Origin: Coemansia sp. RSA 487
Lineage: Eukaryota > Kickxellomycota > Kickxellomycetes > Kickxellales > Kickxellaceae
Length of the DNA stretch: 64,000 nt
Direction: 5' to 3'
Assembly: GCA_027577595.1 (NCBI GenBank)
Contig: JANBRJ010000052.1
Span: 52,978-116,977 of the forward strand
Shown here: positions 1-64,000 of the stretch, one piece after another
How the letters are laid out: every line of letters begins with the position of its first letter
How positions within the stretch are numbered: position 1 is the first letter of the stretch
Notes under the pieces: generated by a model
What the model was told of the DNA's origin: nothing
Databases searched by the model: none
What the model saw: the letters and a program-made list of their open reading frames with translations, nothing else
Program-made: the position numbers and the translations under genes

Positions 1-621
1 AAGACGCCAATGACATTCATATCTCGTAGTGCAGCAAAGGGAATGTCACTCCGTGTGCCCTTCTCGGGGCCTCCATCAACGCCATTCCGTGAAAACAACA
101 ACATTGAGATGGTAGATTCAAGCATTGGCAGACTTTCTAGCCCATTCGGTTTTGCAGATGATGATCGAACTCCTTGCCGGAATGTGGTTGGTAACGCCAT
201 AGCTGTCGAGAGCCCACTCGCAGTCAAAAATGCTTCTGGAGACTTGCCCTTGCCCATTGAAGCTAGCCGCTCTCCGTTTGAAAGGCCACAGGCGAATCAT
301 TCTATTGAAAATCAATTGCCACTGTCGGCAGGCTCCTTGCAACAACAGACGACACCAGAGCCAAAGACTTTTACCAAAAGAGAACACGCACCGGAGATCG
401 AGGAATCAAGCTCTCGAAGGTATAACTTGCGTGATCGTGCTGGAATCTCTTCACCAGCAACGCCATCCAGAAGTGGAAGACAACTGGCCAAAAATTCTAG
501 TAAACAGGCGAAGGATGGGCATTCTATCTCCAGCAAGGAGAGCGCACGAAACTACGAGAGAGCGCTGCGACAGCAGATGGCCAATGATATTAACGAGCCA
601 AGAGGGCGCAAGCGTGGTTAG
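1..621 (+). CDS. C-terminal part of an unrecognised Ser/Pro-rich protein (5' end outside window)
   Basis: The frame is open from base 1 and ends at a TAG at 619-621, so this is the last ~206 residues of a longer protein. It is hydrophilic and probably disordered. It contains repeated short Ser/Pro-Phe motifs (STPFRE, SSPFGF, RSPFER) and a basic tail (RRYNLRDR near the middle of the second half, RGRKRG at the C-terminus) that could act as a nuclear localisation signal. No enzymatic domain is visible. It converges on the TMEM209-like gene, with about 120 bp between the stop codons that contain a T10/A8 tract (near 700-718), a likely shared 3'-end region. A nucleoporin or chromatin-associated protein (for example an ELYS-type C-terminus) is possible from composition only. 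Confidence 0.6.
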   Translation, partial: KTPMTFISRSAAKGMSLRVPFSGPPSTPFRENNNIEMVDSSIGRLSSPFGFADDDRTPCRNVVGNAIAVESPLAVKNASGDLPLPIEASRSPFERPQANHSIENQLPLSAGSLQQQTTPEPKTFTKREHAPEIEESSSRRYNLRDRAGISSPATPSRSGRQLAKNSSKQAKDGHSISSKESARNYERALRQQMANDINEPRGRKRG

Positions 622-740
622 CTATTACTTTCCTAATGCTTGTAGTATTTAATTTTCTACTCTTTCAGGCGTTATAACTGCATCCAAAGCTTTATTCGTT
701 TTTTTTTTTTAAAAAAAAGTATATATCTCAAGCTCTGGCG

Positions 741-2729
741 CTACTTGCCAATTACTGACAACAGGTTCACATGCTTTCCGCTGAGATTTGTCAGGCCAAG
801 ATACCCAGCACACTCGCGCTGAATCTCAAGGACAAAAAGGATCAAGGTAATGAATAGGTTATTCCTATTTGCGGTAACATCATAGAACGAGCCTTTGACA
901 ATAAGGCAAAAATGGGGCCTTTTACGCACAACCTGGATGATCTGTACCGGGAGATTGTTATCAGGTTTGCAGTCAGGCTGGAGCACGTAGCGATCTGTAA
1001 AGGGATGGCGACTGTTCTGTACAGGAGGCATAGTTTGATCCATAAAGGTGCAGAACAGGTGGAACAAAAGCTGAGCATCTGTGGGGTGCAGAGATGTATT
1101 CCAAGGCTGCTCAGGCGCCTTTCCGCTGCTATCAGAGCTGGGTGTGTAGCTGCCTCCTCCATCAAACGTGTATGCTGGAAGGGCGCCGCTTTGAGACAGA
1201 GTGCGCACGCGTTGAATAATGTAATCCCTGCAAGTGTAGCCAGGAACAAGCAGATATTTCTCCAAAGCCATGCGCTCCTTTGTCTGTGGCAAATCACCGT
1301 ACTTCAAGGTTAGCTCGATCAAATTCTGGGGGACGCCCTGCGCATTCTGGGCAAGAGATGACGAGGTGCCAGAGTAGATGGAGAACCCAGTTCCAAATGT
1401 GGTAGTGGTGGCTTGTCTAGCTTTGGATTGCTCAAGTGCATTAGCATCGAGAACAGCACGCTTGCACGACAGATGCCCAAGGCCATGCTTCTCAAACAGA
1501 GAGTCAAGCTCGTCGATCTGCTTGCACAACGGGTGCAGCAAGTGGCGAGCAAACCAGAGATGCATGTTTTCGATCCACTCAAATATATCACGTTCAATGC
1601 CAAACTTTTCCAAAACCTCGTGAGGCTCAAGGTACTCTATGTCACCAACGCCGCGATCCTTGCTAGATCCCTTAGAACCCTCACTGCCGCTTGCTCGATT
1701 CACAGGAGCAGCTGTCTGATATAGGCCAATTGTCGGCTGTCCACGCAGATGCCGTTGCATGGGCGTGGCTGCAGCCAAATCACCAATTCCGAGGCGACCA
1801 ACAGGCAGACGGGGTGTTGTCAGGTTAGGATCACCTAAACCGCCGCTTACCAGCGGGCTAGAAAGACCGGGGGTTTCACCAGAGCGCAAGTAGGTAGGCG
1901 TTGCAGGGGCATTACTATCCGTGATAGTGCTGAATCCGGGGTTCTTTTTCAAGATCTGAGTGAGAGTGAGAAAGTCAGAGTTTGCAGAGTGGTCTGATTG
2001 TGCAGCGCAAGTGGCAAGTGAAACCGGCGAGCGTAGGAAACGAGATGTTGTATTGCTGCCACCAGGCGAAGCCAGCATAGCATTCTTTACGGGCGTGTTT
2101 CGACGCGTCTCAATATCTGTAACACGCCCAGGCGTTTGCCTTATCGCAGAGGGTTTTGATGGTGTCATTCGAGGCGCGCTGGATGGAGCTCCTTTTGCAG
2201 TTGACGCGGCACGTGAGTCCAGGCCGATGCGCAATCTTTGACTCGGCGTCAGAGCAATATCTGTATATTGGCTTTTTGGTTGCAGCAAGCACCAGGCTGC
2301 CTCGCCGACATTATACACGAGCAGTATAATCCAAAGCCACTCTAGCAGAGACCACACCGGTAGAGGAATGCCGGCAGAGAGACCAGCAGCTTTTACCTGT
2401 TGATAAACACCGGTGTGCGAGCACCAGACAAGCACAATAAGGCTTGCTACGTTCCACCGGAGCCGCATTGTGCTCTGACACTCGTTCAGATGGATGGCTC
2501 TGTCCTGCAAAACCTGCTGCGTCTCGGGATTAAACCATTTGCCCCTTGAAGCAAATGAGTCGTCTTGTACTTGATTTTGTTGTTTTGAGGATGTAATAAC
2601 ACTGTTGTTTACAGTATGTCCATTTTCTACTCTGCCTCTAATAGGGGTACGGAATGGCGATGCAAGAGGGGAGACACTAGGCACAGAATTTCCGCCAGGT
2701 TTGCGAATTGGCGTCTGAAAGCTGCTCAT
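741..2729 (-). CDS. TMEM209-like nuclear-envelope/nuclear-pore-associated protein (cytochrome b561 N-terminal family)
   Basis: 662 residues with an ATG start. The N-terminus is Ser/Pro-rich with TPIRKPGG and SPFRTPIRG motifs. Two hydrophobic segments follow (about residues 90-110 and 125-145), then a long disordered linker with repeated TP/SP sites, and a conserved C-terminal domain from about residue 350 to the end. That domain includes VVRKRPHFCLIVKG and ends in FITLILFVLEIQRECAGYLG, typical of the TMEM209 family (Pfam name 'cytochrome b561, N terminal'). Human TMEM209 is about 560 residues, so this one is somewhat longer, mostly in the linker. In animals the protein sits in the nuclear envelope and interacts with nucleoporins; the fungal role is inferred. 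It is divergent from the Snu23 gene, with ~450 bp between. Confidence 0.8.
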   Translation of the reverse strand: MSSFQTPIRKPGGNSVPSVSPLASPFRTPIRGRVENGHTVNNSVITSSKQQNQVQDDSFASRGKWFNPETQQVLQDRAIHLNECQSTMRLRWNVASLIVLVWCSHTGVYQQVKAAGLSAGIPLPVWSLLEWLWIILLVYNVGEAAWCLLQPKSQYTDIALTPSQRLRIGLDSRAASTAKGAPSSAPRMTPSKPSAIRQTPGRVTDIETRRNTPVKNAMLASPGGSNTTSRFLRSPVSLATCAAQSDHSANSDFLTLTQILKKNPGFSTITDSNAPATPTYLRSGETPGLSSPLVSGGLGDPNLTTPRLPVGRLGIGDLAAATPMQRHLRGQPTIGLYQTAAPVNRASGSEGSKGSSKDRGVGDIEYLEPHEVLEKFGIERDIFEWIENMHLWFARHLLHPLCKQIDELDSLFEKHGLGHLSCKRAVLDANALEQSKARQATTTTFGTGFSIYSGTSSSLAQNAQGVPQNLIELTLKYGDLPQTKERMALEKYLLVPGYTCRDYIIQRVRTLSQSGALPAYTFDGGGSYTPSSDSSGKAPEQPWNTSLHPTDAQLLFHLFCTFMDQTMPPVQNSRHPFTDRYVLQPDCKPDNNLPVQIIQVVRKRPHFCLIVKGSFYDVTANRNNLFITLILFVLEIQRECAGYLGLTNLSGKHVNLLSVIGK

Positions 2730-3176
2730 TCCGAAAAGCGGCTATGAGCTTTTTCTCGCGTGTGCTTATATATGGTAGGTCTATATTTCCCTTTGGATAT
2801 ACTCTCTTATAGATATATGTAAGAAGAAAAGAAGAAAAACTTCGCATTCAGAACAAGGAAAGAAAGAGAAAGGCTATGTGCTCATAAAAAAAACAAATAA
2901 AATCGTTTTTATATGAAACGCGCGTCAAAAAAATCAATAATTCAAAAAAAAAACTTGATCAAAATACCATCAGCATATGACGTATGCCCATATTGATCGA
3001 AAGGAGAAAGGAAACTGTTCTTGATGCAGAAAAATTATATATACTTCTTTTGTCAGGGCTGGGGCATTACAAACGCGCTTAAAATATCTTTCACATATTA
3101 AAAATACATTACCTACATTATAATTTATTTATTATATTGCGTGGAAATCGCCGTGTTTTTGTGTTGAATAGCAAAC
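2730..3176. promoter_or_regulatory. Divergent intergenic region between TMEM209-like and SNU23 genes
   Basis: 447 bp of AT-rich DNA with A-tracts and TATA-like stretches (for example tatatata near 3037-3042). It must hold the promoters of both divergent genes. I see no ORF or RNA gene in it. Confidence 0.5.
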
Positions 3177-3980
3177 ATGAGCAAAAATGCCTATGGTGGG
3201 GATAAAGTAAGATCTGGGCTGGAGCTTTTCTCCTGATAACATTTGCATCTTTTTAATTATATATGCTCCAGACTATCTCGTTACTGATTATATTTGTATT
3301 TCCTCTATTTGGATGTTCAAATTATGTAGAAAATTAGCGAGGGGTTTAGACGCAACTGGGATAATGCCACATACGAGAAAAAGGCTCAAGACAGAGAGCA
3401 GAAAACAAGGACAGAGGAGGAGGATGAGGAGCGGCGACGTAAAGGACTAAAACCGCGCATTCGTAGTTACGAAGAAAAATCCGAAAGCAAAGAGCTCCTG
3501 CAGGCCCACAAGCATGGAATTAACCTTGAAGGCATGGTGGGCAAGACCCAGGTAGTGCAAGCATCCGTTGCGGCGTCTGGACAGCCTGGCTTCTATTGTA
3601 AAGTGTGCGATGTCACAGTCAAGGATAGCATGAGTTATCTGGACCACATAAACGGAAAGAATCACCAACGGATGCTCAATCGCAGCATGAAAGTAGCTGT
3701 CGAAACGGTGGACGATGTACTGGCAAAGCTGAATGATTTGCGCAAGGCAAAACAGCGGCAGAAGGTGGAAAGCGCAGACTATAGCTTCCATGAGCAAGTC
3801 AGGATACAGCAGAAGATAGATCAAGATAAAAGACTCAAACGCAAGGAGGCTCGGAAGCGGCACCGAATGGCGCGCACAACGTCGGAGACAACAGACGAAA
3901 CCAAGTCTGCTGCGAGAGGCGAGGCTGATGACATTGAGTTGGTCCTAGGGATATCATCATTTGGATCAACCAAAAAGTAA
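3177..3980 (+). CDS. SNU23: U4/U6.U5 tri-snRNP component Snu23 (ZMAT2), two exons
   Basis: Exon 1 is 3177-3206 (10 codons from an ATG, MSKNAYGGDK) and exon 2 is 3330-3980; the 123-nt intron starts GTAAGA and ends TGTAG. The joined protein is 226 residues. It carries the ZMAT2/Snu23 hallmarks: FRRNWD close to the N-terminus, the Lys-rich linker, a matrin-type C2H2 zinc finger (FYCKVCDVTVKDSMSYLDHING.NH; Cys and His residues intact), and a C-terminal FGSTKK like the FGSTKKS tail of human ZMAT2. The family acts in the U4/U6.U5 tri-snRNP in spliceosome activation. An alternative acceptor nine codons further (GCGAG) would shorten exon 2 slightly but has a poor splice-site context. A second tri-snRNP gene, SNRNP27, lies at the other end of the window. 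Confidence 0.88.
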
Positions 3981-4023
3981 TATATTTATAATAACCACCG
4001 GATCCTAAGCTTATTTCGCAAGG

Positions 4024-5385
4024 CTAAAGATATGTTACTTGTGTGCCCATCTTGACTGTGTTCCACAGCTTTCGATAAATAGCGGCAAAGAATGGCGGAA
4101 GACGGAAGCGCTGGGCAACCATTCGCAATACCGCAGCTATTATGGCAAGTGTAAACAGCGTGAACCCCCACCGCGAAAGAAGACGGCGCACCACATGCCA
4201 AGCGACACTTGCAATGCTTCGAGGTTTGCGTGCTACCGCGCGGGTTCTCACAGTTGTGCGAGAAGAGGCAGTGGCATGTCTGTGTAGGTCTTTGCCACTC
4301 AGCCGATGGGGATGCTTAGTCCCTGCTACGCTCAGATTGGGAAGGGTTGTGGATGTTGTCGATGGCTTGGCAGTGGAAATGCTTGCCGGATATTCCTTCA
4401 TTTTTCCTTTGTCCAAGGCATTGCTATTACTCAAAGGTTTTAGGACAGTGCTTGCTCTTTCAACACCATTGACATTGCTAGCACTATCGCCATTTACTGA
4501 AGCAGTAGCAGCAGAACCAGCATCTCTCTGTAGCTGTGCGTTCTCGGAAGGCTTTGAGGGCTTTGTTTTCTTATTTTTATGGCGGCGATGTTTTGTTTTC
4601 TTCTTTGTTGCTGGTGCAGGGGTGCGTAGCGCGTCGAGGCGCCTTGTAAACTCGTCCTTTGCGGGTGGAGAAACAACACTGGACATGCTAAGGAAGTCGT
4701 AAGCGCTTGGGAAATCATCCAGCTGAGGCAGGATGTGCAGTGTGTACAGCTCACACACGCGCAAGTATGAGGCCTGCACCATTGTTCTCTGCTGCTGGCG
4801 CTCTGGTTCGTTGGTGTAACCACTGCTACTGTAATCTTCTAGTAGGTACATTGTGTCGTCGGACAGTGTGGCTAGCCACGCCTCGACAATATTGCGAGCA
4901 GTCCTTGCATCGCGTAGTTTGAGGCAAAGAAGAACTGTGGGCACCAGGACCTCGCTATCCACATTTCCCGCATAGCCACCAAATGCATTCACAATCGAGC
5001 CCCACACCTCGCGCACCGTGGCTGGGAACTCGGCCAGCTCAGCGTCATCAATAGTACTCTTAGATTTGCGCTTAGGCTGTAGCTTGCCATCCTCCTCGGC
5101 GACTTCCGTCAAGCTGCTCAGCACGCATATATACAGTATCCATAGACGACAGCACAGCTGACGAGCCTGCTGCTCACTGTATTCGCTGGTAAGCCGCGCT
5201 ATGTTGCAGTATTGGATTGCTTCGCGGCATTGCTCCCAGGCAGCGCTGCCTTGCCCAAGAATAAGTGCGCGGGATGCCTTTTGGTGCAGTGCCTTTAGAT
5301 ATGTGCTAAGAGGCCGCCCGTCTGCTGGCACTTTAGAGTCATTGTGCCGAGGCACTGCCATTGCATTCGGTGCTGGTGCAGGCAT
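4024..5385 (-). CDS. Pex26-like tail-anchored peroxin (putative)
   Basis: 453 residues, ATG start. The N-terminal ~240 residues are alpha-helical and contain the stretch LRVCELYTLHILPQLDDFPSAY, which resembles the conserved 'LY.LH.LP....W..A..F' region I associate with fungal Pex26 proteins. A long basic, disordered linker (TKKKTKHRRHKNKKTK near residue 265) follows. A single hydrophobic segment lies close to the C-terminus (FTLFTLAIIAAVLRMVA, about residues 405-425), followed by a short tail, the layout of a tail-anchored protein. Pex26/Pex15 anchors the Pex1-Pex6 ATPases on peroxisomes. The assignment rests on architecture and a short conserved stretch, so other tail-anchored helical proteins are possible. 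Confidence 0.5.
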   Translation of the reverse strand: MPAPAPNAMAVPRHNDSKVPADGRPLSTYLKALHQKASRALILGQGSAAWEQCREAIQYCNIARLTSEYSEQQARQLCCRLWILYICVLSSLTEVAEEDGKLQPKRKSKSTIDDAELAEFPATVREVWGSIVNAFGGYAGNVDSEVLVPTVLLCLKLRDARTARNIVEAWLATLSDDTMYLLEDYSSSGYTNEPERQQQRTMVQASYLRVCELYTLHILPQLDDFPSAYDFLSMSSVVSPPAKDEFTRRLDALRTPAPATKKKTKHRRHKNKKTKPSKPSENAQLQRDAGSAATASVNGDSASNVNGVERASTVLKPLSNSNALDKGKMKEYPASISTAKPSTTSTTLPNLSVAGTKHPHRLSGKDLHRHATASSRTTVRTRAVARKPRSIASVAWHVVRRLLSRWGFTLFTLAIIAAVLRMVAQRFRLPPFFAAIYRKLWNTVKMGTQVTYL

Positions 5386-5783
5386 GTCCGTTGGTTATAG
5401 AATGTGTGGTAATTGCCAAAAGCAGACCCGTATTTCGCGTTTGGTTAGTGCGACAGTCTAACTTAAGAAGGAGAATATAGGATATAATAGAGAAGATATA
5501 AAACACCTGTATGGGATTAAAAACAGAATTGCCGAGATATAAATTACAGAGATAGAGAAAAAATCCAATTAATATAAAAAGAGTTTAGAAAAAGGTCATT
5601 GTCATTGTCCTCGCTCTTTTTCAGCTGAAAGAGCTTGGGAAAATTTATTATTTTTGGTGGTCATGACATCTCTGCCATCGGAGCAATGGAAGGTGTTATT
5701 CTCCGCACAAGCGGGGATTTTCTTACTCTTACCCGCTTCACCCGGCACTCTAAGCTGCGCACAGACCATAGAGCCTTGTACAT
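5386..5783. other. Intergenic region between tandem minus-strand genes
   Basis: 398 bp between the calpain stop codon and the ATG of the Pex26-like gene. It is AT-rich with several TATA-like tracts at 5470-5560, suitable for the downstream gene's promoter and the calpain 3' untranslated region. No coding or RNA signal is seen. Confidence 0.4.
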
Positions 5784-8700
5784 TTAGACGCCAGCTGCAG
5801 ACAGTGACGTGATATCTGCTGCTAGCTCCGAGTAAAAGTACAGCACGAAGGATGCGTTCACATCTTCGTCCCACGTCGATGCCACAACAAGATGTTCTGT
5901 CGGCTTGTTGTTGTCGCCGATATATGTCGGCTGGGTGGCCACACCTTGGGGCGAGTTCGTGTAGCTTCCTGAGGATGCTTGTACAGGCCCAAGCACTGCG
6001 TTGTCAAAGGCAAACACAGATACGTTAACCAGCGGCAGGGGTTCAGCGCGTGGTGTTTGCAAGCGCACTAATATCTTTGTCTTCTTGTCAATGCGCACCA
6101 GAAACCGCGGGTTGCGACTGCAGAACCGGTCCACTGGACCACCCGCAGAGCTGGTTCCTGGAGCCCACATCCCATGCATTTCGCGCAACCGCATTCCTGC
6201 ACCCTCGCGTGCAATTGGCGTGATGCTGAATGATTGATCCAAGCCGACAGTAAGCTTGAAGTGCGAAAACATAAACGGCTCAAATGTCGAAACAACAACC
6301 GTGTAGCTGCCCTCGTCAATGTTCTCTAGTGCACATGTGCAAAACTGCGATCTATACTTGCCAGAGTTTGCAACCGTATTGACTTCAAGCACACGTGTGA
6401 CAAGAAAGCCGCCGCGAAAAATCCGGATGTTGATTGGGTACTTTTGCGAAGCCTCGAGCGTAACAATCCCATTGAGCTGGGCGCTGTTGCCTTTCACATC
6501 GAGACGATACTGAGGATTGTCAAGATAGCGCGGTGATGCAGTATTTCCGCCTGCAGAGATGCTACGCCACTGATCTTGGATCGTCTGTTGGAATTCTGGG
6601 ATCGGTGCCTTTTCAAGCCTCAGCGGAGAATTGCAAAACACGCGCAATGTAAAGTACAGCGCCTTTATCTTTTCCCGCTGGGCAACAACAACAGTGTAGC
6701 CCCTTCCCTGGGTTGCTGAAAACTGCACCAGCACATGCGGAGTGTTAACATACTCGCCTATGTGCAGCGCCGAACGTGGCTCATAGATCCGACGACCGCT
6801 GCTCTGGTCGTACACGTGCAGTGCGATAAAGTCCCGGTTTTCTTCCGTCTTCAGGACATGCTTGCTTAAAAGTATCCATACTAGGGACTGTCCAGGACTA
6901 CGAGCCACCGCGTCGCCAGGCGTACTGGTAGGCCCAATGATGTCAAGGGTATACTGTGGATTCGAGCTAAAGTCATAAAGGGCTTGGCGAGGGCCCATGT
7001 CCAGCCCCCACGCAAAATGCACACTGGTATGGCGGGCAAACAGGTCTGGGTTCCAGTTAAGATGGATCGCATCAAAGCGGTGGCACACTGATTCAAAGTC
7101 AATCCAAAAAACGCCGAGGTCGTTGTTTTCGGCCGTTGCCGGGTCGTAATCAAGACAATCCATCAGCTCTGGCGTCCACGTGGTCCGATCTAGATGGCTG
7201 AATTTGCCAGTCCAGCGCAGCATGCTCCACGGATTCTTCACTTTGAGCAAGCGGTAGCCGTACACTTCGCGTAGGTCTAGAACAGCATATGCGTGCGAGG
7301 AGACGAGACCCAGCGCGCCTGCAACATCGCTGCCCATCTCGCCTGTAGCAATTGTGATCAAGGCATTGCCATCGTGCAGGCCCTTGTACATGCGCTCCCA
7401 GGTCTGTGCTTCGTCAAACGACTGGTCCTGAATAAACACATGTTCAGGGATCCATCCTGTCAGGGCATGTAGGTCAGTGCTGGAGTTGGACCCGGGAAAG
7501 TCGTATCCGCCCATCACCTTCAAGAACGCCTTTTCAATTAGACTTTGCCCAATATCTCCAGCAGTAGAATACGTACAAATGAGCCTCCCGTCCTCGGCAA
7601 CAGGAAGCAGATCGTCGATAACCACACGGCGCCACAGCCCATTGACAAATAGCTTCACCATGTACTTTCCAGACGGATTAAAAGCCGGGACTCCGGTACT
7701 AGAGCGAGGGTAGATGTGTCGCGTGATTAGCTGGCGACTAAACCTATTTTCATACTCAGTACTGACACATAGCGCTGCTACAAACGAACAGTCAGTTACC
7801 GTCTCTTGTACTATGTGAGCACAGCCGGGCTGGCCAAAAACCTGTGGTTTGCTGTAAAGCTGACTCGCTCGCCGCCATCTCCAGAGCTTACGCTGTTGCT
7901 TTGGCGAAAGAGTCGGAAGCCCGTCTCTATCCGTAAAGCATTCATCTAAGGTAAAGTTTTCGTCCACATCGTTGTCCAGCCACGGCAAGAACATTAGACC
8001 GTTAATGTGAGATGTTGTTCTGACTACCCGCACTTCTTCAGACGATAGGCGGTCTTCCGAGCGATACTTGGGACTTGAGCTGAGTTTATGCTCGTTGCCG
8101 TTGGCCACAGGTGACAATGCCATGGTGGATGAGCTAGCAGGGTTGCTTCTGCTTTCAAAGCCACTAGCGTTGGTGCTGCTGCTGCTGCTGCTTGTACTTT
8201 TGTTGCTGACACCGATGCTCATAGTGTGAGTCCGAGAATAGGAGGAACCGGTGCTAGAGCCTGGAGCAGCGGTGACTTGGCCATTTAGCCGTGCACCAGA
8301 AGCACCTGCTGTTCCTGAGACAGGTTCTGTCGTTGTTAGCGTTTCTTTTACATTCTCTGCCTCTGTCAAGCACAGTGCTGCAAACTTGCATAGCTCGCGA
8401 TACCAATCGCTAGATGCCTGTGCACCATTGGAAGATAGTGATGCATGTGTCGCCTTTTCGCGGCGTAGAATTTTTTGGTATTTGGTAATCCCTGATACAT
8501 AGAGCCCCATGGCTGCACTGCTATCGTTCTGTGCATGTAGTCTTCGCGCATCTGCTAACGCCTCATGCGCAGCGTCCAGGTTGTTGTTGTATTCTGGGGT
8601 TGTCGACAATAGCCTCAAAAGCTGGCCAACTCGACAGGCATATTCACAGTACTTTGTTTCGAGGGCATTATGTTGCCTTTCATACTCTTGTTCCTTTAGC

Positions 8701-8834
8701 AGAGAAGATATCGACTTTAATGCTTCGTTATAAAGGAATAGTGCTTCGCTATACTGGTACTGTGAATCGGCATCGACAGCTTTGCAAATGAGCTCTGTAG
8801 TTTTTAGATATAGCGGCCCATTAGGCGTAGACAT
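5784..8834 (-). CDS. Calpain-7-like cysteine protease (PalB/Rim13 family)
   Basis: The frame is open upstream to 8960 only from a GTG codon; the first ATG (MSTPNG, 8834) begins exactly where the conserved N-terminal helices begin, giving 1016 residues. Two MIT-like helical segments (about 1-130) are followed by a Ser-rich linker containing a run of Ser codons, then the CysPc domain with Cys349 (TDCSFVAAL), His514 (SSHAYAV) and Asn534 (KNPWSM), so the catalytic triad is intact. Two or more beta-rich C-terminal domains (about 600-1016) match the calpain-7 C-terminal pattern. In fungi this family (PalB, Rim13) processes the PacC/Rim101 transcription factor in ambient-pH signalling and is recruited to ESCRT-III through MIT domains. 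Length agrees with calpain-7-type proteins. Confidence 0.9.
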   Translation of the reverse strand: MSTPNGPLYLKTTELICKAVDADSQYQYSEALFLYNEALKSISSLLKEQEYERQHNALETKYCEYACRVGQLLRLLSTTPEYNNNLDAAHEALADARRLHAQNDSSAAMGLYVSGITKYQKILRREKATHASLSSNGAQASSDWYRELCKFAALCLTEAENVKETLTTTEPVSGTAGASGARLNGQVTAAPGSSTGSSYSRTHTMSIGVSNKSTSSSSSSTNASGFESRSNPASSSTMALSPVANGNEHKLSSSPKYRSEDRLSSEEVRVVRTTSHINGLMFLPWLDNDVDENFTLDECFTDRDGLPTLSPKQQRKLWRWRRASQLYSKPQVFGQPGCAHIVQETVTDCSFVAALCVSTEYENRFSRQLITRHIYPRSSTGVPAFNPSGKYMVKLFVNGLWRRVVIDDLLPVAEDGRLICTYSTAGDIGQSLIEKAFLKVMGGYDFPGSNSSTDLHALTGWIPEHVFIQDQSFDEAQTWERMYKGLHDGNALITIATGEMGSDVAGALGLVSSHAYAVLDLREVYGYRLLKVKNPWSMLRWTGKFSHLDRTTWTPELMDCLDYDPATAENNDLGVFWIDFESVCHRFDAIHLNWNPDLFARHTSVHFAWGLDMGPRQALYDFSSNPQYTLDIIGPTSTPGDAVARSPGQSLVWILLSKHVLKTEENRDFIALHVYDQSSGRRIYEPRSALHIGEYVNTPHVLVQFSATQGRGYTVVVAQREKIKALYFTLRVFCNSPLRLEKAPIPEFQQTIQDQWRSISAGGNTASPRYLDNPQYRLDVKGNSAQLNGIVTLEASQKYPINIRIFRGGFLVTRVLEVNTVANSGKYRSQFCTCALENIDEGSYTVVVSTFEPFMFSHFKLTVGLDQSFSITPIAREGAGMRLREMHGMWAPGTSSAGGPVDRFCSRNPRFLVRIDKKTKILVRLQTPRAEPLPLVNVSVFAFDNAVLGPVQASSGSYTNSPQGVATQPTYIGDNNKPTEHLVVASTWDEDVNASFVLYFYSELAADITSLSAAGV

Positions 8835-9234
8835 TATCTGGCTAATGCCGACGCATACACAGCGCAACTGGGCGTTTTTAATAAATAAACCTTTACGTTT
8901 CCAAGCCAGTAGCCGCTGCGATACCCGAGACCACAGAACAGACAACTGATTTATACCCACCTCCTTTGCTTTGGTTCTTCGATGGCAATTGAAGAGGCAC
9001 TGTGGAAGCGCAAATGAAAAATGCTAATGCACAAAATGAAGGCTGTTAACAATAAAATGGGCCACCAGTGCTGGCTATACAAGTGAAATGAAAGAAATGA
9101 GTGTAAACAGCTGATTATTGCACAAATGATGAGCAAGCAAAAAGGAAAAAATGTATTAATTGTCGAGAGGGAACTGAAAAGCTAAGGACTAAAAAACCAG
9201 CTTATGCGCAAAATCCTCGCAAACATCACGTGCG
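8835..9234. other. Intergenic region upstream of calpain gene
   Basis: 400 bp, including the 3' flank of the downstream minus-strand SPRY gene. An in-frame extension of the calpain frame to 8960 exists but has no ATG. I see no RNA gene or separate coding region. Confidence 0.35.
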
Positions 9235-10506
9235 CTAGATTATGCCATGACTAAGTCGTCGCGATCGGTTGTGGTTGTGAGAGTAGCGATCGATGTGTTG
9301 CTGAGAGAAGCTTGGGCTGCTGTGCACGCGTTCCATTCTGCTGGTGTTGGTGTTGGTATCGCCAGTGGTGACGATGCTGAACCGACTCCAGCGATCGGAA
9401 TCGAGCTCGTCTGCGCTTGTTACGCTTAGATCGTCCAGATCGAGAACAGTATGTTTTGGAGGACGGTGCTGACTGTGGAGGCTACTGTCTTCGTACGACG
9501 GAGGGAAGGCTGGGTCATGCTGCACGCTTCCTTCAAGCGAGTCGGAATGCGCGGCAAGCAGAACAGTTTCTGACACGTTCTGGTACATGGGCGGCGGCAA
9601 GCGGGCTCCCTCTGGAGGCGCCAGGCCCCAGTGACGCATGTTTGCATGTGCAAGGACAAAGGCGCGGGCACCAACATTGACATTGAGGCAGCAGGGACCG
9701 TCAGCAGAGACAACCGGATACATACGCTTGTGGGCCCATGGCGTCCTGATGTGGCAAACGATGGCTCCGTTGACAGTGAAAAATGTCTTTCCCGAGTTTG
9801 GCCGCCAGCCAACGCCGAGCGTGTCGCTTGTACGCAGAGAAGTTTCGACTCTTCGGCAGACGTCAAGGGGGTGGCAGTAGTAGACGCATCCGTCAAGGGT
9901 GTGGAGGGCAATGGAGTTGCGGGCCCAGCCAGCCATCCTCAGCGGCGGATAGTCGCGCATCGCGACGCCAAGCGCAACATTTGTGCCCTCCGGGAGCCGG
10001 TCCAGACGCACCTCGTAGTAGTACACTCGCTGCTCGTTGGGCATCTGTATGTTTGCAATGAGCGAGTGCTCTCCACCTGAAAACTCGATCTCGGTGCGGT
10101 TGTGAACAGCCACGTCGGTATTTTCATACGCAGGGCCAAATTCCCAAGCATTGGCGCCGTGCTCGACCACAAACTCAGTGTCTGCTGCGTGGAGCCCGCC
10201 TTCGCTCTCGTCGATAAAGTGTGTTGCCGCGTACTCACCAGCGTATACGTGGTTTTGCATGGCCCGTGTGCCCTCGAGCCGCGCCAGCGTCTCATCCAGC
10301 GATAGCTGCTGCACTTCCTCGTATTTCTTGATCCTCTCCGCCTGTCGCTCGTAGCAGCGACCACGACGGTGCCTGCGCCGTAGCGCCGGGAAGACGCAAG
10401 GCAGCGGCCGGCCATGTATCACATACACCCGCACTAACACGCCGATGCCCACCATCGCAATGCACACGCAGACCGCGGCCACAACAGCTGTAGCAAGCAT
10501 GGTCAT
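9235..10506 (-). CDS. SPRY-domain membrane protein of the Ear1/Ssh4 type (putative Rsp5 adaptor), copy 1
   Basis: Starts at the ATG at 10506 (MTMLATAVVAAVC); 423 residues. An N-terminal transmembrane segment (about 1-28) precedes a basic stretch (RRRHRRGRCYERQ), a helical linker, and a SPRY domain (about residues 130-290) with YYYEVRLDRLP, VALGVAMRDYP, DTLGVGWRPNSG and TFFTVNG strands. The C-terminal tail carries a PY motif, PPSY (in AFPPSYED), the signature that binds WW domains of Nedd4/Rsp5 ligases. Membrane segment, SPRY and PY motif together match yeast Ssh4/Ear1, which recruit Rsp5 to ubiquitinate membrane cargo at endosomes and the vacuole. A second, clearly related gene lies at 15603-17126. 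Confidence 0.82.
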   Translation of the reverse strand: MTMLATAVVAAVCVCIAMVGIGVLVRVYVIHGRPLPCVFPALRRRHRRGRCYERQAERIKKYEEVQQLSLDETLARLEGTRAMQNHVYAGEYAATHFIDESEGGLHAADTEFVVEHGANAWEFGPAYENTDVAVHNRTEIEFSGGEHSLIANIQMPNEQRVYYYEVRLDRLPEGTNVALGVAMRDYPPLRMAGWARNSIALHTLDGCVYYCHPLDVCRRVETSLRTSDTLGVGWRPNSGKTFFTVNGAIVCHIRTPWAHKRMYPVVSADGPCCLNVNVGARAFVLAHANMRHWGLAPPEGARLPPPMYQNVSETVLLAAHSDSLEGSVQHDPAFPPSYEDSSLHSQHRPPKHTVLDLDDLSVTSADELDSDRWSRFSIVTTGDTNTNTSRMERVHSSPSFSQQHIDRYSHNHNRSRRLSHGII

Positions 10507-11314
10507 TGCCAAAGAACAGGATCTATACTGCCCGATCAAGTTGTGCTTGGCTCTTAAAGAGTTTGTATATCCGTTGCGATATATTACTCACAAGGCTATA
10601 ATCAGTAATGCTATAAAAATGTAGCTCGATAGTTATAGAAGGAAAGAAGCGAGCAACTGGCAGAGCGAGCATCGACGGAACGCGGTGGATCCGTGATGCA
10701 CAAAAGTGCTCAGATAATATGTCCAATGGGGCGTCTCCTCCGCGCTCGTTTCCAAGGTAGAAAGGCTCTGTTGAAAGGGTATCATTGGCCTGACGTGTCT
10801 CAACAGTTTGCGGTAGCAGGAGCGGGAAATGCCAGATGATTTGCCATTAATGGCGTAGCCCACGGCTGTACACTGGCTGAGTTTGCGCTCGTTCCTTGGC
10901 TTGTCTTGTGTGACTGTGCCCCCAGCTCAAAAGCAAATCGGACCCAGCAGGCAAGAGCTACAGATATTTTTGCAAATCGCTGTTGTTTCTGCTGAAAGGG
11001 CACCAGCTGTCTGCATACTGGCTCATTTCCCTTCTGGCTCTTGAGCCAGGTGTTTAAATTGCCGAAAAAGAAAGTGCGATTTTTTCTCCCACAGATCAAA
11101 AGAGCCTGCCTTGCTCTATTTTTTTTCCCACGCTCCACCTGCGCACATGGTACAAAATAATCGCTTGCTTAAGCCATCGGAAAGGCGGACGACCAGACTG
11201 TGATTGCAAGCATCTCCTTCTTCTCCTTCCCCTTCTTCTTGACAAACAATATTTTATTCTATTCCGATCAACCTGTATACCAGCCAACTGCAGACTTTGT
11301 GTAGCTCAGCAGCA
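10507..11314. promoter_or_regulatory. Divergent intergenic region between SPRY gene and BCKDHA
   Basis: 808 bp, longer than most spacers here. Just upstream of the E1-alpha start it holds a strong pyrimidine tract on the plus strand (tctccttcttctccttcccc, near 11213-11234), common in 5' flanks of genes in this window. Several short frames cross it, but none has recognisable composition or conserved motifs. Confidence 0.4.
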
Positions 11315-12688
11315 ATGCCACCCTCATTTCACTTGTCACTCGCAATAACCACCAGACGTCTGAGCAGATCTGCCCGTATATGCTCTAGTGTTTCCATGTC
11401 GCCAGGGCTGCGCACAGCCAGCTGCATTGGTCTTTCCAGAGGCACCAGCAGGGCTACTGTTGCATCAGCTGCGTTTTCAACATCCTCCCAAGCAATGCGT
11501 AAAAAAGTCATGTTCCCTGGCGCACTCAATTCCGAGTACACACATGAGCTCCAGTTCGTGTCCAGCGTGGAGTCCATTCAAACATACCAGGTTATGGACA
11601 CTGACGGCAGTGTTCTTGATCCCGCACACGAGCCGCATGTTTCGAAAGAGGAGGCAAAGACAATGTACAAGAATATGCTTATTCTGAACGCCATGGATCA
11701 GATCCTGTACGAGGCCCAGCGTCAGGGGCGTATTAGCTTTTACATGACAAGCTTTGGCGAAGAAGCCCTTATCGGCAGTGCTGCTGCGCTCAATCCGAAA
11801 GACCTTGTCTTTGGCCAGTATCGCGAGGCTGGGGTGCTGCTCCAGCGCGGATTCACTCTGGAGCAGTTTATGAACCAGTGCTTCTCGAACGAGAAAGATC
11901 TGGGAAAGGGGCGCCAGATGCCCATTCACTACGGAACAAAGGAGCTGAGTTTCCAGACAATCTCGTCGCCGCTGGCCACACAGATTCCACAGGCTGCGGG
12001 TGCCGCCTACGGAATGCGCCGCGATGGAAACAAGCTGTGCACAATATGCTACTTTGGCGAGGGCGCTGCAAGCGAGGGAGATTTTCACGCGGGGCTAAAC
12101 ATGGCTGCTACGCTTGGATGTCCTGTTATTTTCTATTGCAGGAACAATGGCTATGCGATATCGACGCCCTCCATTGAGCAGTACCGCGGCGACGGAATTG
12201 CCAGCAGGGGAATTGGCTATGGAATCGACACGATCCGGGTTGACGGAAACGACATTTGGGCCATATACGCGGCGACAAAAGCTGCTCGCAGAATCGCCGT
12301 GGAGCAGAATAAGCCGGTTCTGATTGAGGCGATGACGTACCGCGTCAGCCATCACAGCACCTCTGATGATTCGTCAGCATATCGCTCAAAGAAGGAGGTG
12401 GAGGACTGGAGTAAGCGCGACAACCCGATTGTACGCATGCGTGCCTGGATGCAAAACAAAGGCTGGTGGGTGAAGGGCGAAGATGCTGAAATCACAAAGT
12501 CAGCAAAGGCAAAGGTGCTCGAGGCGTTTGCTGCCGCCGAGCGGCTCAAGAAGCCCGCGATCCGCCACTTGTTTGAGGATGTTTATGCTGAGATTCCACC
12601 AGAGCTGCAGAGGGAAAAGGCAGAGATTGAAGCATTGATCAAAAAGTATCCTGACTACTATCAAGTAAACGACTTTGCAAAGTCTTAG
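11315..12688 (+). CDS. Branched-chain 2-oxoacid dehydrogenase E1 alpha subunit, mitochondrial
   Basis: First ATG is at 11315 (MPPSFHLS; the upstream extension begins at a TTG); 457 residues. The N-terminal ~60 residues are Arg/Ser/Thr-rich without acidic residues and form a mitochondrial presequence. The thiamine-diphosphate motif is present (GEGAASEGDFHAGLN...RNNGY, about residues 240-275), and the phosphorylation loop HHSTSDDSSAYRS (about 338-350) matches the mammalian BCKDHA loop phosphorylated by BCKDH kinase. The enzyme decarboxylates the keto acids of leucine, isoleucine and valine as an alpha2-beta2 E1 heterotetramer in the matrix. The STSDDSSAYRS loop and YREAGVLL separate it from pyruvate dehydrogenase E1 alpha. 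Confidence 0.93.
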   Translation: MPPSFHLSLAITTRRLSRSARICSSVSMSPGLRTASCIGLSRGTSRATVASAAFSTSSQAMRKKVMFPGALNSEYTHELQFVSSVESIQTYQVMDTDGSVLDPAHEPHVSKEEAKTMYKNMLILNAMDQILYEAQRQGRISFYMTSFGEEALIGSAAALNPKDLVFGQYREAGVLLQRGFTLEQFMNQCFSNEKDLGKGRQMPIHYGTKELSFQTISSPLATQIPQAAGAAYGMRRDGNKLCTICYFGEGAASEGDFHAGLNMAATLGCPVIFYCRNNGYAISTPSIEQYRGDGIASRGIGYGIDTIRVDGNDIWAIYAATKAARRIAVEQNKPVLIEAMTYRVSHHSTSDDSSAYRSKKEVEDWSKRDNPIVRMRAWMQNKGWWVKGEDAEITKSAKAKVLEAFAAAERLKKPAIRHLFEDVYAEIPPELQREKAEIEALIKKYPDYYQVNDFAKS

Positions 12689-12789
12689 GTATATTTAAAC
12701 TGAGCATTAGAGATATTTTGATTAAGTTTAAAAGGCATTTTTTTCTGACAAAAACGCGAAGTAAACAAAAAAAACAGTGCCTTGAAGAG

Positions 12790-14246
12790 CTACGACGCAG
12801 GGGATGTAGAGCGTGTATCGTTTGAAAAATCGACATTTAGGCCATCAAATATTGAGTGAGGCGGTTTGCCTTCGTAGCATATCTGGTAGATGTTTGTAAA
12901 CAGAGGAAAGTGGTCTGTGACCCCGCGGCTGCTTATGTACGAGTAGACCTCGCCAGATGTCAAGTAACCCTGCAGCTTTTGGCCGTTGAGCAGCTCCTGC
13001 TCCAGCTGCGACATTGGCTTTCCAGTCCTGACAAACTCTTCAGCAAGGCGGCGGTTACGTCCGCCGTAGCATGTGGTAATTACATCAGCAATCCCACAGC
13101 TCTCCATGAATGTCGACTCCTGTATTTGAGCACCCGAAATGTGCATAGCTAGGCGACGCATCTCGAGGAATCCAATGCGAATGATTGCAGCCTTTGTGTT
13201 GTTGCCCAGACCAAGCCCGTCGATAAACCCGGCACCCACGGCAACAATGTTTTTGAGCGCACCGCAGAACTCGACACCAATGACATCGCTTACGCAATTG
13301 ACCTGGAAATAGGGCGTGTTGAAGAGTGATCTCCACACAATTGCTTCGTCTGGTTCACTGCACCCGATGGTCGTTTCGCAGTACTTCTCTTCAGCAATCT
13401 CGTTGGCAATGTTTGCGCCGCTAAGCGACGACACTGGTATGGCGAGTGTGCGGTGGATAATCTGCGTCATTGTAGTCATTCCCTGGTTGCTAATACCGAT
13501 GCCCTTTATCAGAGATATGGCCCTAGCATCTGGGTGGATGCTTCCATGAATCGTGTCCAGAAGGTGCTGGATGAACTGATGCGGAATAACAACAACAATG
13601 TGGGTAGCATCCTTGACGACCTCGGCGGCATCGGAAATGGCAACCACGTTTTCAGGAAGCTTGTGGCCGGGCAGGTATCTACAGAAAAGGGGAAGGAGCA
13701 GATTGAGTCAAATGATCTTGAGACGAAGGTGTCGGAAAAAGAAAAGAAGCGATATTTGTGTTTAAATTGTTTGCTTCATGCTACATCGAAGCTTGTAGAC
13801 AAATGAAGCCATGCATTGTTCAGTAAACGCAAATACATGTGGCTCTTGCAACTTACTTTACATTCTCGTGCTGGGTGTTTATGATTTCGGTTAGCTTTTT
13901 GCCTTTAACGATCTCTTCGTATACCCAGATCTTTACGGTATCGTCAAAATCGGGCAGCTTAGTGACGTTGCTTGCAATTATTCGCGCAGCAGTCGAGCCC
14001 CTATACATAGAATTGACAGTAGCAAACGTTCCAGTTTTAGAAACTAAAGAGAGAGGGCCGAGAGCCAGATAAACGATAAGATCCGCAAGTAAACAGATAC
14101 GTATGCGGCAACAGCACCAGCAACAACAACGTTAAAATCGAACCGCGAATTCGCAAAAAGAAAGAAACAAGTGACCGAGGCCATTAACGAAAGCACACGT
14201 ACCAGTTGCCAGAGCCGAGGATGCAAACCTTGTTTAAAGGAGCCAT
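12790..14246 (-). CDS. GPD1: Glycerol-3-phosphate dehydrogenase (NAD+), three exons
   Basis: Minus-strand exons: 14246-14203 ([14 protein letters not shown] plus 2 nt), 14000-13857 (144 nt) and 13678-12790. The introns of 202 and 178 nt start GTACGT and GTAAGT and end TATAG and TGTAG. The joined product is 358 residues. The Rossmann motif GSGNWG is split by intron 1. Downstream are [27 protein letters not shown], the catalytic-Lys region ([14 protein letters not shown]), and GLGLGNN/GGRN motifs, all typical of eukaryotic cytosolic GPDH. It reduces dihydroxyacetone phosphate to glycerol 3-phosphate for glycerol lipids, osmolyte and NADH balance. The frame remains open upstream of the first ATG and could add a targeting peptide (see 14247-14477). 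It converges on the E1-alpha gene. Confidence 0.9.
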
Positions 14247-14477
14247 TGAATTTCCCGAGAAGAAAGTAGCAGAACGAACAGAGGACACCGAAAAGGGAGG
14301 CAAATGCAATAAAGAGCTATGGCGATATGGAAATCGAAGCAGAGTAGAGAGCACAGAAGAGAAAGGACGTGACGAGTGGTTAAAGCAGGCACGCTGGTTG
14401 TATCTGATGGAGGCGTAGCTGGAAACCCTGGAAATACCGCCACGTAGAGCAAAAAATGAAAGGGCTGAAGCGATCAT
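14247..14477 (-). other. In-frame upstream extension of GPD that resembles a mitochondrial presequence
   Basis: From an ATG at 14477 the frame runs without stop into the GPD start, adding 77 residues. The extension has eight Arg, many Ser and Phe and no Asp or Glu, the composition of a mitochondrial presequence. The same composition can arise by chance from a pyrimidine-rich 5' leader, so translation is not shown. The remaining spacer to the Lto1 stop (14478-14678) has no other feature that I can see. Confidence 0.35.
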
Positions 14478-14678
14478 GATCGTTTTATTCCTTAACAGTG
14501 AGCCAAAAAAGCACACGTGAAAAAATGAAAAATAAAAGTTGGTCGGGGGGCAACAAAGCTGTTGATTATGGCCCGAGAGATAAAGAACACAGTTGAGCCT
14601 AGCTCTAACGGCAAAAATGCTGTGGCATTACAGCCGAGGCTATAAATATAAAAAAAATGGCAGAGCTTGAGCATGGGT

Positions 14679-15083
14679 TTAAAACGACAGCGAATTACTT
14701 GGTAGCTCTGCAGCTATGCTCACACCTAGCATTGCCGACGCTGCTTTGAACTTTTTCTGGATCTCTTTGAGGCGATCATCAAAGTGCGCACCTTCGATGT
14801 TTGTGGTGGGAACGCTGTCGATGATGGCTTTGATGGCGGTAAGCTTCTTCCGCACGCGTTCATGAACAAGGCTCGGATGTGTTGTCGCTGCGTCTAGCCA
14901 TGTCTGTACCCAGCCTTGGTAGAATCCTAGATCTTTGCCAATATCGTAGCCATGCTCGAACCCTAGCTCGCGACCCTCAACCACCCCAGCCGCCTTGCCA
15001 TCCTCTTTTCCTTGTGTGTACCCCAGGTCCTTGAACTCGCTTTCGATATCAACGATTCCGCTGAAAACATCGTCGTCAGGCAT
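14679..15083 (-). CDS. LTO1: Lto1/ORAOV1 family protein (Yae1-Lto1 adaptor subunit)
   Basis: 134 residues from an ATG. The N-terminal half holds regularly spaced Gly residues in the pattern GY.QG.EDGK..G...GRELGF.HGYDIGKDLGFYQGW (about residues 20-58), the 'deca-GX3' motif shared by Yae1 and Lto1. Acidic residues precede it and a helical tail follows. Yae1-Lto1 recruits the ABC protein Rli1/ABCE1 to the cytosolic Fe-S assembly machinery, linking Fe-S biogenesis to ribosome function. Length agrees with the family. It is divergent from the SPRY gene at 15603. Confidence 0.83.
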   Translation of the reverse strand: MPDDDVFSGIVDIESEFKDLGYTQGKEDGKAAGVVEGRELGFEHGYDIGKDLGFYQGWVQTWLDAATTHPSLVHERVRKKLTAIKAIIDSVPTTNIEGAHFDDRLKEIQKKFKAASAMLGVSIAAELPSNSLSF

Positions 15084-15602
15084 CTTCAGCTTTTTTTTTT
15101 TGCTTAGTTATCTGCGTTAACCATTTATAAAACGAGCAGCTCTTATACTGTGGAAAGGGTATTTCAGTAGTGATCATTGAAATTTCGTGCACGGCAACGT
15201 GTAACAATCAGCCTATAAAATACAGATGGCTAACTGTGTAGAGTATGATCCTAGTCACGGGATACTGCGTGTAAAAAGGTCTGCCAAGGCTGAAAAGTGG
15301 ATGCTGTATTTTCTTTCTTTCACATTTTCTCATTGCAAGCCAATTAATATCTTTTTCTTTCTTTATATTCTGGCCGTCCTTTTCCGTGTCTTTGTAGCGA
15401 GACAAGACTGATTTCCTTGTCAAGCACTTGTCCAGCCTCTTTTCTATTTCTAATTAAAGCGGCCCTTTCAATTATCTCCTTTCCAGCTAGTCCATTTTTG
15501 TGGCCTTTACCAATTCCTTCCAGCTTGAGCTATACCTTTTTATTTTTTCCCCACAGAACATTCAAGAAAGGCGCAGACATTTGAGACCTTGAAACATACA
15601 AA
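15084..15602. promoter_or_regulatory. Divergent intergenic region LTO1 / SPRY copy 2
   Basis: 519 bp. It contains a T10 tract just upstream of the LTO1 ATG (15091-15100) and T-rich tracts at 15308-15370 and 15536-15550 ahead of the SPRY gene. Short frames at 15208-15423 and 15226-15411 lack conserved features, so I treat them as chance. Confidence 0.4.
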
Positions 15603-17126
15603 ATGCCGAGCACAAGGTGGCTTTTGATTGCTGCTGTTGGGTTCTGCCTGGCAGCAAGCGCCAGTAGTTCTTACTTGGCTGGGAGATCCAATGCAAATGG
15701 CGAGCGCAAACAAGGCTTATCGCACATGCACGTATTCGGGGCGTGGGCCGGCAACAGCAAAACCAACCTTTTCAAAATAACAGGCAATGACGATGATGAT
15801 GACGACGACGACGGGCTTTTGACGGCGCTTATACTTCTTGTTGCAATCTGCGGAACGGTTGTTGGAATTGGGTTTGTTGTAACAATGGTTTTTGCGTGCG
15901 TGCAGCTATTCAAGAGCGTACGGCGTTTCCTGTTTGGCGTAGACGAGTACGGGGTGTCAGAGCGCATGCGAAGCCAGATCCTGCTTGACGAGGACTCGCG
16001 GCAGAGCTACGAGCTGGCGCTGGCGTTTGAGCGGCAGCACCCGTATGGAAGTGTCAACACGCAGATGACGGCCGAGCAGCAGTCACAGGTGCGCGAAAAG
16101 GGCGTTGACGCATGGGAGTTTGTTGTGGATCTCGATGTGAATGCGATGCTCCAGAGCAAGACGGAGGTTTTGTTTATGGGGGGAGAAAACTGCGTCCAGA
16201 CAAACCTTCCGCTGCCAAAGACAAACTCTGTGTACTACTTTGAGGTGAAGATTGTCGAGAAGCCCACTGATGTCAACATGTGGATTGGGCTAGCAACCAA
16301 GCCATATCCCGTGTGGAGAATGACCGGATGGAACAAGTACTCGACGGGCTATTGCGCCAACACTGGTATTGTTCACCAAAACAGCCCATTCAAGGGTGTT
16401 CGTATTGGTGAGCGGCTGTTTGTTGGCGACATACTGGGAATAGGGTATCAGCCACGCAGCGGCGTAGTGTGGTTCACGCGAAACGGCCGGCGATTCAAGG
16501 CAATCGTTTCTGGAATGATGTACGACCTGTTTCCGACGATATCCGCCGACGGCCCGTGCTCGTTCAGCGCCAATTTTGGGCAGCGCGGGTTTGTGTTTAT
16601 TGAGGCCAACGTCAAGCGCTGGGGATTTGGGCCAGTCGAGGGATCGATGCTGCCGCCGCCCATTTACGGTGCCAACCAAAACACAATCCTGCTTGAGACT
16701 GCGGTTCCGTCCTCTGGCGATGAAGACGACGATGACAGCGAGCTGGGAGGAGGGTCGGCAGTAGGCACCGACGGGAACGGGGATGTTCAGGCACCACAAG
16801 CGTCGTCTTTCGGGCCAGGAAGCAGGGCCGCCCCAGACGACAGCGCTGTTGTTATTGACATTGCAGACCACAACAATGAATCAGCGCCGCTTGCGGCTGA
16901 GCCACAAAACATCCGGCGCAGCAGCGGCAGACGAGCGAATGGGGTGCACAAGCCACCGCAGTATCAAAAGGAGGATCCAATCGCCATGCAACTGCTCGAG
17001 GCAGGGTCCACTTCTTTAGAGCCAGTGGTCAGCTATCGGAACAAGAACCCCGACCTGCTTGAACCGCAGAGCCCAGGCATAGCCTCAAGCGTACCGTCGT
17101 CGTCCTCGTCGTCATCGCCGGACTGA
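15603..17126 (+). CDS. SPRY-domain membrane protein of the Ear1/Ssh4 type, copy 2, with signal peptide
   Basis: 507 residues, ATG start. A cleavable-looking signal peptide (LLIAAVGFCLAASASSS, residues 6-22) is followed by a lumenal Asp-run (codons at about 15787-15813), a transmembrane helix (ALILLVAICGTVVGIGFVV, about 75-100), and a SPRY domain (about 190-330) with YYFEVKIVEKP, MWIGLATKPYP, DILGIGYQPRSG and WFTRNG. The acidic, disordered C-tail carries the PY motif PPQY (in HKPPQYQKE). It is related to copy 1 (9235-10506): the order of SPRY strands, the W-x-F-G linker before LPPP, and the PY motif are shared. Copy 1 lacks the long lumenal N-terminus. Expected role: Rsp5/Nedd4 adaptor on endosomal or vacuolar membranes. 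Confidence 0.85.
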   Translation: MPSTRWLLIAAVGFCLAASASSSYLAGRSNANGERKQGLSHMHVFGAWAGNSKTNLFKITGNDDDDDDDDGLLTALILLVAICGTVVGIGFVVTMVFACVQLFKSVRRFLFGVDEYGVSERMRSQILLDEDSRQSYELALAFERQHPYGSVNTQMTAEQQSQVREKGVDAWEFVVDLDVNAMLQSKTEVLFMGGENCVQTNLPLPKTNSVYYFEVKIVEKPTDVNMWIGLATKPYPVWRMTGWNKYSTGYCANTGIVHQNSPFKGVRIGERLFVGDILGIGYQPRSGVVWFTRNGRRFKAIVSGMMYDLFPTISADGPCSFSANFGQRGFVFIEANVKRWGFGPVEGSMLPPPIYGANQNTILLETAVPSSGDEDDDDSELGGGSAVGTDGNGDVQAPQASSFGPGSRAAPDDSAVVIDIADHNNESAPLAAEPQNIRRSSGRRANGVHKPPQYQKEDPIAMQLLEAGSTSLEPVVSYRNKNPDLLEPQSPGIASSVPSSSSSSSPD

Positions 17127-17525
17127 TTGCACCTGGGTGGGGATTTTTCTTCCAAAGCACTCGACCAAAACGCACTGCTCATGTGTGTGTTATAGCCTGC
17201 CTGGTGCACACCATAAACAAACATCGCCTATAGCTTTAGTACACGCATTTTGTATTTTCAAACCTTCAAATCCATTATCTTTCTCGCCACCACCAGTAAA
17301 GATCATGCATGTGTGTCTTGTCTACCGCGCGATAAGGCATTAGAGCATTGCTATCTCTTGTTCCTTGCAAGTTAATATTCCCGCATTCTGAAACGCACAA
17401 CGCTAGATAAGCATGACGTCTCCAGATTTTGCGAGACAACGCTGACACGCTGCGCCGTATTGTCCTTTGCCTCCACATTTAATTTTTCTGCTTGCTAATA
17501 GCAAATAACTCTCCAGCACAATCAA
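17127..17525. other. Intergenic region between SPRY copy 2 and GGT-like gene
   Basis: 399 bp between two plus-strand genes. It must contain the 3' end of one and the promoter of the next. No RNA gene, repeat or conserved frame is seen. Confidence 0.4.
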
Positions 17526-19205
17526 ATGGCATCCACAGTCAGAACCAACTTTAATGTGCCGTACATCTCGCGCCGCTCAGCAATATACGGGACACAGTAC
17601 ATGGTTGCATCCACGCAGCCGCTGGCTAGCCAGGCAGGAGTTCAGATACTTGAGCAGGGCGGAAATGCAGCAGATGCGGCGGTGGCGGTAGCGGCGGCGC
17701 TTGGAGTGACAGAGCCGTTCTCAACAGGCGTAGGTGGCGACTGCTTCTGCATTTTCTACCGCGCCAAGGACAGGACAGTGCACGGGATCAATGGGTCAGG
17801 GCGCGCACCGCGGGCGCTGACAATCGAAAGGCTGAGGACGGAGTTTGGAATCAGCGGAGACGAAATCCCAGCTCGCAGCGTACATGCAGTCACGGTTCCG
17901 GGCGCTGTGGCGGGATGGGTTGACACGGTCGAGCACTTTGGCTCGGGGCGAGTAGCGCTGGGCGACATTCTTGCACCAGCGGTTGCGCTTGCGGACGAGG
18001 GCTTCCCTGTCTCCGAGCTGACGTCACCGTTCTGGCGCGACAGCGCCGATCTTCTGCGGACCGCATCGCCGAATGGCAACGAGCTGCTTGTCGACGGGGA
18101 GGGCCCACAAACTGGTCAGGTATTCTGCAACGCTGCAATGGCGCACACGCTTCGGCTGGTGGCTGACGGTGGGAAGCGTGGGTTCTACGAGGGCCCGGTA
18201 GCCGACGCCATCGTCGACAGCGTGCGCCAGCGCGGCGGATTGCTGACGCACAGCGACCTGCGCAGCCATCGAAGCACGTTTGAGGAGCCGGTGTCAATTG
18301 AGTACCAAGGCTACTGTCTCCATGAGTGCGCGCCCAATGGCAGTGGGCTTGCAGCGCTGATTGCGCTGGGCATTGTCGACGAGCTGGAGAAGCAGCAGGA
18401 GGCGGGGTCCGTGGCCGACATGGGGCACAACAGCGCAGCGTACCTGCACCTGGTGATCGAGGCGCTTCGTCTGGCGTTTGCCGATGCACGACGCTATGTG
18501 TGCGACCCGGATTTTGGTGCCGTGCCTGTGGACCAGCTCCTAAGCAGAGAGTACCTGAAGATGCGCGCCACAGCTTTTGACCCCGAGCATGCCGCCGCCG
18601 ATGTCGAGGCTGGTGTGCCGCTGGGAGGGTCCGACACCGTCTACTTTACGGTGGTTGACGCCGAAGGCAACGCCTGCAGTTTTGTCAACTCGCTGTACCA
18701 CAGCTTTGGCTCTGGAATCGTGCCGTTGGGGTGCGGGTTTGCGCTGCACGACCGGGGGAGCCTATTCCGCCTGGACCTGAATCACGCAAACAGCCTTGCG
18801 CCGGGAAAGCGCCCCTACCACACAATCATCCCAGCCATGGTGACGGCTGGCGGCGATCTGGCCATGTCCTACGGCATCATGGGCGGATACAACCAGCCGC
18901 AGGCGCATCTGCAGGTGCTGCTGAATATGGTTCGGTTTGGGATGAATCCGCAGGCTGCGCTGGATGTGCCGCGCATCTCGATTCAGATCGAGAACGGGCG
19001 GGTGGCGGTCGAGGACGGCATCGACGACACGACAGTTGCCGAGCTGGAGCGCCTGGGACACAGCGTATATATGGAGACCGGGATTCAGCGGTCGGTGTTT
19101 GGGCGCGGGCAGATCATCCGGCAGCTCACCGACAGCCGAACCGGCACCCGTGTGCTTATGGGCGGCTCGGATCCGCGGTCAGACGGTCAGGCAGTGGGCC
19201 GTTGA
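17526..19205 (+). CDS. Gamma-glutamyltranspeptidase-family hydrolase without signal peptide
   Basis: 559 residues, ATG start at 17526. The N-terminal GGT signature is seen in GGNAADAAVAVAAALGV.EPFSTGVGGDCF (about residues 45-74). The autoprocessing and catalytic threonine is Thr371 in GGSDTVYFTVVD, where the small subunit would begin. LNHANSLAPGKRPYHTIIPAM and GIMGGYNQPQAHLQVL are conserved small-subunit motifs. There is no signal peptide or membrane anchor, unlike classical surface or vacuolar GGTs, so it may belong to the cytosolic, bacterial-like branch acting on glutathione or acylated amines. The gene is intron-free and looks GC-richer than its neighbours. Horizontal origin is a possibility only. 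Confidence 0.85.
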   Translation: MASTVRTNFNVPYISRRSAIYGTQYMVASTQPLASQAGVQILEQGGNAADAAVAVAAALGVTEPFSTGVGGDCFCIFYRAKDRTVHGINGSGRAPRALTIERLRTEFGISGDEIPARSVHAVTVPGAVAGWVDTVEHFGSGRVALGDILAPAVALADEGFPVSELTSPFWRDSADLLRTASPNGNELLVDGEGPQTGQVFCNAAMAHTLRLVADGGKRGFYEGPVADAIVDSVRQRGGLLTHSDLRSHRSTFEEPVSIEYQGYCLHECAPNGSGLAALIALGIVDELEKQQEAGSVADMGHNSAAYLHLVIEALRLAFADARRYVCDPDFGAVPVDQLLSREYLKMRATAFDPEHAAADVEAGVPLGGSDTVYFTVVDAEGNACSFVNSLYHSFGSGIVPLGCGFALHDRGSLFRLDLNHANSLAPGKRPYHTIIPAMVTAGGDLAMSYGIMGGYNQPQAHLQVLLNMVRFGMNPQAALDVPRISIQIENGRVAVEDGIDDTTVAELERLGHSVYMETGIQRSVFGRGQIIRQLTDSRTGTRVLMGGSDPRSDGQAVGR

Positions 19206-19476
19206 ATCCGAAACACAGGTGGTGGAAAGCCTTGCTGCAAGCTGTGCATCACTGAGAGCTGCATGCGGGAAGATTGTTCATGTGCGGCAGAGTGTGAAAA
19301 AGGATGCCGATCTCTGCGAGCCGTATTCTGCTGATCAGCCAATGTTTACAGTTTAGAGAGTCTATATAAACCACAGCTCTGCACACAAGCCAAACGGCAC
19401 TTTCCTCTTTCTTGCGCACCATTTCCAAACCGAGAACTCTTTGCACCTTTGCTTCCGACATTGCTCGAACACAACG

Positions 19477-20544
19477 ATGATTATTGACACGGCTCGCCCC
19501 AGCAACGTGGTGCGGGCGTTTGGGTTTGGGTGGCCAGACGTCCTGCGCATCCGCGGATCCGTGGTGTTTCTGACGCTGCCCGGCACACTGGTAATGACGG
19601 CGTACTCGGTGGGCATTGGGTTTCTGATCCAAAAGTACGAGTACCTTGCCATCCAGATGGCCGTGATGACGACTGTGTCGCTGGTGCTGTCGATGCTGCT
19701 GGTGTTCCGCACAAACTCGGCCTACGACCGCTACTGGGAGGGCCGCAAGACCTGGCAGGACATCAAGGTGACGTCGCGCAACCTCATCCGCTCTTTCTGG
19801 TGCTGTATTATGGAGCAGTCGGCCGACGACAGCGCGCGGAAGCGCCAGGCCCTGAAGGACATTGCCGCCTTTGTCATTTCAGTCAAGCACTATCTGCGCG
19901 GCGAAGACGGTATTGAGCAGGCCGACTATGACGGGCTGCTGTCTACTGAGTTCCGTGTTGCCTTTGCCACGCAGGGCGCTGGCTTTGGCTACGGCGCAAT
20001 TCCCCGCGCCAGCGACAGTGCTGCAGTGCAACAAGTGCGCGAGGGCTGGGAGCGCCCCGACCAGATTTCAATGCCGCACCTTCTTCTGTATGAGATTCAA
20101 AAGTTTGTGGAGAATGTGCAGGACAACCACCAGGTCCACCTGCAGTACTATGCGTCGATGCTGGCGGCCGTCACCACGCTCAGCACGCTGGTGGGCAACT
20201 GCGAGCGCATTCTGTCGACACCCATCCCGCTGGCCTACCGCATCCACCTGCGCCACGCGCTGTACCTGTATCTGCTGGTGCTGCCGTGGGCGCTGGGGTC
20301 TATGGGTCTGGCCAAGACCGTGGTCCTCCAGTTCGTCATCTCCTTCATGATGATCGGCATCGACTCGATCTCGCGCGAGATCCAGAACCCCTTTGGCTAC
20401 GACGCCAATGACCTGCCTCTGGACGCCTACTGCGACGCTGTGCTTACCGAGCTGTGCTACGCCCTGCAGCACCGGTCGCCCAAGGCGCTGCAGAGAGCCG
20501 AGAGCACGTTCTCCGGCTCCAGCGCCGACAAGACAAGCAAATAA
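19477..20544 (+). CDS. Bestrophin-family anion-channel-like membrane protein (UPF0187/YneE type)
   Basis: First ATG at 19477 (MIIDTARPSN); 355 residues. The early hydrophobic segment (SVVFLTLPGTLVMTAYSVGIGFL) and the family signature LVFRTNSAYDRYWEGRKTWQDIKVTSRNLIR (about residues 75-105) define the bestrophin/UPF0187 fold. C-terminal hydrophobic segments (LYLYLLVLPWALGSMGLA and VVLQFVISFMMIGIDSISREIQNPFG) include the conserved 'EIQNPFG.D.NDLPLD' motif near the end. Members form pentameric anion channels; the fungal proteins are poorly characterised. It starts 271 bp after the GGT-like gene on the same strand. Confidence 0.85.
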   Translation: MIIDTARPSNVVRAFGFGWPDVLRIRGSVVFLTLPGTLVMTAYSVGIGFLIQKYEYLAIQMAVMTTVSLVLSMLLVFRTNSAYDRYWEGRKTWQDIKVTSRNLIRSFWCCIMEQSADDSARKRQALKDIAAFVISVKHYLRGEDGIEQADYDGLLSTEFRVAFATQGAGFGYGAIPRASDSAAVQQVREGWERPDQISMPHLLLYEIQKFVENVQDNHQVHLQYYASMLAAVTTLSTLVGNCERILSTPIPLAYRIHLRHALYLYLLVLPWALGSMGLAKTVVLQFVISFMMIGIDSISREIQNPFGYDANDLPLDAYCDAVLTELCYALQHRSPKALQRAESTFSGSSADKTSK

Positions 20545-20745
20545 ATGACGCGAGGCGCATGCTCTCGCGCAAGGCGAGAGGGACACGCGCCGCGGTTTGT
20601 TTTGGGCATCGGCTGATTGTGCGGCGGCGGGTCAATGGATCTGGGGACAATGGAGCGCTGCGACGCCAACTGCCGTCGTGGCATAAACAGTCGCTGCTGT
20701 GTTCGTTGTCTGCCTCCCCCGCGGCTCCTGTCTCTTCTTTGCTAC

Positions 20746-21354
20746 ATGATTTCTTTCTCCGCCGCTTCGTGGCAGGCCTCCTCCGCCCACACGCTCTCTT
20801 CGCCAACCACCAGTTCCTTCTGCCCAATGTTGTCTAGCGGCATCAGCTCCCGCCTCCGGCAGCTCCAGCTCCAGCGCCAAAGCCAACGCGTCTCCGCCGA
20901 CGACTCGCAGCAGCCGCCGTCGTCGCCGTCGAAACCGCCTGTGCAAGAGTGTGCGTCTATAGGCCATGCGCGCCTTGCGCCTCGCGCCGAGTTCCCCGCT
21001 AGGAAGGGCCTTGCTGCCGACCTCATCAACAAGTTCAACCAGATGTCCTCGTTGCCTGCGTCTGCTACAGTCGGCCGCGCACCAGCTTCGGGTCCTCCCT
21101 CCCGCGGCGGCACCGCCCAGGCTTTGTTCTCGCCGCTCGAGCCCGCAGCCACTGATGTCGACAGTAGCAGCGTCTCTAGCCAGCCACTAGTTGCCGTCCA
21201 AGAGGGCCCGGTAGAACGACAGACAGCGTGCTCCTCGCAGTTCCTGACCGATGCAGAGCTGGACCGTGCCCTGCTCGAAATCCTTGAGTTTAGCCGGGAC
21301 ATGAACATCTGCTTGTTTGACGACGACACTGCTGCCGCCGATGCCAGGCCGTAG
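20746..21354 (+). CDS. Unrecognised small Ser/Pro/Gln-rich protein
   Basis: An open frame of GC-rich coding-like composition ends at 21354. The upstream part begins at a TTG; plausible ATGs are at 20746 (202 residues) or 20827 (175 residues, MLSSGISSRLRQLQ). The likely protein has an N-terminal Gln-rich helix, a short helical segment GLAADLINKFNQMSS in the middle, and a C-terminal acidic helix (FLTDAELDRALLEILEFSRD) followed by an acidic tail. No domain is recognised. The long frame in GC-rich DNA could be partly fortuitous, although the helix-forming C-terminus argues for a real protein. It lies between the bestrophin-like gene and ATG9, all on the same strand. Confidence 0.45.
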   Translation: MISFSAASWQASSAHTLSSPTTSSFCPMLSSGISSRLRQLQLQRQSQRVSADDSQQPPSSPSKPPVQECASIGHARLAPRAEFPARKGLAADLINKFNQMSSLPASATVGRAPASGPPSRGGTAQALFSPLEPAATDVDSSSVSSQPLVAVQEGPVERQTACSSQFLTDAELDRALLEILEFSRDMNICLFDDDTAAADARP

Positions 21355-21619
21355 CACATGGTTTGAGACGGCTGGGCGTGACGCATGATGGCATGCGCTT
21401 GTGCCTGTTGCATGTGCCTTTATCTGACTCGCCCTCGTCCTTTCTGCCTTTGCGCCTTTCTCTTTCGCTTTTCTACTCATTTTTTACTATATATCTGCTT
21501 TTCCCTCTGTCTTAATTAACTCCGCTTGGTTGCAATTTGCCTCGGTGCGAACTGTGCATTTCACCTCTACTACTCCGCGTGTATGAGTTTCCGGTGGTGC
21601 TCGGCCTTGTGTATCGACA

Positions 21620-24600
21620 ATGGATTCCCCAGACCACAACAACAGCAATACCAACAGCAATACCGACAGCAATGCCAACAACGCCAACGCCAACGCCAAC
21701 GCCAGCGCCAACACCAACACCAACAACGGGTCTGGCGATGTACCCAAGGACGGCTCCCGCTCTCCCTACCACCCTGCCACGCTCCGTGTGGCCTCCACGC
21801 CTTCGCCCCCCGAGAGCGAAGCTGAATTTAGGTTGCGAACCACATCTGTTGCCAGTGGCGGCGCGCGCACCCGTGGCCTCACCAGTGCTCTCAGCGGCCG
21901 CAGACAGAGGCACGATACCCCCCGCCTGTCGTCTCCGGAAGACGGGGCTCAATCACGACCCTACGCAAACCTTTACGACTCGCAGGCGTCCATAGATACG
22001 CCTGTGTTTAGTGACCGCCGCAGTGATGCACAGGAAATGGCGCCCTGGGCGTCGCCCCGACTCCATCCAGCCCAAAGACATGCATCCTCAAGGAAACAGC
22101 AGCAGCCTGGCCGCCGGAGCAGCCTGGATAACGACGCCGACTACGAGGACGAACTCCCCCCAGAGTCTCTCCTTATCGAGGTTCCTGAGCAGCACAGCCC
22201 TCCTGCCGCTACCACGCGCCAGCCCACAGTATCCTGGGACACGCCCAAGAGTCGCCCCCAGACACAAAGCACGTTTGGTGGCACCTATCAGCGACAGCAG
22301 CGCAGCAGTGGCCCAGCTGGGTTTGTTAGACGCGCAGCCCACGCTGTTCAAACACGCATCCAGGAGATCAGCAGCCAGGCGGCCGATGCGCCGCGGCTGG
22401 GCGTGCCGATGCCGCCGCCACGCCACCACAGCCACCACAACGGCTCTGAGGAGGCATTTGGCGACGGGCGGGTATTCTCAGTGGCCGATGTCGGCGCGTC
22501 TGCTGCGTGGACGCGCGGCGGGACGGGGAGGAGACGCCCACACGCGCGCGACGACGCAAGATTGAGCTACCGTGAGCGGGCGCTGCGGGCGTGGCGCGAC
22601 TCCAAGCACCAGGACGACTTCTTCTGCCGGGTATATGCATACTACGTTGGTAAGGGCGCCGTGGCGATGGTCCTGGCGCGCGCGCTGCAGCTGGCGACGC
22701 TGGCGTTTGTGGTGGTGCTGAGCACGTTTGTTGTTGGCTGCATCGACCACGCAAAGGTGCGCGAGCAGAAGTCGCTGTCGGCCGTCGTCATCCCGCAGTG
22801 CTCCAAGGGCTTCTCGTGGCCGGTGACGCTGTGTCTGTGGGCGTTCGCCGCCTTCTGGGTTGCACAGGCGGCGCGCACTGTGGCCGACGTGCCTGCCCTG
22901 CTGGAGATCCGCGCCTTCTTTGTCGAGGTGCTAGGTGTGTCGTCGGCTGACATTGCGACGGTTGCGTGGCACGAGGTTGTGGGTCGCATGGTGCGGCTGC
23001 GTACCGCCGAGATCCGCGAGTACCGGAACCTGACAAAGAGCCGCATCCTGGGCTACCGGCTAACAGCCGACGGCATTGTTAACCGTGTGATGCGCCGGGA
23101 GAACTACATGATAGCGCTGTTCAACCGCGACCTGCTGGACACACGCATTCCGCTTCTGGGGCGCCAGCAGATGCTGACCAAGGCACTGGAGTGGAATCTG
23201 TCGTTCTGCCTTTTGAACTACGTCTTTGACGAGCGCGGCCAGCTTCGCAAGCGCTTTCTGCGCGAGTCCAACCGCGCCATCCTCAGCGAGGGCCTGCGCC
23301 GCCGCTTCAAGTTCATGGCCGTCATTAACCTGATGTTTGCACCGTTCCTAGTTGTATTTCTCGTGCTGTACAGCTTCTTCAGGTACTTTGAGGAGCTCTA
23401 CCACGAACCCGGCGCCGTCATGTCGCGCGCCTTCACGCCCTACGCAAAATACAAGTTCCGCAACTTCAACGAGGTACCGCACTCGTTCCGCCGCCGCATC
23501 GGTGCCGCACAGCCCAAGGCAACACTGTACCTGAGCCAGTTCCGGAACGAGGCGCTGATCTCGCTGGCACGCTTTGTTGCGTTTGTCTCTGGGTCATTTA
23601 TGGCGCTTCTTCTTGCGCTCACTGTCGTCGACAACGAACTGAGCCTGGAGTTTGAGATTACCAGCCACCGCACTGTGCTGTTCTACATTGGCCTTTTCGG
23701 TGCCATCCTTGCCGGTGCGCGCGGCATGGTCCCATCCGATGACCAGGAGTATCTGCACCCAGCGTGGATCATCCGCGACGTGCTGGAGGATCTGCAGTAC
23801 ATGGAGCCCGAGTGGCGTGGCAAACTTGACTCCACTCGTGTCCGCCGCGACTTTGAGCGGCTGTTCACGCTTAAGCTGGCGATCTTTGCGCAGGAGCTGC
23901 TTGGCGTAGTCACGGCGCCCTTCATCATGCTCTTCTCACTGCCTGACTGCGCCGAGCACGTCATCGACTTCTTCCGCGACTTCACCGTCCACGCCGAGGG
24001 CCTGGGCTACGTGTGCAGCTTTGCGGCCTTTGACTTTGAGAAGCACGGCAATGTCCGGTTCTCAGCGCCCACACGCGCCGCTAACGAGCACATGGCGTCG
24101 CGGAACGGCAAGATGGAGCAGTCCTTCCTGGCCTTCAAGGCCGACTATCCTGAGTGGCAGCCGCGCAACCAGGCAGCATCCATCTATCTACAGCGCGCGC
24201 AGAATGCCCAGCACGATCTGTGGCGGATGGACAGCATTGGCCACGGAGCCGGCTGGCAGGACCGTCTGCTCCAGCAGCAACGCATGGCCGGTTCCGTTTT
24301 CCCCACTGGCGCAAGCCTGTATCATCCAAGACAACAACCACAGCCCGATCTTGGGGCAATTCCTTCTGCCGCCGTCTCGATCATGGCGCCTCTGCCTGAG
24401 CACCCCCCGACCTCAAGACCCACCACCACCACCACCGCCACCGCCGCCGCCACCACTGCACGCCCACCCGGCTCTGCTGAGCATCGTCAGGCAGGCTACA
24501 CCAGCAACAGCAATAACGGGGGTGGAAACACTGCTCGCTCGCAGTTTGCATTCCAGCCCCCCGGTTTCAACAACCTCCCCCAGCAACAACAGCAACAGCT

Positions 24601-24871
24601 GCAAAGCATGGCGTCGCAGGCAATGCTTCCGTTCGGCCCAACTCTACAGGGCACAACAGGTGGCAAAGGTAAGCGGCCAGAAGATCAGAATGAAGATACT
24701 GGTGCACCCACAGAGCGTCTTGCATTATCTTCGCTGCCGCTTGTTGCGTCGAGGGAAATGGACGGCTATACCTCGCCAGACAGTACCACCACGCCGTTTG
24801 GAAGAGCTGCACCGGCGCAGGCTGGAATATTCTCCATTATAAACCAGCTGTACGACCAGCGAGGCCCGTAG
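21620..24871 (+). CDS. ATG9: Autophagy-related protein 9 (Atg9), lipid scramblase
   Basis: 1083 residues in a single exon from the ATG at 21620. A disordered N-terminal ~310 residues opens with an Asn/Ala/Thr low-complexity tract. The conserved Atg9 core (about 310-810) follows: the first TM pair, WHEVVGRMVRL, the RENYMIALFN motif, LEWNLSFCLLNYVFDE, the FEELYHEPG..MSRAFTPYAKYKFRNFNEVPH block, and VPSDDQEYLHPAWIIRDVLEDLQYMEPEWRGKLDS. The Gln/Pro/Thr-rich C-tail contains Thr/Ala and Gln runs. Atg9 is the integral-membrane autophagy factor on Golgi-derived vesicles that scrambles lipids during phagophore growth. The core is intact; the tails are longer than in yeast. Confidence 0.95.
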   Translation: MDSPDHNNSNTNSNTDSNANNANANANASANTNTNNGSGDVPKDGSRSPYHPATLRVASTPSPPESEAEFRLRTTSVASGGARTRGLTSALSGRRQRHDTPRLSSPEDGAQSRPYANLYDSQASIDTPVFSDRRSDAQEMAPWASPRLHPAQRHASSRKQQQPGRRSSLDNDADYEDELPPESLLIEVPEQHSPPAATTRQPTVSWDTPKSRPQTQSTFGGTYQRQQRSSGPAGFVRRAAHAVQTRIQEISSQAADAPRLGVPMPPPRHHSHHNGSEEAFGDGRVFSVADVGASAAWTRGGTGRRRPHARDDARLSYRERALRAWRDSKHQDDFFCRVYAYYVGKGAVAMVLARALQLATLAFVVVLSTFVVGCIDHAKVREQKSLSAVVIPQCSKGFSWPVTLCLWAFAAFWVAQAARTVADVPALLEIRAFFVEVLGVSSADIATVAWHEVVGRMVRLRTAEIREYRNLTKSRILGYRLTADGIVNRVMRRENYMIALFNRDLLDTRIPLLGRQQMLTKALEWNLSFCLLNYVFDERGQLRKRFLRESNRAILSEGLRRRFKFMAVINLMFAPFLVVFLVLYSFFRYFEELYHEPGAVMSRAFTPYAKYKFRNFNEVPHSFRRRIGAAQPKATLYLSQFRNEALISLARFVAFVSGSFMALLLALTVVDNELSLEFEITSHRTVLFYIGLFGAILAGARGMVPSDDQEYLHPAWIIRDVLEDLQYMEPEWRGKLDSTRVRRDFERLFTLKLAIFAQELLGVVTAPFIMLFSLPDCAEHVIDFFRDFTVHAEGLGYVCSFAAFDFEKHGNVRFSAPTRAANEHMASRNGKMEQSFLAFKADYPEWQPRNQAASIYLQRAQNAQHDLWRMDSIGHGAGWQDRLLQQQRMAGSVFPTGASLYHPRQQPQPDLGAIPSAAVSIMAPLPEHPPTSRPTTTTTATAAATTARPPGSAEHRQAGYTSNSNNGGGNTARSQFAFQPPGFNNLPQQQQQQLQSMASQAMLPFGPTLQGTTGGKGKRPEDQNEDTGAPTERLALSSLPLVASREMDGYTSPDSTTTPFGRAAPAQAGIFSIINQLYDQRGP
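21630..21735 (+). repeat. AAC/ACC-type trinucleotide repeat coding Asn/Ala/Thr tract in ATG9
   Basis: An interrupted run of CAACA/CCAAC triplets encodes alternating Asn, Ser, Ala and Thr just after the ATG9 start. Such tracts tend to vary in length between strains. Confidence 0.7.
24420..24465 (+). repeat. ACC/GCC triplet repeat coding Thr/Ala tract in ATG9 C-tail
   Basis: Consecutive ACC then GCC codons encode a Thr-run followed by an Ala/Thr run. A short CAA/CAG (Gln) repeat lies nearby at about 24580-24600. Both are in the disordered C-terminal tail. Confidence 0.7.
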
Positions 24872-25051
24872 CGCCTATGTCGAGTGGCTCTTTCTCCGAC
24901 ATTTGTTGGCCATCGCACCTTGCGTCTCTGGCGACGGCCCCTCTCTACAAGTCGAAGCCTGTAGCACATGTATTTTTTAAACATATTGTGTAATTTAATT
25001 GTATTAGGATAACCACCAACATGTAAAAGGGCAAGCTCCAGAGAGCCAGAC

Positions 25052-26426
25052 TCAAACGTGAAGCGCAGCCTTGAGCTCCTTCTCGCGCTGTTCAGCCTCT
25101 GCTTCTGCTAGGGCTTTCTTTGCCTTGCGAGCTTGGCGCGCAATGTACACATGGCGGTTCTCGATGATGCGCTCGATGATGGCGGTGGTGGTCAGATCCA
25201 GACGTGGGTGCTGAACCTCGTGGTAGATGCCCTTTGTCTTTGGCAGCGCGTACGGATCGGTGCCATCGATGTCCAGCGGCTGGTCGCTTGCGCCATGCAC
25301 TACTGCGTCGACGTGGTAGACGTCCTCCAGCACGTCTTTCGTCACGCTGTAGGGCGCACCAATGATGACCTCATCGACATAGCGGCACTGGAGCACACCC
25401 AGAACACGCTCCTGCAGATTCATCACAGGGAAGTTGCCGCCCTTGACGGAGTTGACTGCCTGGTCGTCATGCACGCCCACAAGGAGATAGTCGCCCAGCT
25501 CGCGCGCCTTCTTGAAGAACTCGATGTGGCCAGTGTGGAACAGATCAAACGCCCCGTCCACATACACCACTCGGTCGCCGGGCTTCGGGTCGCGTCCCGA
25601 CGAGAATTGAATGATCTTCTTCGATGTCGACAAGTAGTGGGCGATACCGATCATGCCGCCCGCTGCCCTCGAGCCCTGTGAGAAGTCCGCCACGGCAGTC
25701 TCGTCGACGCCCTGAATCGGCGATTTCCCAGACCGCGGACCGCGGATGTGGTGGTCGCGTGAGACAAGCAGCATGCGCCCAACCAACTCCGTCGTTGAGA
25801 TGCCGACGGTGCGCCTGCACTCCTTGTACCGTCCAGCGTCCTTGACCAGCTGGTAGCAGTCTGTGCCGTCGGCCGCCGTGGTGATGTCGTCACCATGCAC
25901 CACAAAGTCGATGTCGTATGTGTCAAGCATCTCCAGCGTCGTCACATACGGTGCATCCTTGACCACCTGGTCCACCCACTTGCACGCAGCCACCGCCGCA
26001 TAGCGCTCGTCTTCCTTCATCACGCACGGGCCTTTGTTGCTTTCCACCTCGGCATCCGAGTGCACCCCGACAACCAGGTAATCGCCCATCGCCCTTGCCT
26101 ACAGTCGACAACAGAAAAAAAGCCAGCCATAAATAATCAGAGTCCGATTAGAGACCAGTTCCAAACCATACACCCATTGCAGAGCTTTCTTTCAATACGT
26201 TACCTGGCGCAAGGCGTTAGCGTGGCCAAAATGCATCATGTCAAAGCACCCGTCGACCCAGACACTATAGAAGGAGGAGGAGGTAGATAAAGAGGTGCTC
26301 ACAAGAGCGCTGCAGTTAGAACTGTGGGACAGGTAGAATTCACTTTGGGCACAGACGGCGAATTAAAACACGACCTTACCGGATGGGCTTGCGACCAGCG
26401 CTTGAATTTGTGTTTGTGTCTGCCAT
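25052..26426 (-). CDS. ECT1: CTP:phosphoethanolamine cytidylyltransferase, three exons
   Basis: Minus-strand exons: 26426-26380 (MADTNTNSSAGRKPI plus 2 nt), 26264-26204 (61 nt) and 26098-25052. The introns of 115 and 105 nt start GTAAGG and GTAACG and end TATAG and TGTAG. The joined protein is 384 residues, close to human PCYT2 (389). Two cytidylyltransferase folds are present: the first with VDGCFDMMHFGHANAL (variant HFGH) spanning exon 2, and RTVGISTTELVGRML; the second with YVDGAFDLFHTGHIEFFKKA (HTGH). It makes CDP-ethanolamine in the Kennedy pathway for phosphatidylethanolamine, the lipid conjugated to Atg8. Exon 2 contains only the first CTP-binding motif. Confidence 0.93.
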
Positions 26427-26656
26427 TGTCTTCTTGCTTTGACAAGTGGGCAATATGGCTCTTTCCAACGCTGAAAGTATACAGAACGTAGCAGGTGTCC
26501 TATACCGTGGTTGCTCCTCAATGGGAAAGAGTCGAGTTAAATAGAGTAGAGAAAAGGATGCTGAAAAGGCAAAGAAACGAATGAAAGAAAAAGAAAAGCA
26601 GTCCACCAACCCCAGAATTTCACTTTTATCGTTCAGCAAAAGTCAACAGGAACTAG

Positions 26657-26849
26657 CAGTAAAAAAATTCAATGCAACTAGTTTTGCAAAATGCTGCATT
26701 GGAAATTCAAATGGAGGAAAGCTGTTCGTCATCAGCAAATGGTCGATCAACGTGGTCAAACGCTATGGCTAAAGATGTATACGCGTCGAATGGTGAAGGG
26801 TTTACGGCGGCAATAATGCATTTTGCGCTCCAAGAAAAAGCCGTTTGCG
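26657..26849 (+). repeat. Left inverted-repeat arm of the mobile island
   Basis: It contains CAGTA (26657), a palindromic TTTTGCAAAA (26682-26691) flanked by CAATGCA/TGCATTG arms (26670-26676 and 26695-26701), and a 77-bp block (26773-26849) matching the reverse complement of 31473-31549. About 70 bp between the TTTTGCAAAAT motif and the 77-bp block are absent from the right arm. All ten mismatches in the 77-bp block are transitions. Confidence 0.7.
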
Positions 26850-27047
26850 CGGGCGTGGCATATGCGTCAGTGCAAAACAGGAGAGCACACGAGAAAGCAC
26901 AAATGATTAGTACTGTTGTCTAGAAGCATTCACAGATGTTTATCTCTTCAGCTCTCATTCGAGCACCTACCTGCAAAAGGGACAGTATCCAATCCTAGAA
27001 CTAGGATCTGCCGCGGCTATAACCTTAGCTGAATTTCATGGTGGTCG
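26850..27047 (-). ncRNA. Candidate Fanzor guide-RNA (fRNA/omega-RNA) region downstream of the Fanzor stop
   Basis: In characterised TnpB and Fanzor systems the guide RNA is transcribed from the 3' end of the nuclease gene to the element end. Here that is the minus-strand stretch between the Fanzor stop (27048) and the left repeat arm. It contains a perfect hairpin ATCCTAG-AA-CTAGGAT (26992-27007) and a CCGCGG palindrome (27011-27016). The location and hairpin are seen; the RNA itself is inferred. Confidence 0.3.
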
Positions 27048-29122
27048 TTATTTGTCTGTCCTCGCCGTCTTCCTTTTCTTCCTGGGCTGCTGTTCATCGG
27101 TGGTAGCAACGGCTGCAGGCTGACTGCGACAGAAGCGCTCTGGAGCCTCAGCGTGATCGCGAAGGCTATGGAAAATATGCCTGAAGTTGAGAACGGCGGC
27201 AAGATCTCGGTTGTACATGCGTGAACGAGGAACCAAAACACCATCCACTTCCACGGGCCCCATACATAGTTCGTTGGTGCACTTAAGGAGGCCGTGGCAG
27301 AGGACTTCTTTCATCTTCTCTCGTTGGTAGGGGCGGGGGTTGGGCACTTTCAGGAACTTCTTGAGAGTGCCGGTGAGGCAGTTCGGGCAAGCCTTTGACG
27401 TTCTGAATTCGTCAATAAGATAGACTCGGCACCCTTTCTTCCTCAGCATTCGTCGAAATCCGACCCCCGTATAGGCTCATGGTAGCGAGTCATTGGCGCA
27501 CTCCAGTTGCCTAAGATCACAGTAGGTTTTTCATCGTCGCAGGTCACCCGAATCCTCTTTGCTAGCCGCTCATCGGCTTGTTGCTGCTTGATGTGGGCCG
27601 ATTGCCGAAGCTTGCGATGAATTGGCTGAGGGTTGTTCCGATTCTTGCTGGTGATCATGGTGTTCGTGTAGAATTCACTCAGCACTGGCCAAACAGCAGC
27701 ACGCGTCCTGACATATTGCTCATATTTGCCTGGCAATATCGATGTGCACGAAAAAGCAGCCAATCTAGCCTCGGCAGCCTTGATCTCGTTGCTGTCTGGA
27801 TGCTCTTTCTTGACCTTTTCCCTGAGCTTGCGGTAGCGGGTTGTCCAAGTTTCTTTAGCCTTCTGGCTCCGTGTGTATCGGAAAAGAGCTTTCTCCTCGG
27901 AGGTACTTTCATCCGTCATGCCAAAGATAATGTCCTGGCGACCTGGATCCATGAAAATTGGATTTTTCATGCTGGCCAGCTGCTCTGGCGAAAGCTCGTG
28001 GATATATGTGAACTCGCCCGGCTTCTTTTCTCCTGGCTTTTCTCGCTTCCTGGGCTTCTTGGGCTGGTCCTCCGGCAGTGAGCCAGTAGCCGTGTTCTCA
28101 GCTGGAGCCGTCAGCCCATTTCCGCTGGTCTCAATGACAGCATTTGTTTCAGTACCCCTTTTCTTCGCTTTCCAGCTGCTTTTTTCTTTAGCCTTTGCAG
28201 TCTTTTTGAGCACTGACACCGACACACCATCAGTCTGTATTGTGCCATAGAATCTGAAGCCGTTTCTTGTCCGTAGCACCCTCGATTTTTCGTTGAGAAA
28301 TTTATACCAATATATTTCAATGGGAAATTTCGCGTTATAGCTCCAGCCCATTATGCTTTTACATAATACAGTGGCGTCAATTTCGATGTGCATCGGCACA
28401 AACGACTTCCGCAACGGGAAACACTGGAAAGATCTGTGGTCGTTGTCATATGCTATCAACACAGGTTCAAGCATGTCCCCAATGTTCTTGCCACCAACAG
28501 TGGTAATTGGAAGAACAGTGTTGCGGTGCTTTATTGCCTTTTTCAACTCTAGTCCGGGTTCCCAAATCTGGTCTTCATATGCTTTCTTTATCTCATCCGC
28601 TGTTCTGCCCTTCATTGCCTCCTCGAGATCCCTCTTGCGCTCTCGAGTTTTCAGCAGAACATTTACTGCACGCCGAAGATACTGACCAAACTTGGTCTGT
28701 ATATTATTCACGTATGCAGTGTAAATTCTTGCTGCCTCGAACTGTGCTGTCTGGTTTGGGTTGGCTATATCAAACTCTGTGATGCCAGCAGCCTCCTTGT
28801 ACGCATCCAGGTGCTTGCGTATGACCCTCCTGTACTCCTGGATTTCAGCCTTGACATTCGGCCTGGCTTTCCGCTTGGTGAGGTGCAGGAATACCTCACC
28901 AAAAAACCTCTTTTCCAGGTACACAGAGGGATCGAACTGCTTGTGAGTAGCCAGCTCATGGACAAATATCCACCGAGCCAGCCCATACATGTGTGCAGAG
29001 GCTGTGCTGGCCACTATGACATAGTCGTTTACCTTGGTAATGTCATTTCTATCATTCACCAAAGATTTTAGGGGACACTTTATAACGCGTGTCCCTGTAT
29101 CTGATATATCCTCATTGTCCAT
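27048..29122 (-). pseudogene. Fanzor RNA-guided nuclease (eukaryotic TnpB relative), interrupted by one frameshift
   Basis: Part 1 runs from the ATG at 29122 to 27443 (559 codons); part 2 lies in another frame, 27449-27048 or slightly upstream. Part 1 holds the N-terminal recognition region, a Lys-rich linker and RuvC-I with Asp392 (FMDPGRQDIIFGM). Part 2 holds the Fanzor-type glutamate in VYLIDEFRTSK, a CPNC...CHGLLKCTNELC zinc ribbon, the RuvC-III Asp in YNRDLAAVLN, and a terminal nuclear localisation signal (PRKKRKT). The frames overlap at a C5 run (27464-27468; G5 on the coding strand), where the missing base most simply lies. All catalytic residues are therefore present but split. A sequencing error, a real inactivating indel, or programmed frameshifting could each explain it. 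No GT-AG intron joins the frames without removing conserved sequence. Confidence 0.85.
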
Positions 29123-29707
29123 TGCGGATGGCTGAGCAAAGAGCAAGTAAATAATATAATATATACGCTGAAAGATGCATTTGGTGCTACTGGAAGAAAT
29201 AAAATGTCAAAGGAAAGCCAAGGAGAAACAAAAGTGCAAAGGAAAACAAACGCCCTTTGGTCGTTATATAGCATTGGCTAACATTGAGTCATCAATGTCA
29301 CGCTACCTTTCCTAATCAGGCACACATTCTCTTTTCGTTCTTTAGCTTGCTTGGGAACACTTGTGATACTGATATACCACTTTTCACAAGAATATCAAGA
29401 GAGAAGATGAAAGTAAAGCTCCTCGTCTTTATTTTTCATAAACAACCTAGCTTTTATAGCCGTACAAACACTACAGCAATTGAACTAGATAATTGGAAAG
29501 CATACGATATATGCTTTCTGACGATATGATTGTTCCGATGAGACAATCATATTATGATGGCGGCTCATGTGATAGCGATCAGAGTACGAGAATTGGTGTG
29601 CCTTGAATGACCACGAGATTCTGGCGTGGAGTTCATTGGGAGAGCTTCTAATCACGCTATATTGCGACGCGAGCCATCGGTTGGACGCTAGTATTTGAAC
29701 TTATCAG
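29123..29707. other. Upstream flank of Fanzor with palindromes
   Basis: 585 bp without a convincing gene. It contains an inverted repeat ACATTGA-GTCA-TCAATGT (29281-29298) and a perfect 10-bp hairpin ATATGATTGT/ACAATCATAT (29524-29533 and 29543-29552). These may be remnants of transposon or LTR sequence. The Fanzor promoter should lie in the first few hundred bases. Confidence 0.4.
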
Positions 29708-30893
29708 ATGAAGCCGCCGACGAATTCGGCCGCGTTTGAAACCTTCCTTGAGGAATATATACTCTTGTACAAACACAGTGTACACGATATCGGACAGGGG
29801 CTTGCAACAGATATCTTCATTGCGAAGCTTCTGATCAAGCTTTGTAATCGATTCATTACTGAAGCAGTCAGTTGATCTGCGCCTGGCGGTCCTGAAATGG
29901 AGATCCATCTGAAAGAGGGGTCTGAACCGGTCGCCAGGGCGCCGTATCGTTTGTTACATGCAGAGATGGAGAAATGAATAGGCGAATTGCTGAAGAAAGG
30001 TCACATTTGCACGTCTACGTCGCCTTGGGCTGCCCTGATTTTGTTTGTATGCAAGAAGGATGGTACGCTGCGCATGTGCGTTGATTATCGCGGCTTGAGC
30101 AAGTGTACGATTGAGGATACGTTTCCAATGTCACTTATTGATGACTTGCTTGATCAGACACATGGCGCGCAGATGTTTTCAAAGATCAATCTTGTTCAGG
30201 CATATCACTGGGTGCGTATTCGTGATGAGGGCATTCCGAAAACGGATTTCCGAACGAAATTGAGATCGTGTGAGTACACGGTTGTACCGTTTGGGCTGGC
30301 CAATGCACTGGTGATGTTCCAGCAAGTGATGAACCATGCACCACGCAATTTGATTGGCAAGTGTTGCACCGTGTACTTGGATGATATTTTGGTTTTGTTA
30401 TAACAAAACTAAACTTCAAATTAAAACCTGCTTTCCAAACCCGAGCTTCTGCTTAAAACTTAAACAACATTTGGATGCAGTGCTCGAGCGTTTGCAGGAG
30501 AACAACCCACGTACGAAGCCAGAGAAATGTGAGCTTTTCAAGGATTCGGTCGAGTTCTTGGGTTATGTGATCACGAAGGACGGCTTGAGAACAGATCCAG
30601 GCAAAGTGGCAGCAGTTAAAAATTGGCGTGTGTCCGAATTGTTTACTGATGTTCGGGCTTTCCTCGGTCTTAGTGATTATTATCGTCGTTTTGTCAAAGA
30701 CTGCTCGCAGATTGCTATGCTACTGATGAATTTGCTGGCGGCGAAGGAATTTGTTTGGAATGACGAAGAAAAATCGGCATTTAATGAGCTGAAGGAACAG
30801 CTGTCGTCTGCACCGATTATCAAGCAGTTTGATCCGAAACGAGCGATTCGTGTTGAAATACCGCCATTTTACTTTAGACCAAAGCACCTCTAG
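29708..30893 (+). pseudogene. Ty3/gypsy retrotransposon pol fragment (reverse transcriptase), degenerate
   Basis: A short frame at 29708-29875 (55 residues) may be residual gag or pre-RT sequence. From 29897 the protein-level match to Ty3/gypsy RT is clear: EIHLKEGSEPVARAPYRL, STSPWAA, CKKDGTLRMCVDYRGL, FSKINL, VPFGLANA, and the catalytic box YLDDILV, continuing after a disruption into RTKPEKCELF, FLGYVITKDGLR and FLGLSDYYRRFVKDCS of the connection region. In-frame stops occur near 29972 and at 30401-30403, where about 70 bp of A/T-rich unrelated sequence interrupts the fingers-palm region. The fragment ends around 30880 before RNase H and integrase, directly against the mariner remnant. No LTRs were recognised. 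It is non-functional. Confidence 0.9.
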
Positions 30894-31138
30894 AATTTAT
30901 AAAGAGTAAGTGTGGAGGCAGATATAGGCGCTTGTATCCTCTGTTTTCTATTATTTCGAATTGCTAATGATGTGTCGATTGGAATATTGTCCATCACAAG
31001 ATAATAGTCTTTCATGTTCTTTGCATCCAGTACATTGATTGCATCTGAGATGTAGGCCAGAAAATGCTCTGTTCGTGTGCCAGCACGCCCACTAATCCTG
31101 ATCTCGTTGCCATTGGCTCCTCTTTTTGGCAGCAGAAA
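30890..31138 (-). pseudogene. Tc1/mariner-type DDE transposase fragment, degenerate
   Basis: Minus-strand translation gives KRGANGNEIRISG, then AGTRTEHFLAYISDAINVLD and KDYYLVMDNIPID, the second-Asp block of Tc1/mariner DDE transposases (normally '..YF.VMDNAPIH'). After one frameshift it continues IENRGYKRLYLPPH, the '.RGY...YLPPYSP' motif. The expected NPIE.FW third-acid segment is missing because the sequence joins the Ty3/gypsy fragment at about 30890. The N-terminal DNA-binding part and the first Asp are not recognisable between here and the right repeat arm, although short open stretches exist (31139-31330). It lies on the same strand as Fanzor. Confidence 0.75.
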
Positions 31139-31472
31139 CGGCTTGAGGCCTTTTCAATGAAGCATCCATCATATAAATGCATGCAAACATGTTCTCTGGC
31201 TCCTTATTCGAGTAACGGTCTTCTTCCAACATATCTACACCCGACAAAGAGTGCATAACTTAGTTGTTGTTCTTGTTCAAGGTAGTGGTGGTATTTCTTC
31301 AAATTGTTAGGTTTTATCAGGATCAATACTAACTAATCGCATTGAAAGCACAGGCAGAGACCGAAAAGCCCCAATCCATTTTAGTGTGAAATAATATGCG
31401 TGTAGCGAACAGCTTTCCCACAAAGCTCCGTTTGCACCTCTTGCTTCCAAGCGCAAATATATCGCCAGCTGA

Positions 31473-31581
31473 CGCAAACGACTTTTTCTTGAAATGCAAA
31501 ATGCATTATTGCCACCACAAACCTTTCACCATTCAACGCGTATACATCCTTGTTCGATGTAGCTAATTTTGCAAAATACTG
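31473..31581 (-). repeat. Right inverted-repeat arm of the mobile island
   Basis: Its minus strand reads from CAGTATTTTGCAAAATTAGC at 31581 inward to a 77-bp block (31549-31473) that matches 26773-26849 in inverted orientation. A TA dinucleotide flanks the end at 31582-31583, consistent with TA target-site duplication by mariner-type elements. In both arms the opposite strand is open in one frame (around FFL.. KMHYC.. KPFTI), so an old coding origin is also possible. Confidence 0.7.
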
Positions 31582-31751
31582 TATTTCTTGTTTACTTTTA
31601 CTTTTTTTTTTTTTAATTTGCGAGCTTACTGTGACATTTGTTCTTCTCGATCCATATCTTTTCTCACTAATTACCCTCCGGGTTCTTGGCGTTTAAAGGT
31701 GTTAGCTGTACGTTTTTATTCTGCTCACATTCACCTGCGAGTCTTTGCGAA

Positions 31752-34700
31752 ATGCCTCAGTCAGCGCAGCGTGTACTATTTGCTCAGCCATCGTCGGCAG
31801 CTATCGCAAGCCTTGATGATGCCGCCACAGCTGGATACCACAGAGCGTTTCTTTCTAAGGGCGTTGTTTCTTGGTCTGTGGATGGCAGGTTCCTAAGGAG
31901 CTTTCGTCTCAACAGCACCGCAAAGCCCTTAGTAGATACCCAAGACGCTGTGCACTTGGTGTTTGCTAAGTTCAACGACAGCGGCGGAGCCGACAGCACA
32001 CTATCTGTATCCCTGTGCATATTTGGCAGCGACACGCTGACCATCCACTGCTACTCGGGTGAGTCGTACACTGTAGCGCTTCCTTTTGGTGTGCAGAACG
32101 TGGCCGCACTCCGAGAGGGTATTGTTGTTCAGCGCAGAGCTGCCGATCCAGCAGACTCCAGCCCCTTCTCGTCCAACATCCCCACCTTCTTCAGTCTGCT
32201 GGGACCGCGGAGCGAGTTTAAGATGATTGGGCTGAGTCGCCCAGCGGATCTGGATGCCATACGCAAGCTGAACGGTCGGGAAATCGTCCTCAGCCCCACC
32301 CCCGCAAAGCACAGCTCTGGGACTGTGCCTGTGTTCAACGACCCGAACGCCATGCTTGTTGCAGCTGCTACTTCCAGGCACGGCAGTGCTCCGCGCCAGT
32401 TTGTTCTTTGCTGGGACACAACCGCCCGGAGACACACGCTCTACCAATGCGTTGTGCTTGAACGGACATCAGAATGCGACAGCCAGCGCGGCACCAGCTC
32501 AGATATACATACAGATCCAATGCCTACCCGCCGCACATCCACCTCAGACACAGAGCGCCCGTCTGCATCCCGCCCAAGGCTGAATCGCCAGGCATCGCTG
32601 TCGGTCCATCGGCGCTCTTCTGCTGCTGTCTCCGCTGCTGCAATAGCTGCCGTATCGAGACGCAAGAGCGGCTACAGCACCGCTGTGAAAAATGATCGCA
32701 GAGGTTCGTTGTTGGGTCGTGTTTCGTTCAATGACTCACCTGGTATTGGTTATGCCGCCGATATGTTTAGCGAGCAGCGGCAAATGCGAGCCGAGGTGGT
32801 GCTGCATAGACGCTGGAAGGATAAAAGGCCAAAGGATGACACGGATCGTACTCGCAGTCCTCCGGGCACCGACATGTGTGTGGTGCAAACGGCTTCTGGA
32901 AAAGACATTGTTTGCATCCTCAACAAAATGTCGAAACAGATCATTGGCATTGACGTGCTTACATTTACGGAGATTTTCCGCTGCTCTGCGCACTCTATGA
33001 CGCCGGTACAGACCTTATCGCGCGGTCTGGATGACCTAGTTGTTGTTGATCCGTCTGGCCACATTGCAATATTGGCCATATGCAGCGACAATAGCAGCAG
33101 CAAAGGCGACGGCACTGTAGCTGGGGACGATGGATGCCACGGCTATGATCTTATCAGACTCAACACTGTGCATCAGGGGCATGTTGTAGATATAGACAGC
33201 TCGGAGGGTAGCATCCTCAGTGCGGTGGTCGACAACTCTGACTCGCGTGTTGCTATTTCTGCGCGCATAAACATATCGAGGCTTGCTGCTGCTGTTCTTA
33301 GCGCACTTTCGCTTGTTCTGCCAAAGGAATCGTACTTTCTGCTTTGGCGAAGTGTGGTTGCTTCGTTGCTGAAAGCCCCTGATGCCCTGTCGGAAATGGG
33401 CCGCATTTCGTCGTTGTTGCTTTCTGGAAGCGATAAAGGACACCCAGCACCAGTCACATTGGCTCTACGTGTTATGAACGAAATTCGAAATCGTTCAGCA
33501 GCTGTCTTATATGTACTTCAACTTGTGTATGAGGATGCTGCCCTATACAAGTCTGAGTCGCAGCCACGATTGTCACTGCTTGGACGTCTTCTTTTCCAGC
33601 TGGCAGACAGGGCAGGCTTTTCGAATGCCAGTATATTTTATCTGAGCCATGGATTATTTCTCAATGGCAGCTCCAGATCAGAGCACAGCAGCAGTAGTAG
33701 CAGCTCTTCATATCAGCAACACAGCAGTCACCATAAGTCTTCTATAGTACCTTCGCTTGCCAAGTGGGCCACAGCCGCGCTTACCTCCATAAACACACGA
33801 CCGTTGATGTTTCCGGGGTTATCTGATTCTCGCGAGATTTTTGATATAACAGACTCAGAGCCTGCGCGCGGCGCCTACGAATCCCTAGTGCTGCTAGATA
33901 CATTCTCCAACATTGTCTACAATCTTGCTGCTGGTCATGATCCGATGCGCGTACTGCAGAACCTAGCTGCGGCAAAAAACCCTGGCCTGATTCTCTCGCA
34001 GATGCGACCAGAATTCCAGTGGATCATCTGTAGTGCTATGCTTAGGCTACGCGACCTGAGCACAGTGCAGTGGCCGGAGGATGTGCTTCGCTTTCTTGGG
34101 CGTCTTGACTTGATTGCCAACTCGAGCACCAGCATTTCAACAGGCATTGGTTGTACTTTTGGAAGCCAGTACACGATTGGAAGTGGTACAAGCAATGTTG
34201 GTAGCATCATTGAGAGAAAGGCAGCAAACAGCCAGTCTGTAAACCCCAGCAGCATTGCCGACCTGTGCGGCCAAATCCGCGATCTGGCTGCCAACACCAG
34301 CAATAGCCTCAGTCCAGAGACAAATCTATCCGCAGAGTATCGGGAGGTTGGACAGAGGATGTTTAGCTCTGACCTTCGTGTTGAGGAGGTCGAACGTTTG
34401 CTAGACGACAACGCGGTTACATATACGACTGGCGCTCTTGTTTCCGCAGAACTCGCAGAAGATCCCGACGAAGCAAAGATGCGCTACATGGACCTGCTAG
34501 CCCGCCGTGTTTTTGCGCTGCCTTTGGGGCAAGCGCTCCTAAAATATAGCACTTGTAACCTCAATTCACAAGCTTCGCTGACCGCTTCGCCGCCTCGAGT
34601 CAAAGCGCGCTTTCGAGGAAATAAAGTAGAGACTGACTGGTCGGCTGAGGAGACAGATGTGTGCTGGCCACTTTTCCATAGCGGGGTTGCTGCAGCTCTC

Positions 34701-37106
34701 ACTATAGATAGAAACCAGCTACGGCAAGCTCATCCGTCGTGGGTGCTTCTCCATTGGCCGTCGGAGGCCACTGCTAATGCCGACAATGCTAGTGACGAAG
34801 AGACCAAAAGGAAATACAAGGATGCATTGTCTATCCATGCAGGCTTTCTCTTTGGAATGGGATTGATCTCTAATCGAGATAGCGGCAGCGATGGCAAACA
34901 GCCGCTGTCAAACGGTCCTTTGTGCAATATGCCTCCATGGCAGGCATTCAAGTATCTAAGCATACGACACAGCCTGACGTCCAGCGCGCTGTTGCTAGGC
35001 AGATCCTGTGCGCACAGAGGCACAATGGACACATCCTTAAGCAAAATCCTTTCTCTGCACATCCCAAACCTTCTTCCGCCTGGCTCCGCCGAGATGATGC
35101 TGCTTTCGTACGGCACGCAGGCTGCCGCGATGCTTGGACTCGGTCTGCTCTTCATGAAATCGCAAAACAGACGGATGGCTGAGGTTATGCTGCACGAACT
35201 TTCGAATGTAAAAAGAGCAGCCCCAGACGTTGCGGGCAGCCGCATCGACGACGCCGATCCTGCTGAAGGCACTGCTGAATGTTACTCTCTTGCATCTGGG
35301 TTTGCGTTAGGTCTGGTCGCTTTGGGCCGAGGGCTGATAACAAGGACTCTTGCGGATTTGTGCTTACTAGATTCGCTTTCAGAGATGCTTGCTGGCCGTT
35401 CTGGCTCTGGTAATACAGCACGCCATCATTCAGAGATGCCGAGCGATGGCAGAGCTGCCGAAGGATATGGTGCGCGGTTTGGATCGACGGCATCCATGTT
35501 TGGCAGGCCAAATTCCATAGACGTCGGCAGCAGAGTATCAGATCTAGGCGTTATAGCGGCGATTGGGCTTGTCTTTGTAGGGACGAATTACAAGCCAGCT
35601 GCACAACGCTTGTCGCTCCCAACAACGCTCAACCAACTAAAAGTAGCAGACCCCTTTGCTGTGCTATGGAAAACGCTGATGCAGTCTTTGGTTATGCTGG
35701 ACCACATCCGTCCAGAGAAAGCGTGGGTTGAATCAAAAGTTCCATCATTGCCGGGAATGACCCGTGAACCACGAAGCGCGGATATCCAGCGCATACGCTT
35801 ACATGTCGTATCTGCCGCTTGCTTCTCAATAGCCCTCAAGCACGCAGGAACGGAAGATCGCAATGCCCACTCGACAATCCTTGCTTACTTTGATGAGCTG
35901 GCATCCATTGCTGGAAGATCGGCTCTGGGGTATGAATCGAGCCTGACCCGCTCTTCAGCCCAGCTGTGTCTTGATATTGTGTGTATTTCGGCAGCGCTTG
36001 TTATGGCCGGAAGCGGCGATATCGAAGTTATGAGGCGACTGCGTGCATTGCACAGTATCAGCGGAAACCGCTCTTACGGCAACCATATGGCTTCGCACAT
36101 GGCGCTGGGCATTCTGTTCCTGGGAGGCGGTGCTCGATTCACGATATCGCGTTCAGTTGACAGTATTGCGCTGCTGGTGATTGCATTTTTCCCTCGATTC
36201 CCACAACACTATTCTGACAACCGCGAGCATCTCCAGGCATGGCGGCATCTGTGGTCGCTGTGTGTAGAGCCGCGTTGTCTTGTTGTGCGCGACGCAATTA
36301 CCGGACAGCTATGCGAAGATGCGACTGCGATAATATTCAAACAAAATGGCGATGGAAATACTCTATCTGAAGCTATTGCATTTCCAACGACAATGCTGGC
36401 GCTTAAAAATGGATTTTCTATGCGTCTCCAGGCGCCTGGGTATATCCCGTTGGTCATTGATATGAACCAAACTACTGGAGCTCCAGCGTCGAGTGGCCAA
36501 AGAAGCGTCTTGTATATGCAGCCACGCCAACAGCAAGCAATAGCACAATTCAAGGAGTCTGTTTTAGCCACAGCTCATATACAACAGCAGTACCAGGAAT
36601 GGCTGCAATGGGTACAGACACAAGTACTGGCCTTGATCGAGCAGCTGGCAGAGGGCGAACAAAGTGCATTACTCATGACACTAGAAGAAATCACAAGAAC
36701 TCTTTCTGCTGTTGAGACGCTCCGTGTCTTTGTCCATTTCTTGGCAAGCCCGCTGTTTATAGATGTAGCTGATGCAGCGCCATGTTTCAAAGAAGACGGA
36801 TCCAAAAGCAGCAAAGGCAACAGTGCTTGGGTAGAAACGACATATCTTGCATGGCTTGCTGTTCGTAGATCTGTGCTCGAGTTTGGATGCACAGATACTG
36901 GCCGATGTGTCCTTACGGCATACTGGAGCGATGTCCAGTCAGCGACGTCCTTCAGCTCGCAATGCCACGAAAGTCGCCAATCCTTCTATGTGGCTGTTGG
37001 CTTGCTTTACGCAATGCTCAATCTACCCTGTCTTGCAGATATACAAGAAATATTAAAGCATGTTCCGATTTCTTCTCTTGTAGACTATTACCTGGTTGGT
37101 GGCTAG
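31752..37106 (+). CDS. APC1: Anaphase-promoting complex subunit 1 (APC1/Cut4)
   Basis: The frame opens upstream from a non-ATG codon; the first ATG is 31752 (MPQSAQRVLF), giving 1784 residues in one exon. The N-terminal ~450 residues form a beta-propeller-like region with a Ser/Arg-rich insertion (about residues 255-330). The diagnostic APC1 block is WQAFKYLSIRHSLTSSALLLGRSCAHRGTMD and ILSLHIPNLLPPGSAEM (about 1060-1120), followed by proteasome/cyclosome-type repeats (AAMLGLGLLFMKSQNRRMAEVMLHEL, GFALGLVALGRG, GVIAAIGLVFVGTNYK, HMALGILFLGGGARFT). APC1 is the scaffold of the ubiquitin ligase that triggers anaphase and mitotic exit. Length and order agree with fungal and animal APC1. Confidence 0.93.
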   Translation: MPQSAQRVLFAQPSSAAIASLDDAATAGYHRAFLSKGVVSWSVDGRFLRSFRLNSTAKPLVDTQDAVHLVFAKFNDSGGADSTLSVSLCIFGSDTLTIHCYSGESYTVALPFGVQNVAALREGIVVQRRAADPADSSPFSSNIPTFFSLLGPRSEFKMIGLSRPADLDAIRKLNGREIVLSPTPAKHSSGTVPVFNDPNAMLVAAATSRHGSAPRQFVLCWDTTARRHTLYQCVVLERTSECDSQRGTSSDIHTDPMPTRRTSTSDTERPSASRPRLNRQASLSVHRRSSAAVSAAAIAAVSRRKSGYSTAVKNDRRGSLLGRVSFNDSPGIGYAADMFSEQRQMRAEVVLHRRWKDKRPKDDTDRTRSPPGTDMCVVQTASGKDIVCILNKMSKQIIGIDVLTFTEIFRCSAHSMTPVQTLSRGLDDLVVVDPSGHIAILAICSDNSSSKGDGTVAGDDGCHGYDLIRLNTVHQGHVVDIDSSEGSILSAVVDNSDSRVAISARINISRLAAAVLSALSLVLPKESYFLLWRSVVASLLKAPDALSEMGRISSLLLSGSDKGHPAPVTLALRVMNEIRNRSAAVLYVLQLVYEDAALYKSESQPRLSLLGRLLFQLADRAGFSNASIFYLSHGLFLNGSSRSEHSSSSSSSSYQQHSSHHKSSIVPSLAKWATAALTSINTRPLMFPGLSDSREIFDITDSEPARGAYESLVLLDTFSNIVYNLAAGHDPMRVLQNLAAAKNPGLILSQMRPEFQWIICSAMLRLRDLSTVQWPEDVLRFLGRLDLIANSSTSISTGIGCTFGSQYTIGSGTSNVGSIIERKAANSQSVNPSSIADLCGQIRDLAANTSNSLSPETNLSAEYREVGQRMFSSDLRVEEVERLLDDNAVTYTTGALVSAELAEDPDEAKMRYMDLLARRVFALPLGQALLKYSTCNLNSQASLTASPPRVKARFRGNKVETDWSAEETDVCWPLFHSGVAAALTIDRNQLRQAHPSWVLLHWPSEATANADNASDEETKRKYKDALSIHAGFLFGMGLISNRDSGSDGKQPLSNGPLCNMPPWQAFKYLSIRHSLTSSALLLGRSCAHRGTMDTSLSKILSLHIPNLLPPGSAEMMLLSYGTQAAAMLGLGLLFMKSQNRRMAEVMLHELSNVKRAAPDVAGSRIDDADPAEGTAECYSLASGFALGLVALGRGLITRTLADLCLLDSLSEMLAGRSGSGNTARHHSEMPSDGRAAEGYGARFGSTASMFGRPNSIDVGSRVSDLGVIAAIGLVFVGTNYKPAAQRLSLPTTLNQLKVADPFAVLWKTLMQSLVMLDHIRPEKAWVESKVPSLPGMTREPRSADIQRIRLHVVSAACFSIALKHAGTEDRNAHSTILAYFDELASIAGRSALGYESSLTRSSAQLCLDIVCISAALVMAGSGDIEVMRRLRALHSISGNRSYGNHMASHMALGILFLGGGARFTISRSVDSIALLVIAFFPRFPQHYSDNREHLQAWRHLWSLCVEPRCLVVRDAITGQLCEDATAIIFKQNGDGNTLSEAIAFPTTMLALKNGFSMRLQAPGYIPLVIDMNQTTGAPASSGQRSVLYMQPRQQQAIAQFKESVLATAHIQQQYQEWLQWVQTQVLALIEQLAEGEQSALLMTLEEITRTLSAVETLRVFVHFLASPLFIDVADAAPCFKEDGSKSSKGNSAWVETTYLAWLAVRRSVLEFGCTDTGRCVLTAYWSDVQSATSFSSQCHESRQSFYVAVGLLYAMLNLPCLADIQEILKHVPISSLVDYYLVGG

Positions 37107-37339
37107 AGCCGACTATAAACGCCTTGTATTTAACCATATTGAGCCTGCACGCATTTAGAAAATAAAGATATGTAAGGACGATGCACGTGCACCATGCCTG
37201 TAAATAGCCACTCATGGCTGACCAGTATATAAGCTGGACGTGTCAGAGTTTTGCGGCATTTTGAACAGTTATTTAATATACGTAGCATTTTACTTTGGCT
37301 GATCTTGATCTGTATTTCATTATTGCATCCATATCCAGC

Positions 37340-38104
37340 ATGACTTCTTCTTCGGTGCTGATGACAGAGTTTCGCCAATTGCCGGCGCAACGATTACATC
37401 GGGCAATCCTGGAAGACGATATACAGACGATCAAATGGCTAGTCGACACAAAAAAGATTGATGACGTTTGCAACAAGGGGATGGACGATAATGGATGGAC
37501 GTCGCTGATGCTCGCCGCACGCTACGGGCGCCACGACATTGCAGCATACCTGATGGAGCTTGGACACGATGATGAGGCAATATCCATCGACGCAATGGGC
37601 AACACAGTGCCCATGATCAGTGCAAAGTACAAGCACGAGGATATCTGCCTCCGGTATCTCCAGCGTCATCCAAAGACAATATCAAATGTCAACTGTGATG
37701 GCAGTAGTGCTATCAACTGGGCCGCACAGAATGGGCTTGACCGAGTCATCGACTGGATACTAGACCACGGAGGGAATGTAAACCAAAGAGACATTGAAGG
37801 AAACACACCGTTGCACCATGCTGCGTCATGGAATCAGAGCTCAACCGTGAATCTGCTTTTGGAGAGAGACGCTCAGCCGGGACTGAAGAACCACAAAGGC
37901 TACACTGCAATTGAATATGCGTACTCGTCATCTATGGACAAACATATAAGAGAAACTGTGATAAGGCTCCAGTTTAAGAAACAGCACAAGCAGTCAGTCA
38001 GCAGCACACTTAGTACAGCTCGCTCCCGTACAAGTGCTGATTCGCAGTCTCCATTGTCATCCTCAAAGCAGCTAGGCAGCATATCAACCGATCAGTTCAG
38101 ATAA
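37340..38104 (+). CDS. Ankyrin-repeat protein resembling TORC2 subunit Avo2
   Basis: First ATG at 37340 (MTSSSVLMTEF); 254 residues. It starts with an amphipathic helix RLHRAILEDDIQTIKWLV and then has about five ankyrin repeats: NGWTSLMLAARYGRHDIAAYLMELGHD, GNTVPMISAKYKHEDICLRYLQ, GSSAINWAAQNGLDRVIDWIL, GNTPLHHAASWNQSSTVNLLLE, KGYTAIEYA. A Ser-rich tail (residues ~220-254) follows. The order, the short first repeats and the Ser-rich tail resemble yeast Avo2, a non-essential TORC2 subunit, though ankyrin repeats alone do not prove orthology. It lies 233 bp downstream of APC1 and converges on CBP6. Confidence 0.8.
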   Translation: MTSSSVLMTEFRQLPAQRLHRAILEDDIQTIKWLVDTKKIDDVCNKGMDDNGWTSLMLAARYGRHDIAAYLMELGHDDEAISIDAMGNTVPMISAKYKHEDICLRYLQRHPKTISNVNCDGSSAINWAAQNGLDRVIDWILDHGGNVNQRDIEGNTPLHHAASWNQSSTVNLLLERDAQPGLKNHKGYTAIEYAYSSSMDKHIRETVIRLQFKKQHKQSVSSTLSTARSRTSADSQSPLSSSKQLGSISTDQFR

Positions 38105-38244
38105 AAGTGAAATTTCAAGCGGGCTCTTGTTCTAAAGCTATCTGCAATGTGTTTTTTATAAATGCTGTGCAATGCTAGGCGATCTAATCTGGTTCCCTGG
38201 GCAGCTTAGCTTTTACATCGGACTACCGCAATCGTGGCCAAGGC

Positions 38245-38607
38245 CTAGTCCACACGTAGAGATGTGGCCTTTTTGGATTTTATAGCGTCGTCAATGCTGC
38301 TCAGCAGCTTTGTGTAGTACCCCTTGTTTGAAATAGGGTCCTTCAAATCCTCGGATATAGCGTAATGTGTCTTGTGCTTGCTCTTTAGCATATTGTTAAG
38401 GGAAGCGAGTTCTCTTTCTACTTTGATAAGCTCCTGGTTGACACTTTCGCCGCGTAGCGCGCTAATCCTGCCAAAATTGCTGACCATGTGCTGCTTCAGT
38501 GAATTCTTGTAGCAATGCGTAGGGCGAAGCTTGTCGACTGGCCACTGGCTTACAAGGCGCGAATAGGTCTGGTAAAGGTCACCAAGCTTTCCCGAGTACT
38601 TTGACAT
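38245..38607 (-). CDS. CBP6: Cbp6/UQCC2-like cytochrome bc1 assembly factor
   Basis: 120 residues, ATG start. YSRLVSQWPVDKLRP near the N-terminus matches the WPVD region of UQCC2, and the C-terminal part MLKSKHKTHYAISEDLKDPISNKGYYTKLLSSID aligns with the yeast Cbp6 pattern (NNKFRNYYDIGDKL..P..NPQYYQRLI). The family works with Cbp3/UQCC1 at the mitochondrial ribosome exit to stabilise newly made cytochrome b. A run of A (about 38611-38622) lies just upstream of the start on the plus strand, and the divergent CUE3 gene begins 280 bp away. Confidence 0.75.
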   Translation of the reverse strand: MSKYSGKLGDLYQTYSRLVSQWPVDKLRPTHCYKNSLKQHMVSNFGRISALRGESVNQELIKVERELASLNNMLKSKHKTHYAISEDLKDPISNKGYYTKLLSSIDDAIKSKKATSLRVD

Positions 38608-38886
38608 TTTAAAAAAAAAAAAGAGAAAGGATGCTGGCTAAAAAGAAAATTTTAGTTTATGAAGTGAAAAAAGGAGTGACTTTCTCATCCTTTTGCATTT
38701 TGCTGCGGTTTTAAACTACGAATACATCTTTTTAGGCACCTTCAATATTTTATTTATCCATTTTCAAGCTTTCTTCTAAAACTCCCTTTCTACTCTGTAC
38801 ATTACAGCAATTTTCTTTTAATTTTCTTGTTTTTCATTCGCATTTTTAGATAACAACTGGAATTGAACTTTTGAATATCTCCAGAT

Positions 38887-41085
38887 ATGGAAGCAGCTCT
38901 CCAAAATGTCTTGAACGAACAAAATGACAGCAACTTTGTGAAAAAGCTCCTCGATGACGCTGACAAATTTAGTCTGATTATCGAATCTATCTTGCTGGAC
39001 AAGTCAAACTCCCAGAAAGGGAAAGGTCGCTCTGACGTCAGGCCGCAAGAGCTGGTGTTGGATATATACGAAAGGCTAGCTGATAGCCTTGGGGATCCAG
39101 CGTCACAGGAATACGCGCGTGAACTCCAAAACGAATATATTCTTGTTGGCGCAACACTGTTTGATTTGGCTGCAGTATATGGTCAGACACATCCCGATCG
39201 TGTACAGGCTCTTCTTTCACGCCTTTGTAGCTACGCGCCTTGGCTGCTGTCAGAGATTGAGGCGGCTTCTGATCTACTTGTAGACCAGACCTTGCAGTTT
39301 CGAAGCAAGCTCACAGAACGCCTACAAGAACAACATGTAGAGGATTCGAGTCGGTTTATCGAGTTGGTGTGTGCCGATTTGGAACTACAGACGTCTATTG
39401 CGATGAGCTGGCTGTTTCTAGCAGCGTTCTGTAAGCCTGCTGTTAGAGCGCTGCTGCAGGACAGCCGTTTTATTGTCGAACTGTCAAAGACCTGGGACGT
39501 TGTCTCAAAGCAAACGATATATTTCAGGACGACCGTGTGTCAAAATATATTAGAAGCCAGCGAAAGGTTTGATAATCTTGCAAAGGAGCTCAAGTGGCAA
39601 TGGTCTGGCTTTGTTTTTTGCTTGCTGCAAGAATATTTTTTGCGTAGCAATCCAAAGGGCCTCAATTTAACAAGAGCTCAAGAGCCAGGCATGGGCCATG
39701 CAGCTTTTCTGGACATTTTGAACAATATGGAGACACTGGATGCTCCATTTGTTCCATTTGTGAACTCTCCGTTCTTGCTTGACATGGAGTTTCGGTTTGG
39801 ACTACGTCAAATTCTTGCAGAGGCCGCAAACATGGATAAAGCTCAGCTGGATTACCTTGTTATGTCCATTGACCAGCTGGTTGACATGGCCGAGCCATTG
39901 TATCAGAACGGGCTTCATTCATTAAGTGGAAGGATCAACAACATAAAAAACGTCGATTTGGCAACTACCACTAGCGAGTCTGATCCACAAGCTCAGGACA
40001 GTATAGCTGGCCACAAGGGCGGTAATCAGGGTGACCAGGTGGCGCTAGCCCAAATAAGGAATCTTTTACCTGACTTAGGTGCCGGGTTTATTTGTGCTTG
40101 CTTGGACCACTACAACCAAAATGTCGAAGCGGTTATTGGCGCCATACTAGAGGATAGCCTGCCCTCTGCTTTAGCTGACATGGATCGGACAGCAGAAACG
40201 TGGATACCTTGGAATCGTGATATTCTAGATGATTCGAGGAGCGAAACATCAAGCTATTCTGGAGGCACTCCTGACGTGCAGCCTGCAACCAGTGTTCTCG
40301 AATCGCGACGCAATATATTTGACAATGACGAGTTTGACATCTTTAACCGCAAATCTCTCGACTGGTCACGGGTTAGCAAGGGCAAGACACGAAAGCCTGC
40401 GGATGTTAACACGCCTGACAACCAGCTTAAAAGCCGCATTATGGATATCGCACGGCGGATGGATGAGGAAGACGAGTATGACGATACGTACGATGAGACG
40501 GCACAAGATGGTGCTGTCGATACGTTGGACGTGGATGATCTAACAGCTTCCAATGTCCAGAAAAATGGCGAAGGTGGCAAGCATGGAGATGGTGCAAACG
40601 CACGCGAGACATCTGCAGATCCGACCCGGCCCTGGGAAGAGGTTCTTGTCCGGCAATACATGAGTGACCCAAAGGTACTGGAGAGAAATAAAGCTTCGCG
40701 TAAACTACCCGAACGCCAAGCGCTTAGAACACAAACCGGCTTATCGGATGAACAGCTAGAGGGCTGGTACATCATGTTCCAGCGCAACCCACGTCAGAAG
40801 AGCATACTAAGTACGTACGAATTCCTGGGAAACCAGAATCGCAATGACGCGGTTGCGTCAGCTTCAGAAGCTCCACCACTTCCATCTCGAGACACTAATG
40901 TCAAGGGTAAAAATGTCAATAACAGCAAGGAAAGCGGACAGCAAGCCATGAATTCCAAAGCAGCACCACCCAACTACAGCAAGAAGAGTCGGAATAAGGC
41001 AAAGATCGCTAATCATAACCGCAAGCAGCAGCACGATCGCAAGACACGCCATATTGCACCTGGCTCCAGTGGACAAGCTCTTTGA
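38887..41085 (+). CDS. CUE3: CUE-domain protein Cue3/ASCC2 (ribosome quality-control trigger complex)
   Basis: 732 residues, ATG start. The helical N-terminal half (about 1-350) resembles the ASCC2 N-domain. A CUE domain follows at about 385-430 (ALAQIRNLLPDLGAGFICACLDHYNQNVEAVIGAILE; 'LLPDLG' with 'VI..IL' ubiquitin-binding pattern). The C-terminal part is acidic then basic, with WEEVLVRQY and a Lys/Arg/His-rich end (KSRNKAKIANHNRKQQHDRK). Cue3/ASCC2 binds Lys63-linked ubiquitin on collided ribosomes as part of the RQT complex (Slh1/ASCC3 helicase, Cue3, Rqt4). It converges on the glutaredoxin gene. Confidence 0.85.
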   Translation: MEAALQNVLNEQNDSNFVKKLLDDADKFSLIIESILLDKSNSQKGKGRSDVRPQELVLDIYERLADSLGDPASQEYARELQNEYILVGATLFDLAAVYGQTHPDRVQALLSRLCSYAPWLLSEIEAASDLLVDQTLQFRSKLTERLQEQHVEDSSRFIELVCADLELQTSIAMSWLFLAAFCKPAVRALLQDSRFIVELSKTWDVVSKQTIYFRTTVCQNILEASERFDNLAKELKWQWSGFVFCLLQEYFLRSNPKGLNLTRAQEPGMGHAAFLDILNNMETLDAPFVPFVNSPFLLDMEFRFGLRQILAEAANMDKAQLDYLVMSIDQLVDMAEPLYQNGLHSLSGRINNIKNVDLATTTSESDPQAQDSIAGHKGGNQGDQVALAQIRNLLPDLGAGFICACLDHYNQNVEAVIGAILEDSLPSALADMDRTAETWIPWNRDILDDSRSETSSYSGGTPDVQPATSVLESRRNIFDNDEFDIFNRKSLDWSRVSKGKTRKPADVNTPDNQLKSRIMDIARRMDEEDEYDDTYDETAQDGAVDTLDVDDLTASNVQKNGEGGKHGDGANARETSADPTRPWEEVLVRQYMSDPKVLERNKASRKLPERQALRTQTGLSDEQLEGWYIMFQRNPRQKSILSTYEFLGNQNRNDAVASASEAPPLPSRDTNVKGKNVNNSKESGQQAMNSKAAPPNYSKKSRNKAKIANHNRKQQHDRKTRHIAPGSSGQAL

Positions 41086-41161
41086 ATATATACTTGTTTG
41101 TTAAGGGAGATTTGTTCAAAAAAACATAATCAACATGAGACTAGGACACTAAAGTTTGATT

Positions 41162-41875
41162 TTATTTGGCAATAGACTCCTCTGGAATCATATCAATAAG
41201 GTCTCCAGACTCGATCATCTCTGTGACAATATCCACGCCACCGATCAACTCGCTGTTGACATAGAGCTGAGGAAATGTTGGCCAGTCAGAGTATGCCTTC
41301 AGACCCTGCCGCACCTGCTCGTCAGTCAGAATGTCAAAGTAGCCGTATTTGATGTTATGCTCGTTGAGCATACTGACGATCTTCTTGGAGAAGCCGCACC
41401 TCGGCTGGGCAGCAGTGCCTTTGATAAACACCATCACCGGAGCGCGCTCAATAAGGCCCTTAAGGCGTGTGTTCAGGTCCTGCTTGAATTCCTCTGGGGA
41501 TGCATCGGTGGCAGCTGTAGCCGCTTGCTCGCTGAGCCCATTTGTGGCTCCGCAATTTGCAGCGACCTGCTTGACTATCTCAGCAACGTTAACTCCGTCC
41601 ACTCTGCCAATTATTTTTGCCTTCTTTGCGATGATTACCGTTGGCACGGCAGAGATCTCGTAGGCTTCGGATATGTCCTCATACTCCTCAGCCTCGATTT
41701 TGAAGAACTGTGTCTTTGAGTACTTTTTGGCGAGGTCGTCAATCACGCTCTCCACCTGCTTGCATTGCTCGGCCCACGGTGCCCAGAAGTAAAGAACGGC
41801 CTCCTGGTTCTTGTTCTCCAGGGCCCCACGGAGATCTTTTTCGTCCATCAGTTGAATTAAATTGGCTGCAGACAT
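41162..41875 (-). CDS. GRX4: Monothiol glutaredoxin Grx3/Grx4 (thioredoxin-glutaredoxin fusion)
   Basis: The ATG at 41875 (MSAANLIQLMDEKD) gives 237 residues; the open frame upstream has no support. The N-terminal thioredoxin-like domain has WAPWAEQCKQ (single Cys). After a short linker, the glutaredoxin domain contains the CGFS active site (AAQPRCGFSKKIV, about residue 163), with the WPTFPQLYVN and GG.DI glutathione-binding motifs. Such proteins hold a bridging [2Fe-2S] cluster with BolA/Fra2 and deliver cellular iron status to transcription factors. Its functional theme overlaps with Lto1 (Fe-S assembly) elsewhere in the window, without linkage. Confidence 0.93.
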   Translation of the reverse strand: MSAANLIQLMDEKDLRGALENKNQEAVLYFWAPWAEQCKQVESVIDDLAKKYSKTQFFKIEAEEYEDISEAYEISAVPTVIIAKKAKIIGRVDGVNVAEIVKQVAANCGATNGLSEQAATAATDASPEEFKQDLNTRLKGLIERAPVMVFIKGTAAQPRCGFSKKIVSMLNEHNIKYGYFDILTDEQVRQGLKAYSDWPTFPQLYVNSELIGGVDIVTEMIESGDLIDMIPEESIAK

Positions 41876-42331
41876 TCTTGTATTGGCTAGAAAGAGCAAA
41901 AAAAAAGTATCAATAGTGCGTGATTTGTACAAAAAGAAAAAGAAAAGAAAAAACTGATGACAAATGAACATGAACAGAAGAAAAAGGAGCTTTTGGGAAT
42001 TTCTCCGCTCAGCCAAACCAGTTAACGGAAAAGATGACACAATTGACAGTCTGTGCATAAGTATAGGAGGTTAATGTCCCTTTAAACCTCACCCGACACA
42101 GATGACGCGTCCTTTTGCATTTGGCACTTTTTCAGCCTTTGGTGTTCGTCACCCTTTGCCAAACACTTTCTTCCTGTCCCACGTTATATGTTTCTTTTCA
42201 ATGGCTCTACATTCTATTTAGCTTTAATCCACATTATTTCTCAATTCCAGATACACCTATTAACTCCGCCAACATACAATAAAAAAGCAACGCCGTTTCG
42301 GAATTGGCTCTTGTAGAATCACGCATTAAAG
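41876..42331. promoter_or_regulatory. Divergent intergenic region GRX4 / RPN12
   Basis: 456 bp. A purine-rich tract (plus strand, 41926-41957) lies just upstream of the glutaredoxin start, and T/C-rich sequence precedes RPN12. The second half contains TTTGGTGTTCG and CCTTTGCC. I cannot assign a specific factor site, for example a proteasome-associated control element. Confidence 0.4.
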
Positions 42332-43251
42332 ATGGCAGCAGCTCCAAGCATGAATGAGATTTCCAAGCTTTATGAAAAGGCGCGTGCTGCTTTGAATGTA
42401 GCCAAACCGAAGCTCGATACTATTAAAGCCCAGCTGTCCCAGCTCAAGGTACGGGATACTGTCACTATTTATTGATGGAGCTTGCAGAATTCAAACAGCA
42501 ATTGTCTTTTTCTAATACCAAGCTTTGTTTGTTCCAAATCCCTGTGCTTAATGTTCTGTAGGTTAGCTCAGTACAGCTTGCAATGCAGAGCAGCCAGCTA
42601 GAGACCGATCCGTCGTTCCAGCTGCTCAAACGCGGCATTCTCGAACTTGGTGCCGAGCTCTCGATTAAGACTGGTGATATTGCGGCATTCGAGCGCTACC
42701 TCGCACAGCTTGAGCCGTACTACTTTGGCAGCTTCAAGAACAAGCTCAGTGAGTCGAAAGTGATGTATCCGCTTATTGGTCTTAACCTCTTGCGGATGCT
42801 GTCGGATAACCTAATTGCGGATTTCCACTCGGCACTGGAGCGCATTGACCTGGATCAGCTTCAAAACAACCCGTTTATTGTGCATCCCGTCAAGCTTGAG
42901 CAAGCGCTGATGGAAGGAAGCTACAAGAAGGTCTGGCAGGCGCGCTCGGAGGTGCCAACACCCGAGTATCTATTCTTTATGGATCTGCTCATGTCGACAA
43001 TCCGCAACGAGGTCGCATCTTGTGTTGAAAAGAGCTATACTGGCCTTCCATTTGACGATGCAAAGTCGGTTCTGTTTTTCTCAAACTTGGATGAGCTGCT
43101 GAGCTTTTCGCAGGAGCACAAGTGGACTGTAAGCCCGTCGGAAAAACGTATAACCTTCCCCGTCGTGGCCGAGGACACGCGTATGTTCCATGGTGACGAC
43201 ATCATGAAGCAGACCTTGGCCTATGCGCGCGAGCTTGAGCGGATCGTGTAG
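42332..43251 (+). CDS. RPN12: 26S proteasome lid subunit Rpn12 (PSMD8), two exons
   Basis: Exon 1 is 42332-42448 (39 codons, MAAAPSMNEISKLYEKARAA) and exon 2 is 42562-43251; the intron of 113 nt starts GTACGG and ends TGTAG, phase 0. The protein is 268 residues, as in yeast Rpn12 (274). The C-terminal CSN8/PSMD8/eIF3K-type PCI domain includes YPLIGLNLLRMLSDNLIADFHSALE and the SYKKVWQAR..VP helix, and FDDAKSVLFFSN is typical. Rpn12 is the last lid subunit to join and helps couple lid and base. It is divergent from GRX4. Confidence 0.93.
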
Positions 43252-43449
43252 CTGTGTTTCGGATTTTCCTCGTTTTACATTATCCATTAAAGCATTGTTG
43301 ATTTTTTCTGTGAGATCCTCTGTTTTGATTGCGCAATGCGTGTCAACAAAGAGTAAAAGCAGCTTGGGGGAGGGTTTTGTCCATGAAGGTTTCCTCTTCT
43401 CCTCTATAAGGTGTCTTTTTTCAATTTAACAGGATTATACAAGTCAAAA

Positions 43450-43974
43450 ATGCTTTTTTCTGCTGCCCGTACCCTTGCTCTGCGCTCTGGCTGCCATGCT
43501 TCTCGCGTCTTCGCTGCGTCGTTTACCGTCTCAAGTCGTCGCTTTATCTCGATCAAGCCTCTTTACACGGCCGAGGCCACCTCCACTGGTGGCCGTAACG
43601 GGCGCGCTGTTTCAAGCGACAATGTAGTGAATGTCAGCCTGTCGCTTCCCAAGGAGCTTGGAGGGCCCGGCGAGCCTGGAAAGACAAACCCAGAACAGCT
43701 GTTTGCCGCTGGCTACTCTGCCTGCTTCCAAGGCGCCATGGGCGTTGCGGCACAGAAGCTGAATGTCAAGCTGCCCGAAGCAAACACCGTTCATGGCCGT
43801 GTGCATATTGGGACGGACAACGCAGGCGGGCTCGGCCTTGCCGTTGAGTTGCAGGTGCAAGCCCCTGGTCTTGAGAAGGAGACGATCCAAAAGGTCGTTG
43901 ATCTGGCTCACACAATCTGCCCGTATAGCCGCGCAACCAGTGGAAACATTGATGTCAAGCTGACTGTGATCTAA
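43450..43974 (+). CDS. Mitochondrial organic hydroperoxide resistance protein (Ohr/OsmC family)
   Basis: First ATG at 43450 (MLFSAARTLALRSG), 174 residues. The N-terminal ~40 residues (Arg/Ser/Ala-rich, VSSRRFISIKPLY) form a mitochondrial presequence. The Ohr domain follows with TSTGGRNGRA, then the peroxidatic Cys in YSACFQGAM and the resolving Cys in ICPYSRAT; both are intact and separated by about 60 residues as in bacterial Ohr. Ohr reduces lipid and organic hydroperoxides through a lipoyl-linked system. This family is bacterial in origin and occurs in many fungal mitochondria. A TTTAACAG just before the start may be an acceptor for a 5'UTR intron, unproven. Confidence 0.9.
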   Translation: MLFSAARTLALRSGCHASRVFAASFTVSSRRFISIKPLYTAEATSTGGRNGRAVSSDNVVNVSLSLPKELGGPGEPGKTNPEQLFAAGYSACFQGAMGVAAQKLNVKLPEANTVHGRVHIGTDNAGGLGLAVELQVQAPGLEKETIQKVVDLAHTICPYSRATSGNIDVKLTVI

Positions 43975-44067
43975 ACTATCTGTCTACCTCTTCTTTTTTT
44001 GTTTTGAAAGCAAACAACAAACCAAAGATATACGAGTACCTTTTTGCGGAATTTTTGTACAATTGAT

Positions 44068-44757
44068 CTAACGTCTTGTTGCTTTTACATTACCAGGCTC
44101 CTTACTCATTTGCTCTGGTGCAACTGGCAGAGCCTTCTGGGGCCTTGATATCCTGGATTCGCCTTTTCGGTGCTCGGTGAATATGTGCACTTGTGCATCG
44201 CTGAGCATGGACACAAAATTCGAGAGCTGAGTTCGAATATTGTTCTGCTCTTCATCTATTCCATCTATTCTGGCTTTTCCTTCGTGTAGAATATGCTCCA
44301 GTTGCATATTTTGGTTGACAAGTGCATTATCTGTCATGTCGCGCAGACGCTTTATCGTCTGATCCATCTTGCCCGACCATTCCTTAAACCGCTTCCGAAG
44401 ACATTCTCGCTCTGCTGCCATATCCATTGTGCACCTATCCATATCAGCGCATTCGTAATCGTGCTTAGTTGTGCTGGATCTCCTGGCGTCGCTGGCGTCA
44501 TCAGGATGAGCCATGCCACTCGATGTGCTTTTGCCTGTGCTCTGCAGTATATCCTCATTTCTGTATCCTCTCTTGTCAGCATTCTTGTCTTCGCATGTTG
44601 TTGAGGTGCTGCAAGACATGTTTATATCTTGCGGATACCAGCTCTGGGTGGTATCTTGAATGCTGCTAAGATCCAGGCTTCCGACGCTGTCGCTGCTGCT
44701 TCGGCTGCTTCCAGGGCTATCCCTACTGATATTGCTGCTATTTCTTATTCTGGTCAT
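44068..44757 (-). CDS. Unrecognised Ser-rich protein with C-terminal coiled coil
   Basis: 229 residues, ATG start (MTRIRNSSNIS). The N-terminal ~110 residues are Ser/Asp-rich and probably disordered. Residues ~115-205 form predicted helices with heptad-like spacing (RECLRKRFKEWSGKMDQTIKRLRDMT and ARIDGIDEEQNNIRTQLSNFVSMLSDAQVHI). The tail is basic (RRPQK..KATRR). No domain is recognised; a short coiled-coil protein of the cytoskeleton, kinetochore or meiosis is one guess only. Frame length and consistent composition argue that it is a real gene. Confidence 0.55.
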   Translation of the reverse strand: MTRIRNSSNISRDSPGSSRSSSDSVGSLDLSSIQDTTQSWYPQDINMSCSTSTTCEDKNADKRGYRNEDILQSTGKSTSSGMAHPDDASDARRSSTTKHDYECADMDRCTMDMAAERECLRKRFKEWSGKMDQTIKRLRDMTDNALVNQNMQLEHILHEGKARIDGIDEEQNNIRTQLSNFVSMLSDAQVHIFTEHRKGESRISRPQKALPVAPEQMSKEPGNVKATRR

Positions 44758-45727
44758 TATATGAGTAGTTTGTGGCCTATGTGCTTTAAATTGCTTAAAT
44801 AAAAAAACAAAGAGTTACAACTAAAAGATCAATGTTCAACTACCAATACTAATGCTCAATGGGATGCGACATATCAAAATTCCCTTTGTCCAGCAGATGC
44901 TAAACTTTTCCAACAACTCCATTATTTATCCTTGTAGCGCATATTACACTACTTAGCATACAAGATGTGCTCTGTTTTTATTTTCTACGCATATATTCTA
45001 CAGCTTTGATATAGCCCAAGTTGTCCTCGGTCTGTCTAGAGTTTACTTTTGGTTCAAAAAATGCAGTTTGCCTCATGCACTACAAAAAGTATTGTGTGAA
45101 ACTACATGAAACCACGTAAATTTGGCTGTCGTTTTTGGGATTTGTGTGGTTCTATTCAGCGTTTACAAAGTACTAGTTCTGCGAATTGTCTCTTGTTTCT
45201 ATTACTTTTCACTTGCGCTTTGATGCCGATTCTTCGACCACACACAACGCCAACGCTTCTATCTCGCACTCGTCGCTGTTGTTCTATGCACACAACCGCT
45301 ATTGCTTTGATCACAACGATTCCTCACACACGCAATATTGCCGCTTCTTCCCACTTGACCCAAAATATGTACGCTTTTTTATCAATGTGCGCTCACGATT
45401 GCTTCCCCTCTGCTTAAATTTCTTGTAGTGGATGAAAGTAACATCCAGATTTTTTAACCACTTCTCTGTCCAATCAAAACATTCCAACGCTTCTTTAAGA
45501 AGAAAAAGATATTGCCTTGTTTATTTACAAAAGTGGATTTGTCGTATCATTTCGTCACCCAAAAGCCGTCGAATTCCTAAAGTAAATCCTTCTTTTGCTT
45601 TCACTCTTGATTTCTCGTATACTCTTTTCTAATTTCCTTCTTGCGTTACTCTTGCGCGTAAATCGTGAAACGCATCTATCAAAACCATCCAAACGTCACT
45701 TTGAAAGGAAGGAGGAAATCGCCAGCG
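44758..45727. promoter_or_regulatory. Divergent intergenic region upstream of alpha-COP
   Basis: 970 bp, AT-rich. Short frames at 45106-45417 and 45186-45428 overlap each other in two frames and show no conserved motifs. The interval presumably holds the promoters of the coiled-coil gene and of alpha-COP plus the alpha-COP 5' leader. I see no tRNA or snRNA-like sequence. Confidence 0.4.
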
Positions 45728-48700
45728 ATGCAGATGCTAACAAAGGTGAGTGGATGAAAAACATATTCAAAATCGACCTCTAGGATTGCCTTTAATTGCA
45801 CAACCTTCCAGCTAATCTCGCAAAGTTGGATTCACCATTGACTACGCTGTAGTTTGAAACGAAAAGCAGCCGCGTCAAAGGCGTTGCTTTCCATCCAAGG
45901 CGGCCATGGATACTTGCTTCGTTGCACAACGGTAGCATCCAGCTTTGGGACTATCGGATGGGCACACTTCTCGAACGCTTTGAGGAACACGAAGGCCCTG
46001 TCCGCGGAATATCGTTCCACCCTACACAGGAGCTCTTTGTGTCAGGAGGCGATGACTACAAGGTGAAGGTTTGGAACTATCGCACTCGCCGTTGTATTTT
46101 CACGCTTCAGGGCCATCTTGATTACGTGCGCACTGTCTTCTTCCACCCCGAGCAGCCATGGATCATTAGCGCATCAGACGACCAAACCATTCGTATCTGG
46201 AACTGGCAATCACGCCAGTGCATCGCCGTTCTCACTGGCCACAACCACTATGTCATGTGCGCCCAGTTCCACCCGACCGACGATCTTGTTGTTTCGGCTT
46301 GCCTTGACCAGACCGTACGTGTTTGGGATATATCGGGGCTGCGCCGCAAGAGCGCGGCTGGTGCACAGCCAATGATGGCCGACCCGCTGTCGTCCCAGCG
46401 CATGAACGCTCAGGGCGATCTATTCAACGTAACAGACGTTGTTGTCAAGTTTGTGCTCGAAGGTCATACGCGCGGCGTCAACTGGGCAACTTTCCACCCA
46501 ACGATGCCTTTGGTTTTGTCCTGTGGCGATGACCGCCAGGTTAAGATCTGGCGCATGAATGAATCGCGTGCGTGGGAAGTTGATACTTGCCGTGGCCACT
46601 ACAACAACGTGAACTCTTCGCTGTTCCACCCAAAGCGCGACTTTATCCTTTCCGACTCCGAGGACAAGACCATTCGTGTGTGGGACACCTCGCGTCGCAC
46701 ACTGTTGCAGACATTCAGACGTGAGCAAGATCGCTTCTGGTGCCTCACTGCCCACCCAGATCTCAACTTGTTTGCTGCTGGTCATGATAATGGACTGCTT
46801 GTCTTCAAGCTTGAGCGCGAACGCCCAGCAGCTACAATCCACCACAACTCGCTCTTCTATGTTAAGGACTCGCAAGTCCGCCTGCATGACTTTTCTACAG
46901 GGAACGATGCGCCGATGGTTTCGATCCGCTCGGCACCTGCGGGACAGTACCTGCCTCCGCCCCGTTCGATGAGTTTTAACCCTGCGGAGAAGTCGATTCT
47001 GCTGACCAGTGACGCTGAGGGAGGCACCTACGAGCTTTACCCGCTGCCACGCCAATTTACTGGTCAGGTTGCAGACGCAGGGCAAACACACCGTGCTGCG
47101 GGATCGTGCGCTATTTGGATTGGACGCAATCGCTATGTTGTGCTGGATAAGGCAGAACAACAACTTGTAGTGAAGACCACACCCAACCAGAATCCAAGAA
47201 CGATAAAGCCGCCTGCGGCTGTTGAGGCTATCTTCCCTGCGCCTGGAACCCAGATTCTGCTGGCCACATCGACGTCTGTTATACTTTTCGACGTCCAAAC
47301 ACGCCAGGCCATTGCAGAGATCAATGCTGCGTCTGTCAAGTACGTTGCTTGGAGCGCTGATATGTCCAAGGTTGCACTGCTGTCCAAGCACACAATAGTG
47401 GTTGCCACCAAGCAACTCGAGCAGCTCTGTCAGATACATGAGACAATCCGTATCAAGAGCGCAGTTTGGGACGAGTCGAGCGTTCTGCTGTACTCGACGC
47501 TGAACCATATTAAATTTGCGTTGACCCAAGGCGACTCTGGGATTATCAGAACCATTGACAATCCCATCTACCTGGTGCGTGTTCAGAGTGGCGACCTGCA
47601 CTGCCTCGACCGGGAGGGCAATGTTCAGGTGCTAAAGATCGACCCGACCGAATACAAGTTCAAGCTTGCACTAATTCACAAGAACTACGAGGAGGTCGTG
47701 TCGATTATCCGCAACTCTAACCTCGTCGGGCAGTCCATCATTGCGTATCTGCAGAAGAACGGATATCCTGAGATTGCTCTTCGCTTTGTGCGCGACGATA
47801 CTGCTCGCTTTGAGCTTGCGCTGGAATGTGGTAACATGGACATTGCTCTTGAAACCGCAAAGGCCATCGACAAGCCTGCCTACTGGGAAAAGTTCAGTCA
47901 AGAAGCCCTGAATCGTGGTCATGTTCACATGGCTGAGCTTGCGTATCAACGTGTTAAGGCATACGAGAAGCTATCGTTCCTCTACAGTATCACCGGAAAC
48001 ACTGAAAAGCTTGGGAAAATGCTCACGCTCTCGACTATTCGCGGGGACCTGCAGTCGCGCTTCCAAAACGCCTTCTACCTCGGCGACATTAAGGATCGTG
48101 TTTGCACTCTTCGCGATGCTGGCCAGCATGCACTTGCGTATCTGACAGCAAAGACGCATGGCCTTGAAGAGGAAGCTGAATCTATCCGTGTCGCTGCTGG
48201 CATTGAGGAGGCTGATATTGAAGGGCTTCCTAACGCCAGCGAGGCAGCGCTGCTACAGCCGGCAACGCCTATTATTCCGTCACCAGAGCTGGACTGGCCA
48301 CATCTGCACGTTTCAAAGGGCTTGTTTGAAGGTGACTTTGACTTTGGCGACAAGAGCGTTGGTCCTCACCCCGGAAAATCGCGCGTAGCTGATCTTGCCT
48401 CTGCGACGGCTGGCGCCGATGAAAGTAATGGTACTTGGGATATTGATGACGGCATGGGTGGTGAAGCAGAGGGCAGCGGATTTGGTGCCAAGACTGCCCC
48501 TGGATTCGAGGACGAAGTTGATCTCTTGGGCGCTGATGGCGACGATGCTGAAGGCGGATGGGGAATTGATGACGATGGTGAGCTTGATGCGGAGCTTACG
48601 GCAGAGGCTACCGCGGCGGCGGCAGCAGAGTTTGTGGCACCTCAGCCAGGAGTGGATGAGCTTGATGTCTGGTCGCGCAACTCATCGGTTGCAGTTGACC

Positions 48701-49593
48701 AAATTGCGGCTGGCAACTTTGAACATGCAATGAAGCTGCTTCGCGACCAAGCAGGCATAGCGTCATTTGAGGCGCTCAAGCCTGCATTTTTGGAGATTTA
48801 CACCGCATCGCGTTCAGCACTAACCATGATGCCCTTTAGCTCTGCATCGCGCATTCCCTTGCGCCGTAACCCAGTCGAATCTGTCGACGTATCGCAGTAT
48901 CTGCCAGCGCAGATATACAACCTGACATCGTCGCTTGAGCAGCTCCAGCAGGGCTACCGTGCGACTACGGCTGCCAAGTTTAGCGATGCGCTTGATATCT
49001 TCCGGCGGCTGCTTCTTTCGCTGATATTTGTGGTCGCTGACACTGCTGACGACGCAAAGGAGATCAGGCAGCTGCTCCAGATCTGCCGGGAGTATGTTAT
49101 TGGAATCAGTGTTGAACTCGAGCGTGCTTCGGTTTCAAAGGAGGATCAAGACGAGGAGAACTCCACACGTCTTGTCGAGCTTGCTGCGTACTTTACGCAC
49201 TGCCAACTTCGCGCCGACCACGAGAAGCTTTCTTTGCGCCTGGCAATGAACACCGCGTACAAGCACAAGTGCTTTAAGGCGGCGGGTGAATTTGCCCAGC
49301 GCCTCCTTGAGCTAGCGCCAGCCCCGCAGATTGCGGAGAAGGCGCGCAAGATGATTACTATCTGCGACCGCCAAAGCCGCGACGCGCTGCCAATCAAATA
49401 CGACGCACGCAATCCGTTCGTGCTTTGTGCAGCATCGCACACGCCCATCCACAAGGGCAAGGCGGCCACAGCCTGCCCGTACTGCCAGGCCTCGTACAAG
49501 CCCGAGTTTGAGAGCGAGCTGTGCCGCGTATGCACGATCTCCCAGATTGGTGCCAAAGCAACGGGGCTGCATCTGCTTGCATCGTCTGAATGA
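45728..49593 (+). CDS. COP1: Coatomer subunit alpha (alpha-COP, Ret1), two exons with an 18-nt coding exon 1
   Basis: Exon 1 is 45728-45745 (MQMLTK) and exon 2 is 45853-49593 (FETKSSRVKGVAFHPRRPW...); the 107-nt intron starts GTGAGT and ends TGTAG. The protein is 1252 residues. Six or seven WD40 repeats form the N-terminal propeller (residues ~10-320, e.g. GGDDYKVKVWNYRTRRC, ASDDQTIRIWNWQSRQC, SCGDDRQVKIWRM). A second propeller and an alpha-solenoid follow, then an acidic linker and the alpha-COP C-terminal domain (from about 900, SVAVDQIAAGNFEHAMKLL), ending in a Cys-rich module (ACPYCQASY...LCRVC). It is the largest COPI coat subunit, binding dilysine cargo for Golgi-to-ER transport. Translation could begin at the second Met of exon 1. 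Confidence 0.95.
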
Positions 49594-49703
49594 ATAAAGG
49601 AGATCGCGATGTGACCTTTCTGCCTTTGCTGTTTCTCTAGCTGAATATTTTTCATTATCGTTTCAACAACATACTCTTTTTACTACAAACGATGTCTTTA
49701 TCT

Positions 49704-49714
49704 GGGGGGGGGGG
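49704..49714 (+). repeat. G11 homopolymer next to A9 tract
   Basis: Eleven G followed by T and nine A in the convergent spacer between alpha-COP and ERG10, 23 bp from the ERG10 stop. It is the longest G run in the window and a likely spot for sequencing or replication slippage. Confidence 0.8.
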
Positions 49715-49736
49715 TAAAAAAAAAGACCAGTGTAAA

Positions 49737-51041
49737 CTAGAGCTTTTGGATCACAACAGCACTGGCGCCGCCGCCACCGTTGCAGATCGAAGCACAGCCA
49801 AACTGGCCAGCCTTGAGCAGATGGGTGAGAGTGACAAGAATGCGCGAGCCGGAAGAGCCGATCGGATGGCCAAGGGCTACTGCGCCGCCAGCAATGTTGA
49901 CCCTTTCTGGATCAAGACCCAGGATTTTTTCGTTGACGCGAGCAACAACACTGAATGCCTCGTTGAACTCCCACAACGCAATGTCCTTGACAGCAAGGCC
50001 AGCACGCTCAAGTGCAATGGGCACAGCAAGAGACGGGGCAATGGGGAAGTCGATCGGGAGAGTGGCGGCGTCGGCGTACGAGACAACTCGGGCTAGGGGC
50101 TTGATGCTCAGCTCGCTGGCTTTCTCGGTGCTGAGAAGAAGCAGCGCGCTGGCGCCATCGTTGAGCGTGCTTGCATTAGCTGCAGTGACAGTGCCATTCT
50201 TTTCAAACACAGGACGCAGGGCCGGGACCTTATCGAATTTCACGTTGGTAAACTCTTCGTCGACAGAAACGACCGTGTCGCCCTTGCGAGTCTTGATGGT
50301 GACGGGTACCACTTCGTTGTTGAATACACCTGCGTCCCAAGCAGCCGCAGCGCGCTTGTACGAGGCGATTGCGTGGGAGTCCTGCATTTCGCGAGAGATG
50401 TTGTGCTTGCGCGCGGTGTTCTCAGCGCAGTTGCCCATGTGGAAGTTGTTGTAGACGTCCCAGAGCCCGTCCTTGATTATCCCGTCGCTGAGCTCGCTGT
50501 GCCCATATTCCTTTGCGCGTGGGGCGTAGTATGGAACGTTGCTCATGCTTTCCATACCGCCAGCGATCATGGCCGGCTGAATCCCTAGCTGGATGTTCTG
50601 GGTTGCCAGCATCACTGCCTTCATACCAGAGGCGCAGACCTTGTTGATTGTTGTGGCAGGCGTTGACTCGGAAAGCCCAGCCTTTATCAACGCCTGCGTC
50701 GTGGGTGCTTGGCCCTCGGCGGCCTGCAGGACATTTCCCATGTAGACCTCCTTCACGTGTGCCGGACCGATAGCTACAAGGGTAGTTGCAAAAATGTATA
50801 GGAAGAACCAGTGGACCCGTCATATCAAACGACAATCAGCATGTGAGAATGAGGGCTCAAGACCAATGGATGGCGGACAGCGGGTGCAGACAAAATACGT
50901 ACCAGCCTTATCAATGGCGCCTCGGATGGCAACAGCGCCGAGTTCTGGGGCAGTGAGCTTGGCAAGCGAGCCGCGGAAGCATCCCACAGGGGTGCGCACG
51001 GCTGATGCTATGACAACGTCGAGTAGCTTGCGAGCGGACAT
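49737..51041 (-). CDS. ERG10: Acetyl-CoA acetyltransferase (thiolase, Erg10), two exons
   Basis: Minus-strand exon 1 is 51041-50903 (46 codons plus 1 nt, [20 protein letters not shown]) and exon 2 is 50773-49737; the 129-nt intron starts GTACGT and ends TGTAG. The protein has 391 residues. The acyl-enzyme Cys93 lies in [12 protein letters not shown], and [24 protein letters not shown] and the second active Cys in CNGGGGASA are present, so the enzyme is intact. It condenses two acetyl-CoA to acetoacetyl-CoA, feeding ergosterol and isoprenoid synthesis. There is no presequence, which suggests the cytosolic isoform. Confidence 0.93.
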
Positions 51042-52175
51042 GGCGATGACTGGGAATAACTGGTGGCAAGTATACAACCAAATAGAGAGAAATAGATGGG
51101 CTGGAAAGAGAAGAGAAGAGAAGAGAAGAAATGGTCAAAGCGCTGTCGTGGAAGCCAGCACTTTCACGAGACAAAGCAAGCTTATCGCACTTCCGGGGAA
51201 TTGCATTTCATTGCTTGCACAATCGAAGCACAGGGGCGTGGGAAAACAGCGACAAGCTGGGCTTTAGAGCACAGCGTATCGGCTCACGAGCCGGCTGCGA
51301 CGACAGAAAAGAGCCACAGACGTTGCTTTCAGAAAACGGCACATGACCCGCGTGTATGCAGTCCAGAGAGTGTTGTCAGGCAATGGAATAATGGCATGTC
51401 AAAGCTGCTTGCATACACGCAATATAATGCGATGACGCTTAGTGAAGGCAGAGCCAAGCTCAAGATGAAAGCGCTGCACACCAACGCTGACCAACACTCG
51501 CGGGGCAGCAGCATCTGAGAGGGAGGCGTGGAAATCCGCTGTTCTAGGCAAGTACCGCCCCGCCAGACAAAACCCCTTGCTACAAATGGCTCTTGTGTTG
51601 TGGATGATGTGTGGGCTGTGCAGCAGATGTGGTGGCGATTGGCTGGCAAACCTCGGCATCCCTTTTCTGGGTTTTCTAGCGGCGCATCCTCAGATGCAGG
51701 CCAACTGCAGCAGCCAGCAGCCATTTTTGCATCCTCCCTCTTCCTCGGCTCAGTTCCGACAAGGCAGGGGCGGCGGCGTGATGTCGTGGCTCTGTCGTAT
51801 TTACGCCATTTTTACGCAGGCCTCCTTTCCTCTTATATTCGGTGTCTGTCGCACTTTCCACTCAGCCCACCGCTTTGCTTTTTCTTTTCTCCACTACTCA
51901 CCCGCCCTCGATCTTTTATTTTCCCTCTCTTCTGACTTTTTTCTTTGTATCTCTTGATCCGTTCTTGTTTTATATCATCCAACGCTTAGCAAGGCCACCG
52001 CAGACTTTCTTCATCCCCTCCCACACTCTCGCTTCCTGCGCGTACTCGTCTGCAGAACCTGCCTCTGCATCTGCGCCCCGCCCCTCTCCCGTCGCAGAAA
52101 CACACTTGTCCCATCCACAGCTCCTCGCTGTTGTCCTCCCGACCACCCACCCCTCATAGCCTCCTCCGATATTAA
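51042..52175. promoter_or_regulatory. Divergent intergenic region ERG10 / unknown spliced gene
   Basis: 1134 bp, the longest non-coding spacer outside the mobile island. Near the ERG10 start it contains an AGAGA microsatellite (51103-51129). Strong C/T-rich tracts lie upstream of the 52176 start. Frames at 51096-51518 and 51528-51957 overlap in several registers and have no conserved motifs, so I regard them as chance. No RNA gene is seen. Confidence 0.4.
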
Positions 52176-53117
52176 ATGGAGTTTTCCCAGCGCCCCGCAC
52201 ACCCGGCGATTCCCGGTACACACAGGATGATGGCTGCTGCCCCGACACCTCCTGCCCCCACACACTACCAGTACGTCCCCGACACCCAGCAGCCGCCCTA
52301 CGCTTCACCGCAGTACGCCCATCCGCCCACGGATGTGTACTCTGTTGCGCCGCGCCTTCTGCCGTCGGTCTCAGAGCTCCTTGTTTCGCAGCAGGTATGT
52401 GTAAGGGCCACCCCGCCCCTCTTTTCCTTTTGAAATGCCCGATGCACCACTGCTATGGGCTTTTTCGCCTTTGCTCCATTGTCTACACGGCTTGATGCCC
52501 GCTTGTATTGTGTGAATATGTGTGTTGTAGTTACTATTCTTCTTGCTTGCATTGTCGACCCACAAAGCCTGTCTGTCTGTTTGTGTCACCAACGTGCCTT
52601 GTACCTTTCGACACGCTCTTGTGTGCCTCTTTAGCTTGGACTGTCCCCATTTTCGGTGTCAGAGGCTCGCCCCTGCCTTTTCTTTGCCACAGTTAACTGA
52701 CTCTCCTCCCCTTTCTTTCTCCTCTGCCTTGATCTCTTGACCCTGTTGTAGACCGTGGCTACCAGCCCTGTGCGCTGCGCAGTGCCATATGCGTATTCCG
52801 ATCACCAGGCCCAGATCCACCCACATCATTCTGTCTACACAGCCCCTCCGTCCTATGCTACGGAGCCGCAGAAGCCGCTTGGAATCGACGTTCCAAAGCC
52901 TGCAACCTCCTCTCATCACCGCGATTCAGAATCGGCATCGTCGGTGTCCTCCCAGATCACACTCATCGATAACTTCTCTCCTCAGCAGCAGGCCTATCAG
53001 ATGTCTGATTTTAAGCAACAGCAGATTAGCAGCAGCACCCGCGCCGTGTACGAGGACGATGTGTTTACAGCAGCCAGTATCTTGATGAGCCTGCGTGCAT
53101 GCAAGATACCATGCTGA
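52176..53117 (+). CDS. Unrecognised Pro/Gln/Tyr-rich protein, probably two exons
   Basis: Exon 1 is 52176-52394 (73 codons, MEFSQRPAHPA), ending LPSVSELLVSQQ before GTATGT; exon 2 is 52752-53117 after TGTAG, phase 0, giving 194 residues. The 357-nt intron is about three times longer than most others here. The protein is low-complexity (Pro, Tyr, Gln, Ser) with conserved-looking ends: PSVSELL in exon 1 and VYEDDVFTAASILMSLRACK at the C-terminus. These short helices look like interaction motifs of a transcriptional or cell-cycle regulator, but no family is recognised. The splice prediction is supported by matching phase, splice-site consensus and motif continuity. Confidence 0.55.
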
Positions 53118-54017
53118 GCCTGAACCAAGCTCTCCTCTGTTTATGCCTGCAGCTTGGATGTTTTTTGTTTCACGTTGTTCTTTTGTTGGGCGGAGCCAGT
53201 TTTGCGCTGTGTTTGTGTCCTGTGGGTCGTGTTGTTCGTTCAGTGAAAGGGGGAGTTTTGTAAAAGCGGCCGCAGCAAATGATTCCCTCGCTTTGCGCAA
53301 GATCCGCCACGAAATCGGAATCCGCCGCCACACTTCTATCTCTTTTGCTGTTCTGAAAATCCCTTGGAGTTTGGGCAAAAAAAAAACAGATCGTCTTGGC
53401 ATCAGCAAGCTCTTGCATCATTCTTCTTGTTTCTTGTCTGTTCTATGGTAGAAGTGCACGGTCTCTTCTGCAAACAGTCTTGCTGGTCCAAACACAACCT
53501 CCATCTCACGCTCTTGACAAAGCCTCTCACCCAAATCAGCCATTTTTCTTTTATGTACATCCCTTTTGGCCATGTAGCATGGCAAAGCTCTCCTTAAAAG
53601 CCATTTCCCCCCTCGGAAATGGCTCTTTGTAAAAAAAAATAAAGTAATATTTTCCATCATGTCTAGAATTGAGAAGAGTGACCTCTGTGCTGATATTGTC
53701 TGCATGCGCCATGCATTATAACGACGCTCACATGATACGGCCATGGCTCATGCTTTAGTATTTCGTGCGGCTGCTCTGTCAAACTTCAGGACATGATGCT
53801 TGCTTCCGTTCTTCACACTGTAAGAAAAAAGTATAGCCCCTTCTGTTTGCGGTTGCAGATCCATGCCAGATGGATGTGGTTTTCAGACCGCGTTCTGACA
53901 ACCATACCTGACTCTATTGCAGCCATGATCATTTTTTTTGCTTGTCAATTCTGTTTTTTGATTTTGAGAAGAAAAAAGTTTGCAAAAGAGATCTCTCCAG
54001 TCTCAAACGATCCTAGG
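53118..54017. other. Convergent intergenic region with a strong hairpin
   Basis: 900 bp between the unknown spliced gene and TAF13, both ending here. Apart from the hairpin at 53599-53624 I see no structured RNA or coding signal; short frames (for example 53793-54029) are T-rich and featureless. Confidence 0.4.
53599..53624 (+). other. Perfect 10-bp hairpin followed by A-rich tract
   Basis: AGCCATTTCC (53599-53608), a 6-nt C-rich loop, and GGAAATGGCT (53615-53624), followed by TCTTTGTAAAAAAAAA. It resembles a stem-loop 3'-end or small-RNA structure but has no known family match that I recognise. Confidence 0.5.
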
Positions 54018-54332
54018 CTAGAAAATTGAGCGAGCGACTTCAATCTCCTTGTTCATTGCAATCAGCTCCTCCACGCGAGCAAGCTTCTTTGGGTCCTTGC
54101 GTAATACAAACTTGAAATCCTCGACTGAGACCTTGTTTTTGCGTCCTGAAACTGTTGCTGCCTGAACACACACGCTATTTATGAAATCTACCAAAATATC
54201 CTCCATAACGTCTACGCTCTCTGGAAGAGGCGATATGTCGTCGCCAAACCCGTACATTAACACTGCAAGCTCTCTGCTGAATAGCTTGTGCCGCGGAAAC
54301 TGCTTATTTGTTATTTCTATCTGTCCATCCAT
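54018..54332 (-). CDS. TAF13: Transcription initiation factor TFIID subunit 13 (TAF13)
   Basis: The ATG at 54332 (MDGQIEITNKQFPRHKLF) gives 104 residues; the upstream frame starts only at a TTG. The histone-fold signature is clear: KLFSRELAVLMYGFGDD..P.PESVDVMEDILVDFINSVC, then VEDFKFVLRKDPKKLARVEELI, as in yeast and human TAF13 (TFIID 18 kDa-type). It pairs with TAF11 within TFIID and contacts TBP. Length is close to the minimal histone-fold core, without the C-terminal extension of human TAF13. Confidence 0.92.
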   Translation of the reverse strand: MDGQIEITNKQFPRHKLFSRELAVLMYGFGDDISPLPESVDVMEDILVDFINSVCVQAATVSGRKNKVSVEDFKFVLRKDPKKLARVEELIAMNKEIEVARSIF

Positions 54333-54587
54333 GATGTTATATTGTAGCGGCAATATACAGGTCTGTATAGCTGGCGATGGATATTTCCGTATATTAAGTG
54401 TGCTAGATATTAAATAAATGTGCTGGCAGCTCTTATTTTTGTTTTTATTTGGCCCCTTGTCGTTTTGGCGATTCTTGCAGATGGCTTTACAGTCTGCGTA
54501 AGAGTAACTATGGTCATGTCCGCGTGATGCCGAAATAAAATGTTATATTAGCCCACCAGGGGTTACTCCCAGATACTCCACTCTCCG

Positions 54588-55943
54588 TTATACTGTACCA
54601 GCGCTGCAAGAATCACTGCCACTTGCCAGCAACGCAATGTCATTTCCAAGAGCAATCAGATCAGACTGTACTAGAGCCGGATCGATATCAAGACGTACTG
54701 GAGTGTGCATATTTTCAGATATTGACCCGTTTCCTAGCCGCCCCGCACAGTTTCCAAGCCCCCACGAATAGACGCGCCGCTGATCGTCTAGAGCGATGCA
54801 CCGATCGGTCGATGCCGCAATATATACAATGTCACTAACTCCTTGTACCAGCGTTGGCCGTAAGAATGAGATGGCGCCTGCGCCTAGCCCAATAGCACCA
54901 TATCCACATACATACACCCGGCCATTAGACGAAAGAACCAACGTATGACTTCCGCCTGCAGCAATGCCAATGATCTTGCCGTTATTGAATGGCATCTCAA
55001 TTGGCGCAAGCACTTGGTCAATCTTTTCGCCAGTCATGCACTGTCCGTACTCCGAGTTACCCCAATAAAACAGCCGACCGTCTTTTGAAAGTGCCAATGT
55101 GAAATCCGTCGATGAAGATATGTCCACAATAGGCACGTCGTCAAGACCAAACACTTGCACCGGCCGATCATGGCTGCTTGTTGAGCCAGGACCAGTGCCT
55201 AGCTGCCCGTCAGAGCCCCATCCCATGCCAAACACACGCCCTGACGATGTGAGGATAACTGTGTGGTCCATCCCGCACTGCACCTTGGCCGGTGTCTCGC
55301 CAGACCAAAGAATGTGTTGCATAGCAGTAAGCTCTACAAGACCCGATGTATGGAGCTGCGGCTCGTGTTGATCCACATTTATCGATCCTGAATATTTGTT
55401 TATGCCGATGCCTAGCTGGCCGTACGAGTTACTCCCGCATACCATCACCGTTTTTGTCCGATCTTTCTTTTCTACGATCATTGCGCTGTGTTCTCGGCCG
55501 CAGTCGATTTGGACCACGTTTCCTGGAACCCGTGTAACTATGGAGGAGCACGAGCCTTTTTGGCCTAGCTGCTGGCAGCGATTAAGCCCAAATCCAGCTA
55601 CATGCGATTCACAAACGTCTTTGCTTAGGCTACGGGTGGAAATCAAAGCATGTCTCACGCCTGCCCCCATCGTGTCAACAGTGATATCTATTGCGTCGTT
55701 GGGGCCACGCTGAAACACCCTGCCAAGCGATATCTGCACCGGCGTTGTGCACGCATGCTTTTCAAGAGAATCGGCCGCCGGGTCGATTAGATTTAGTGGC
55801 ACCGAGCTGTCGATAAATCGGCCCACATACGCACCCCACGCAATAACAATCGATGACTTCGTACGCGTTTGTACTGATCCCTGAAAAGGATCGAAAAGCC
55901 TTGGCATGCAATGGCAAAGTTTCGTGAATACCAGCGAGCGCAT
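54588..55943 (-). CDS. RCC1-repeat protein, mitochondrial RCC1L-like
   Basis: 451 residues, ATG start. The N-terminal ~30 residues (Arg-containing, SLVFTKLCHCMPRLF) may be a mitochondrial targeting sequence. Then come about six RCC1 blades: FGLNRCQQLGQ, VCGSNSYGQLGIG, GMGWGSDGQLGTG, YWGNSEYGQCM, VCGYGAIGLGAG, SWGLGNCAGRLGNG. SSSTDFTLALS and HTLVLSSNGRVYV are typical blade ends. The layout resembles RCC1L (WBSCR16) and yeast Fmp25, linked to mitochondrial ribosome and complex assembly. A nuclear Ran exchange factor role is less likely because of the N-terminus and degenerate blades. Confidence 0.7.
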   Translation of the reverse strand: MRSLVFTKLCHCMPRLFDPFQGSVQTRTKSSIVIAWGAYVGRFIDSSVPLNLIDPAADSLEKHACTTPVQISLGRVFQRGPNDAIDITVDTMGAGVRHALISTRSLSKDVCESHVAGFGLNRCQQLGQKGSCSSIVTRVPGNVVQIDCGREHSAMIVEKKDRTKTVMVCGSNSYGQLGIGINKYSGSINVDQHEPQLHTSGLVELTAMQHILWSGETPAKVQCGMDHTVILTSSGRVFGMGWGSDGQLGTGPGSTSSHDRPVQVFGLDDVPIVDISSSTDFTLALSKDGRLFYWGNSEYGQCMTGEKIDQVLAPIEMPFNNGKIIGIAAGGSHTLVLSSNGRVYVCGYGAIGLGAGAISFLRPTLVQGVSDIVYIAASTDRCIALDDQRRVYSWGLGNCAGRLGNGSISENMHTPVRLDIDPALVQSDLIALGNDIALLASGSDSCSAGTV

Positions 55944-56394
55944 CGGAGAACAGCGATGTGTAAAAGATAATGGCTTTATCAGACGCCCTCTCGCCTAGTG
56001 AGAGATATAAGACATAAAATATAAGTGTATTGTTTTTTTTGCAAGGGCAGTGGTGATGAGAATCAAAAAGATAAAAGAAGGTTTGATACAAGAGAACTGT
56101 TGATACAGCTCTGTGCTTCTCTTTTGGATCAGTGGGTGAGCTGTCGACTCGACTCAGAAGCTTCTTTTTGCTGTGCTTTGTCACTCCATTTGTTGCGTCT
56201 TGTTTCATTTCTTTTTTTTATTCTTTGTAAATATTTTAGCAAGTGTCATAGCTCCAAAATTCCACCGACCAGCCCCATTCTACGAATAGCTATAGCTACA
56301 CATCATACCGTTTTAGGGCTTACTTTCGAATATAGTAAACAAGCAGCATACGGCCAAAGAGAAGGATAACGCGCAGCAGCATATAGTCAATAAA
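55944..56394. promoter_or_regulatory. Divergent intergenic region RCC1L-like / RecQ
   Basis: 451 bp with T8 tracts at 56033-56040 and 56212-56219. It separates divergent starts and should hold both promoters. No further feature is seen. Confidence 0.4.
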
Positions 56395-58425
56395 ATGGCC
56401 ACATATATCAGCGACGACGACGACGATGCGAGCGATGTTATTGCGATTGTCGATAACGAACCGTTGGACAGCGCGCTCAATGTACGCCACACGAGCCTTT
56501 GCAGAGAGCTAGATGATATAGACAAACAAATAAGCGCGCTCCAGCGCAAGCGGAGAGTTGTTCTGAAGAACATTGAGGATGTCAACGCAAAGATCGACGA
56601 GTCAGCAAGAGTCAACCAAACACAACACAACGAACAACTAAAGGTCGGCTACGAGGCGCCCAATTTCGCATGGTCCCCTCGTGTCAATGAACTGCGCCGA
56701 AAAATATTCAATATTGGCTCTTTTCGTGGGAACCAGGAGGCCATCATCAATGCAACGCTCGACGGTCGCGATGTCGTGGTCATTATGCCAACTGGTGGGG
56801 GGAAATCAATATGTTACCAGCTTCCAGCGCTTATTTCAACAGGGCTTACCTTGGTTATCTCTCCCCTTATTGCGCTGATGGACGACCAGGTAATGCAGCT
56901 GAAGGACCTTGGAATTGATGCCGAAGCATTTACATCAGAATCGCAAAATCCTGCGGAAATTAAAGGAAAGATACGGCAAATATGTCCATCGACGAAGCGG
57001 CGACGGAAGGACGTGGTGCTAGACAATAACGATGCTGCTGCGGTTGATTTAATGGATATACCAGATGGTCTGCGTTTGCTATACGTCTCGCCAGAGAAAA
57101 TCGTTACGGGCAAGCAGTTTTTGGCGCTGATTGAGAAGGTGTACGCGTCTGGAAAGCTGGCACGTATTGTGGTTGATGAGTGCCACTGTGCAAGCGAGTA
57201 TGGCAACGACTTTCGCCCAGACTACGGCAAGCTTGGCATTCTCAAGTACATGTTTCCCGACGTTCCTGTCATTGCTTTATCAGCGACATGTCCGCCACGG
57301 ATACTGAACAGCGTGTGCAAGATACTAGGGATCCAGGGCGGTGCAGGGCGCCCCAGCGCAATTGTCTACACATCGCCGCTATGGCGTCAAAATCTGCATT
57401 ACAGCGTTGAGCACAAGGTTGAAAGCATAACAAATCACCGGATGCAGCTTGTCGAATGGATAACGCAGAAACATGCCAACGATCGCGGAATAGTGTATTG
57501 CGCGACAAAAAACGACGCGTATGAGATTGCAACGCTGCTCTATGAAAACGACATCAAAAAATACACGGTTGGGCTCTACTACGGCAATCTTGAGCGTGAA
57601 AAGAAAGAAAAGCTGCACGATATGTGGAGAAACGGGCAGGTCCAGATCATTATAGCGACGAATGCATTTGGAATGGGGATCAACTCGCTTGATGTGCGCT
57701 TTGTTGCGCACTACACGGCTCCCAAGACGCTCGAGAACTACTACCAGGAGTCCGGCCGCGCTGGCCGAGATGGCGCGCCCGCCGACTGTGTGCTGTTTTA
57801 CCGGCCAATAGACTCGTCCAAGATTGTGGGCTGGGGATTTGATACACAAGCAGTCGAGGGGCTGAACAAGGCGCGTGCAATGGTGAACTACGCAGAGTGC
57901 AGACACGTCTGCCGCAAGACTCTTTTGCAGGGATACCTGCAGGGGTCATTTGACACACGCCACGCACACAAACAGGACGACACAACACAGAGATGCGGCG
58001 TGTGCGACATTTGCAGCGAGAATCCACGAATTGTTAGAATCGACTGCACAGAACTTGCTCTAACTCTTGTTAACATAATCGGTGCTGCTGGCGAGGAACG
58101 CATAACTCTTTCGATCCTGTGCAAGTACTTGCGTGGCAATGGACTCAACCAGGCACCAACGATCGCAGCATTGGCGGATCAAGGGAAAGCACGGTTTATA
58201 CGCATGAAGGAGGCTGAGGCAGGGTATGTCATTAACCGATTTGTTGCTATTGGTCTGTTGTCAGAGACGTTTGGGCATAGCGGCTACTCAACTAACGCGT
58301 ATCTTGACATTGCAGACAAGTACTGCCACATCGTCGGTCGGACGCTTGACCAGACGGATGGATTCGGACCCTTTGTCGTTGAGTTCACAGTAGAATCTGT
58401 TCCCAAGGGGCTGGAGCAGAAATAG
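56395..58425 (+). CDS. RecQ-family DNA helicase, RECQ1-like
   Basis: 676 residues, ATG start. The N-terminal acidic stretch (DDDDDASD) and a coiled coil (REL..IDKQISALQRKRRVVLKN, about 36-60) precede the helicase core: Walker A with Lys137 (MPTGGGKSICYQ), DECH at about 261-264 (VVDECHCASEYGNDFRPDY), SATCPP, FGMGINSLDVRFVAHYTAPKTLENYYQESGRAGRDG, the RecQ zinc-binding domain (CRHVCRKTLL...CGVCDICSEN), and a winged-helix C-terminus (NIIGAAGEERITLSILCKYLRGNGL). Human RECQ1 has the same coiled coil plus core and similar length (649). It unwinds and anneals DNA in replication-fork repair. A short HRDC domain is absent, as in RECQ1. Confidence 0.9.
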   Translation: MATYISDDDDDASDVIAIVDNEPLDSALNVRHTSLCRELDDIDKQISALQRKRRVVLKNIEDVNAKIDESARVNQTQHNEQLKVGYEAPNFAWSPRVNELRRKIFNIGSFRGNQEAIINATLDGRDVVVIMPTGGGKSICYQLPALISTGLTLVISPLIALMDDQVMQLKDLGIDAEAFTSESQNPAEIKGKIRQICPSTKRRRKDVVLDNNDAAAVDLMDIPDGLRLLYVSPEKIVTGKQFLALIEKVYASGKLARIVVDECHCASEYGNDFRPDYGKLGILKYMFPDVPVIALSATCPPRILNSVCKILGIQGGAGRPSAIVYTSPLWRQNLHYSVEHKVESITNHRMQLVEWITQKHANDRGIVYCATKNDAYEIATLLYENDIKKYTVGLYYGNLEREKKEKLHDMWRNGQVQIIIATNAFGMGINSLDVRFVAHYTAPKTLENYYQESGRAGRDGAPADCVLFYRPIDSSKIVGWGFDTQAVEGLNKARAMVNYAECRHVCRKTLLQGYLQGSFDTRHAHKQDDTTQRCGVCDICSENPRIVRIDCTELALTLVNIIGAAGEERITLSILCKYLRGNGLNQAPTIAALADQGKARFIRMKEAEAGYVINRFVAIGLLSETFGHSGYSTNAYLDIADKYCHIVGRTLDQTDGFGPFVVEFTVESVPKGLEQK

Positions 58426-58785
58426 CCGCGACAACAGGACCAAAGTAACTTTTTTTTTTAAAAAAAAAAGCAGGCAGACGTGTATCAAAGTTTCTTCACC
58501 CCTCCTCCTGGACAAGTATTGTGCCAAGTGTGTCTTCTATTCACCTCCCTTCTTTTTTCCTCCTCTTTCCCTTTTGCCTTTGCTTTTCATCCTTTATACT
58601 TTTCTTTGCCTCATCAGTACCTTGCTCTTTCTGAACAAAAATTAAAGGCTCGAGTCATCTTGATACTTTCGGACATTCTGCTGCATTTAGTCTTTTTCTT
58701 TATTATTTTTCACACAGATTTGAATTCAATTGAGCTGACAACAACTTTATAGCTTTTCTAACCTCAACACAAACGTTCTTGCAAA
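58426..58785. other. Intergenic region between RecQ and Erv14 genes
   Basis: 360 bp between plus-strand genes. It has T9A10 tracts right after the RecQ stop (58450-58469) and strong C/T-rich sequence up to the Erv14 start. No RNA gene is seen. Confidence 0.4.
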
Positions 58786-59375
58786 ATGTCGTTAACGGCC
58801 TTCATATACATTCTGGCTCTTATAATGGCTGGTGTTCTGCTCTTTGGCGCAGTGTATTTTGTAAGTAATCCCCCTCTGTTATGCGCTTGCCAACTAACAG
58901 AATAAAAATATTGGTTTTTATTTTTCTGGCGTCTTTCGAATAATTTGCAACGATCAATTGTAGCTAATCAGATGCTTGTAAATCGTTCTTATTATACCAC
59001 CTGGTGTAGGTTATCATGCTTACGGATTTGGAATGCGACTACATCAACCCAATTGACCTGGCAAACAACCTCAACACGTACGTTATGCCCGACCTTGCCG
59101 CTCAAATGGCTCTGGTTTTGGTCTTCCTTCTTTTGGGCGAGTGGACCTCAATGCTTCTGAACCTGCCGCTTGCCGCGTGGAACGTGACAAAGGTTATCAA
59201 CAACCGGCAATTCTACGACGCTACCGAGGTGTTCCGCACGCTTTCCAAGCACAAGCGGGAAAACTTTGTTAAAGTTGGCTTTTATCTTATCTGCTTCTTC
59301 TATTACCTCTACAGCATGATCATCACACTTGTCAACGAGTCGACAAGCGACTATAACACTGCCAGTGCTCACTGA
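58786..59375 (+). CDS. ERV14: Cornichon/Erv14 COPII cargo receptor, two exons
   Basis: Exon 1 is 58786-58860 (25 codons, MSLTAFIYILALIMAG) and exon 2 is 59010-59375; the 149-nt intron starts GTAAGT and ends TGTAG, phase 0. The protein is 146 residues (yeast Erv14 138). Cornichon hallmarks are MLTDLECDYINPIDLANNLN, LNLPLAAWNVTKV, DATEVFRTLSKHKRENFVKVGFYLICFFYYLYSMI. Erv14 recruits transmembrane cargo into COPII vesicles at ER exit sites, complementary to alpha-COP in the opposite direction. A second TGTAG inside the intron (58961-58965) would lead to a stop codon, so the downstream acceptor is preferred. Confidence 0.93.
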
Positions 59376-59837
59376 GCACGCGTTTTCTTTTTAGCACAAT
59401 TACTCTGCTTGACACTAGACCTGAGAAAGCAGCCTATGTATGATTGCTTTAGCTGCTTGTCTTTCTTTTCTTATTATTTTCAAATTGGCGTGTTTCGAAT
59501 ATATGTTTTCTTTTCTTCGTTTAAACCAGTCAATGCATGTAAACTCTTTATCTGAGAGCCACAGAAAAGTTCCTTGTAATTGGGGGTTTTTCTCGAGTGG
59601 ATGCTATTTGCTCATACGCGAAAAAAATCATATGCGTGTCTCCGCTTGCGCGTCATATTCGCGCATTTTGCACTTTTGTTCGTGAAGCGTGTTTCTTTTT
59701 CACTTTACTGATTTTTCCCTTCACCTTTTTTCTTTGCTTTATTTATTTATTTATTTGTCCTACTTTACTTAAAAGATATTTTAACGGCTAATCCACGCTA
59801 TCGAGATAGCAGCAGGCTCTTGCTCGTCAAAAATAAT
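59376..59837. other. Intergenic region between Erv14 and Tof1 genes
   Basis: 462 bp between plus-strand genes. T-rich sequence dominates 59690-59780, including a TTTA repeat near 59740-59755. No gene-like feature is recognised. Confidence 0.4.
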
Positions 59838-62336
59838 ATGGAACACCACGAGAATGACAACGCTGACGAAGTTTTCACTGAGGAAAGAATAAGCGAGGAG
59901 CTTGAGCGCTACCGCAGCATCGTGCTATCTGCGTGCTCCTCCTTGGGAAACCTCCAGCCAGTCTCTGTATCTGTCCACGAAACACATAAAGTAAAAAACG
60001 AACGGCCAGTGCTTAGTGTCAGCGGAAAGCAAATGGAGTATGTCCCGAGCGATGATTGTCTTTCGTCCCTCAAGGACATAAAGCGGTACATACAGATGGA
60101 TGAGCAGGGTGAAGGGAAACTAGTGCTAGAGTGGCTCGGAGACTGGAATGTCCTTGAAACGGACATTATTCCAATATTTATCTATAACGCCAAAAAGCTA
60201 CTTTCTGCCGCACGCTCGAATCGCGAGGATTCCGAGTGGGACCGCGACATTGCTCTGAAGACAGCCATGCTTTGCGTTGAATTGTTTGTATTCACAACCT
60301 GGAGCATGGATTCAGAGCCCGAGGAGGTGAAGGCAAAGTTCATTCGTATACTGCGGTCATACAAACGCACTTTTGCCAACAGTGACGTTGTTTCTAATCT
60401 CCTTTCTGTTGCCGTCATGTATGCGCGCAAGTCTGTCAGCATCGAAAAGGAGATGATGCTCATCAAGGGCATTCTATACGTGTTTCGGAACATATTGGCT
60501 ATCCCCGATCCCTTTGTTTCCCCTTCGTCAAACGGTCTATCGCAAATCGAGTCTCACGACACACTTATTGCTGTTCTCGACAAGGAGCTTGCCATTGACT
60601 TTTTCCTGACCCTGGCTTCCTCCGCTGACCACAACCGCTATAAGGACCTGCGCCCAACCCTTCTCGACATTATCTATTTCATATTCTACCGCGTACCTGC
60701 ATCTGCTTTATTTGAGCGGCCACAAACGTGGTTCAAGACAAAAACTAACGAGATGCGTCAAGGCAGACATAATAACTTTGGCGGTGTCTATGCCGTTTCA
60801 ACGGGCGAGGGAACGATCATGCCTGTTTTCAGCGCAAAAGAAGTACTAGAGCCGTTTGCGAACCTCTTTAAAAAACACAACAAGGTGCGCAAGCCCAAAA
60901 GTGCCGAAGATGGTCCTGTTGACCGACAGTGGCGAACCGTAGACCCATTATGCATCCCGATCTTCCGCCGCATTGCAGCCACATTCATTGAGAGCTGCTT
61001 TAATCCGTTTATTGGTGCGCTGTTTGAAGATCTGAAAACCACAACAACTGTGGTTAACGAAACCATACCAAGGCTGCTCTACACATGCGCCTACTTTGTC
61101 GACATTTCGCTCGCAAACCCCGAAATAGAACTCGGGTGCACGTGTGTGCTAGTGCAAACCCACGTATTCGGGCAGATCATGCGCAACACCAGTACCTATA
61201 TAGAGCTGAAGCGCTGGGCTGATCTCGAGCCTGCAATGTACTGCATCCAGCAGATTCTCTTTGCGCTTGGCAAGATGCGTGGCACAAAACTGGATTCGTT
61301 GAGCGAATACGTCCTTAGCAACCTATTCTACGATGGTGACGCGCTTGATCTGTTTGTCAAACTGTGCCGGGTATACAAACCGACAATAAACACCCGCGCC
61401 TTTTTGGAGCAGGTTGCGAAGCTTGCAGAGACGTTCCTTGGAACACTGAAGGCATACGCCCAGTCAAAGGCTGGCCTTTTGGTCAAGAAGCGTGTAAAGA
61501 AGAGGTCACAGAAAAAGAAAAGCGACGAAAAGATCGAGCGCAGTGGCTCTGGCAGTGACCATAATGACGAAGATAAAACGCAAAACGATACTGAATCAGG
61601 TCAAGAGATGTTGGCGAGTGGCGACGAGGCCGATGAAGAAACAACTGGTGTTGTTGCGGCCATCAATGAAGAAAATAGTGGCGACAGTGACAGCGACCAC
61701 GAAGAGCAATTGGTCGAACGCACGTTTGATTTTAGCAAGTATGAGAGGGCGTTTGCTGTTAACGATGTCGTCAAGACATACAGCCACCTGCTTGCGCCTC
61801 CCTCCTCTATGGAGAACGTCTATCCTATGCTGTACCGCATTGCAGTAACATCCCAGCGGCCACAGCTGTTCTTCAAAAGGGATATCATGCTAAGGTTGCT
61901 CGTCCTATTTGACAGTCAGTTTACATACCCACACCGAACAGAGGTTCTGGATCTCGCTTCCTGGATTTTCCGCCAGTACATGACCGTTATCGCCAGCCCC
62001 TCTTTGCGCAACCACTACAAGGCAGAAGAGCTTGGGAACAAGCTGGCCGTCGAATGCATGCTTACATTCCTCAAGGAATCGCAGCTAGGCACCAGTGTCG
62101 AGCCCGTCATAACCCGACATATAATCGACCTACTAGCAGCCGATGACAACAACAAGAGCGACGGAGAAAAGACCGACTATGTGGTTGGTGGAGATGGCAA
62201 TGAGAAGGGCAAGCGGATAGATGAAGACACACAAAACAAGATGTTCTCGGATTCAGTGCTGGCGCCGCCTGTACAGTCTGGGGGCTACGATTACGATATG
62301 AACGATATCGACTTTGACGATGCCTTCGATATTTAG
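59838..62336 (+). CDS. TOF1: Replication fork protection complex subunit Tof1/Swi1 (Timeless)
   Basis: The ATG at 59838 (MEHHENDNADEVF) gives 832 residues. The Timeless N-terminal domain (about 30-320) includes LVLEWLGDWNVLETDIIPIF, ALKTAMLCVELFVFTTW and LSVAVMYARKSVSIEKEMMLIKGILYVFRNIL. HDTLIAVLDKELAIDFFLTLAS and LLDIIYFIFY continue the armadillo-like array, and LRPTLLD and GRHNNFGG match the conserved second block. The C-terminal half has acidic and Lys-rich low-complexity stretches (KKRVKKRSQKKK, about 560; an Asp/Glu-rich region ~585-640) and a helical segment to the end. Tof1-Csm3 stabilises stalled forks and supports checkpoint signalling; it neighbours a RecQ helicase gene. Confidence 0.88.
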   Translation: MEHHENDNADEVFTEERISEELERYRSIVLSACSSLGNLQPVSVSVHETHKVKNERPVLSVSGKQMEYVPSDDCLSSLKDIKRYIQMDEQGEGKLVLEWLGDWNVLETDIIPIFIYNAKKLLSAARSNREDSEWDRDIALKTAMLCVELFVFTTWSMDSEPEEVKAKFIRILRSYKRTFANSDVVSNLLSVAVMYARKSVSIEKEMMLIKGILYVFRNILAIPDPFVSPSSNGLSQIESHDTLIAVLDKELAIDFFLTLASSADHNRYKDLRPTLLDIIYFIFYRVPASALFERPQTWFKTKTNEMRQGRHNNFGGVYAVSTGEGTIMPVFSAKEVLEPFANLFKKHNKVRKPKSAEDGPVDRQWRTVDPLCIPIFRRIAATFIESCFNPFIGALFEDLKTTTTVVNETIPRLLYTCAYFVDISLANPEIELGCTCVLVQTHVFGQIMRNTSTYIELKRWADLEPAMYCIQQILFALGKMRGTKLDSLSEYVLSNLFYDGDALDLFVKLCRVYKPTINTRAFLEQVAKLAETFLGTLKAYAQSKAGLLVKKRVKKRSQKKKSDEKIERSGSGSDHNDEDKTQNDTESGQEMLASGDEADEETTGVVAAINEENSGDSDSDHEEQLVERTFDFSKYERAFAVNDVVKTYSHLLAPPSSMENVYPMLYRIAVTSQRPQLFFKRDIMLRLLVLFDSQFTYPHRTEVLDLASWIFRQYMTVIASPSLRNHYKAEELGNKLAVECMLTFLKESQLGTSVEPVITRHIIDLLAADDNNKSDGEKTDYVVGGDGNEKGKRIDEDTQNKMFSDSVLAPPVQSGGYDYDMNDIDFDDAFDI

Positions 62337-62472
62337 ATCGACATATAAACGGGATTCTATTAACAACAGTATGTTTGTGGTATATCCATTCGAACGCGCT
62401 AGCTTTAATAGAAACAATGCTTAAAATCAAATGTTAAAAGTATAAAATAGTATATATATACCTATTCCTTGC

Positions 62473-62907
62473 CTAGCTAGCAAACTTGTTCAGATTGCTT
62501 TCAAGCCATTCCTTGTTAAAGTGCGTCTTATCTTGTAGCATATATGACTTTCCGAGATGGGCTACCTTCTCAAACAGCTGCTGTGTGCTTGCGTAGAGCA
62601 TCCGGGCCGGCATTGCAGAAGTCTGTGGACAGTAGTAGACAAACACAAGCGGATATGACACGCGACCGTCGTCGTGAACGAAGCGATAACTCACAATGAC
62701 ATAGCGTGGGGCGTCGTCGGGAAGCTCTTCTACCAGCTCATCAAAACCAATGTCCTCAAACGTTTCGTCGTGTACCACGGTATGGTTAACCCGGTCTATC
62801 TTTGCCACGTATACCTGCATATTGGCACTTGGCTTTTGCAATCTGAACTGTTCTACATCCTCTAGAACTTTGGGTGCAATAGTACAAGTCACGGAAGAGG
62901 CTGCCAT
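62473..62907 (-). CDS. Glia maturation factor family ADF-homology protein (Gmf1/Aim7)
   Basis: The ATG at 62907 (MAASSVTCTIAPKVLEDVEQF) gives 144 residues, the usual GMF length. The frame extends to 62928 only from a TTG. The ADF-H fold is visible: F.LQKPSANMQVYVAKIDR, ELVEELPDDAPRYVIVSYRF, DGRVSYPLVFVYYCPQTS, MLYASTQQLFEKVAHLGKSYMLQDKTHFNKEWL. GMF binds Arp2/3 and dismantles actin branches rather than binding actin monomers like cofilin. It converges on Tof1 and diverges from SNRNP27. Confidence 0.9.
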   Translation of the reverse strand: MAASSVTCTIAPKVLEDVEQFRLQKPSANMQVYVAKIDRVNHTVVHDETFEDIGFDELVEELPDDAPRYVIVSYRFVHDDGRVSYPLVFVYYCPQTSAMPARMLYASTQQLFEKVAHLGKSYMLQDKTHFNKEWLESNLNKFAS

Positions 62908-63264
62908 GTTATCTGAAATATGATACAATAAGTACTCAAAAACCTAAAGTGTTGGAAATTTTAAAGTGGATTTTAGAAAATAAAAAATAAAAAATAACTG
63001 GAAGAGTATACAGTTGAGAGAGGATGAGGGTGGGAAAGGGTGTATTATTTCTTTGTGCTGTTTCTAAAAAAAAAAGGCTGACCCAGTATAAAATCCATCG
63101 GCACCCCACAAGCTAAAGGGCTATTAAGTTTTGGTTAAAGTTTCAAACCACATGGTTGTAGAATTGGCTGGAAAGGACATTGAACTACCCGAACAGCTAA
63201 CTAGGGTCATATTTCTTCTTATTTAATTCAGTCTCTGCAGAGACATCTGTCTACATCCACGACA
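62908..63264. promoter_or_regulatory. Divergent intergenic region GMF / SNRNP27
   Basis: 357 bp with an (AATAAA)n-like run at 62979-62997 and an A10 tract at 63067-63076. It holds promoters of both genes; nothing else is recognised. Confidence 0.4.
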
Positions 63265-63789
63265 ATGCCAAGAAGCAAGAGAAGGTCGCGGTCGCCGCCC
63301 CGCCACACAAGGTCACATCGGTCGCGTTCACCTAGCGGACAACGAAACAATCGTGGCAAACACTCACGCAACGAGTCGCCACCACATATTAGGCAACGTT
63401 CGCGTGAAAGGGACTACCACCGCACCACTCGAGTGGACTATAGCCAGCATCGTAGAAAAAGGTCACGTTCCCCTCCACAGACTAAACGTCGTTCACGCTC
63501 TCGATCTCCCCAGTCGCGCAAGCACCGTGCAAGGAGCATTTCGCCTTCGCCCACCCGACCAAGTGACAGCACAAGAGATGAAGCACCAACGGAAGAGGCA
63601 CTGCAAGAGATGACAGAGGAAGAGCAAATGAACGCTCTTATCGGATTCAGCGGCTTTAACACAACAAAGAACAAAAAAGTTAATGGAAACGATGTCGGCG
63701 CTGCAAACGTCAAGAAACAGCGCAAGTTCCGACAGTATATGAACCGTAAGGGCGGATTTAACCGTCTGCTGGACAAGCAAACAATGTAG
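63265..63789 (+). CDS. U4/U6.U5 small nuclear ribonucleoprotein 27 kDa protein (SNRNP27)
   Basis: 174 residues, ATG start. The N-terminal ~110 residues are a dense Arg/Ser domain ([19 protein letters not shown] and [18 protein letters not shown]), the usual RS domain of this protein. The C-terminal ~60 residues match the SNRNP27 core: [19 protein letters not shown] followed by [25 protein letters not shown]27 is a tri-snRNP component that influences 5' splice-site choice. With Snu23 at 3177-3980 it is the second tri-snRNP gene in this window. Confidence 0.92.
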
Positions 63790-63916
63790 ACCCGTGATAT
63801 GCCAACATCACTTTATAGCACATACTTTAGTTGTTCAAAACAAAATATTTGTTATATTACAATTAGTGAAAGAAACGGCTGTAACCGATTTAAAAGCCAT
63901 GTGAGCGCAAAAGAAT

Positions 63917-64000
63917 TTAGAGATCCTGCGAAGCGCCGGACTTCTTGGCCTTCGTGGGCAGAAGAGTGGCGTGGATGTTGGGAAGAACACCACCCTGGGC
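63917..64000 (-). CDS. Histone H2A, C-terminal 27 residues (5' part outside window)
   Basis: Minus-strand reading from the window edge gives AQGGVLPNIHATLLPTKAKK and ends SGASQDL followed by TAA. GGVLPNIHATLLP is the H2A docking-domain segment, and the terminal SQ(D) motif is the target of Mec1/ATM-type kinases after DNA damage (gamma-H2A), as in fungal H2A that doubles as H2A.X. It converges on SNRNP27, with about 127 bp between stops. Confidence 0.93.
   Translation of the reverse strand, partial: AQGGVLPNIHATLLPTKAKKSGASQDL

What the first reader, a model, noticed from the sequence alone, without database searches (positions are those of the whole stretch)
27048..29122. Fanzor RNA-guided nuclease gene with all catalytic residues but split by one frameshift
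The gene has RuvC-I Asp (FMDPGRQD), the Fanzor-specific glutamate in DEFRTSK, a CPNC zinc ribbon, RuvC-III Asp (YNRDLAAVLN) and a terminal nuclear localisation signal. The break sits between RuvC-I and the glutamate, at a G5 homopolymer on the coding strand. Fanzors are eukaryotic TnpB relatives, established as RNA-guided DNA nucleases. A near-intact copy in a fungus is of direct interest, especially if the frameshift is an assembly error or a recoding site.
Basis: partly seen in the sequence, partly recalled or inferred. Interest (0 to 1): 0.85.

Follow-up and report, generated by a model that had tools for sequence, protein, structure and literature searches.

The report
Decayed mariner-borne Fanzor copy in fungus
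The gene is a real but doubly broken copy of a Fanzor RNA-guided nuclease carried by a mobile element that is repeated many times in this Coemansia-like fungus, where uninterrupted sister copies exist, so it is a new member of a known kind rather than a near-working novelty.

Summary
Both frames belong to one Fanzor1 gene (hits to solved Parasitella and Spizellomyces Fanzor1; D, E and D align with the SpuFz1 triad). The frame break is not the only lesion: the copy also lacks 34 residues (102 bp, in frame) that all 19 other spanning copies in hand keep and solved Fanzor1 proteins share, and its right end is damaged. The break is not a recoding site (17 of 22 copies are continuous there). An assembly error is unlikely but not excluded: a gene named from Coemansia sp. 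RSA 1813, probably another isolate's assembly, ends in the same tail. The gene sits in a Tc1/mariner-like element with inverted repeats, a transposase remnant and a reverse-transcriptase fragment. By hand count the genome holds about 39 five-prime and 100 three-prime parts of the family, including gene-less "ghosts" as known in S. punctatus. Six paralogs show dN/dS 0.21-0.40. Left flanks, not right, read [CA]ATA, close to SpuFz1's CATA TAM. An omegaRNA was not demonstrated. New member of a known kind.

The parts
27443..29122 (-). Fanzor1 gene, first frame (ATG at 29122 to its out-of-frame stop): N-terminal part and RuvC-I Asp
   Evidence: phmmer E 1.8e-50 to 9cf0; most family copies 82-93% identical in the matched pieces
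27048..27476 (-). Fanzor1 gene, second frame: catalytic Glu, C4 zinc ribbon, RuvC-III Asp, basic C-terminus
   Evidence: E 1.5e-28 to 9cf0; Pfam TNB domain weak (E 2e-4, below its cut-off)
27440..27480 (-). frame break between the two frames
   Evidence: 17 of 22 family copies are continuous here
28430..28450 (-). junction of a copy-specific in-frame 102-bp deletion (34 conserved residues)
26850..27047 (-). 3' untranslated stretch between stop codon and right inverted repeat; expected place of an omegaRNA, not demonstrated
26771..26849 (-). right terminal inverted repeat; the outermost part of the family's end is missing and unrelated sequence follows
31473..31581 (-). left terminal inverted repeat; flanked on its outside by the TAM-like AATA (coding orientation)
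30893..31153 (-). remnant of a Tc1/mariner-like DDE transposase
   Evidence: weak alone (DDE_3 E 0.14); three longer homologues in the genome hit DDE_3 at E 6.7e-16, 1.3e-22 and 3.5e-19
29978..30890 (+). reverse-transcriptase fragment (Ty3-like, a label from recollection), broken, shared by several copies of the element
   Evidence: RVT_1 E 1.4e-17
26668..26700 (.). element-end-like fragment facing the other way, outside the damaged right end

Best explanation
This is a recently decayed copy of a Fanzor1-bearing Tc1/mariner-like transposon family of a Coemansia-like fungus. In intact family members the transposase would move the element between its inverted repeats, and Fanzor1, guided by an RNA read from the right end into the flanking DNA, would cut the empty site next to a CATA-like motif, so that repair copies the element back. 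Shown here: Fanzor1 identity, multi-copy family with uninterrupted members under purifying selection, inverted repeats, transposase homologues, short gene-less copies, left-flank motif. Inferred from Spizellomyces and other Fanzors: guide RNA, cleavage and copy-back. The window copy itself should make no active nuclease: frame break plus loss of a conserved 34-residue segment, and its right end, where a guide RNA would end, is damaged.
For: Both frames match solved Fanzor1; D/E/D align to SpuFz1 D383/E541/D606, one numbering offset (394) of chain 8gkh fitting all three. Five paralogs open to the C-terminal end and a sixth with its first ~70 residues in another frame; pairwise dN/dS among these six 0.21-0.40 in all 15 pairs. 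Both window halves against five of them 0.16-0.37, so the lesions look young. Inverted repeats 87% complementary over 79 nt. Transposase homologues with frames of 298-317 aa; on contig C19 one of them (L045) and an uninterrupted Fanzor (L008) lie on one strand between two family ends. Short copies with both ends. Left flank A at -3 in 18 of 20 ends against the mirrored base in 9 of 30 right ends, Fisher p 3e-5; SpuFz1 TAM is CATA.
Against: No transcript data. Among 12 ghosts pairwise identity is about the same in the inner left arm (0.84), coding tail (0.84) and 3' stretch (0.86 for the first 75 nt, 0.83 after), and lower in the end repeats (0.80, 0.78), so no special constraint on a guide-RNA region. 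Covariation is weak, 2 of 34 pairs with compensatory change, and there is no Rfam match at E up to 1. Target site duplication is not clean: TA on both sides in 4 of 11 two-ended copies.
Confidence: 0.83

Rival explanations
1. The frame break is a sequencing or assembly error in a homopolymer.
For: It lies in a homopolymer; two other copies (L074, L017) share the same length state and two more (L066, L079) are altered near it, as a hotspot or an error-prone site would give.
Against: A gene named from RSA 1813 on a 116,978-bp contig (window contig 116,977) ends in the same tail, though its independence is not proven. Even without the break the copy lacks 34 conserved residues.
Confidence: 0.12
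2. The break is a programmed frameshift (recoding) site.
For: Overlapping frames, homopolymer, both frames constrained.
Against: 17 of 22 copies are continuous at this point; the five copies open to the C-terminal end need no recoding.
Confidence: 0.01
3. The truncated product (RuvC-I half only) is kept as an inactive, DNA-binding regulator, like TnpB-derived repressors (recalled, not looked up).
For: The first frame is open for 559 aa and constrained.
Against: Constraint is similar in the second frame, so it reflects the past; the 34-residue loss hits a conserved segment; the right end is damaged.
Confidence: 0.02
4. The left-flank motif is a target preference of the transposase, not a Fanzor TAM.
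For: Mariner elements target TA (PMC3627910, passages); TA is part of the motif.
Against: A symmetric transposase target would mark both flanks; the -3/-4 bias is on the left only.
Confidence: 0.2

Closest known systems
Spizellomyces punctatus Spu-1 elements (SpuFz1) and their ghost elements, Saito et al. 2023 (PMC10432273; section 7 and passages seen)
   Same: Multi-copy Fanzor1 (about 82% identical between copies there), inverted repeats, many gene-less ghosts (134 there), Gypsy/Ty3 in some loci there and an RT fragment here, CA on the left flank and CATA TAM there, same catalytic triad
   Different: Here ghosts are about 1 kb and keep the last ~95 codons; transposase homologues lie in family members; no guide RNA shown
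Parasitella parasitica Fanzor1 (PDB 9cf0; PMC11423790, passages seen)
   Same: Closest solved relative over nearly the whole length (E 7.3e-103 for an uninterrupted paralog)
   Different: PpFz1 TAM reported as ATN; about 100 residues of PpFz1 between aligned blocks (chain 995-1096) have no counterpart here, perhaps its FRI insertion, not checked
Fanzor1 in Tc1/mariner elements, Bao and Jurka 2013 (PMC3627910, passages seen)
   Same: Fanzor1 captured by a mariner-type element
   Different: Other organisms; the elements there are said to be flanked by TA duplications, here not clean

Membership tests
Fanzor1 | D-X(125,275)-[TS][TS]-XX-C4 zinc finger-X(5,50)-RD (PMC3627910) | tested here: met
   Met by uninterrupted paralogs, checked by eye on the positions (D429, T612 S613, C616, R676); in the window copy the motif is split over two frames
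Fanzor1 | DPG at RuvC-I and glutamate six residues before the zinc finger (PMC10711439, passages) | tested here: met
   FMDPGRQD; DEFRTSKAC
Fanzor1 | Sequence relation to solved Fanzor1 | tested here: met
Fanzor1 | Right-end omegaRNA with guide from flank | tested here: inconclusive
   No regional constraint or strong covariation
Fanzor1 | TAM-like motif on the left flank | tested here: met
   [CA]ATA on left ends (n 20), not on right ends (n 30); function untested
Fanzor1 | RNA-guided DNA cleavage | not testable with these tools
   needs biochemistry
Tc1/mariner element | DDE transposase in the element | tested here: met
   DDE_3 E 6.7e-16, 1.3e-22, 3.5e-19 in three homologues; window remnant only E 0.14. 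DDE_3 covers more than Tc1/mariner; the finer label rests on recalled motifs
Tc1/mariner element | Terminal inverted repeats | tested here: met
Tc1/mariner element | TA target site duplication | tested here: inconclusive
   4 of 11 two-ended copies

The most novel reading that the evidence does not exclude
Many of the short copies that keep the last ~95 codons and right end of the Fanzor gene each supply a guide RNA of their own, so that a handful of intact Fanzor1 genes is fed by a genome-wide scattered guide set and polices scores of element sites beside CATA-like motifs.
Probability: 0.15. Interest if true: 0.55.

Novelty: new member of a known kind. Interest (0 to 1): 0.3.

Why it matters
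It would add the Coemansia lineage to the hosts of multi-copy Fanzor1 transposons with ghosts; a library search for Fanzor with Coemansia found no paper (open-licence PubMed Central papers only). The one-sided CATA-like flank in a second fungal lineage is a testable TAM prediction from sequence alone. The window copy itself matters little, since uninterrupted relatives exist in the same genome.

Tried and rejected
Programmed frameshift: rejected by paralogs. Assembly error: unlikely, not excluded; on checking I could not show that the RSA 1813 record is an independent assembly, so its odds were raised from 0.08 to 0.12 and those of the main reading lowered from 0.85 to 0.83. Guide-RNA evidence from conservation: in 17 gene-bearing and 17 other copies the first ~60-70 nt after the stop are about as conserved as the coding tail, but among 12 two-ended ghosts the regions are alike, so I do not claim constraint. 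Only copies whose match covered nearly the whole 3' end entered; truncated ones (such as L004, L009, L013, L017, L072) did not. Structure: RNAalifold on 31 of the 34 sequences gave 34 pairs, 2 with compensatory change; the window copy, L053 and L070 were left out because their right ends are rearranged or gapped. Sliding windows, 40 shuffles each, gave z between 1.1 and -2.1, except one small terminal hairpin with z -4.0 in one window and an undefined value in another. Rfam: nothing. End flanks: the window's own ends and matches that stop short of the terminus were left out. A 15-protein alignment was made, but structure prediction was not run, since comparison with solved Fanzor1 was already decisive. 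tRNAs: none. NCBIfam: guided_TnpB E 0.025, far below its cut-off.

Full report
Identity. The region holds two overlapping minus-strand frames. phmmer against solved structures gives Parasitella parasitica Fanzor1 (9cf0) at E 1.8e-50 for the first and 1.5e-28 for the second frame, and Spizellomyces punctatus Fanzor1 (8gkh) at 1.6e-16 and 5.4e-15. The aspartate of FMDPGRQD, the glutamate of DEFRTSK and the aspartate of YNRDLAAVLN align with SpuFz1 D383, E541 and D606, which the structure paper lists among the metal ligands (PMC10432273, passages); one numbering offset (394) fits all three. Pfam and NCBIfam are weak on this family. The basic tail KKRK is NLS-like by eye only.

Second lesion. Aligned with an uninterrupted paralog, the window copy lacks 34 consecutive residues in frame, between two repeats of Asn-Asp. 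All 19 other distinct copies in hand that span the place keep the segment, a few with small indels (locus duplicates merged by hand with the list). It aligns with PpFz1, SpuFz1 and, more weakly, GtFz1. By the residue labels quoted the aligned SpuFz1 stretch lies in the REC part; that is an inference from numbering. So the protein has two independent lesions.

The frame break. Of 22 distinct copies covering the point (duplicates merged by hand), 17 are continuous across it; two of these 17 (L004, L015) have another break shortly downstream, and some carry lesions elsewhere. The window and two others (L074, L017) share one length state, and two more (L066, L079) differ otherwise. A recoding site is therefore not needed. 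The database protein P0014 (IW140_004127, Coemansia sp. RSA 1813, contig 116,978 bp; the window's contig is 116,977 bp) matches the window's first frame in all its 465 residues, with a predicted 50-residue gap and a later start, and ends in the same out-of-frame tail. The break is thus probably in two assemblies, but this is not proven: isolates in this set look near-identical. Contig lengths of the window's genome equal those given for RSA 487 proteins on C17 and C140 and for an RSA 1813 protein on C60, so I do not claim which isolate it is.

Family. By hand count of those tables, about 39 places at 75% identity or more contain the N-terminal part and about 100 places at 65% or more contain the C-terminal part; both are rough lower bounds, and pieces at contig ends were not paired up. 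Five copies in hand are open to the C-terminal end (L002, L005, L008, L011, L014), though the start of L005 is uncertain (its match begins at residue 22), and L012 has its first ~70 residues in another frame. Nei-Gojobori dN/dS is 0.21-0.40 over all 15 pairs of these six, and 0.16-0.37 for each window half against the five.

Element. The gene lies between inverted repeats 26771-26849 and 31473-31581 (79 nt scored, 87% complementary). Family ends mostly read ...GCAACTAGTTTTGCAAAACAC(A/T)G outward. Upstream of the gene lie a reverse-transcriptase fragment in the other direction (RVT_1; the label Ty3-like is recalled) and a transposase remnant; three homologues of the remnant elsewhere in the genome match DDE_3 at E 6.7e-16, 1.3e-22 and 3.5e-19, and their motifs (DEAGF, MDNAPIH, NPIEELWSKVK) are those I recall for Tc1/mariner. 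On contig C19 a 298-aa transposase frame (L045) and an uninterrupted Fanzor (L008) lie on one strand between two family ends. The right end of the window copy lacks the outermost repeat and runs into unrelated sequence. Short copies of about 1 kb (12: 954-1125 bp and one of 1403) carry both ends and roughly the last 95 codons. This resembles the ghost elements of S. punctatus: 42 gene loci, 134 ghosts, Gypsy/Ty3 in some of 11 loci with further genes (PMC10432273 section 7).

Flanks. Of 64 end matches, 50 distinct flanks remained: 20 left, 30 right, window excluded; one counted as right (L029) is an inverted copy of the right end that physically forms a left end. In coding orientation the left flank reads [CA]ATA: A at -3 in 18 of 20, C in 10 and A in 7 of 20 at -4; the mirrored right position shows the same base in 9 of 30 (Fisher p 3.3e-5; for C at -4, 10 of 20 against 2 of 30, p 7e-4). 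SpuFz1's TAM is CATA. The window's left flank reads AATA. The terminal dinucleotide is TA on both sides in only 4 of 11 two-ended copies, so the duplication is unresolved.

Guide RNA. Not shown. See Tried and rejected for the tests.

Verdict. An ordinary degenerate copy in an interesting but known type of element family; the family, not this copy, is worth study. In the papers held, none has both Fanzor and Coemansia, and the three with both Fanzor and MITE were seen only as a search listing.

Noticed in passing
G000 contigs C113, C81, C101, C54, C23, C66, C41, C65 (places): A second Fanzor1 family, 38-42% identical to the window's over the C-terminal two-thirds matched, with open frames of 675-816 aa in eight places, seven of them without a stop in the matched stretch.
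   Followed up: no
L029, contig C39 77885-78500: One element's left end is a ~610-bp inverted copy of the family's right end, including Fanzor C-terminal codons.
   Followed up: partly
G000 contigs C92, C108, C61, C170, C51, C8, first bases: Several contigs end inside Fanzor elements, so the repeats probably broke the assembly and copy counts are lower bounds.
   Followed up: no
L007, L010, L051, L052, L065, L070, about paralog codon 660: A different frame change at about the same codon is seen in gene-bearing and ghost copies, which may mean that already broken copies were amplified.
   Followed up: no
window 15585-17126 (+) and 9235-10587 (-): Two SPRY-domain proteins in one window.
   Followed up: no
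window 25052-26098 (-) and 31671-37106 (+): The element sits between a cytidylyltransferase-like gene and a gene with an anaphase-promoting-complex subunit 1 domain.
   Followed up: no
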